35,566 nucleotides of DNA from Methylococcales bacterium. GTDB taxonomy: Bacteria; Pseudomonadota; Gammaproteobacteria; Methylococcales; Methylomonadaceae. This document shows positions 1 to 35,566 of this stretch, piece by piece. Below the pieces are notes generated by a model that was not told where the DNA came from, did not search any database, and worked only from the letters and a program-made list of their open reading frames with translations. The number at the start of each line of letters is the position of its first letter. Position 1 is the first letter of the stretch. Made by a program: the position numbers and the translations under genes. The stretch spans positions 1 through 35,566 of the forward strand of contig QVQD01000072.1 of assembly GCA_003584875.1 (NCBI GenBank). The letters run 5' to 3'.

Positions 1-25
1 AGAACGATAACATTGTGGTGAAGAT

Positions 26-111
26 CGTAGGGGCGTATTGCATACGCCCTTATAAAATAAGCTCTATAACATTGGACTTTCAATGTTGGGCGTATGCAAT
101 ACGCCCCTACG
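26..111. repeat. GTAG-type palindromic pair (REPIN-like), family A
   Basis: Two 24-nt arms (26-49 and 88-111) are perfect inverted copies of each other, separated by 38 nt. Each arm begins with GTAG (27-30; CTAC at 107-110 on the other side) and is itself a hairpin with GGGCGTA pairing to TACGCCC. A GTAG tetranucleotide followed by a hairpin, in inverted pairs, is the known layout of REP elements recognised by RAYT transposases. A decayed relative lies at 33655-33710. Confidence 0.8.
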
Positions 112-152
112 GTGTTTTTTATCGTTTCCACGCCGATAAGAAACTTGTGTAG

Positions 153-449
153 ATACCTACTAAAACAATTGGTCACTTCGGTCTTAACTTGCTTACGCCT
201 GCTGATAAGCTTGCCTTTCTTGCTTCCATTGCTCGTGATAAAAATACTCGTGCTTTGCGTCCATTCTTTGATGACGTGGTTAGGGATTACCCGGAGACTG
301 GACAAGATGAGTTTATGCAGACGGAGGAAGTATTTGCGAAAGTTGCCGAAGAGCAACCAACAGCTTTAATGGAATGGTTAGATAGGCAGCTATTAAAATT
401 AAGCATTAACATTGTCAATATTCCATTTCAGGGTCATAGGTTGTGCTGA
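153..449 (+). pseudogene. possible gene remnant, no ATG start
   Basis: One open frame runs from just after a stop at 150-152 to TGA at 447-449 without an internal ATG near its beginning; the first usable alternative start is a TTG at 189, giving 86 residues. The translated stretch is acidic, soluble-looking and protein-like (for example FFDDVVRDYPETG and EVFAKVAEEQPTALMEW), which is why it is listed. I do not recognise the family. No ribosome binding site is visible, and it sits directly behind a palindromic repeat pair, so it may be the tail of a gene whose 5' part was lost. It could also be a chance open frame. Confidence 0.2.
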
Positions 450-563
450 TTAAAGTGAAGCGCATCGTTTAATGCGCCATCTAGCGTCTGCACATCCTAT
501 GCAATGAGGACATCGTTCTATGTTAGTGTAGTAAATCAGCTATGGCGTAACAGTCAGTCTGTG

Positions 564-569
564 TATAAT
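564..569 (+). promoter_or_regulatory. candidate -10 element upstream of uvrA
   Basis: A perfect TATAAT lies 92 nt before the uvrA start codon. No convincing -35 hexamer is found 16-18 nt upstream. A canonical LexA box (CTG, ten bases, CAG) was looked for in 450-661 and not found, so SOS control cannot be claimed from this sequence. Confidence 0.25.
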
Positions 570-661
570 TCTTATTTTTTCCTATCCTGAGATAATAAGT
601 TTTTTCAGGGTAGGGCAGCCTACATCAGTTAGAAAATCAACCCAATGGCCGGAATTATTTA

Positions 662-3478
662 ATGGATACGATTAGCATCCGTGGTGCTAGAACGCATAAC
701 CTAAAAAACATTGATATTGATCTACCTAGAGACAAGCTCATTGTTATTACTGGCTTATCGGGTTCTGGAAAATCATCACTGGCATTTGATACCATTTATG
801 CCGAAGGTCAACGGCGTTATGTAGAGTCGCTGTCTGCTTATGCTCGTCAGTTTTTATCGATTATGGAAAAACCGGATGTTGATCATATTGAAGGTTTATC
901 TCCTGCTATTTCTATCGAACAAAAATCTACTTCGCATAATCCTCGTTCAACAGTCGGAACGATCACTGAAATTTATGATTACTTAAGATTACTCTATGCG
1001 CGAGCGGGTACGCCTCGTTGTCCTGAGCATCACACTTCGTTAGAAGCGCAAACTGTGAGTCAAATGGTTGACCATTTACTGGCTCAACCTCAAGATCAAC
1101 GCTGGATGTTATTGGCACCCGTGGTGATCGATCGTAAAGGTGAGCATAGTCAACTTCTCGATGATTTACGTGCCCAAGGTTTTATCCGTGCTCGTATTGA
1201 TGGCAAAGTTTATGATTTAGATGATGCCCCCGCTTTGGATTTAAAAAAGAAACATAGTATTGAAGTGGTCGTTGATCGAATTAAAATTCGTGACGACATC
1301 GCTTTGCGCTTATCAGAATCATTTGAGACCGCACTGCGTCTTGCCGATGGTATTGCCATTGCTGCTTGCTTAGATGATGCGACTGAATTGTTATTTTCTG
1401 AACGCTTTGCGTGTGCGCATTGCGGTTATAGCTTAAGTGAATTAGAGCCACGCATCTTTTCTTTTAATAATCCTAAAGGCGCTTGTTCTAGTTGCGATGG
1501 TCTTGGAGTAAAACAGCATTTTGATGCTGAACTGGTGGTTCATAATCCAGATATTAGTTTAGCGGCAGGTGCTGTTCGCGGTTGGGATAGGCGCAATGCT
1601 TACTATTATCAAATTATATGTTCATTAGCGCAGCATTATGGCTTTGATCCAGAAACACCTTTTTCAGAACTGACTAAAGCGCATCAAGATGCAGTATTGT
1701 ATGGTAGTGGAAATGCAGCCATAGATTTTAAGTTTATGGCTGGTAGTGGTTCGGTTAAAAAGAAGCGACATCGTTTTGAAGGTATTATTGCCAACATGGA
1801 GCGACGCTATCATGAAACCGATTCAGCTATGGTGCGTGAAGAACTGGCTAAATACCAATCCCATAAACCCTGTAATGCCTGTGATGGCGCGCGACTCAAT
1901 GCAGCGGCACGCAATGTTTTTATCGATGAATTAGCCATACATCAACTCACTAAACTTCCTATCCGTAAATCACTCAGCTTTTTTCAACAATTGAGTTTAC
2001 CAGGGCAACGTGGTGAGATTTCAGTCAAAATCATTAAAGAGATTCTGGAACGTTTAGAGTTTTTGGTTAATGTGGGGCTTAATTATTTAACCCTAGATCG
2101 TAGTGCTGATACCTTATCGGGAGGTGAAGCCCAGCGCATTCGTCTCGCCAGTCAAATCGGCGCAGGTTTAGTGGGTGTGATGTATGTATTGGATGAACCC
2201 TCAATTGGTTTACATCAGCGTGATAATCAGCGTTTACTGAATACCTTGTTTCATCTTCGTGATTTAGGCAATACCGTCATTGTTGTTGAGCATGATGAAG
2301 ATGCCATACGTGCAGCTCAACATATCGTTGATATTGGCCCTGGTGCCGGTGTTCATGGTGGCCAAATTATCGCACAAGGTAGTTTAGAGGATATTCTTAA
2401 TAATGAGGCTTCATTAACAGGTGGATATTTGTCGGGTAAACTGGGTATAGAGATACCAAAGACATTAACGCCGGTGGATAAAGATAAGCTGATTACCCTT
2501 CGTAATGCTCATGGTAATAATTTAAAAAATGTCGACATTTCTTTTCCAGTTGGTTTGTTGACCTGTGTAACAGGTGTATCAGGTTCAGGTAAATCAACCT
2601 TAGTTAATGACACCTTGTATCGTTATGCCGCAAGAATGATTAACAGAGCAGGTATTATTCCTGCGCCTTGCAGTGCTATCGAAGGTATGGAACATTTTGA
2701 TAAAGTCGTTGATATTGATCAAAGCCCGATAGGTCGTACTCCTCGCTCTAATCCTGCCACTTACACTGGATTATTTACACCCATTAGAGAGTTGTTTGCA
2801 GCGACACCAGAGGCACGTTCACGCGGTTATACGCCCGGTCGTTTTAGCTTTAATGTTAAGGGCGGTCGTTGTGAGGCTTGTAAAGGTGATGGCGTAATTA
2901 AAGTTGAAATGCACTTTTTACCGGATATTTTTGTGCATTGTGATGCCTGTAATGGCAAACGTTATAATCGTGAAACCTTAGAAATTCGCTACAAAGGCAA
3001 AACGATCAATCAGGTTTTAGATATGACGGTTGAAGATGCCTGTACGTTTTTTAGTGCCGTTCCGACTTTAGCCAGAAAAGTACAAACACTGACTCAAGTC
3101 GGTTTAAGTTATATTACTCTAGGGCAAAATGCGACTACCTTATCAGGTGGTGAAGCTCAGCGTGTAAAATTAGCTAAAGAATTATCCAAACGTGATACTG
3201 GCAGAACTTTATATATTTTAGATGAGCCGACAACGGGCCTGCACTTTCATGATATAAAGTTGTTATTGGGCGTTTTACATACCTTACGTGATCATGGTAA
3301 TACTGTCATAATTATTGAACATAATTTAGATGTAATAAAAACCGCTGACTGGTTAATCGATATGGGGCCAGAAGGCGGTGATGGCGGTGGAACCCTGATT
3401 GCCGAAGGCACGCCTAAACAAGTTTCTGAATGTGAGGCTTCTTTTACAGGTTTTTATTTAAAACGTTTTTATGAATAG
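662..3478 (+). CDS. uvrA: excinuclease ABC subunit UvrA
   Basis: UvrA is the damage-sensing ATPase of nucleotide excision repair; as a dimer with UvrB it scans DNA for bulky lesions in the cytoplasm. The 938-residue product has the full length of the family (about 940). It has two ABC ATPase modules: Walker [10 protein letters not shown] at residues 31-39 with signature LSGGEAQR near 485, and Walker [10 protein letters not shown] near 638 with a second LSGGEAQR near 827. Walker B segments read [10 protein letters not shown] and [10 protein letters not shown]. Cysteine pairs at about 251/254 with 274/277, and about 737/740 with 760/763, match the zinc-binding insertions. The ATG start gives the family N-terminus; its ribosome binding site is weak. 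Nothing is broken. It is followed 66 nt later by an MFS gene in the same direction. Confidence 0.97.
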
Positions 3479-3544
3479 TTTCCTAAGCCTTGTTCAGGCT
3501 ACTCATAATCACACAAATATATAGGCGCAAAGGAGCGACCGATT

Positions 3545-4942
3545 TTGACAAACATGCAGGATATTACTAGTCCGATGACCACATCGGAAAAACGTGCCGT
3601 AGCTTCATTAGCCAGTATTTACGCCTTGCGTATGCTGGGACTATTTCTGATTATGCCTGTCTTATCATTATTCGCAGAGCAATTGGATGGCTCAACACCT
3701 TCATTAATCGGCATGGCAATTGGTGTTTACGGAATTAGTCAGGCAATTTTACAGATTCCATTCGGCTTGATGTCCGATCGTTACGGTAGAAAAAAACTCA
3801 TTATCATTGGCCTGTTATTGTTTTTTGCAGGTAGTGTAGTGGCAGCATTATCTACCAGCATATATGGCGTTTTATTAGGTCGAGCTATACAAGGTTCTGG
3901 AGCAATTGCTGCACCTATCATGGCTTTAGTCGCTGATTTAACACAAGAAGTACATCGCACCAAAGCGATGGCCATCATTGGACTTAGTATTGGTGTTTCC
4001 TTTGGCATTGCCATTACCGCCGGTCCAGTCATAGGCGGCCTTATCGGTGTACATGGCATATTCTGGCTGATTGCTGTGTTATCTTTGCTGGCAATTTTAG
4101 TGATACTTTTCAAAGTCCCTAATCCTAAGCAGTCTAAAAAACATCGGGATGCGGAGTTGGTTCCAGGGCAATTTTTTAAAATATTAAAGAATCCAAATTT
4201 GCTGCGATTAGATTATGGGATTTTTGTTTTACATGCCATTTTAACCGCTAGTTTTGTCGTCGTGCCTTTGTTATTAAGAGATGCAGGTTTATTACCTACG
4301 TTACATTGGCAGGTTTATTTACCTGTTTTTGTAATCTCAATGGCAGCTATTATTCCTTTTATTATTTTGGCTGAGAAAAAGCGCAAAATGAAGCCTGTTT
4401 TTATAGGCGCTATTGCTGCTTTAGTGATCGCTGATTTAGGATTGATGCAATTTCATTCTAGCTTAGTCGGCATTATTGGTTTTCTTTGGCTATTTTTTAC
4501 GGGCTTTAATTTATTAGAAGCCACGTTGCCCTCATTAATTTCTAAAACAGCGCCTGGTGATTTAAGAGGAACAGCCATGGGCGTATATTCTACTTGTCAG
4601 TTTTTAGGAGCAGGCATCGGTGGTGGAATAGGGGGCTGGTGTTATGGTGCTTACGGTGCTAGTGGCGTGTTTATATTTTGTGCCGCGCTTGCTGCCAGTT
4701 GGTTAGTATTATCGTTCAGTATGACGCCACCACGTTATTGGGCCAATTTATTAATTTCATTAGAAAAACTGACTATCCAAGAAGCCGATGCTTTTGCCAC
4801 TGAGCTTTTAACACTCACTGGAGTTGAAGAAGTCACTCTGCATAATGATGAAGCTGTGGCTTATCTTAAAGTAGATAATCAGATACTGAATAAAGATCAG
4901 TTACAAGCTGTTATCACCCAGTATCTTAATACAACAAAATAA
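3545..4942 (+). CDS. MFS transporter, YajR-like (with C-terminal YAM-like domain)
   Basis: This is an inner-membrane proton-coupled transporter of the major facilitator superfamily; the substrate is unknown. The sequence shows about twelve hydrophobic segments and a clear motif A after helix 2 (GLMSDRYGRKK). After the last helix, about 65 soluble residues end in a pattern (GVEEVTLHNDEAVAYLKV) typical of the small ferredoxin-fold YAM domain of YajR; total length (465) also fits YajR (about 454). The start is chosen at TTG 3545 because AAAGGAG at 3529-3535 sits 9 nt before it; the in-frame ATG at 3554 would be 18 nt away. It lies 66 nt behind uvrA. In many gammaproteobacteria a similar uvrA-MFS pair is followed by ssb, which is not the case here. 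Confidence 0.88.
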   Translation: MTNMQDITSPMTTSEKRAVASLASIYALRMLGLFLIMPVLSLFAEQLDGSTPSLIGMAIGVYGISQAILQIPFGLMSDRYGRKKLIIIGLLLFFAGSVVAALSTSIYGVLLGRAIQGSGAIAAPIMALVADLTQEVHRTKAMAIIGLSIGVSFGIAITAGPVIGGLIGVHGIFWLIAVLSLLAILVILFKVPNPKQSKKHRDAELVPGQFFKILKNPNLLRLDYGIFVLHAILTASFVVVPLLLRDAGLLPTLHWQVYLPVFVISMAAIIPFIILAEKKRKMKPVFIGAIAALVIADLGLMQFHSSLVGIIGFLWLFFTGFNLLEATLPSLISKTAPGDLRGTAMGVYSTCQFLGAGIGGGIGGWCYGAYGASGVFIFCAALAASWLVLSFSMTPPRYWANLLISLEKLTIQEADAFATELLTLTGVEEVTLHNDEAVAYLKVDNQILNKDQLQAVITQYLNTTK

Positions 4943-5096
4943 CAGTATCCATCTTGTACAGATACTTAACTAATGGGTGTGATTTAAAGTCCGGTGATTA
5001 TTGGTTTTTATATTAATTACCCAGCTTTTATTCATACCCTTAACTGCCAATAGTAGTCATTAGAATGCTACTTTAACTTTTTACCTTGAGAAGATC

Positions 5097-5459
5097 ATGC
5101 TTAAAACTTTACATTTAACCTTTATACTTTTGTCTTTAATCAGTTTTGTGGGTAGGGTGATATTATCTGAAGTTAACCCTGAGTTACTTAAATTAAAAGT
5201 ATTAAAAATTGCACCTCATATCCTAAATGCTCTTCTAATAGGCAGTGGTTTTGTTTTAGTATTTCAAGGTGATTGGTTATCAGGTGATTTTGGTTGGATC
5301 ATCGCTAAACTTTTAGTATTAATCGCTTATATAGGTTTAGGTTTGTTTGTTATGAAAAGTCAAGGTACTAAAAAATGGGTTGCTTTTATAGCTGCCATGG
5401 CCTGTATTGTTTATATTGGTATAGTAGCTGTCACCAAAAATCCCTGGTTCTTTATATAA
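5097..5459 (+). CDS. SirB2-family inner-membrane protein
   Basis: This small (120 aa) membrane protein has four predicted hydrophobic helices, an early TLHLTFILLSLISFVGR segment and a PHILNALLIGSG segment after helix 1, the pattern of the SirB family. The biochemical role of this family is not established; the original name comes from an invasion-regulation locus in Salmonella and should not be read as a virulence function. ATG at 5097 is preceded by GAGAAG, a plausible ribosome binding site. The gene stands alone, 154 nt behind the MFS gene, with nothing notable in that gap. Confidence 0.8.
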   Translation: MLKTLHLTFILLSLISFVGRVILSEVNPELLKLKVLKIAPHILNALLIGSGFVLVFQGDWLSGDFGWIIAKLLVLIAYIGLGLFVMKSQGTKKWVAFIAAMACIVYIGIVAVTKNPWFFI

Positions 5460-5512
5460 GAACTAGCTGCTCCCTCATTAAGATATAACTAATCATTGCT
5501 TTTAGTATCGCT

Positions 5513-5574
5513 GAAACCCTTAATTTAAGAAATCTATCTTATTGTGTTATACATCATTTGGGTTTCTTTTTTCT
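5513..5574 (+). terminator. possible intrinsic terminator after the SirB2 gene
   Basis: GAAACCC (5513-5519) pairs with GGGTTTC (5560-5566), followed immediately by a run of T residues. The 40-nt loop is long for an intrinsic terminator, so this is tentative. Confidence 0.3.
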
Positions 5575-5624
5575 TAATCGATTTTCTCACCGCACTATTT
5601 AAGTTGCTGATCTTAGGGGATCAT

Positions 5625-5680
5625 GTAACCCGCACAATGGACTATGAATTGTCGGGTTACGCTATCGCTAACCCGACCTA
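5625..5680. repeat. palindromic repeat, family C (partly decayed pair)
   Basis: The well-preserved half contains GTCGGGTTA (5651-5659) and TAACCCGAC (5669-5677) around a 9-nt centre and ends in CTAC. A shortened inverted partner, GTAACCCGCACAAT (5625-5638), pairs with 5648-5660. It is the same family as 12809-12887 and 35389-35462. Confidence 0.65.
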
Positions 5681-5813
5681 CGATGCTTAATCGGCTATCA
5701 GCTAAATTACCTTGTGCTATTGATACTCAAAAGACCGGTTAATGAGGTGTCTATCTAAAGTTAAGTCACTTAAAATTAAATATTTTCTGTATTTATCATC
5801 AATCTCACCTTAC

Positions 5814-6044
5814 GAAGCTTGAGTTTCACACTATAAATATCGGTATTTATAGCTCAACATTGGGTTTTCATTGTTTATAATTGGGTATTTAGTGTGTGAA
5901 ATTATATGTTTGAGGAGTGAAATAGGGTATTTAAGTCATGAAATTAGGTGATCATGGTGCGAAATTAGTTTAGCAAGATAAGAAACTGGGTATGCAAGGA
6001 AAAAAATTAGGTATTCAAACATTAAAAAAAGGTTATCACGACAA
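5814..6044. repeat. degenerate tandem array of 21-bp units
   Basis: About eleven head-to-tail units of exactly 21 bp can be aligned, beginning near 5814, 5835, 5856, 5877, 5898, 5919, 5940, 5961, 5982, 6003 and 6024. The shared core is GAAATTAGGTATT followed by a less conserved CA-rich tail. Individual units differ at several positions. All three plus-strand frames I checked and the minus-strand frame contain stops, so it is not coding now. It lies between the convergent SirB2 and DUF3147 genes. The rest of the 5460-6079 gap holds only the possible terminator and the family C palindrome listed separately. Confidence 0.7.
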
Positions 6045-6079
6045 GCTAACCTCGTTATTCAGAGAAAACCATGTTTTAT

Positions 6080-6430
6080 CTACAAGCGAATTGCAAATAA
6101 TCCTAATAATTTGACCATGCCGTAATAAGCTAAGCCAGTTGCACTAGTCGCTATAGCTAAACTTAACCAAAATTCAAAGCCCTGACGTAACAACATCGGT
6201 AAAGTTATAAATAACACTAAAGATGGCAAAATTAGCCAGAAGATATTAGTAGACAGTGTGGCGACTTTATCACTATTGCCCGTATCGAGATACAACCAAG
6301 CAAAGGCTAGCAATGAGGTAATAGGCAAAGAGGCTAGGGCGGCTCCCCAAAATAAACTTCTTTTAGTTAGCTCAACAATTGCAACAATAATAAGTGAGGA
6401 AATAATAATTTTTAATAGGTAATGCAGCAC
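6080..6430 (-). CDS. DUF3147-type small membrane protein
   Basis: A 116-residue, almost entirely hydrophobic protein with four likely transmembrane helices. The second half of the first hairpin (AALASLPITSLLAFAWLY) matches the DUF3147 family, whose function is unknown. The start codon is GTG (6428-6430); no ATG is available near it. It is transcribed toward the 21-bp array. The upstream gap to the HNH gene (6431-6615) is 185 nt. Confidence 0.65.
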   Translation of the reverse strand: MLHYLLKIIISSLIIVAIVELTKRSLFWGAALASLPITSLLAFAWLYLDTGNSDKVATLSTNIFWLILPSLVLFITLPMLLRQGFEFWLSLAIATSATGLAYYGMVKLLGLFAIRL

Positions 6431-6615
6431 GATACTTAGTTATCCTCAATGGCTAGCAACTCAATTGGAATAGTTTAGCTTAAATGTTGAAGGTTAAAGA
6501 CGAAATCTACGTCTTAAGTATTTAGGCTCCAAGTTTAGCCTTTAGCCTGCATTTAAACTATCCTAACTTAGTTTCGTATAAAAAATCTGTATGACCTTAT
6601 TCTAATTTATTTATT

Positions 6616-7503
6616 TCAGATATCTTTTTTCATTACCTGATAAGGCTCTTCAGAAATTATATCGGGGTTCATCTGAAAATAGATGTCCGTTAATACCTCA
6701 TCAAATTCTAAATAATTCTCAGCGATCACTGTAAAAAAAGAAAAGATAGCGTCACTTAATTTAGGACTGTTCACTACCAAACGAAGACCTTTATAAGGGT
6801 ATTTTTTGCTACGTTTAGTAATTAGTTTTAGCGTTTTAATGACAGTGACTTTGCAGCCGTATTTTGAGAGTAGGTTTAAGAACGTATTGGTGCATGTCTC
6901 CTTAGGCATATAAAACGGCAGGCAAATCACTTTAAAAAAAACCTCAGGAGATGATAATAATATATTAGCCATATTTAAAGGTTCAGTCAGCTTTAATCTT
7001 TCATAATAAAACCGTCCTAACAAATACCACTGCCTCTGAGTCAATATACTATTTGGATTAAACTTGCATACCGCTTGCTCAATGATATGTACCAAGCCTA
7101 AATCACCTTTGGCTTTATTGGCTTTTACAGACACAACCTCAATATTATCAGAACAATAACCACGTGTGTTATCAACTCTATCAATAGACCAGTCTGTCAG
7201 TTCTTGAAGTGCAAAAGTAAAAGGTTCTTCAGTTATGGGACAAACGCCGTTAGTTTGCTGCAACTTTTCCATTAAATCATCAGCAGTAATAGTTACTTCG
7301 AAATTCTTTCTTAAGCAACGGAGTCTGATACTCAGAAGTTTTCTATCGAATTTGTTAGAGTGTTGTTTAGATACATTTTGAATCCTGCCAGCTTCAAAAC
7401 CGTATTCAATTTGCTGCCGATGCTTATCTTCAATTTGACTCATATCGATGGGTAAATCATAACGATAATGATCAAATCCAATCTCAAAAGCTAAATTGCC
7501 CAT
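6616..7503 (-). CDS. HNH-like endonuclease domain protein
   Basis: A 295-residue soluble protein. Residues about 85-135 carry a variant HNH nuclease signature: GVCPITEEPF, then WSIDRVDNTRGY, then DNIEVVSVKANKAKGD. This SIDR-D-N-GY-N-N-K spacing is seen in HNH endonucleases of phage and selfish genes, where the first His is replaced by another residue. The N-terminal 80 residues are basic and helical; the last 160 residues match nothing I recognise. The ATG start is well supported by GGAG 7 nt upstream. No methylase, toxin partner or phage gene is next to it, so its role (defence, selfish nuclease or other) is open. The 204-nt region upstream is AT-rich. Confidence 0.6.
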   Translation of the reverse strand: MGNLAFEIGFDHYRYDLPIDMSQIEDKHRQQIEYGFEAGRIQNVSKQHSNKFDRKLLSIRLRCLRKNFEVTITADDLMEKLQQTNGVCPITEEPFTFALQELTDWSIDRVDNTRGYCSDNIEVVSVKANKAKGDLGLVHIIEQAVCKFNPNSILTQRQWYLLGRFYYERLKLTEPLNMANILLSSPEVFFKVICLPFYMPKETCTNTFLNLLSKYGCKVTVIKTLKLITKRSKKYPYKGLRLVVNSPKLSDAIFSFFTVIAENYLEFDEVLTDIYFQMNPDIISEEPYQVMKKDI

Positions 7504-7707
7504 AACGAGTCTCCAAAAACTATAACATATCTAAAATTAATTTTATTGATTGCTACGAATGCCATCTATTTGGGTGGGTCTATATCGGGCTGTATAGGCC
7601 TATATAAAACTTCGCATAATGTATATTATGTTAAATTATTGTAGTATTGGCATTATTTACAAATCTAGGATGAAACCTACACAGAATGCCATCTTAGCTA
7701 AAACCTG

Positions 7708-9597
7708 CTAATGATGAGTTCTTAAAAATGCTTCAAACATCAGTAATGACCAAATGGGTGTGCTGTAATCTTTTAAACCACTTTGATGTTGATTAATCAT
7801 CTGCTCTATAAATGTTTGATTAAACAATCCAGATTGCTTCATAGTTTCACCCAATAATGCTTCCCTAATTTTTTCTTTTAATGGCCCTTTAAACCATGTG
7901 GCTAACGGTACTGCAAAGCCCATTTTGGGTCGATATAAAATATCCTCTGGCAAATAAGTTTCTAAGGACTTTTTAAAGATATATTTTCCGACTCGACCTT
8001 TAAGCTTCATGTCTGGCGATAGCCCTGCCATCCATTCCACTAATTGATGATCTAATAATGGCACTCTAACTTCTAGTGCATGAGCCATGCTGGCTCTATC
8101 GACTTTAGTTAAAATATCTCCAGGCAAATAGGTTTTAATATCAAGATACTGGACTAACGATAAAGGATTGTCCGTTTGTGCATCAACGGCATGTCGCTTG
8201 AAGACTTCAAGTGCTTGATAACCTTGTAATTCCTGCTTTAACTGAGTGCTAAACAACTTACTGCGTAATTCATTGGATAAGCTTGAAACACTATGAAAAT
8301 AACCTTCTAAAGAATCTCTTGATATGGATTCAAAAGTTGATTTAGCTCTAAACAACTTAGGCGCCCAATCTGCTTTAGGATAGACCTGCCCTAACCTACT
8401 AAACACCGGTTTTCTGATATGAGTGGGCAACCAAGAGCGCATTTGTTCTTCGTATTTATGCCAACGGTAACGTCGATAACCCGCTAAGTTTTCATCACCG
8501 CCATCCCCAGATAAAACCACGGTGACTTGTTTTTTAGCCAATTCACAGACTTTATAAGTTGGTAATGCTGAGCTATCGGCATAGGGTTCATCATAAAGTC
8601 CCGCTAATTGATCGATTAAACTAAAATCATCGGCATTAACTTGTTCTACATGATGCTGGCTGTTATAACGGTCGGCGACTTGTGCAGCAAATTTGGATTC
8701 ATTATAAGCAGGATCTCCAAACGATATTGAACAGGTATTAACAGGGTCTTTTGATAAACCTGCCATCATAGCGACTATCGCACTAGAATCAACGCCGCCT
8801 GATAGAAAGGCACCTAAAGGTACGTCGGCAACCATTCTAATCTTAACGGCTTCACGTAAACGCGCGATCAGTTCTTCGCCTGTTGCTTGTTCATCTTGTG
8901 CGAGTCTAGGTGTAAAACTAAGGTTCCAATATTGTTTAGGCAAATAGTTAGGTTGACCATGTTTTAAAGTTAAACAAAAACCAGGCTCTAACTTATAAAC
9001 GTTTTTATAAATAGTTTTTGGATCAGGAATATAACCAAAACCAAAATAATCTTCGATGGCTGTCGCATCAAACGTTTTTAGTAGGTTAGGGTGCTGTTTT
9101 AATGCTTTTAATTCTGAACTAAAAATAAACTGACCACTGCTTAATTCTGCATAATATAAAGGCTTAACGCCTAAACGATCTCTAGCCAGAAATAAGGTTT
9201 GTTGATTTTTATCCCATATTGCAAAAGCAAACATGCCACGAAAGCGCTGTACACAAGCTTCGCCCCAAGCTTGCCAAGCAACCAAAATCACCTCGGTATC
9301 ACAATGGGTTTTAAAGTGATAACCCAGATCTTCCAATTCTTTTTTTAAGTCTAAGAAATTGTAAACTTCACCATTATAAGTAAGCACCACATTGTTATCG
9401 GCACTGATCATGGGTTGCTGGCCACTACTTATATCAATGATTGATAATCTCCGATGACCAAAGCCAAGGCCTGCTTCAATATATAAATTGCCTTCATCGG
9501 GTCCACGGTGATGTTGGCTTTCATTCATACGCGACAATAAATCTCGATTGATTTCTCGTTTTTCTTTGAGATCAAAGATGCCAACAATTCCACACAT
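7708..9597 (-). CDS. XrtA-system glutamine amidotransferase (asparagine-synthase type)
   Basis: This is a glutamine-dependent amidotransferase of the asparagine synthase (glutamine-hydrolysing) fold. In XrtA/PEP-CTERM polysaccharide loci the family (TIGR03108) is thought to amidate a sugar or precursor rather than make free asparagine. The product (629 aa) has the N-terminal class II glutaminase with catalytic Cys2 (MCGIVGIF) and the pattern HRRLSIID, then a PP-loop ATPase domain with FLSGGVDSSAIVAMMAG near residues 265-280. The synthetase part continues through VSGD/LSGDGGDE and EVRVPLLDH. The start is certain from Cys2 and from AGGA about 8 nt upstream. It is the last gene of the minus-strand locus and is separated from the glycosyltransferase by a palindromic repeat pair. 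It could be annotated asnB by similarity. Confidence 0.88.
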   Translation of the reverse strand: MCGIVGIFDLKEKREINRDLLSRMNESQHHRGPDEGNLYIEAGLGFGHRRLSIIDISSGQQPMISADNNVVLTYNGEVYNFLDLKKELEDLGYHFKTHCDTEVILVAWQAWGEACVQRFRGMFAFAIWDKNQQTLFLARDRLGVKPLYYAELSSGQFIFSSELKALKQHPNLLKTFDATAIEDYFGFGYIPDPKTIYKNVYKLEPGFCLTLKHGQPNYLPKQYWNLSFTPRLAQDEQATGEELIARLREAVKIRMVADVPLGAFLSGGVDSSAIVAMMAGLSKDPVNTCSISFGDPAYNESKFAAQVADRYNSQHHVEQVNADDFSLIDQLAGLYDEPYADSSALPTYKVCELAKKQVTVVLSGDGGDENLAGYRRYRWHKYEEQMRSWLPTHIRKPVFSRLGQVYPKADWAPKLFRAKSTFESISRDSLEGYFHSVSSLSNELRSKLFSTQLKQELQGYQALEVFKRHAVDAQTDNPLSLVQYLDIKTYLPGDILTKVDRASMAHALEVRVPLLDHQLVEWMAGLSPDMKLKGRVGKYIFKKSLETYLPEDILYRPKMGFAVPLATWFKGPLKEKIREALLGETMKQSGLFNQTFIEQMINQHQSGLKDYSTPIWSLLMFEAFLRTHH

Positions 9598-9637
9598 AGT
9601 TGTTTTTCCTGCTTATTGGTTATTGATTTTTATTATT

Positions 9638-9698
9638 GGAGTCAAAACTCATGAGTTTTGACTTAAAAAAAGCAACAAAACTCGTGAGTTTTGACTCC
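9638..9698. repeat. GGAG-type palindromic pair, family D
   Basis: Two arms (9638-9662 and 9677-9698) are inverted copies with one mismatch. Each contains AAAACTC pairing with GAGTTTT, and the outer ends read GGAG and CTCC. GGAG is the alternative to GTAG at the head of REP elements. It occupies most of the 107-nt gap between the amidotransferase and glycosyltransferase genes. Confidence 0.75.
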
Positions 9699-9704
9699 GA
9701 CAAT

Positions 9705-10892
9705 TTAGTAAGTATCTTTCAATAAATTAACTAATTGCTTGACGTTATGTTCCCAGCTAAACATTGTTTGTACATATTGACGATTTTTATGCGCGGGTGA
9801 GTTGTTTTGTAATTGCATAATAATTTCATCAGCTATGTCTTTAATATTATCAGCGACACTAACAGCAAGTTTTTGTTGCTGAGCGATGCCTTCCATAGCA
9901 GTCGTTGTAGCTACTACATATTTTTCCATAGCCATGGCTTCTAAAACTTTATTCTGTATACCTCGAGCTATTCTTAAAGGTGCGACTACTAAATGAGCAT
10001 AAGCAATATAAGGTCTAATATCAGCGACTGCTCCAGTCACTACAACAGAATTATTGGCTAAGGCTAATACCTCTTTAGTGGGTTTAGATCCGACGATATA
10101 AAATTTAACTGTTGGCTGTTGTTTGACTATCAAGGGAAGAATTTCGTTTGCAAACCATACAACCGCATCTACGTTAGCCCGATAATCCATAGCGCCTGTA
10201 AAGACTAATACTTGATCAACATCGGCATAAGGTGAATCAAAGTAGATTTTGGGCGAAAAATAGTCACTATCTACGCCATTATAAATATGAGTGATTTTAT
10301 GGCTAACATCAGGTGCTAATGTTTTAAACAGCTCTGCTTCATGTTCCGATACAAAAATACTCGCCCTAGCCTGCTCTGCTAAAACTTTTTCATAACTTAA
10401 TAGATAATAAGCTTCGCGTTGATAAATCCAGTGCTTAAGTCCTTTACTTTGCTGGGCATATTGCCGCCACTTATCAGAATCCACATCAACAAAATCAACA
10501 ATCATATCAACCCTATGATCTTGATTAATAAATTGCGCCATAACCGATGAAAATATCAGTACTTTCTTAATCGAATGTGCGCTTATTGTTTGGTTAACCC
10601 ATGCTTGTATCTGTCTGTTTTTATAATAGGCTAAGCTGAGTGGTTGGCCGGTCACTATGCCCTGCAAGCTTTGTATCTTAGCTAATAATGGCTTAAGTTC
10701 AATATAACAAGTGCTTGCACATAGAGCATCGACTTTATTGGTATATTGCCAATCTTTAGGATCATCAATAAAAGTTCCTAGGTGTATCTTAAAGTGTAAG
10801 CTTAAATACTTTAGTAAATGATATGAGCGTATTTTATCGCCCTTATTAGGTGGATATGGAATTCGATGGGGCAGAAACAATAAATCTTGCAT
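9705..10892 (-). CDS. XrtA-associated glycosyltransferase (TIGR03087 type)
   Basis: A 395-residue cytoplasmic glycosyltransferase of the GT4-like, GT-B fold. The N-terminus (LFLPHRIPYPPNKGDKIRSY) and the donor-binding segment near residue 305 (PLRIARGIQNKVLEAMAMEK) are diagnostic for the sugar transferase family found in PEP-CTERM/XrtA polysaccharide loci. It should add a sugar to the lipid-linked repeat unit; donor and acceptor cannot be read from sequence. Its ATG follows the FemAB stop by one base (TAA-T-ATG), so the two are probably translationally coupled. In many XrtA loci the exosortase gene follows this one; here a palindromic repeat and then the amidotransferase follow. Confidence 0.88.
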   Translation of the reverse strand: MQDLLFLPHRIPYPPNKGDKIRSYHLLKYLSLHFKIHLGTFIDDPKDWQYTNKVDALCASTCYIELKPLLAKIQSLQGIVTGQPLSLAYYKNRQIQAWVNQTISAHSIKKVLIFSSVMAQFINQDHRVDMIVDFVDVDSDKWRQYAQQSKGLKHWIYQREAYYLLSYEKVLAEQARASIFVSEHEAELFKTLAPDVSHKITHIYNGVDSDYFSPKIYFDSPYADVDQVLVFTGAMDYRANVDAVVWFANEILPLIVKQQPTVKFYIVGSKPTKEVLALANNSVVVTGAVADIRPYIAYAHLVVAPLRIARGIQNKVLEAMAMEKYVVATTTAMEGIAQQQKLAVSVADNIKDIADEIIMQLQNNSPAHKNRQYVQTMFSWEHNVKQLVNLLKDTY

Positions 10893-10893
10893 A

Positions 10894-11913
10894 TTAGCTT
10901 AAATCTTTCGATAACCAGGGTCCCACCCATTGACTGATAGCCAAAGGCAAATGTTTCCATGCGGCAATAAAGTATCTATATTTTGGGTTAAGTGGATTAA
11001 TGTCGGGCATGGTTTTGGTATTAACTAAATAATATTCATAAAAAATAGGCTTAGGAATAAAGCCCCAGTTCTTTTTGAAACTATAAGAACCCGTACCGAT
11101 TTTACTGCGCCCGTAATCAAATACTTTACAGCCTTTTTCTACTGCACGACGCATGACTTCCCAATACATAAAATCATTACCTTTAAGATTTCTGGCTAAG
11201 TCAGTGCCGCCACCATAATAAGGAATTACTTGATCTTTAAAATAAAAGTTCATAACACTTGCGACTAAATAACCATTATGTAATACCGTGAGTATTTCAC
11301 ATTGATCTTTAAAAACATCTTTTAGGGTTTGAAAATATTTTTTTGAAAAAACTGGAGTACCCAGATTTCTAACACTTTCAGAGTAAGCTTGATATAGCCT
11401 ATCAACCTTCGTATCTATCACACTATTTAATCCGGCCTCTATGCCTTTTCTTACCATCGCTCGTTGTTTTCTCGGAATGGCTAAAAAGTTTTTTTCAACA
11501 TCCGTATCTAACTCTTTGCTAAAAGATACATAAAGTTCTTTATAAGGTCTTTTAGGTGTTTTTTGAACTTGATTTCTCATTTCTAAGTAATCGACTTTAA
11601 GCATAGTAGCCAAGCGGCAAGCTTCTTGATCGAGTGCAATATAGGATTCTTCATCAATAGCGACTATGCCCCCATAAACACAAGGCGCAATTGAAACCAA
11701 GCTATTGCCGAAAAATAAACTCTTAATATGTACCAAAGGTAGGATACCGGTTATGAGGCCATTATTTTCAACATAGATATAATAGGTATCATGTCCAAAA
11801 GCTTTTCTTATGACTTGCTGCCAGCCGGATTGATGAAAAAAAGTTGCTTCATTCTGTGCCATAACAAAGTCGTCCCAGCGAGAATATTCATCATTAGTCA
11901 GTGTTTTAATCAT
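10894..11913 (-). CDS. FemAB-like XrtA-system protein
   Basis: A GNAT-fold (FemAB/Mur-ligase-like acyl/aminoacyl transferase) protein of the type found only in XrtA/PEP-CTERM loci (TIGR03019). Its substrate is not known; modification of the polysaccharide or of a PEP-CTERM protein with an amino acid has been suggested by homology. Visible signs are ATFFHQSGWQQVIRKAFGH near the N-terminus and the late block YYGGGTDLARNLKGNDFMYWE followed by VFDYGRSKIGTGSYSFKKNWG. I chose the ATG at 11913 (339 aa), which overlaps the deacetylase stop by 8 nt and has AAGG 8 nt upstream; a longer start at 11943 (349 aa) would overlap by 38 nt. No signal peptide, so it is cytoplasmic. Confidence 0.85.
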   Translation of the reverse strand: MIKTLTNDEYSRWDDFVMAQNEATFFHQSGWQQVIRKAFGHDTYYIYVENNGLITGILPLVHIKSLFFGNSLVSIAPCVYGGIVAIDEESYIALDQEACRLATMLKVDYLEMRNQVQKTPKRPYKELYVSFSKELDTDVEKNFLAIPRKQRAMVRKGIEAGLNSVIDTKVDRLYQAYSESVRNLGTPVFSKKYFQTLKDVFKDQCEILTVLHNGYLVASVMNFYFKDQVIPYYGGGTDLARNLKGNDFMYWEVMRRAVEKGCKVFDYGRSKIGTGSYSFKKNWGFIPKPIFYEYYLVNTKTMPDINPLNPKYRYFIAAWKHLPLAISQWVGPWLSKDLS

Positions 11914-12766
11914 GGTTTTGACCTTGGTTAATATGAAATACATTTTCCATGGTATCCCACTTAAAATCTGTTAATAACTGGTTTAGTCTAGCTTCCATTT
12001 TGTCTAAGTTTAGATAATGTCGGGTTTTAGTTTTTAAACTTAAGCCATTTTGCCTAGGTTGGTTTGGATCTATTTCCCATGGATGAAAATAGAAAATTGC
12101 GGGTTTTTGTTCCTGTTGATTAACTCGATTCAAAGCCCATTTAGATAGGGCATAGGGATAAAATCTAAAGAACCCCCCTCCTCCACACGGCCAATTTTTA
12201 GTGCCCATTCTAACAGTCGTGATTGGAATTTCTTTAAAGTCCAGATTTTGTAACGGTTCAAACATGAATCTAGGCGCTTCTGGCATACCGTATAAATCAT
12301 GCTTAACAGGATAAATACTTGAGCTATATTTAAAGCCCATTTCTTGCAGCACATTTAAGGCCCATAGATTACTTGCACCGATTGAGTAACTAGCCGCTCG
12401 ATAACCTTTAATTTCTTTTCCACTTTGTTGTTCTAGAATGTTTTTTGCTTTGTAAACATCTGATCTGAATTGATCAGGTGTTTGCTCAGTCACTCTGATA
12501 TGTTCATAACCATGACAAGCTAATTCATGTCCGTCTGCTACGATGCGTTTAACTATACTGGGGTAACGTTCAGCAACCCAACCTAAGGTAAAAAATGTAG
12601 CTTTTATTTGCCTGTCTTCTAATATATCTAATATTTTATGCGTGTTATTTTCAACTCTATGGGGCAAGTTATCCCATTGGTTTTTTTTAATATAAGGTTC
12701 AAAAGCCGATACTTGAAAATAATCTTCAACATCAATACTCATCGCATTTATTTGGCGGATCTTCAT
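11906..12766 (-). CDS. XrtA-system polysaccharide deacetylase
   Basis: A NodB-homology (carbohydrate esterase 4) deacetylase of the XrtA-locus subtype (TIGR03006), expected to remove N-acetyl groups from the exopolysaccharide or its precursor. The metal/catalytic motifs are visible: MSIDVEDYFQVSAFE at the N-terminus (catalytic Asp and the metal-binding Asp), CHGYEH (metal-binding histidines) near residue 94, RAASYSIG, and the C-terminal FYFHPWEID. Length (286) is normal. There is no signal peptide, unlike exported NodB enzymes. An alternative start at 12742 begins directly with MSIDVED; neither start has a strong ribosome binding site. A palindromic repeat pair separates it from the ATPase upstream. 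Confidence 0.88.
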   Translation of the reverse strand: MKIRQINAMSIDVEDYFQVSAFEPYIKKNQWDNLPHRVENNTHKILDILEDRQIKATFFTLGWVAERYPSIVKRIVADGHELACHGYEHIRVTEQTPDQFRSDVYKAKNILEQQSGKEIKGYRAASYSIGASNLWALNVLQEMGFKYSSSIYPVKHDLYGMPEAPRFMFEPLQNLDFKEIPITTVRMGTKNWPCGGGGFFRFYPYALSKWALNRVNQQEQKPAIFYFHPWEIDPNQPRQNGLSLKTKTRHYLNLDKMEARLNQLLTDFKWDTMENVFHINQGQNHD

Positions 12767-12808
12767 AGTTAGTTACTTTAAATTGAGTTATTTACGACTA
12801 TGTTTTTG

Positions 12809-12887
12809 GTAGGTCGGGTTAGCGATAGCGTAACCCGACATTTAGTAGCTCATTGTCTCGGGTTACGCTATCGCTAACCCGACCTAC
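12809..12887. repeat. GTAG-type palindromic pair, family C (best copy)
   Basis: Arm 1 (12809-12840) starts GTAGGTCGGGTTAGCG; arm 2 (12854-12887) is its inverted copy with a 2-nt insertion and ends in CTAC. Each arm is itself a hairpin (CGGGTTA with TAACCCG). It lies inside the exopolysaccharide gene series, between the deacetylase and the ATPase. Confidence 0.8.
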
Positions 12888-12916
12888 GTTTTTTTATTTA
12901 AAGCAGCGTTATTTAT

Positions 12917-13924
12917 TCAGTGAGATTCTTCATAAACGGCATCCATATCCAGTTGTAATAAAATGGCTTTGCGTAATAAAGCACGCTCCTTGGAAGCGTT
13001 TTTTTGTAAATCAAACACAGCTTTTTCTAAGCTAATTAAACGTTCTTCAAGGGACGAATCAATAAACATAGTGTTTTTTGATGGGGCATGAAATTCATGG
13101 CTCTTAATAGAAGATTCTTCTTCGATATCCATGATGACTTTATCAATAGCTGTTAAATCTATGACTTGTAATTCTTCAAGATAGCCGAATAGTAAGACCC
13201 TGTCACATAGCGTATTAATACATCTTGGAATGCCTTGTGTGTATGAGCAAATACTATCGAAAATATTATCTTCAAATTGAGGCGTATTTTGCCAGCCTGC
13301 TTTTTCTAAACGAAATAAGATGTAGTTTTTAGTTTCTTCTGCGTTAAGTGGTTTTAATTGATAGGTAGCAACAATACGTTGTTTTAATTGCTCCATTTCA
13401 GGTAAAAATAATGCTTCGCTTAATTGTTGCTGTCCTATTAAAAATATCTGAAATAGAGATTTTCCAGATAACTCAAAATTAGACAACATGCGTAATTCTT
13501 CTAAAGCATCTTTGGGGAGATTTTGTGCTTCATCGACTATCATCAGCACTCTTTTTCCTTCCATTGCTTGCTGTATAAAAAAACATTCTATACGTGTTAA
13601 TAACGTCGATTTATCTTCGCCTTCATAAGAAAGTCCAAAGGTAGCCGATATTATTTTAAGTAAATCATCTGCACCAACCTGCGATGACACCATAATACCT
13701 ATTGTTATATTGTCGTTATTTAAACTAGTGACTAATTGTTTAACTAACATAGTTTTGCCAGTTCCAGGTTTTCCAGTAACAACAACAAAACCTTCCCCTT
13801 GGGTTAATCCATAGTGCATATAAGCTAAAGCGCGTTTATGCACTGCACTATTAAAAAAAAAGTCGCTGTCAGCAGTTAACTGAAAAGGTTTTTTACTCAG
13901 ATTATAGAAACCATCATACATCAT
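12917..13924 (-). CDS. XrtA-associated ExeA/GspA-like ATPase
   Basis: A 335-residue AAA-type ATPase related to ExeA/GspA, of the kind fixed in XrtA/PEP-CTERM loci (TIGR03015). It starts with the typical YDGFYNLSKKPFQLTADSDF, followed by Walker A GKPGTGKT near residues 51-58, Walker B VLMIVDEAQNLP near 131 and the GIPRCINTLCDR sensor region. Its exact job is unknown; by analogy it may energise or organise the envelope-spanning export machine. The last 40 residues look coiled-coil. ATG at 13924 overlaps the stop of the upstream beta-barrel gene by one base (TAATG), so translation is probably coupled. Confidence 0.88.
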   Translation of the reverse strand: MMYDGFYNLSKKPFQLTADSDFFFNSAVHKRALAYMHYGLTQGEGFVVVTGKPGTGKTMLVKQLVTSLNNDNITIGIMVSSQVGADDLLKIISATFGLSYEGEDKSTLLTRIECFFIQQAMEGKRVLMIVDEAQNLPKDALEELRMLSNFELSGKSLFQIFLIGQQQLSEALFLPEMEQLKQRIVATYQLKPLNAEETKNYILFRLEKAGWQNTPQFEDNIFDSICSYTQGIPRCINTLCDRVLLFGYLEELQVIDLTAIDKVIMDIEEESSIKSHEFHAPSKNTMFIDSSLEERLISLEKAVFDLQKNASKERALLRKAILLQLDMDAVYEESH

Positions 13925-15555
13925 TAAAATCTCATAGAAAGTGTAGCGGTTACCCTATTCTCATCAAATCCATTGCTTGGATTCAGGTAGTTAATATTAT
14001 TGATACTAGAGGAATGATTCATATGTTGAAACTCAAGTATACTATTTAATGTTGGACTAAAAGCATGATTCAAACCAACTATTGCCTGGTAATATTGACT
14101 ATTAGAAGTGGAACCTTGATTAGCAATAGTTTGCCATGTTGGCCTAATGTATAAGTTGGTTTTGCTGGCAAGCGGCCAAGTCCAGTTGCCAGTAACACCT
14201 ATAACTTTTTGATTATTCCCATTGCTATTTAAATAACTATAATCATGATCATAAGCATTAATTGTTAGGGTACTTTTTCCAGGGTTGAAAGAGACTGATA
14301 AATTCCACGATGTATTCACAATGACGTTATTAGTTAAGATCGGGTTATTAATAATGTACTGAACGGGGCCTAAGTTAGAGGCAGAATTAACTAGCAATTG
14401 ATTCTGAGCTAATATCTGTTGTGACGTCGTCGTTGTATTAGTGTGAGTTAGACTCCATGTTGATCTAGCCGCCTGATAATGCAAAGCAGTTTGCCAGTTT
14501 TTTCCAGAATTTCCACTGCCTCCTATTCCAGAAGTTGTCGCAGAATTCGTAGCCAAAGCAGAGGTAGATGATGCAGTATTTGAGAATTGTCCAAAACTGG
14601 TTCCTACGGCATTATCACTATACGTAGTTGTCCATGTTATGCGGGACATCGGTGAAATAAATACTGTGACATAACTATTGTTACCGGCACCCATAGTCAC
14701 ACTAAAATATTGATTAGGCTGCCATTGCCCACCGGCAGTGTAATAGGCGCCGGTATTGGATGATCTAATTGAAGATTGATAATTTGTGTTGCTATAACCA
14801 CCTTGGGAAAAGATATTAAAATAAGCATTAATTGGAATACTTACTCTGACACTAGAGTTTTGATAACTTACATTTTTACCAGACGCCACAAAACTTTCAT
14901 TATTATTAAAGGCTAGATTCCATCTAAGACGCTGAAAATAACTTCCACTATTAAGTGCTATTGTTTCTGTGAGGTTTAAGGTATTTGAAATAGGAGCTAA
15001 ACTGCTATTAGATGTTGAACTTGCATTAGAACTGGTTGCTATTGTGTTGGTATTAAGCTGAAAAGATCCATTAGCATAATTGGAAAAATGGGGTGTCCAT
15101 GTCGGCGCAATACCAAAAGTATAAACATTACTACTATTACTAGAGCCATTGATATTACTTGCACCTATCTGGTTATTATTGATGTTTTGTTGACTAATTG
15201 AGCTCGTAGAATTCAAGAAAAATGTATTAGGAATAAAAGTACTACGCGTGCTAGATTGCAATTGATTATATGAATTAAAATTATTATTACCGCCGGCATT
15301 ATATAAATTCTGCATTCTATAATTAAGATTCATGGTCGATAAAGCTGATTGGCCTGTCACCATAAGTCCTGGATTAATTGCTTCAACAAAAGCACCCTGT
15401 TGTTTACCAGTGGACGCTAAAGCAATATTGTCAGAATAAATTTCCTGTGCTTGTAGAGTTGGATTGAAAGTCCAACTAAGACCATAAGACGCATTACAAA
15501 AAAACACCATATAGAGGCTAATTAAACTTAAAACTCTCTTTACGTCAATGAGCAT
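13924..15555 (-). CDS. XrtA-associated outer-membrane beta-barrel protein (TIGR03016 type)
   Basis: A Ser/Asn/Thr-rich protein of alternating hydrophobic strands, typical of an outer-membrane beta-barrel. The first residues after the signal peptide (LSWTFNPTLQAQEIYSDNIAL) are characteristic of the TIGR03016 family of XrtA loci. The C-terminus ends in a phenylalanine (ATLSMRF), the usual signal for the BAM machine. It may be the outer-membrane conduit for the polysaccharide, a role inferred from position. I chose the ATG at 15555 (543 aa) because it gives a standard signal peptide (MLIDVKRVLSLISLYMVFF, then NASYG); the longest frame starts at 15582 and would add MAMVMVMVN, read from the neighbouring hexamer repeat. 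Either way the start overlaps the kinase gene. Confidence 0.8.
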   Translation of the reverse strand: MLIDVKRVLSLISLYMVFFCNASYGLSWTFNPTLQAQEIYSDNIALASTGKQQGAFVEAINPGLMVTGQSALSTMNLNYRMQNLYNAGGNNNFNSYNQLQSSTRSTFIPNTFFLNSTSSISQQNINNNQIGASNINGSSNSSNVYTFGIAPTWTPHFSNYANGSFQLNTNTIATSSNASSTSNSSLAPISNTLNLTETIALNSGSYFQRLRWNLAFNNNESFVASGKNVSYQNSSVRVSIPINAYFNIFSQGGYSNTNYQSSIRSSNTGAYYTAGGQWQPNQYFSVTMGAGNNSYVTVFISPMSRITWTTTYSDNAVGTSFGQFSNTASSTSALATNSATTSGIGGSGNSGKNWQTALHYQAARSTWSLTHTNTTTTSQQILAQNQLLVNSASNLGPVQYIINNPILTNNVIVNTSWNLSVSFNPGKSTLTINAYDHDYSYLNSNGNNQKVIGVTGNWTWPLASKTNLYIRPTWQTIANQGSTSNSQYYQAIVGLNHAFSPTLNSILEFQHMNHSSSINNINYLNPSNGFDENRVTATLSMRF

Positions 15556-16450
15556 ATTGACCATAACCATAACCATAGCCATAGTAATTAATATCCATGT
15601 TTCTCTTGGTTTTATTGAATAGCGCTAAAACCACATCACAAGCAGCCAATTTTTCCACAGACTCCATTACTACATTTTGTAAAGTTTGTTCAGCTTCAAT
15701 CACTAAAATGACCTGACCAACTAATCTTGCTAATACCTCACCTTGGGTTGCTGCTAATAAAGGTGGTGAATCAAAAATGACAATTCTATCAGGATAGCGA
15801 TTGCTTAATTCTTCAACAAATAAAGCCATTTTATTGCTGGATAATAATTCGGTAGAGTATTTATGTAATTTACCAGCTGGAATAACTGCTAAGCCAGCTA
15901 TGCTAGTTCTTACAATAATGTCTGAAAAATTAACATCAGCTCCATCAAGATATTCAATTAAACCAGGAGTTTCATTAATACCTAACACTTTTGAAACCGA
16001 GGGTCTTGCAACATCAGCATCAATGAGTAAGACTTTTTTGTCACGCTCATTGGCTATACTTAACGCTAAATTAATAGCTGTGAATGTTTTACCTTCTCCA
16101 GGCAAACTACTCGTCACTAAAATTAGATTTGCCCTAGTAATGCCTAAACTTCCTTTCCCAAAGGCGTTATTTACTAAAGGACGCTTTATATTTCTGTATT
16201 CTTCTATTGCTTCTGTGTTTGAACTGCCCGGCGTTGCAAAGCCTAAATCTGATAAACGTTTCCAATCGATATCAAAAATTAAAGTATTATCCTCATTGAC
16301 ATCGACTGTTAGTTCTTCTGCCTTATCAATTTTATTAACGACTAATAGGGTTGTATCTTCAATAGATTTTTTTGAATTACAATCCAAGTTAGCGCTTAAT
16401 ACAGCATCTTCAATTTTTAATTTGTTTAATGCTTTTTCTATTATGCTCAT
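15545..16450 (-). CDS. XrtA-associated tyrosine autokinase (BY-kinase)
   Basis: A bacterial tyrosine kinase of the CpsD/Wzc catalytic-domain type (TIGR03018). It would autophosphorylate a C-terminal tyrosine cluster and control polysaccharide length together with the chain-length protein encoded just upstream. Visible are Walker A SSLPGEGKTFTAINLA (about residues 113-128), Walker A' VLLIDADVARPSVSKVLG (about 138-155) and Walker B IVIFDSPPLL (about 219-228). The tail is tyrosine-rich (NYYGYGYGYGQYAH). It has no membrane segment of its own, so it depends on the separate Wzz-like partner. Length 301 is normal. The ATG at 16450 has GAG 7 nt upstream; the gene lies 30 nt behind the chain-length gene. 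Confidence 0.9.
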   Translation of the reverse strand: MSIIEKALNKLKIEDAVLSANLDCNSKKSIEDTTLLVVNKIDKAEELTVDVNEDNTLIFDIDWKRLSDLGFATPGSSNTEAIEEYRNIKRPLVNNAFGKGSLGITRANLILVTSSLPGEGKTFTAINLALSIANERDKKVLLIDADVARPSVSKVLGINETPGLIEYLDGADVNFSDIIVRTSIAGLAVIPAGKLHKYSTELLSSNKMALFVEELSNRYPDRIVIFDSPPLLAATQGEVLARLVGQVILVIEAEQTLQNVVMESVEKLAACDVVLALFNKTKRNMDINYYGYGYGYGQYAH

Positions 16451-16480
16451 ATATAACTCACTAGTAAGGTTAATAGTTAT

Positions 16481-18049
16481 TTAAGAAAAAACAGACAGGC
16501 CAAGAAGACTTATCTTTACAATATCAGCTGTCATAAAACCAAGGTAAATGATAAATAGACTAATGACTGCAACTCCATATTTAAGCATTTCATTTCTATA
16601 TTTAATAAGTTCTTCAGGTCTTGATTTCATAGAAATACTTCCTAAAATGGGTAATCCAGTTAATTTTCTAAGTTGCGATATAGACATGAAAGTAGGTCTT
16701 ATTAAGTACAACATTAAAGCTAAGACTAAACTGACTATAATACTTATCACTAACACCCCCGAATACAATAATTTTCGTTTCGGTGACGAAGCCTGTAAAG
16801 GCATATTCGGAGCATCTGCAATCTTAAACTTTAAGGCTTCTGCCTGATTATCAACTTTTTCAGACATAACGGCTGTCTCTCTGCTTGAGAGTAAGCGATC
16901 ATAATTATTTTTTATTTGAGTATAATCACGATTTAAATTTTCTATTTCTGTTTCTATTGAAAGCCTTGAATTCAATTCATCTTGCTCTTTTGATAAGCGT
17001 TGTTGAAAGATATCAATACGTGAATTGATTGAAGCAATATTTGCGTCAACTTCATTAATAGCCACTTTTATATTTTGAATATAAGGGTTAGTCAAAACTG
17101 CATTATCGAGACCGCCCGCATCAACAACTTTTGCTTGCTTTACCGCATTGCGTATTTGTAATTCTTTAATGGTTTTATTAATATGTGCAACTTCTGGATG
17201 ATTATCTGTAAATTTAATTAACAGTTCATTTTTTCTTTGTTTAAGCGTAGATATTTGAGCATCATCTCCAACAGAAGCAACTTCGGTTGAGCTTTTCCAT
17301 TCATCATTATCATCATCCGATGTTAATGATTCTTCTAACTGCTCTGTTAGCTTTTCTTTTCTAGATTTTGCTTCTTTTAAAGTTAATTTTGTATCTTCTA
17401 GTTCCTTAGTCATAGATTGTATCTTGCCAATTTGATCACCACCTTGACCCGGCAACAAACCTAAATTTGCACGTTTAAAATTTTCACGAGCTTTTTCACC
17501 ATTTCTTAGGCGCATTTCATACTCTTGTATTTGTTCATCAATAAAACGCTGTGCGCTATCTGAATTTCCGTGTGTTGATAGCTGTGTTTGTTCTGAAAAT
17601 ACCGTCAATACTGCTTGTACAACATTTTTAGCCATATCAGGAGTAGTTGCTTCATATTGAATGGTAAACATATCTTCAGTAGCGCTATTAATATGTATAT
17701 CTTTTTTTAAACCCTCAATGAATTTTTCTTGTTCAGTGGGTGATCTTACTATTTTATCTAAATCAGATAATTTGATAATTTGTTCAAGATTACCTTTAGT
17801 AAACATTAATTGCTGCATAACCCTTAACAAACCTCTAACATCGGCTTCGATTGCCATGCCTGACAACAACGGTTGTAACATGGTTCTTGTTTCAACATGT
17901 ACTTTAGCAACAGAGGTATATTTATCGGGCATCAGCAATACATAAGTCCATCCAGATGTTGCTAATATCGATGCGATAATTAATGCTGACCATTTATACT
18001 TTAAGGCACCCTTGAGATAATAGAGAACTTCAAATAATTGTTCTTGCAT
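16481..18049 (-). CDS. XrtA-system polysaccharide chain-length determinant (Wzz-like)
   Basis: An inner-membrane PCP-family protein (TIGR03007) that sets polysaccharide chain length and activates the tyrosine kinase. The product (522 aa) has an N-terminal membrane helix (about residues 20-40), then a Wzz domain with YTSVAKVHVETRTMLQPLLSG, a long coiled-coil periplasmic region (about 170-400), the PxxPxxP-like segment APNMPLQASSPKRK before a second membrane helix (about 430-450), and a last hydrophobic helix near the C-terminus. The kinase domain is not fused to it but encoded by the next gene. It follows the export lipoprotein gene by 37 nt. Confidence 0.9.
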   Translation of the reverse strand: MQEQLFEVLYYLKGALKYKWSALIIASILATSGWTYVLLMPDKYTSVAKVHVETRTMLQPLLSGMAIEADVRGLLRVMQQLMFTKGNLEQIIKLSDLDKIVRSPTEQEKFIEGLKKDIHINSATEDMFTIQYEATTPDMAKNVVQAVLTVFSEQTQLSTHGNSDSAQRFIDEQIQEYEMRLRNGEKARENFKRANLGLLPGQGGDQIGKIQSMTKELEDTKLTLKEAKSRKEKLTEQLEESLTSDDDNDEWKSSTEVASVGDDAQISTLKQRKNELLIKFTDNHPEVAHINKTIKELQIRNAVKQAKVVDAGGLDNAVLTNPYIQNIKVAINEVDANIASINSRIDIFQQRLSKEQDELNSRLSIETEIENLNRDYTQIKNNYDRLLSSRETAVMSEKVDNQAEALKFKIADAPNMPLQASSPKRKLLYSGVLVISIIVSLVLALMLYLIRPTFMSISQLRKLTGLPILGSISMKSRPEELIKYRNEMLKYGVAVISLFIIYLGFMTADIVKISLLGLSVFS

Positions 18050-18086
18050 AGGATTTTATAACCTGTTGTTGACGATGTAGTGACGT

Positions 18087-18746
18087 TCAAAAAAATGATT
18101 GAGGTATGATTAATATATCGCCTGGTAATATTTTTACATTGGCTGATAAATCTGCATTATCAACTAAATCATCAATTCTAATGCCGAAGTGCTGTGACTC
18201 TCCATCAATGTTTCGAATAATGCTGGCGTTATTGCCATCAGCAAACTGTCCTAGTCCACCTATTTGAATAATTAAATCGAGTAATGTCATATCTTTTTTA
18301 TAGGGAAATGCTTTAGCTGAATAATGCGCGGCTACACCCGAACCAGAACCACCAGTACCGCCGCTCAATTGGCCAATGACTCTAACTTGCTGACTGTACA
18401 CACCTTGCCCACCTGAAACCATAATAACAACTTGTGGATCTCTGACATATTTTGAAAGTGCTTTTTCCATAACTCTGGCTAACTGTGATGGTGTTTTTCC
18501 GCTTGCTAAAAGGTCCTCTGCTAAGGGGATGGTGATTTTTCCATCTGGTCTAACGTGGGCGGTTGTTGATATGTCGGGATTTCCCCACACAAAAATACTA
18601 ACACTATCTCCTGGTCCGATAATATAAGTGTAATCAGAAGATATAATGGCATCATCCTCTTGTGTTAGTTGCGGATAGCCGCAGCCAGAAATAAGGGCAA
18701 CAACAAATAAAAGAATTGTTTTGTTTATGACTTTTAGAGTCTTCAT
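18087..18746 (-). CDS. XrtA-system polysaccharide export lipoprotein (Wza-like)
   Basis: A 219-residue outer-membrane/periplasmic lipoprotein of the polysaccharide biosynthesis/export family (TIGR03027). The signal peptide ends in a lipobox (ALISGC, Cys22). A Poly_export domain follows, with YIIGPGDSVSIFVWGNPDIS and VRPDGKITIPLAEDLLASGKTP, and then an SLBB-like domain with VIGQLSGG and LLDLIIQIGGLGQFADGN. A glycine/serine linker (about residues 128-137) is a local peculiarity. It is much shorter than E. coli Wza, as usual for this subfamily, so the beta-barrel gene downstream may supply the membrane pore. The 139-nt gap to prsT may hold a separate promoter, but I see no clear one. Confidence 0.9.
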   Translation of the reverse strand: MKTLKVINKTILLFVVALISGCGYPQLTQEDDAIISSDYTYIIGPGDSVSIFVWGNPDISTTAHVRPDGKITIPLAEDLLASGKTPSQLARVMEKALSKYVRDPQVVIMVSGGQGVYSQQVRVIGQLSGGTGGSGSGVAAHYSAKAFPYKKDMTLLDLIIQIGGLGQFADGNNASIIRNIDGESQHFGIRIDDLVDNADLSANVKILPGDILIIPQSFF

Positions 18747-18885
18747 ACAACTACCATCGGATGAAATTAAAATAACTTGTATAGAGCTATGATCAGCACA
18801 ATATTTATTGTTACAAGTAGTCTTGGATACTTATTCAAAGCAACTAATACATCGCTTCAATCTAACAAAAAAGTTTGGTTGCAAA

Positions 18886-21339
18886 TTAATTGACGACCAA
18901 TGAATGTCCTCTAGTTTTATTTAATATCTCTGCTAAAAGTTGGTTAGCTGTATTTTTATCAAAAAAGTCGGCTGTTTTTTTAGACAGTTCTATTGCTTGC
19001 TTAATTTCATTGATGGCTGAGCTATTATTACCTATTTGGTAGTAAGCTAAACCTAGGTGATATCTAAATATGGGGGTATTAGGATTAGATAGTATTAATT
19101 TATTCAGTAATTTTATACCCTCAGTTACTTTTCCTTGCTTAACTAAAACCCAAGCATAGGTATCTCTATAATAAGGCTGTACTGAATCCTTTAACTTTTC
19201 TATTAAAAGCCCTGCTCGATTTAATTTATCAGCACTACTAAAGTTTTCGGCTAAAATAATCGCCAAGTTATTAATGGCTAGATCTAGGTTTTCATTTTTT
19301 CTAAGTAACAACTCGTAATATTCAACAGCTTTATCATTATTGCCCAGTTTTAAATATAAATTAGCTATTGATGTCGACAGTTTTATATTATCCGGGTAGG
19401 TTTTAAGACCATCAAGATAAGTATCTAGCGCACCTAGGTTATCGTTCATAGCTAATTTAGCATTAGCTAATAAGATATAAACTTGAGAATTAATTGATTT
19501 TTCTGAAATCATATTTTTTAATAGGGCTTGTGCTCCATCAAAATTTTTATTAGATAAGTAGGTCTCTGCCAGTAAAGTGCCCGCTGTTATGTTTTGTGTA
19601 TTCTTTTTACGTAAATTAATTAAAAATGTGACCAACTGGTTTCGGTTATTCAATTTTTCATAACTTTGAGCAATATTAATTAAAACATCACTATTATCAG
19701 GTAACCTTTCTAATAGCTCAGAATAAATTTCTATAGCTTTAGTATAATCTCCTTCACCTTGATGTATCTGTCCAAGAATATAACTAGCTAAATCGTAAGC
19801 TAATGGGCTATTGGTATTTGTAATTTTTTGTACAGTCTCTTTTGCACTGTTCCAATCATTTTCCATAATATTCAAATTAGCCATTTTTTCTAGAAATTGG
19901 ATATTATTAGGCGCAATATTTAAAGCCTTTTGAATAATATCTTTAGCTACTTTAACATCATTATTTGTTAATGCTTTTTCATAACTATAAAGTACCGCTT
20001 TGGGGTTAGCTGGATTTGCTGACAAGGTACTTGAAAAATGAATATCAGCTTGTTTTTGATCATTTTTGTTGAGATAAATTTGTGCAAGTAGCATTTGTGC
20101 TTCTTCAGAGTTATCTTTACTCCAAATTACTTTATTCAAAAAGGTAATCGCTTCATCTGATTCGCCTTCAGCCAGCAGAATTCTTGCTTTTAAAACATTA
20201 GCATCATCATAACTAGAATTAATAGTCAGAGTTGAATCAATAATTTTTTTAGACTCTATGAGATTCCCTGTTTCTAGTGCTATTTTTGCTAATTCGACTT
20301 TTGCTGACAAGCCTATGTTTGAATTTTTCTCAATCTTGATAACTTGATTAAGATTAATCTTAGCTTCATTAAAGTTCTTTCTGAAAGTCATCCAGTTTGC
20401 TAAAGCCATTAACAAGCGTGGTTGCTCTTTATGTTGTTCACTAAATAGTTTAAATTTCTCAGTAACTCCCTCTTTATTTGTCGCAGCAGTAAAATTAAGA
20501 TACATAAGTATGGATTGAATATTATTAGGCTCAACATCAATAATAGCTTGTAATAATGCCTCTGCCTCAGACGCTTTACCTGTTTGTGTATATATCTTAG
20601 CTAAGGTAATTTTGAATTCATTATTTTCTGGATAGTTTGCTACCAGATTTTGATAATCTTCAATAACAGCATCTGTATTTTTATTTTTTGCATCAAGTTG
20701 GATTTTGAAAAAATCTAAGCCTATATTACTAGCATCTGTTTTTTTTGCTGATTCTATTAAAGTCAATGCTTGAGTAAAATCACCTTTTTCCATAAAAATT
20801 AGAGATTTTAAAGATAAAACATCAGAATTATCTGGGTGATCTATTAGGATGTTATCAATTAAAGCGAGTGCTTCTGTTGTGTGTTTCTCCTTTATAAGCG
20901 CAGAAGCTTTTAAAATCAGTGCTTCAAGGTTTTGATTACTTTCTTTGAGTACATATTCTGCTTGATTTTTGGCTTCAACAATATCACCAAAAAGTAACTG
21001 TACTTTCCCTAGTTTTAATCGTGCGTCGACAAATGAAGGGGCAAGTTCAACAGTTTTAAGTAAGTTTTCTTTCATTTCCTTTAATTGCCTTTTTTTTTCA
21101 TTTAACAAGGCCATATAGTAATAAGTTTCAGCGGTATCTTTACCAGATTGACTTGATGCTTTTAGTTCAATCCTGGCTTTTTCTAGTTCCCCTTTGTTAA
21201 TGTAATCCGCAGTTTTTGATATATGGTCATTAGCTTTTTCCTTATGATCAGAACAACCCACTAATATTAGTGATAGTAACAACAGCTTAAAAGACTTTGG
21301 TAAAGCTAAAGGTCTGATATTATTTTTATATAAAGTCAT
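18886..21339 (-). CDS. prsT: XrtA/PEP-CTERM-system TPR lipoprotein PrsT
   Basis: A large (817 aa) lipoprotein made almost entirely of tetratricopeptide repeats from about residue 40 to the end. The signal peptide ends in lipobox LILVGC (Cys29). Repeats show the TPR pattern of small-G-Y and A-x-x-x-F/P residues (for example LIESAKKTDASNIGLDFF, VELAPSFVDARLKLGKVQL, AYYQIGNNSSAINEIKQAIE). The length and position head of an XrtA polysaccharide locus match the TIGR02917 family, named PrsT. It probably acts as a periplasmic scaffold for export, by analogy with TPR proteins of alginate and cellulose secretion. The 286-nt region upstream (21340-21625) contains no other gene; I looked for a sigma-54 -24/-12 element there and found none. 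Confidence 0.87.
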   Translation of the reverse strand: MTLYKNNIRPLALPKSFKLLLLSLILVGCSDHKEKANDHISKTADYINKGELEKARIELKASSQSGKDTAETYYYMALLNEKKRQLKEMKENLLKTVELAPSFVDARLKLGKVQLLFGDIVEAKNQAEYVLKESNQNLEALILKASALIKEKHTTEALALIDNILIDHPDNSDVLSLKSLIFMEKGDFTQALTLIESAKKTDASNIGLDFFKIQLDAKNKNTDAVIEDYQNLVANYPENNEFKITLAKIYTQTGKASEAEALLQAIIDVEPNNIQSILMYLNFTAATNKEGVTEKFKLFSEQHKEQPRLLMALANWMTFRKNFNEAKINLNQVIKIEKNSNIGLSAKVELAKIALETGNLIESKKIIDSTLTINSSYDDANVLKARILLAEGESDEAITFLNKVIWSKDNSEEAQMLLAQIYLNKNDQKQADIHFSSTLSANPANPKAVLYSYEKALTNNDVKVAKDIIQKALNIAPNNIQFLEKMANLNIMENDWNSAKETVQKITNTNSPLAYDLASYILGQIHQGEGDYTKAIEIYSELLERLPDNSDVLINIAQSYEKLNNRNQLVTFLINLRKKNTQNITAGTLLAETYLSNKNFDGAQALLKNMISEKSINSQVYILLANAKLAMNDNLGALDTYLDGLKTYPDNIKLSTSIANLYLKLGNNDKAVEYYELLLRKNENLDLAINNLAIILAENFSSADKLNRAGLLIEKLKDSVQPYYRDTYAWVLVKQGKVTEGIKLLNKLILSNPNTPIFRYHLGLAYYQIGNNSSAINEIKQAIELSKKTADFFDKNTANQLLAEILNKTRGHSLVVN

Positions 21340-21625
21340 GGTTCTATTTAACCTACTTAAATTGATGTATGCGGTACATGGTCAAGAAAAAAACTTTAGT
21401 TATTTGTTCACTAAATAGCTACTAAAGACATTGCTGCTATAAGTTCAAGCTACTTAATCTATTAAAACAACTGATTCTGTTGTGTTGGTGCATGTAATCG
21501 GTAAAAATTTTAAAAGTCACTATTTGATTGGGATCAACTTTATTTAGTACATAAGTTCATGCGCTGAATCATGTTTTATTTACCAACAATAATAGATTGT
21601 TATTTAATGGGCATAAATTTAATAA

Positions 21626-22033
21626 TTACAGCTCAAAATATTCTGCAGGTGGGTCGAGTAGAACTGTAAATTCTCTGTATAACGTAGTTTTTGAGTTACT
21701 TACCTGCAACATAAAATGTAAGAAAGGTTCTTTAACGGCCTCTTTTGTAGTTAAGATGATATGTAAAGATCCGTCCGACAAAATTTTTGTCGAAAAACTT
21801 ATTTTTGAAAGAAAAGACACCCATGGTAAATCGTTCCTATCAAATTTAGTTTGAGTAACTAAATTGGCTTTTATATCTTCTGAATTTTCACCATTTAACA
21901 ACACTAATAAAATATCAGCATTTAAACTCTGATTAAGTGATGAATGCATAGTAATATTTCCGATACCCAATGCGTAGCAGTTGATAGGAATTAATAGGGA
22001 AGATATTGCTAATGCTTTAGCTAGAATAGACAT
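21626..22033 (-). CDS. FimV N-terminal-domain protein (stub)
   Basis: A 135-residue secreted protein consisting of a signal peptide (MSILAKALAISSLLIPINCYA) and a single FimV N-terminal domain. The domain begins LGIGNITMHSSLNQSLNADI and ends with EPFLHFMLQVSNS and REFTVLLDPPAEY. Full FimV proteins continue for hundreds of residues with LysM, TPR and a membrane segment and organise type IV pili and cell poles; here a TAA ends the frame directly after the domain and no coding continues downstream. asd-fimV adjacency is standard in Pseudomonas and relatives, so this is probably the native locus with a truncated or naturally short protein. ATG 22033 is chosen for its SD-like AGAAGAG and signal peptide; a TTG at 22051 is an alternative. 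Confidence 0.65.
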   Translation of the reverse strand: MSILAKALAISSLLIPINCYALGIGNITMHSSLNQSLNADILLVLLNGENSEDIKANLVTQTKFDRNDLPWVSFLSKISFSTKILSDGSLHIILTTKEAVKEPFLHFMLQVSNSKTTLYREFTVLLDPPAEYFEL

Positions 22034-22037
22034 GCTC

Positions 22038-22079
22038 TCTTCTGGTATCAAATTAACTTTGAGACATGATACCAGAAGA
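22038..22079 (-). promoter_or_regulatory. hairpin between asd and the FimV stub covering its ribosome binding site
   Basis: A perfect 13-bp stem (22038-22050 with 22067-22079, 16-nt loop) starts 8 nt after the asd stop codon. On the minus strand its 3' arm contains AGAAGA, the SD-like sequence of the ATG at 22033. There is no T-run after it, so it does not look like a terminator; it could hold the ribosome binding site closed or stabilise the asd message end. Confidence 0.5.
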
Positions 22080-22087
22080 AACTGAAC

Positions 22088-23110
22088 TTAGATGTAGTTT
22101 TTTATTAATAGCTCTGCAATTTGTACACTATTTAAAGCGGCACCTTTACGAACATTGTCTCCAACCACCCATAAATCAATACCTTGGGGATGAGATATAT
22201 CTTCTCTTATGCGTCCAACAAAAACGTCATCATTGCCAGATGATTCAGTGACTGCGGTAGGATACCCTCCATCTTTTCGAACATCGAGCACGGTAACGCC
22301 CGGAGCCTTCTCTAATAATTCTTTAACAGTTTCTGCGCTTATTTTTGTACCAGTCTCAATGTGTACTGCTTCAGAGTGCCCATAAAACACAGGAACTCTA
22401 ACGGCGGTAGCGTTTACTTTAATATTTTCATCACCAAGAATTTTTTGAGTCTCCCAAACCATCTTCATTTCTTCTTTGGTATATCCATTATCCATAAAGA
22501 CATCAATTTGGGGCAATACATTAAAAGCAATTTGCTTAGGATAAACATTTGGGCTGATAGCTTGCATATTAAGAAGATTTAGCGTTTGTTTACCTAATTC
22601 TTCAATAGCTTCTTTGCCAGTTCCAGATACTGCTTGATAAGTACAAACATTAATTCTTGTAATGCCCACAGCATCATAGATAGGCTTTAAAGCGACCAGC
22701 ATTTGTATAGTTGAGCAATTTGGATTAGCAATAATGCCACGTTTTTTGTAATCGATGATTTTTTCAGGATTAACTTCAGGAACAATCAAGGGTATATCGT
22801 CGTCATAACGAAATTGAGAGGTATTATCGATGACCACACAGCCAGCAGCGGCAGCAATAGGGGCATATATTTCTGATACGGATGCACCAGGAGAAAATAG
22901 ACCAATCTGCGCCTTAGAAAAATCAAAAGTCGCTAAATCTTGAACCTTTAATGACTCACCCTTGAAAGGAATACGCTTACCGACAGAATTACTGCTAGCT
23001 AATGCATAAACCTCACCTACAGGAAAATTACGCTCTTCCAAAATGGATAGCATCGCCTCACCCACTGCACCCGTTGCACCAACGACTGCAACGTTATAAA
23101 CTTTTGTCAT
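22088..23110 (-). CDS. asd: aspartate-semialdehyde dehydrogenase
   Basis: Catalyses NADPH-dependent reduction of aspartyl phosphate to aspartate semialdehyde, the branch point to lysine/diaminopimelate, threonine and methionine, in the cytoplasm. The 340-residue product has the N-terminal nucleotide-binding motif VVGATGAVG (residues 9-17), the catalytic cysteine in NPNCSTIQM (Cys132), the substrate-binding stretch YQAVSGTGKEAIEEL and the late RVPVFYGHSEAVHIE segment that carries the catalytic His. Length fits the family. It lies between adk and the FimV domain gene, as part of a minus-strand housekeeping series. Confidence 0.95.
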   Translation of the reverse strand: MTKVYNVAVVGATGAVGEAMLSILEERNFPVGEVYALASSNSVGKRIPFKGESLKVQDLATFDFSKAQIGLFSPGASVSEIYAPIAAAAGCVVIDNTSQFRYDDDIPLIVPEVNPEKIIDYKKRGIIANPNCSTIQMLVALKPIYDAVGITRINVCTYQAVSGTGKEAIEELGKQTLNLLNMQAISPNVYPKQIAFNVLPQIDVFMDNGYTKEEMKMVWETQKILGDENIKVNATAVRVPVFYGHSEAVHIETGTKISAETVKELLEKAPGVTVLDVRKDGGYPTAVTESSGNDDVFVGRIREDISHPQGIDLWVVGDNVRKGAALNSVQIAELLIKNYI

Positions 23111-23163
23111 TTCTGATTACCTTTTTTACATCAATTATTATTTAAAGAAGACTTGCTTTGGAA

Positions 23164-23832
<669 letters not shown>

Positions 23833-23903
23833 TTAATTAAAAACGTGAGTCAATAGGTAATAAATTAATTAGAGGTCTTGTTAATTGCACCGCTTGTAAA
23901 TCT

Positions 23904-23947
23904 AAAAGGTAACATATCGAGGCTTTGAAGAGTTAATATGTCACCTT
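23904..23947 (-). terminator. possible intrinsic terminator after ctpA
   Basis: On the minus strand a 12-bp stem with one mismatch (23936-23947 with 23906-23917, 18-nt loop) begins 12 nt after the ctpA stop and is followed by TTTT. It would separate the gpmI-envC-ctpA series from adk. Confidence 0.45.
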
Positions 23948-23959
23948 ATAGACTAAAAG

Positions 23960-25273
23960 CTATTTTTTGATGATACTGATACCCTTTAAGAGATTCAACG
24001 CTTCATGTAATGCATAATCTTGAGTTTCTGCAGCGTCTTTTTCTTTCAAATTCTCAGCTTTATTTTCATTAGCGGCTTTACTATTTTGCAAATGATGTGA
24101 TAAATCTGCTTCTTTTATTGGGACAAAATCGGTCTTATCTATGGCTTCTAGTTTTACACGCGATAATGTTATATCGGGTTCTATTCCTTCAGCCTGTATA
24201 GAGCGACCAGATGGTGTGTAATAACGGGCAGTGGTTAACTTAACAGCGGCACCATTACTGGTGGGCAAGATAGTCTGCACCGAGCCTTTACCAAAAGACT
24301 TTTCACCCATAATAACGGCACGTTTTTGATCTTGTAAGGCACCCGCAACAATTTCAGAGGCAGATGCAGAGCCCGCATTAATCAATACAACGATAGGTGC
24401 GCCATTGATAAGATCATCGCCTGCGGCATTAAAGCGCATTTCAGAATTTTCAATACGACCTTGTGTATAGACAATCAAACCACTTTTTATAAAGGCATCA
24501 CTTACATCTACAGCAGCATTTAAAACGCCACCAGGATTATTTCTTAAATCTAACACTAAACCTTTTAAAGAACCGCCATTATCTTTTTTCAAAGTAGCAA
24601 GTGCCTCTTTAAGACTATCTCCAGTACCCGATTGAAAGCTGCTAATACGAACATAGCCATAACCTTTATCTAAGCTTCGACTTTTAACGCTTTTAACTTT
24701 TATAATGTCTCTAGTTAAGGTTAATTTAAGCGGTGCTTCTTCACCTTCACGCACAATAGTTAAAACTATTTTACTTCCGGGTTCGCCACGCATTATTTTG
24801 ACTGAATCATTTAAACTCATACCTTTTACAGGCTTATCATCTAACTTTATAACAAGATCACCCGTTTTGATTCCTGCTTTTTGTGCAGGGGTATCGTCAA
24901 TTGGAGAAACTACTTTTATAAAGCCATTCTCCATAGTGACTTCAATACCTAAGCCACCAAATTGACCAGTCGTACCCTCTTTCAATTCTTGGTATTCTTC
25001 GCCAATTAAATAAGCGGAATGTGGATCTAGCCCGCTTAACATGCCACGAATCGCATCTTCCAATAATTTCTTATCGGATACAGGCTCAACATAATCTCTT
25101 TTTATGCGACCAAATATTTCTGTAAAGGTCCGTAAATCTTCATAAGGTAAAGATTCGATATCATTTGATACATCAGTTTTATCTTTACCTGCTAGAACGG
25201 TACTTGAAATACCAATGCCAAAACCTAACATCATCCCTAAGGACAAAATAACAACTGCTTTCTTCTTTAGCAT
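23960..25273 (-). CDS. ctpA: C-terminal processing peptidase, S41 family (CtpA)
   Basis: A periplasmic serine protease of the tail-specific (Prc/CtpA) family, which trims or degrades proteins from the C-terminus and in several gammaproteobacteria controls murein hydrolases. The order is an N-terminal signal/anchor helix (about residues 5-28), a PDZ domain (about 95-165, GGLGIEVTMENGFIKVVSPI and PAQKAGIKTGD), then the S41 core with the active-site serine region NAGSASASE (about 297-305) and the catalytic lysine in GEKSFGKGS (about 322-330). The Lys/Asn-rich C-tail is variable. Length (437) is normal. It follows envC by 72 nt, a pairing that makes sense because EnvC activates septal amidases. 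Confidence 0.92.
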   Translation of the reverse strand: MLKKKAVVILSLGMMLGFGIGISSTVLAGKDKTDVSNDIESLPYEDLRTFTEIFGRIKRDYVEPVSDKKLLEDAIRGMLSGLDPHSAYLIGEEYQELKEGTTGQFGGLGIEVTMENGFIKVVSPIDDTPAQKAGIKTGDLVIKLDDKPVKGMSLNDSVKIMRGEPGSKIVLTIVREGEEAPLKLTLTRDIIKVKSVKSRSLDKGYGYVRISSFQSGTGDSLKEALATLKKDNGGSLKGLVLDLRNNPGGVLNAAVDVSDAFIKSGLIVYTQGRIENSEMRFNAAGDDLINGAPIVVLINAGSASASEIVAGALQDQKRAVIMGEKSFGKGSVQTILPTSNGAAVKLTTARYYTPSGRSIQAEGIEPDITLSRVKLEAIDKTDFVPIKEADLSHHLQNSKAANENKAENLKEKDAAETQDYALHEALNLLKGISIIKK

Positions 25274-25345
25274 GCGCCTTTAAACTCCAAATCTACGGTT
25301 TGATATTATATTCTATCATTTAAAAATTAATTTCTTGATGGCAAC

Positions 25346-26515
25346 TTAACGACGACACCATTCCAATGGATCTATCGGAGTACCATTCTGGCGTATACCA
25401 AAATACAAGCCTGATTGATTACGCCCTCCACTTTGACCTACCGTAGCAATAACATCACCCGATTCTACCCAATCGCCAGTATGCTTGTAAAGGCTCTGAT
25501 TAAAGGCATATAACGACATTAGCCCATGCCCATGATCGATAATAAGTAACATTCCGTAACCTTTAAGCCACTCAGAAAAAACAACCTTCCCTTCCATAAC
25601 CGACTTAATCTCTGTACCTTCATTGGCCTCTATTAATACGCCATCCCAGTGACTATCAGCACGCGGACTACCAAAAGTTTGTGCCAAACGTCCCTTAATT
25701 GGCAATGACAAGCTACCTTTTAGAGTAAATAAATCACCTTTAAATTCGCTATTTATCGATGCTTGTTCTTTATTATGACCTACATTAATTGCCAGTTCTT
25801 CATCGGTTATCGGTAATGAGCTCATCAAGTTTTTAAGACTAATTTCATTTTCTTGTAGCTGGCTTAATTGATGCGCATTACTTGTATATTCGTTTTTAAT
25901 TTTAGCAAGTAAGGCGTTTCTTTGCTTCCTATCTTGCTCTAAGTGAGCTTGTTCAGATTTTTTTTGCTCAAGATTTTTTTGCAATAACTCAGTCTCAATT
26001 TTCTTTTGTTCATCGAGTTGCCCTAATAATTTAACTGCAGCTTCTTTATTACTTAGTTTTTTTAAACGCTCCTTAGTAATGCAGTTAAAATAAATCATGA
26101 TACGTGACGAAACAGCAGGATCCTTCTGATTTAGAATCAGTTTTAAACGTTGCTCTTGCCCCATTAAGTAAGCAGCTCGAAAATGACCAGCTAATTCTTT
26201 ATTCAAAGATTCTATTTCACGCTTATAAGCTTTAATTTCTAACTGTATTCTAGAAATATTTTGACGTTGTTGTTCAATAATAGATAACTCGGCTTTTAAT
26301 GAAGACGCTGTTTCACCATAATGTTTTTCAATATCGGATAGCATTTCTTCCATGCCGGTTTTCTCTTCAGAAAGACGCTGCATATCCTGTTTGACATCAT
26401 TAATATCAGATTCAACTTTATTGAGCTGAGGATTAGATTGTAAATCCTCAGCTTCTGCGTAAGCTAATCTAATGCTGAAAGTCAGCAATAAGAAAAAGCA
26501 CAGTATTATTTTCAT
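25346..26515 (-). CDS. envC: murein hydrolase activator, EnvC family
   Basis: A periplasmic activator of the septal peptidoglycan amidases during cell division. A signal peptide (MKIILCFFLLLTFSIRLAYA) is followed by long coiled coils (about residues 25-240) and a C-terminal LytM/M23 fold (about 275-389). The LytM domain is degenerate: DSHWDGVLIEA lacks the motif Asp, and the usual HLHFE is GLYFGIR, so it should be non-catalytic, as in E. coli EnvC. I chose ATG 26515, which gives a clean signal peptide; a TTG directly before it adds one residue. It starts 6 nt after the gpmI stop, so the two are co-transcribed. This gpmI-envC order is the same as in E. coli. Confidence 0.92.
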   Translation of the reverse strand: MKIILCFFLLLTFSIRLAYAEAEDLQSNPQLNKVESDINDVKQDMQRLSEEKTGMEEMLSDIEKHYGETASSLKAELSIIEQQRQNISRIQLEIKAYKREIESLNKELAGHFRAAYLMGQEQRLKLILNQKDPAVSSRIMIYFNCITKERLKKLSNKEAAVKLLGQLDEQKKIETELLQKNLEQKKSEQAHLEQDRKQRNALLAKIKNEYTSNAHQLSQLQENEISLKNLMSSLPITDEELAINVGHNKEQASINSEFKGDLFTLKGSLSLPIKGRLAQTFGSPRADSHWDGVLIEANEGTEIKSVMEGKVVFSEWLKGYGMLLIIDHGHGLMSLYAFNQSLYKHTGDWVESGDVIATVGQSGGRNQSGLYFGIRQNGTPIDPLEWCRR

Positions 26516-26521
26516 CAATAA

Positions 26522-28066
26522 TTAAGCATTAACAATTAGTGATTTACCTGTCATTTCAGTAGGCTGAGGAACGCCTAAAATAGCTAGCATAGTAGGAGCT
26601 AAATCAGACAAACCACCCCCATCAGCTAAAGGTTTATCACCACATACATAAACTAAAGGCACTTGATTGACGGTGTGGGCAGTATGAGGCTGGCCGCTAC
26701 TTTTATCGACCATTTGTTCGATATTGCCATGATCAGCTGTTAACAACAACTGTCCTCCAACAGATTTTAAGGCGTCAACAATGCGCTGTAAAGATTTGTC
26801 TACCGCTTCAACAGCTAATACTGCCGCAGGGATAATCCCTGTATGACCGACCATATCGCAGTTAGCGTAGTTGCATATAATGACATCATATTGACCACCA
26901 GTAATGGCAGATACTAAATGATCAGTCACTTCGGCCGCATTCATTTCAGGCTGCAAATCATAGGTTCTAACTTGAGGAGAAGGGACTAATATACGATCTT
27001 CTCCAGGAAATGGGGTATCAATACCGCCATTTAAAAAGAAAGTTACATGCGCATACTTTTCGGTTTCAGCTAAGCGTAATTGCTTCATGCCTAATACCGA
27101 TAAATATTCACCTAAACCATTTTTAATATCAACAGAAGGGAATGCAATATCATAAGCAAAATCTTGATGGTACTCAGTTAAGGTACAAAAATAACCAGTA
27201 TGAGCTGGATGTTGTCTATCAAAACCAGTAAAGCTATCCAATGTGATTGCTTGAGAAATTTCTCTAGCGCGATCCGCTCTAAAATTCATAAAGACAACGG
27301 AATCATCAGCATCAAGAGCAACCGTTTGACCTTCAGCGTCTAAAATAGCTGTGGGCAATACAAATTCATCGGTATCGCCTTTTTCATAAGCACGCGCCAA
27401 ACCCGCTAAAGCTGAAGTTTCTTTAACACTCGCCTCCCCTTTTACGATCAGGTCATAAGCAAGCTTGACTCGATCCCATCGATTATCCCTATCCATTGCA
27501 TAAAAACGTCCAGTGATTGAAATAATTCGGCCTACACCTAATTCTGCAAATTTAGCTTCAATCAGTTCTATAGAGCTAGTTGCGCTCTTTGGTGGAACAT
27601 CACGACCATCTAAAAAAGCATGTAAATAAATTTTAGTTAAGCCGCGTGATGCTGCTAATTCAATCATAGCCAAAATTTGTTGCTCGTGACTGTGTACGCC
27701 ACCTGCAGACAATAAGCCCATAATATGCAAAGCTTTGTCGTTGTCTTTCGCTAAATCAACAGCTCGACATAAGACTGAATTAGTAAAGAAACTTGAGTCT
27801 TCAATAGCATCATTAACCTTAGAAAAATCTTGAGGAACATAACGACCTGTTCCAATATGAATATGCCCTACTTCTGAATTACCCATTTGATCATCTGGCA
27901 AGCCTACTGAACGACCCGAACAATTGAGTAAAGTCATAGGATAATCTTTTTGTAATTGATCCCAGCAAGGTGTATTAGCCATAGCTATGGCATTATTTTC
28001 TTGCTCCAATGTGTAACCGAAGCCATCAAGAATCAATAAAACTAAAGGTTTTGGTTTATTCAACAT
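26522..28066 (-). CDS. gpmI: 2,3-bisphosphoglycerate-independent phosphoglycerate mutase
   Basis: Interconverts 3- and 2-phosphoglycerate in glycolysis/gluconeogenesis using two Mn ions, without a bisphosphoglycerate cofactor. Family motifs are present: LLILDGFGY with the metal-binding Asp, the phosphoserine region PDDQMGNSEVGH (Ser near 61), HAFLDGRDVPP, ITGRFYAMDRDNRWDR, NYANCDMVGHTG and the metal-binding LTADHGNIE. The ATG at 28066 gives 514 residues, the same as the E. coli enzyme; GGAG lies 11 nt upstream. A longer frame from a TTG at 28093 reads through that site. It is the first gene of the gpmI-envC-ctpA series and diverges from the rhodanese gene. Confidence 0.95.
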   Translation of the reverse strand: MLNKPKPLVLLILDGFGYTLEQENNAIAMANTPCWDQLQKDYPMTLLNCSGRSVGLPDDQMGNSEVGHIHIGTGRYVPQDFSKVNDAIEDSSFFTNSVLCRAVDLAKDNDKALHIMGLLSAGGVHSHEQQILAMIELAASRGLTKIYLHAFLDGRDVPPKSATSSIELIEAKFAELGVGRIISITGRFYAMDRDNRWDRVKLAYDLIVKGEASVKETSALAGLARAYEKGDTDEFVLPTAILDAEGQTVALDADDSVVFMNFRADRAREISQAITLDSFTGFDRQHPAHTGYFCTLTEYHQDFAYDIAFPSVDIKNGLGEYLSVLGMKQLRLAETEKYAHVTFFLNGGIDTPFPGEDRILVPSPQVRTYDLQPEMNAAEVTDHLVSAITGGQYDVIICNYANCDMVGHTGIIPAAVLAVEAVDKSLQRIVDALKSVGGQLLLTADHGNIEQMVDKSSGQPHTAHTVNQVPLVYVCGDKPLADGGGLSDLAPTMLAILGVPQPTEMTGKSLIVNA

Positions 28067-28298
28067 ATTCAATTTATCTCCAGGCACTAACAATAAAACC
28101 CATTATCTTCTAAGATTACGGGTATCAATAATAAACAAGACTGTATTAAGCATTACCCAAATTCAATAAAAGAAGGTATCATTTTAAGAGAATAGAGGGT
28201 TTTGATGAACAACAGGTAATCATTATATTAATACACGTTGCTAGCAGTTGTGTATAAATAATTATTTCCTTATTAAATCTTACTATGTTGAATGATCA

Positions 28299-28348
28299 AA
28301 AAATATTGAATATCGAGTTAATCCTAAAGCTTGATATTCAATATTTTT
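28299..28348. repeat. perfect 16-bp inverted repeat in the gpmI/rhodanese divergent gap
   Basis: Arms 28299-28314 and 28333-28348 are perfectly complementary (AAAAATATTGAATATC and its inverse) with an 18-nt loop. It is AT-rich, flanked by A/T runs, and ends 48 nt before the rhodanese ATG. Because the flanking genes diverge, no known transcript needs ending here. It could be an operator, a terminator of a small RNA, or a remnant. Confidence 0.6.
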
Positions 28349-28396
28349 ATCTCTCGAAGACACACTTTTCCCATCCACTTAACCAAAATATATTTC

Positions 28397-28876
28397 ATGG
28401 AACGTTACTTAGATTTTATTTTAAACCACTATATATTGTCACTCGCACTCGCTGTAGTTACCTATCTGTTAATTCAAGAATTTCTTGATACCGCTTTTAA
28501 AAAACACTCAGATATATCACCTCTATTAGCCGTCGCAAAAATGAATGATAGCGACACATTAGTCATTGATGTTCGAGATGCAACTGACTTTCCTGCTAGC
28601 CATATAGATCAAGCTATCAGTATGCCTCTAGGTAAATTAGCAGAAGATATTTCAAAAATTTCTGAGCATAAAAACAAACCGGTGTTAATAGCTTGCTTAA
28701 ATGGAACTCGCTCCGCTTCTGCAGCAAAGCTTCTAGCTAAAGCTGGTTTTGAGCAGATTTTTGTTATCACTGGTGGCATGCAAGCCTGGGAAAATGACTA
28801 CAAACTGCCAATAAAAAACACCAGTAACAAACAATCTAAAACAAAAACTAATAACATTATTGTTGTTAACGAATAA
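28397..28876 (+). CDS. membrane-anchored rhodanese-like protein (YibN-like)
   Basis: A 159-residue protein with one N-terminal membrane helix (about residues 8-28) and a single rhodanese domain facing the cytoplasm by analogy with YibN. Domain marks are TLVIDVRDATDFPASHI, the active-site loop with cysteine (IACLNGTRSASAA) and ITGGMQAWENDY. It should accept sulfane sulfur on the cysteine; the partner is unknown. I chose ATG 28397: the longer frame begins at a TTG inside the inverted repeat upstream. There is no strong ribosome binding site. In E. coli yibN is followed by grxC, secB and gpsA; here secB and gpsA follow but grxC is missing. Confidence 0.88.
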   Translation: MERYLDFILNHYILSLALAVVTYLLIQEFLDTAFKKHSDISPLLAVAKMNDSDTLVIDVRDATDFPASHIDQAISMPLGKLAEDISKISEHKNKPVLIACLNGTRSASAAKLLAKAGFEQIFVITGGMQAWENDYKLPIKNTSNKQSKTKTNNIIVVNE

Positions 28877-28908
28877 TCCTTTTAATTAACTTTTATTTAA
28901 TACACCAC

Positions 28909-29379
28909 ATGGCTGAAGAACAACAAGTACCAGAAAAAGAATTTTCTATACAAAAAATATACATTAAAGATTTGTCTTTTGAGACTCCTAGTTCCCCTAA
29001 AATCTTTATTGAAAAATGGGAGCCGGTTGTTGATCTTAATCTAAGCAGTCAAATACAGCCTTTAGATGAATCATTATTTGAAGTGGCTCTCACGATTACT
29101 ATTACAGTAAAAAGCTCTGAGTCTACTGCCTATCTGGTAGAAGTCAGTCAAGCAGGTATTTTTACTTTAAGCGGTTTTACTGAAGAAGAAATGGGACCGA
29201 TGTTTGGTAGCTTTTGCCCTAACATATTATTTCCTTATGCACGTGAAGCTGTTTCTGATTTAGTAACAAAAGGTGGCTTTCCACAATTATTGTTAGCACC
29301 TGTAAATTTTGATCTTTTATACGCTCAACAATTACATTATGCTCAACAACAAACACCTAGTTCAGACACCATCAACTAA
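28909..29379 (+). CDS. secB: protein-export chaperone SecB
   Basis: A homotetrameric cytoplasmic chaperone that keeps precursors unfolded and passes them to SecA. The 156-residue product has the family N-terminus (FSIQKIYIKDLSFETPSSP), the central beta strands with EVALTITITVK, and the conserved helix region GSFCPNILFPYAREAVSDLV followed by GGFPQLLLAPVNFDLLY. Length is as expected. ATG 28909 has no clear ribosome binding site. Its TAA stop overlaps an in-frame upstream ATG of the gpsA frame (TAATG at 29377-29381), which suggests coupling. Confidence 0.96.
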   Translation: MAEEQQVPEKEFSIQKIYIKDLSFETPSSPKIFIEKWEPVVDLNLSSQIQPLDESLFEVALTITITVKSSESTAYLVEVSQAGIFTLSGFTEEEMGPMFGSFCPNILFPYAREAVSDLVTKGGFPQLLLAPVNFDLLYAQQLHYAQQQTPSSDTIN

Positions 29380-29408
29380 TGTGTCTTGATAAATCAAGAT
29401 CAATAGAG

Positions 29409-30413
29409 ATGAGTAAAGATGAAAAAATAGCCATATTAGGTGCTGGCTCATGGGGAACAGCTCTTGCATTATTGGCAGCCAGAAATGGCTGCCAAACTTT
29501 ATTATGGGGACATAATAAAGAACATATAGCTATACTGGCTGAACAACATCAAAACCAACGTTATTTACCAGATCATCCTTTCCCTGAAAATCTTAGCGTA
29601 ACAACTAATTTAAAAGAAGTTGCTGAATTCAGCGATTTAATTTTGGTTTGCGTACCTAGTCATGCTTTTAAAAACACACTGATTCAACTTAAGCCGTATT
29701 TAACAAAATCAGTAAAAATAGCTTGGGCTACCAAAGGGTTTAATCCAGATGATGGTTGCTTAATGCATGAAATTGTAGCCGAAGTTTTTACTCTACAAAC
29801 ACCAGCTGCCATTCTTTCAGGCCCTACCTTTGCGCTTGAAGTAGCCAATAATTTACCAACAGCTATTACCATCGCGTCTACTCATCCTGCATTTGCAAAA
29901 GAGTTATCTAACATTTTACATGGCGACCTTTTTAGAACTTATACCAGTTCAGATGTTATTGGTGTAGAAGTCGGTGGCGCAGTTAAAAATGTCTTGGCCA
30001 TTGCTGCAGGCGTTGCTGATGGCTTAGGTTTTGGTGCCAATACCAGAGCAGCCTTAATTACCAGAGGCCTTAGCGAAATCATTCGATTAGGTATCAAATT
30101 AGGCGCTAACCCAGAAACCTTTATGGGTTTAGCCGGTTTGGGCGATCTTATATTGACCTGTACTGACAATCAATCAAGAAACAGACGTTTTGGTTTAGCG
30201 TTAGGGCTAGGTAAAGATCAGGCCACTGCCATAAGCGAAATTGGTCAAGAAATCGAAGGTATTTCTGCTGCTAAAGAAACCTACTTGTTAGCAAAAAAAT
30301 ACGCTATCGACATGCCTATTATCGAACAAACGTATAAAGTTCTTTATGAAGGTCTAGCACCCAGTACTGCAGTACATAATTTATTGGGTCGTGAACAAAA
30401 ATCCGAGTATTAA
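29409..30413 (+). CDS. gpsA: glycerol-3-phosphate dehydrogenase [NAD(P)+]
   Basis: Reduces dihydroxyacetone phosphate to sn-glycerol 3-phosphate for phospholipid synthesis. The dinucleotide-binding motif IAILGAGSWGTALA lies at the N-terminus; GPTFALEVA, the catalytic-lysine segment EVGGAVKNVLAIAAGVADG, and GLAGLGDLILTCTDNQSRNR follow as in the family. The start is uncertain: ATG 29409 (334 aa) places the glycine motif about ten residues from the N-terminus as in E. coli GpsA, while ATG 29379 (344 aa) overlaps the secB stop. It is the last gene of the rhodanese-secB-gpsA group. Confidence 0.95.
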   Translation: MSKDEKIAILGAGSWGTALALLAARNGCQTLLWGHNKEHIAILAEQHQNQRYLPDHPFPENLSVTTNLKEVAEFSDLILVCVPSHAFKNTLIQLKPYLTKSVKIAWATKGFNPDDGCLMHEIVAEVFTLQTPAAILSGPTFALEVANNLPTAITIASTHPAFAKELSNILHGDLFRTYTSSDVIGVEVGGAVKNVLAIAAGVADGLGFGANTRAALITRGLSEIIRLGIKLGANPETFMGLAGLGDLILTCTDNQSRNRRFGLALGLGKDQATAISEIGQEIEGISAAKETYLLAKKYAIDMPIIEQTYKVLYEGLAPSTAVHNLLGREQKSEY

Positions 30414-30878
30414 CAAAAAAGAACTCAAGGTATTATTTTGAGATCTATGTAATTTGTAAATCATAATAGGATTCGGTCTAATAAAATCGACATAATGACT
30501 GGAACTTGTGCTTATCATTTTATTATCTAAGACCATTAATTAATGAATATCTGATGTTACGCAGCCATTCAGCGGTTTATAAAAAAACAATGAGGTCGCT
30601 ATCGCGACGATTATATTTAATCGGGTAGCGGCAAACGAGACTAAAACGACGTTAATGCGTAACATGAGTTAATATTATATATTATCAAAGTCGCTAAATG
30701 AAAAAGCCAAGTCTAATGCAAGTCTTAATTACAAAGATAATGATCTTGTAGGGGCGACATATTCGCCCGGTACACACAATAATAAATAATGGGCGAATCA
30801 GTCGCCCCTACAATAAAATAATGTATCCACTTCATAGAAGCCCGCAATGACAACCCTCAATCAATCAATTCATCGTAT
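30414..30878. other. gene-free gap between gpsA and the lipocalin gene
   Basis: No credible gene is seen. The gap contains the family B palindromic pair at 30746-30813 and, further left, a separate 10-bp inverted repeat (ATGTTACGCA at 30554-30563 with its inverse at 30656-30665) enclosing about 90 nt that include a short palindrome TCGCTATCGCGA. The latter may be the relic of another mobile element. Confidence 0.4.
30746..30813. repeat. GTAG-type palindromic pair, family B
   Basis: Arms 30746-30768 and 30791-30813 are inverted copies with two mismatches. Each has GTAG at the outer end (30748-30751; CTAC 30808-30811) and a hairpin of GGGCGA with TTCGCCC type. The same family occurs at 35245-35316 and as a half copy at 35470-35490. 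Confidence 0.8.
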
Positions 30879-31391
30879 ATGAAATACTTTTTTCTACTAA
30901 TAAGCTTTTTTTTAACTAGTTGCACAGGCATTCCCGAAGGCTTAGTTGCCGTTGATGACTTTGAAATTAATCGATACTTGGGCACTTGGTACGAAGTGGC
31001 AAGACTAGATCACCGCTTTGAAAGAGGTTTAGAAAATATCTCTGCTAATTATAGCTTACGTGCAGAGGGTGGTATTGATGTGCTTAATAAAGGCTGGGAT
31101 ACCCAAGCTCAGGAATGGCATCAGGCTTTAGGTAAAGCCCATTTTGTCGACCTAGCAAACAAAGGTATGCTTGAGGTATCTTTTTTTGGACCTTTTTATG
31201 GTGCTTATAATATTATCGAACTAGATAAAAAAGATTATAGCTACGCGATGATAACCGGACCTGACCGTTCTTTTTTTTGGATATTATCAAGAACCAAAAA
31301 ATTGCCCCCAGCTACTATGCAGTCTTTGATCAAGAAAGCTAAAACATTGGGTTTCGATACCGATCAATTTATTTATGTTAAACAAGATTAG
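30879..31391 (+). CDS. blc: outer-membrane lipoprotein, lipocalin family (Blc-like)
   Basis: A bacterial lipocalin that binds lipids or lysophospholipids at the outer membrane and is often linked to envelope stress. The 170-residue product has a signal peptide with lipobox FLTSC (Cys15), the first lipocalin signature RYLGTWYEVARLDHRFERGL, and later NISANYSLRAEGGIDVLNKG and the third signature region AMITGPDRSFFWILSRTK. These match the E. coli Blc subgroup. The residue after the lipobox Cys is Thr, so outer-membrane sorting is expected. It stands alone; the weak ribosome binding site gives no further help with the start. Confidence 0.9.
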   Translation: MKYFFLLISFFLTSCTGIPEGLVAVDDFEINRYLGTWYEVARLDHRFERGLENISANYSLRAEGGIDVLNKGWDTQAQEWHQALGKAHFVDLANKGMLEVSFFGPFYGAYNIIELDKKDYSYAMITGPDRSFFWILSRTKKLPPATMQSLIKKAKTLGFDTDQFIYVKQD

Positions 31392-31549
31392 TTTATGGAC
31401 TACAAACTTAAAGCACTACAAATGCTTAGCTTAACAAGGGGCAAAACCCTTGCAACGTGTCCCGTCTTAAATTGAAAGCCCTCTTTGTCTTTAGTCTTTA
31501 GCCTTTAGTCTTCTGCGTTAAATGTTTTATTTAAAATATAGCTATCCTA

Positions 31550-32191
31550 TCAAGACATCATTCCAAAATCTTCTGCTATAAGCGCCAGATCAATTAATGA
31601 ATCAACTTGTAATTTTTTTCTAATTTGAGTCGCATAATTAGCGACTGTTTTATAGCCTAAACAGAGTTCATCAGCAATTTTATGTACACTCTTACCTTGC
31701 GATAGCATTCTGAACACATCAAATTCACGCGGCGAAAAATCTACGATAATTGCATGGTAATCAGTTTGGCTACTTGGTGAGTTATCTGTTTTTATCAATC
31801 CTTGTTCGATATAGTTCTGTCCCTGCATAATGGCAAATAGTGCTTCAGTAAGGATTTCTGGAGCACTATTTTTGGTGATATAACCTTTAGCCCCGGCGTT
31901 TAGAGCACGATTAACATAAACAGCTTGGTGGTGGACACTAAATACCAAAATTTTAGCATCGCTGTCTCGCTGGACTATACGACGTATCGTTTCTAAACCG
32001 CCAATTCCGGGCATCGACAAATCCATCACTAAAATATCAGGCTTTAAATTAAGATATTGCCCAATAGCTTCTTCACCTTTTGCTGCTTCACTGATCACTT
32101 CAATTGTATCGCCGGTCGCTAATAACATGCGAAAACCAGCCCTAACGACGGCATGATCATCAACAAGAATAATCTTTATTTTTTCTGTCAT
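31550..32191 (-). CDS. NarL/FixJ-family response regulator
   Basis: A two-component transcription regulator. Receiver domain (about residues 4-120): acidic pocket VDDH, phospho-acceptor Asp in DILVMDLSMPG, and the conserved Lys in GYITKNSA. A LuxR-type helix-turn-helix follows (about 148-205), with FSPREFDVFRMLSQGKSVHKIA and KTVANYATQIRKKL. I chose ATG 32191 (213 aa) because it forms an ATGA overlap with the histidine kinase stop, a sign of coupled translation; the longer frame starts at 32206. It is close in design to UvrY/GacA and other NarL regulators, but the target genes cannot be told from this sequence. Confidence 0.92.
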   Translation of the reverse strand: MTEKIKIILVDDHAVVRAGFRMLLATGDTIEVISEAAKGEEAIGQYLNLKPDILVMDLSMPGIGGLETIRRIVQRDSDAKILVFSVHHQAVYVNRALNAGAKGYITKNSAPEILTEALFAIMQGQNYIEQGLIKTDNSPSSQTDYHAIIVDFSPREFDVFRMLSQGKSVHKIADELCLGYKTVANYATQIRKKLQVDSLIDLALIAEDFGMMS

Positions 32192-33540
32192 GTTAGTGGA
32201 ATCCATGCGGATAATGTCATGCCCTCACCTATTTTTGATTGAATAGTAATATCTCCATTAAGTGATTTTACCCGCTCCTTCATACCTAAAAAACCGAAAC
32301 CATGGCTAATTAAACTAAGATTACAACCTTGACCATTATCCTGAACTTTTAAAAATAACATGGATTTAGGAAGCTCTTGCAATTCTAAATTGATAGTAAC
32401 CTGCTGCGCCTCTGAGTGACGAATCACATTAGTTAGGCATTCTTGTATAATTCTGAATACTTGTATAGCAATGGATTTATCAAGGTAATCTACTTCATCA
32501 TGACAACTGATAATTACAGCGAGTTCTGGATTACGTTCAGACCAATGATGAGCCAGATCCTCCAGTGTCGCCTTTAAGCCTAATTCTGTTAGCACTAAAG
32601 GATGAAGTTGTTGCATCATAGAACGCACCACATTCATCAGATGATTACAGATACTTGTGATAGAACTGGAAATTTTATTAATGTCTGCTTTTGGATGTGC
32701 AACCGTCACAGCCATCACTTTAATAGCGGTTAAAGATTGACCTAATTCGTCATGAAGTTCTTGGGATAATCGTTGCCGTTCATCTTCTTGTATAGCTAAT
32801 GTGTGTTGAGTCAGGGCTCTATTTTCTTGCCTAGTATTTTCCAACTCCAGCATCATATGATTAACAGCTGTTGCGATTTTATCAAACTCAGCAATAGCGA
32901 AAGTAGGTATTGGTTGCTGATATTGGCCACTTTCAATTTCAGCTAAAGCATCAACGATAATGCCTATGCAAGTAAATGATTTTCTAAATACCATGTTAAC
33001 CGCTACAAAAGTCAGTATTGTTAAGAGTAATATTGAAACGAAAAACTCTACACTTTCTTGCCATGCTTCAGTAATTTCGTCTAAGGGTTGAGCTTGAATG
33101 AGTAGAGTTAACAGATCACCTTTTTTTGTTTTTATCTCATGTTTAACTATAGGAAAATCACTCTGTACTAAGTGGATAAACCATAATGGAGGAAGTTCTT
33201 TTGGATTACTGGGTAGTTTGTCACCTGCAAACTGAATTAGCTGGCCATTTGGCTTTTGGAGTTGAATACTCAGGTGGCGAGTTTGGTGCAAAGCACTGAA
33301 ATGTGACAAATCATCAGCTTCTTGAAATACAGGCGCATCCGAGACACCTAAAGTGACTAATTGCAGGGCTAAATGAATCGAAGCATCTACTTCTTTAGCA
33401 ATTGATTGTCTCGCTTGCCAAATAGCTAATGCCCCACCCAACACTAACATGCACAGAGTAGAGATTAAAATACGAGCAATAATTTTCTGACGTAAGCTCA
33501 TGGGTAGGCGCACAACATGTAACTCATAAGCCAACAACAT
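32188..33540 (-). CDS. sensor histidine kinase, NarX/HPK7 type
   Basis: The membrane kinase partner of the response regulator encoded next. Order: first membrane helix (about residues 22-42), periplasmic sensor of about 120 residues, second helix (about 165-185), HAMP-like linker, then HisKA_3 dimerisation with the phospho-acceptor His in RQRLSQELHDELGQSL (about 255-270) and an HATPase_c domain with IIQECLTNVIRHSEA, VQDNGQGC and GFGFLGMKERVKSL. The signal sensed is unknown; the sensor has no recognised domain. Start is uncertain: ATG 33540 or ATG 33501 (MSLRQKIIARI), neither with a good ribosome binding site. The stop overlaps the regulator start by 4 nt. Confidence 0.92.
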   Translation of the reverse strand: MLLAYELHVVRLPMSLRQKIIARILISTLCMLVLGGALAIWQARQSIAKEVDASIHLALQLVTLGVSDAPVFQEADDLSHFSALHQTRHLSIQLQKPNGQLIQFAGDKLPSNPKELPPLWFIHLVQSDFPIVKHEIKTKKGDLLTLLIQAQPLDEITEAWQESVEFFVSILLLTILTFVAVNMVFRKSFTCIGIIVDALAEIESGQYQQPIPTFAIAEFDKIATAVNHMMLELENTRQENRALTQHTLAIQEDERQRLSQELHDELGQSLTAIKVMAVTVAHPKADINKISSSITSICNHLMNVVRSMMQQLHPLVLTELGLKATLEDLAHHWSERNPELAVIISCHDEVDYLDKSIAIQVFRIIQECLTNVIRHSEAQQVTINLELQELPKSMLFLKVQDNGQGCNLSLISHGFGFLGMKERVKSLNGDITIQSKIGEGMTLSAWIPLT

Positions 33541-33654
33541 TAATCAAAAACATCAAAAATCTTTTAATATTTAGTTGAAACAACGAAGAAATATTAACGT
33601 AAGTCTACATTAACTAAACAAGTTCTCTATCGACGTGGATCGATAAAACAACAC

Positions 33655-33710
33655 CGTAAGGGCATATTGCACAAGCCCATTTATAAAAGCTTATGCAATA
33701 CTCCCCTAAG
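33655..33710. repeat. decayed family A palindromic pair
   Basis: CGTAAGGGCATATTGC (from 33655) and TTATGCAATACTCCCCTAAG (to 33710) face each other and match the arms of the repeat at 26-111 with several substitutions and a shorter centre, which keeps the same TTATAAAA motif. It is in the 243-nt gap between the ompA-like gene and the histidine kinase gene, where nothing else is seen. Confidence 0.55.
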
Positions 33711-33783
33711 GGCTATCAATATAGTTTTAGCGTTCTTGTGTGTGAATGCTGTCAATGATTTGTATAGATACCCACATCACAAC

Positions 33784-34848
33784 TTATTTAGATCGATTAC
33801 CATCTATTTCTAATTGAACACGGCGATTATTACTACGACCTTCTTCAGTCTCATTAGTATCGATAGGACGAGTCCAGCCATAACCTTGTGTAGTCATGTG
33901 TGGTGAATGAGTGTCATGGACTAAATACTTTTTAACCGCTAAAGCACGGTTTTCAGATAAAGTTATATTGTGTTTCAAAGCCCCTGTTTTACTAGTATGT
34001 CCTTGAACTTCGATATTTAAATCAGGATTGTTTCTAATGATTAAAGCGGCATTATCAAGATTTTTAAAATATTGAGGTTTGATAATTGCTTTGTCATTGT
34101 CAAACTTAACATCAACAGTCCAGCAACCATTAATGGCAACATGTGCACCAGCAGGAGTCTTAGGGCACTGATCTGCACAATCATTAACACCATCATGATC
34201 AGTATCTAATGCCGAGCAATCTGTGGTATGCGCCTGAACAACGGGTGTTGGAGCAGGAGTTGGTGCCGGACTTTGAGCAACAACATGCTTAGGCTTTGAG
34301 CCAAAAGGAACTACAAAACCCATATTAACAACTACGTCATTAAATTCATTGGTACCTTGTTGTAGGTTAGCACCCAAATTATTATTGTAACGATAGCGTA
34401 CATCACTTCGAACCAAGAAATTATCATTGATTTCGTAAGTTGCTCCTGCGCCAGCTTCTCCAATAAAACCAACTCCATTATATTCATTATGGTTAGAGTT
34501 TATACCGCCTAAACCAATGACACTATAGGGAGAGAAGGTACCCCGCGAAAGATAGTATTGAATCTCAGCGCTTCCACCAGTAATATCCCAGCGACCATTT
34601 TTATTAGCGCCATCATAACCTTGATAGAATCCTTTTAATTCCACATTGAAATGTTCATTAAAGATTTTACCAACACTCATGCCACCTCCCCAACCCACTT
34701 CAGAATTGCGGTCGCCGCCAGGTTGAATAAAGTTGCCATAAGGTGCGACATACCACCTTTTATCAACAGCGCTATCATCAGCATAAACAGATGAAAAAAG
34801 TCCTAAGCTAGTCAATGCCGCTAGAGTAATTAAGTGTTTTTTAAACAT
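33784..34848 (-). CDS. OmpA-family outer-membrane protein
   Basis: A 354-residue outer-membrane protein. The signal peptide (MFKKHLITLAALTSLGLFSSVYA) is followed by an eight-strand beta-barrel (about residues 25-185), a Pro/Ala linker (QSPAPTPAPTPVVQ), a thrombospondin type 3-like calcium motif (DTDHDGVNDCADQCP), and a C-terminal OmpA domain (about 245-350) that should bind peptidoglycan. In that domain the usual GHTD reads GHTSKTG, so the aspartate that contacts diaminopimelate is a serine, while the partner arginine (LSENRA) is kept. It resembles OprF/OmpA porins. AAGGAA lies about 6 nt before the ATG. Confidence 0.93.
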   Translation of the reverse strand: MFKKHLITLAALTSLGLFSSVYADDSAVDKRWYVAPYGNFIQPGGDRNSEVGWGGGMSVGKIFNEHFNVELKGFYQGYDGANKNGRWDITGGSAEIQYYLSRGTFSPYSVIGLGGINSNHNEYNGVGFIGEAGAGATYEINDNFLVRSDVRYRYNNNLGANLQQGTNEFNDVVVNMGFVVPFGSKPKHVVAQSPAPTPAPTPVVQAHTTDCSALDTDHDGVNDCADQCPKTPAGAHVAINGCWTVDVKFDNDKAIIKPQYFKNLDNAALIIRNNPDLNIEVQGHTSKTGALKHNITLSENRALAVKKYLVHDTHSPHMTTQGYGWTRPIDTNETEEGRSNNRRVQLEIDGNRSK

Positions 34849-35190
34849 AACAATTCCTTAAAATAATAACCATAAAATGGAAAAACTGAATACCGTAAAT
34901 ACGGACGATGAATGGTTAACAGTGATTTTTGTAATGCTGGGGATAATGACTGAATCAGATTATATACTAAATGCTCGATTTATGACTCATAGAAAAACAC
35001 CTGCATAGATGACAAGCGTTAATTGAAACCAAGATTAAACGTAAGGTGCAATAGTTTTATTGCGTTTTCCACCCTATCCGAACTATAGCAAGTAATATCG
35101 TTGAAACATAATTGCATCGAGAAATCAAACGCCTATAAGCATTGTCAATCCTTAAGTCCATAATTAGTTGAGGGCAATATGACAGTCGAT
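34849..35190. other. gap upstream of the ompA-like gene without visible gene
   Basis: AT-rich sequence with no credible coding frame. It presumably holds the promoter of the ompA-like gene, but I could not pick a convincing -35/-10 pair. Confidence 0.4.
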
Positions 35191-35222
35191 TGTGTCGGTT
35201 TACACTACGCTAACCCGACTAC
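35191..35222. repeat. half copy of family C palindrome
   Basis: TGTCGGTTTACACTACGC followed by TAACCCGACTAC. It is nearly the same as 35436-35462 and ends in CTAC. Only one arm is present. Confidence 0.5.
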
Positions 35223-35244
35223 TTAACTGCGCAAAGTTGAGCAT

Positions 35245-35316
35245 TTGTAGGGGCGACAGATTCGCCCTGTATCTTGGAACATCGGATTACTTGGGCGAAT
35301 GAATTCGCCCCTACAA
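35245..35316. repeat. GTAG-type palindromic pair, family B
   Basis: Arms 35245-35267 and 35293-35316 are inverted copies with a small indel at the hairpin tip; outer ends are GTAG (35247-35250) and CTAC (35311-35314). It is the same family as 30746-30813. Confidence 0.75.
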
Positions 35317-35566
35317 CTGAAACTTTTTTTCTTACCTTTAACTCTGGGCAGTGATGCTTAGCGTCACAGACCAAAGTCAAGCTTTTATGTAGGTCGGGTT
35401 AGCGTTAGCGTAACCCGACATTTTGTCGATTATCTTGTCGGAATACACTACGCTAACCCGACCGTTACTGGGCGAATCTGTCGCCCCTACAACTGAAACT
35501 TTTTTTCTTACCTTTAACTCTGGGCAGTGACGCTTAGCGTCACAGACCAAAGTCAAGCTTTTATGT
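35305..35566. repeat. direct repeat with 176-bp period, running off the window
   Basis: 35305-35390 and 35481-35566 (86 nt each) are identical except at 35355 (T) versus 35531 (C). The unit starts in the half-palindrome TCGCCCCTAC and includes a small hairpin GTGACGC-TTA-GCGTCAC; the one difference is a G-T versus G-C pair in that stem. The second copy ends at the window edge exactly where the first copy is followed by a family C palindrome, so a longer tandem array is likely. Confidence 0.8.
35389..35462. repeat. GTAG-type palindromic pair, family C (one arm decayed)
   Basis: Arm 1 (35389-35420) starts GTAGGTCGGGTTAGCG and is nearly the same as the arm at 12809. Arm 2 (35436-35462) is a decayed inverse that has lost the CTAC end. 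It lies between the two copies of the 86-nt direct repeat. Confidence 0.7.

What the first reader, a model, noticed from the sequence alone, without database searches (positions are those of the whole stretch)
26..111. Four different palindrome families all begin with GTAG or GGAG: candidate REP/REPIN elements
Family A (26-111, decayed copy 33655-33710), B (30746-30813, 35245-35316, half at 35470-35490), C (5625-5680, 12809-12887, 35191-35222, 35389-35462) and D (9638-9698) have unrelated stems. Yet the well-preserved copies start with GTAG (D: GGAG), continue into a hairpin, and face an inverted copy. That is the established layout of REP sequences moved by RAYT (TnpA-REP, Y1 HUH) transposases. 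Finding four stem types in 35 kb suggests several RAYT lineages acting in one genome. No RAYT gene is in the window, so action in trans is inferred.
Basis: partly seen in the sequence, partly recalled or inferred. Interest (0 to 1): 0.6.

Follow-up and report, generated by a model that had tools for sequence, protein, structure and literature searches.

The report
Four hairpin-repeat families with matching transposases
The window's small DNA hairpins are four families of high-copy repeats, each with its own transposase gene elsewhere in this probable methane-eating bacterium, and one family together with its enzyme lineage uses GGAG as its start tag instead of the usual GTAG.

Summary
In detail: all four palindrome families are at the stated coordinates and have over a hundred strand hits each in the 3.03 Mb genome (probably Methylococcales). 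Seven REP-associated transposase (RAYT) genes were found; each window family has its own: A = C127, B = C207, C = C163, D = C63. The other three lie beside hairpin types not found in the window.

Corrections. A and B share the foot GTAGGGGCG...CGCCC. The A RAYT scores below the NCBIfam cut-off and carries its own REP in its reading frame, a feature already published (subclass 2.4).

New part: family D. Its RAYT belongs to a clade of 51 loci read in this order. At 47 of 51 the flanking hairpins carry GGAG, with stems that change with the enzyme. The GTAG-contact positions differ in nearly all members (Q95 to W, one residue lost, H101 to Y). The surveys read define REPs by GTAG and close variants. 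I propose a tag switch: a new variant of a known kind. Activity is not shown.

The parts
27..110 (+). Family A REPIN: GTAGGGGCGTATTGCATACGCCC, 38 nt, inverted copy
   Evidence: RAYT in C127
1..161 (+). Part of a ~201-bp TIR element (MITE) around the A REPIN; left end lies beyond the contig start; right TIR at 145-161
   Evidence: copies of 80-99% identity over 125-161 nt in other own-genome loci; TIR match with 2 mismatches at 145-161
33655..33710 (-). Decayed family A REPIN; its flank also resembles that of the copy at 27-110
   Evidence: (I1, I11); no TIR match within 4 mismatches there
30748..30811 (+). Family B REPIN: GTAGGGGCGACATATTCGCCC and inverted copy
   Evidence: RAYT in C207
35247..35314 (+). 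Family B REPIN
35470..35490 (-). Family B half element, in the second unit of a 176-bp tandem repeat cut by the contig end
   Evidence: D1, D19; contig end
5625..5681 (-). Family C element: full REP 5651-5681 plus decayed partner
   Evidence: RAYT in C163
12809..12887 (+). Family C REPIN, 79 bp, no target duplication of 4 nt or more
35194..35222 (-). Family C single REP
35389..35462 (+). Family C REPIN
9638..9698 (+). Family D REPIN with GGAG heads: GGAGTCAAAACTCATGAGTTTTGACT and inverted copy
   Evidence: RAYT in C63; GGAG clade

Best explanation
The palindromes are REP/REPIN elements. Each family is the substrate of its own RAYT (TnpA-REP, Y1 HUH nuclease), encoded elsewhere in the same genome and acting in trans: the enzyme reads a tetranucleotide tag plus a hairpin in single-stranded DNA, cuts near it and rejoins the strand, so copies spread. 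Family D belongs to a separate RAYT clade that reads a GGAG tag in place of GT[AG]G, with matching changes in the protein's tag-contact motif. Family A has a subclass-2.4-like RAYT that carries an A REP in its own reading frame; many A REPINs in this genome have also been spread as the core of a ~201-bp TIR element, presumably moved by an unrelated DDE transposase. Shown: the sequences, copy numbers, gene-repeat pairing, the GGAG clade, motif changes, TIRs and target duplications. Inferred: enzyme activity, the tag switch as functional recognition, and which mechanism made each copy.
For: Seven RAYT genes in one genome; the four that match window families each lie beside that family's palindrome. 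High copy number of every family with controls of 0 or 1. Of 61 genomes, the 5 in which an A-type RAYT (E below 1e-117) was found have 276, 270, 36, 36 and 17 A hits; two others have 8 and 4 and 54 have none (Fisher p = 3.5e-6). D clade: 47 of 51 loci have GGAG at flanking hairpins, 132 of 167 hairpins against ~12.6 expected from base content; GTAG at 2 hairpins, GTGG at 5. Of 19 other RAYT loci, 1 has GGAG. The D rows are one side of a branch (SH-aLRT 99) and the head changes once on the tree. At E. coli numbering D has W at 95 in 48 of 49 rows, a one-residue deletion in 49 of 49 and Y at 101 in 49 of 49; 40 other RAYTs have Q95 in 40 and H101 in 39. D stems follow RAYT divergence: Mantel r 0.51, 0 of 2000 permutations. 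The stem ACAAACCTAGG (3 or more hits) is in 10 of 10 genomes whose D RAYT is flanked by that stem or a 1-2 base variant, in 6 of 32 with another D stem and in 25 of 269 others.
Against: No activity is shown. The GGAG head and the motif change each occur once on the tree, so their link rests on one shared event. 25 of 269 genomes without a near full-length D RAYT still hold 3 or more hits of one D stem; in genus g24 all 8 genomes hold 30-90 although only one has such a gene, flanked by another stem, and one has fragments. Three D-RAYT genomes with another flanking stem hold 20-54 hits. The A-RAYT association is imperfect evidence: one of the five genes has an in-frame stop, sampled 301 of the order's 311 genomes without listing all of them, and 31 of 50 A instances lie near the TIR motif, so A copy number is not RAYT work alone. 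The A protein misses the NCBIfam cut-off and Pfam. No empty-site comparison was made for the window copies.
Confidence: 0.82

Rival explanations
1. The palindromes are MITEs moved by DDE transposases, with TIRs and target duplications, and the RAYT neighbourhoods are incidental.
For: For family A: 10 distinct TIR elements in held own-genome DNA, 9 of them with A REPs, 144-202 bp, ends CATAGGTATCTACACAA; 3 of 10 with a perfect 9-bp duplication (shuffled partners, 8 of 9 or better: mean 0.30, maximum 2).
Against: The A palindromes are the core, not the ends. C REPINs show no duplication: 0 of 13 at 4-9 nt, 1 of 13 at 3 nt against 0.47 expected. Only 4 of 69 C and 7 of 92 D instances lie within 150 nt of the TIR motif; 10 of 39 B do. 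The RAYT pairing holds for all four families.
Confidence: 0.1
2. The hairpins act mainly as RNA or DNA signals (terminators, mRNA 3' ends, supercoiling sites), kept by selection; the spread is old and RAYTs are relics.
For: Window copies lie outside closed ORFs of 100 aa or more; such roles are hypothesised for other REPs (abstract of PMC3733652).
Against: Species-specific stems, many exact copies and open RAYT frames point to recent spread. The roles are compatible with mobility rather than exclusive.
Confidence: 0.15
3. GGAG in family D is a decayed GTAG and the D RAYT recognises the stem alone.
For: In Stenotrophomonas, binding tolerates tag mutations (passage of PMC8266576).
Against: GGAG is at 47 of 51 loci with many different stems, so it is held while stems change. 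In own-genome loci, anchoring on the stem-loop alone, GGAG precedes it in 50 of 78 strand readings, the next commonest being three at 4 each; each palindrome is read from both sides. It comes with fixed changes at tag-contact positions.
Confidence: 0.12
4. Local tandem duplication and gene conversion, not transposition, made most copies.
For: Tandem arrays: 176-bp unit in the window; 141, 155 and 156-bp spacings elsewhere; a block of D REPs beside the D RAYT that is absent in the sister genome G019.
Against: Copies are dispersed over many contigs and the C REPINs have unrelated flanks.
Confidence: 0.1

Closest known systems
REPIN/RAYT (REPtron) systems of Pseudomonas, Stenotrophomonas and E. 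coli (PMC2817692 passages; PMC3733652 sections; PMC8266576 sections and passages)
   Same: Tag plus hairpin, inverted pairs, high copy number, own RAYT beside the same repeat, several families in one genome
   Different: Family D uses GGAG; many family A copies ride in a TIR element; host is probably a methanotroph
TnpA-REP subclass 2.4 (PMC6006769, sections 12, 13, 15 part 1)
   Same: NHIH, WQ and Y---NP motifs and a REP inserted in frame between HuH and Y, as in the A RAYT
   Different: Nothing in kind; in some genomes examined here the internal stem is also the abundant stem, in others not
TnpA-REP subclass 2.8 (PMC6006769, section 26 and Table 1)
   Same: HYH in the HuH motif, as in the D RAYT; W not followed by Q
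   Different: 2.8 is described with GT[AG]G repeats, W[YH] and YIHYNP; D has GGAG, WW and YL-xNP; no 2.8 sequence could be compared
Anabaena GTAG-15 dimers inside long palindromes (PMC3733652, section 7)
   Same: REP dimer inside an outer inverted repeat, as for family A
   Different: Here the outer element has 9-bp target duplications in 3 of 10 copies

Membership tests
REP/REPIN | GT[AG]G tag at the foot of a hairpin, families A, B, C | tested here: met
   Anchored on the stem-loop alone, GTAG precedes it in 36 of 38 (A), 35 of 41 (B) and 49 of 64 (C) readings in held own-genome loci; those loci were chosen by patterns that include the tag
REP/REPIN | GT[AG]G tag, family D | tested here: not met
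   GGAG in 50 of 78 strand readings; 48 of 49 copies carrying either GGAG or GTAG have GGAG; 47 of 51 D-clade loci. Works like a REP but fails this feature
REP/REPIN | High copy and dispersed | tested here: met
REP/REPIN | Extragenic | tested here: inconclusive
   Window copies only: outside closed ORFs of 100 aa or more, but open-ended frames overlap the two contig ends; not tested genome-wide
REP/REPIN | Facing inverted pairs | tested here: inconclusive
   20 of 37 A, 28 of 51 C, 17 of 49 D, 6 of 36 B
REP/REPIN | RAYT gene in the genome beside the same repeat | tested here: met
   4 of 4 window families; on both sides for C and D, upstream for B, upstream and internal for A
REP/REPIN | No target duplication | tested here: inconclusive
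   C: 0 of 13 at 4-9 nt; the TIR elements that carry A show 9-bp duplications in 3 of 10; B and D not tested
REP/REPIN | Cleavage and movement by the RAYT | not testable with these tools
   needs biochemistry
RAYT (TnpA-REP) | NCBIfam NF047646 over cut-off (80 bits) | tested here: met
   6 of 7 own proteins, B, C, D among them, 103.8-211.7 bits
RAYT (TnpA-REP), A protein | NCBIfam NF047646 over cut-off (80 bits) | tested here: not met
   60.6 bits, E 1.5e-16, matched in two stretches; HUH (NHIH) and Y---NP motifs are present
TnpA-REP subclass 2.4 (A RAYT) | REP inserted in frame between HuH and Y | tested here: met
TnpA-REP subclass 2.8 (D RAYT) | GT[AG]G repeats, W[YH], YIHYNP | tested here: not met
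   GGAG, WW, YL-xNP; HYH is shared
DDE MITE (carrier of family A) | Terminal inverted repeats and target duplication | tested here: met
   the transposase was not looked for

The most novel reading that the evidence does not exclude
Family D marks an undescribed REP/RAYT lineage whose recognition tag switched from GT[AG]G to GGAG together with a rebuilt tag-contact motif (WQ.....EH region to WW-N-[YF]-W-D-Y-C), and which then diversified its stems while holding the new tag. It was read in 42 genomes of this order and would be invisible to surveys that require GTAG or GTGG and a G+C-rich stem foot.
Probability: 0.6. Interest if true: 0.6.

Novelty: new variant of a known kind. Interest (0 to 1): 0.5.

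Why it matters
For the E. coli enzyme no substitution of the GTAG tag is tolerated (PMC8266576, section 24). A natural clade with a different, fixed tag and a matching set of protein changes gives a direct way to find which residues read the tag and whether the tag sets the cleavage site. It also suggests that REP surveys keyed on GT[AG]G miss a lineage. The A-family result shows one genome in which a REPIN population is carried partly by an unrelated TIR element, a caution for using REPIN counts as a measure of RAYT activity.

Tried and rejected
Pfam Y1_Tnp alone missed the A RAYT: one search gave six genes, the seventh came from the protein search, so further distant genes may exist.

I first took the REP inside the A RAYT gene as new. 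Of 28 linkers that could be cut out of 30 loci (L179 and L190 did not parse), 25 hold a GTAG-type palindrome by my reading (not L181, L186, L196); the 30 are the best-scoring loci and include groups of close relatives. PMC6006769 describes this very feature for subclass 2.4, so it is not claimed as new. Whether the internal stem is the host's abundant stem was looked at in 50 genomes with two patterns: yes in G169, G158, G001; few hits genome-wide in G099 (4), G233 (3), G287 (6), G185 (7); G244 has another abundant type. Of 20 genomes without a match at the limit, 15 have no hit, but G031 has 17, G016 10, G025 6. Inside the A gene, 7 of 7 degenerate codons within the REP are identical in four genomes against 105 of 139 outside; too few to claim selection.

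Faulty scripts: one search counted few A REPINs and none (its search span was too short); one search replaces them. One search kept only copies headed GTAG or GGAG, so its head conservation is by construction; one search repeats it without that condition.

Of the places, 51 near full-length D loci were read (three with in-frame stops, one cut by a contig end); nine fragments of 53-69% identity were not. Of 34 more distant places 19 were read.

No structure prediction was sent, because the D loci came from tools outside that tool's stated list. Plasmid search for the D RAYT gave 1 record, 29% identity. Literature searches for a GGAG-headed REP: (no relevant paper); on neighbouring questions. 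PMC3733652 reports tag variants GYAG, GYRG, GTRG, GTMG, not GGAG. Subscription papers (for example Bertels 2017, recalled only) are not held.

Full report
Setting. The window is positions 1-35566 of contig 11, which ends there, in a 3.03 Mb, 240-contig genome, 97.55% complete. Relatives found with one of its proteins are titled uncultured Methylococcaceae and Crenothrix polyspora MAGs, so it is probably a methanotroph of the order Methylococcales (inference); the genome itself is unnamed.

Observation. Strand hits in the genome: A 246+248 (<=3 mismatches), B 78+59 (<=1), C 130+140 (<=3), D 97+99 (<=3); backward-read controls gave 0 or 1. Palindromic copies can be counted on both strands. Among distinct copies in held own-genome loci a facing inverted partner within 140 nt was found for 20 of 37 A, 6 of 36 B, 28 of 51 C and 17 of 49 D. 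A and B share GTAGGGGCG...CGCCC, so 'unrelated stems' is too strong.

One RAYT per family. Pfam Y1_Tnp gave six genes, all above the NCBIfam cut-off for REP-associated tyrosine transposase. B REPs lie upstream of C207, C REPs on both sides of C163 and D REPs on both sides of C63; a fifth type (GTAGGGTGGATAAGCG) lies on both sides of C76. C144 and C26 have two further GTAG hairpin types beside them (read). None of the last three heads occurs in the window. A protein search showed a seventh gene, C127:552-899; the region holds A REPs at 187-209 (inverted) and 254-276, and another at 664-686 inside the reading frame 318-926. Its protein scores 60.6 bits against the same NCBIfam model, below the cut-off of 80. 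The A-type RAYT (E below 1e-117) was found in 5 genomes, which are the 5 with most A hits (276, 270, 36, 36, 17); of the other 56 genomes two have 8 and 4 hits and 54 none (p = 3.5e-6). One of the five genes has an in-frame stop, and sampled 301 of 311 genomes without listing all.

The REP inside the A RAYT. The four relatives with this gene have the same internal REP. In the 301-genome search 58 genomes have this RAYT type at E <= 1e-15; of 28 linkers read from 30 loci, 25 hold a GTAG-type palindrome by my reading, with different stems. In some genomes it is an abundant stem, for instance G169 (GTAGAGAC...GTCTC, 122+122), G158 (21+14) and G001 (20+16); in others not (G099, G233, G244). This habit is published for subclass 2.4 (PMC6006769; sections 12, 13 and part of 15 read), so the A RAYT is a known kind.

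A rides in a TIR element. A copies share flanks with each other over about 160 nt. In held own-genome DNA 10 distinct elements have ends CATAGGTATCTACACAA...TTGTGTAGATACCTATG (up to 4 mismatches per end), 9 of them with A REPs: seven are 200-202 bp, two are 144-145 bp with a single palindrome in place of the pair; one of 154 bp has no A REP. Three of 10 have perfect 9-bp duplications (shuffled mean 0.30, maximum 2). Of 50 distinct A instances, 31 have the TIR within 150 nt, against 10 of 39 B, 4 of 69 C and 7 of 92 D. These loci are the first listed hits, not a random sample. C REPINs show no duplication of 4-9 nt (0 of 13); B and D were not tested. A comparable nesting is published for Anabaena GTAG-15 dimers (PMC3733652 section 7).

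Family D. The D RAYT aligns to E. coli TnpA-REP (4er8, E 8.7e-14) but lacks Q95 and H101, two of the positions that PMC6006769 lists as GTAG contacts. A search of 311 genomes of the order gave 51 near full-length loci of 50% identity or more in 42 genomes, all read, and 34 more distant places, of which 19 at 25-36% were read. Hairpins within 300 nt carry GGAG at 47 of the 51 D loci (132 of 167 hairpins; ~12.6 expected from base content); GTAG is at 2 hairpins, GTGG at 5. The four without are L204 (contig end, no hairpin), L246 (frame cut by a stop), L249 (decayed) and L227. Of the 19 other loci, 11 have hairpins, 7 loci with GTAG and 1 with GGAG. In a quick tree of 89 RAYTs (two truncated D rows left out; the program warns of long branches that meet) the 49 D rows are one side of a branch (SH-aLRT 99), with one head change over the rows that I labelled. 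In those 49 rows position 95 is W in 48, position 96 is missing in 49, 101 is Y in 49; in the 40 others 95 is Q in 40 and 101 is H in 39. Stems vary with the enzyme (47 loci; Mantel r 0.51, 0 of 2000 permutations; r 0.41 for pairs over 0.15 distance). The stem ACAAACCTAGG (<=2 mismatches, 3 or more hits) is in 10 of 10 genomes whose RAYT is flanked by that stem or a 1-2 base variant, 6 of 32 with another D stem, 25 of 269 without a near full-length D RAYT. The last figure shows that repeats outlive or outrun the gene, or that some genes were missed; genus g24 is the clearest case.

What is known. The surveys read here define REPs by GTAG/GTGG and a G+C-rich foot (PMC6006769 section 38) or by GTAG with variants GYAG, GYRG, GTRG, GTMG (PMC3733652 section 5). 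A GGAG tag with AT-rich stems would escape the first filter. I found no paper on a GGAG-headed REP in the held library; most subscription journals are not held. In the IS608-type guide model, CT cleavage is set by A3 and G4 of the tag (PMC8266576 section 20), which GGAG keeps; that is a prediction, not a result.

Verdict.

Noticed in passing
window 1-161; L064, L103, L108, L118, L121: A ~201-bp TIR element (CATAGGTATCTACACAA ends, perfect 9-bp duplications in 3 of 10) carries the A REPIN; its transposase was not sought.
   Followed up: partly
L031, L064, L112, L114, L121 right flanks: Five of the 14 elements listed end directly at a B-type REP (CTTGTAGGGGCG... or a decayed form), suggesting that the TIR element inserts into B REP heads, as some insertion sequences target REPs.
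   Followed up: no
L031 1354-1497, L119 1449-1593, compared with 201-bp copies: Shorter TIR elements in which the REPIN has collapsed to one double-foot palindrome, the deletion route suggested in PMC6006769.
   Followed up: no
window 35191-35566: A 176-bp tandem repeat with B and C REPs runs into the contig end; arrays with 141, 155 and 156-bp spacing occur elsewhere.
   Followed up: no
L098 15457-15709 against G019: Block of about five extra D REPs (some at 54-bp spacing) beside the D RAYT, absent at the same place in the sister genome.
   Followed up: partly
L099, L100, L102 (C76, C144, C26): Three more RAYTs with other GTAG hairpins beside them; their heads were not found in the window.
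   Followed up: partly
genus g24 genomes: All eight genomes hold 30-90 hits of a GGAG stem though only one has a near full-length D RAYT and one has fragments: orphan population or missed genes.
   Followed up: no
window 30455-30836: The intergenic stretch around the B REPIN resembles a block repeated within contig 39 (overlapping loci L026-L028, 76-84% identity).
   Followed up: no
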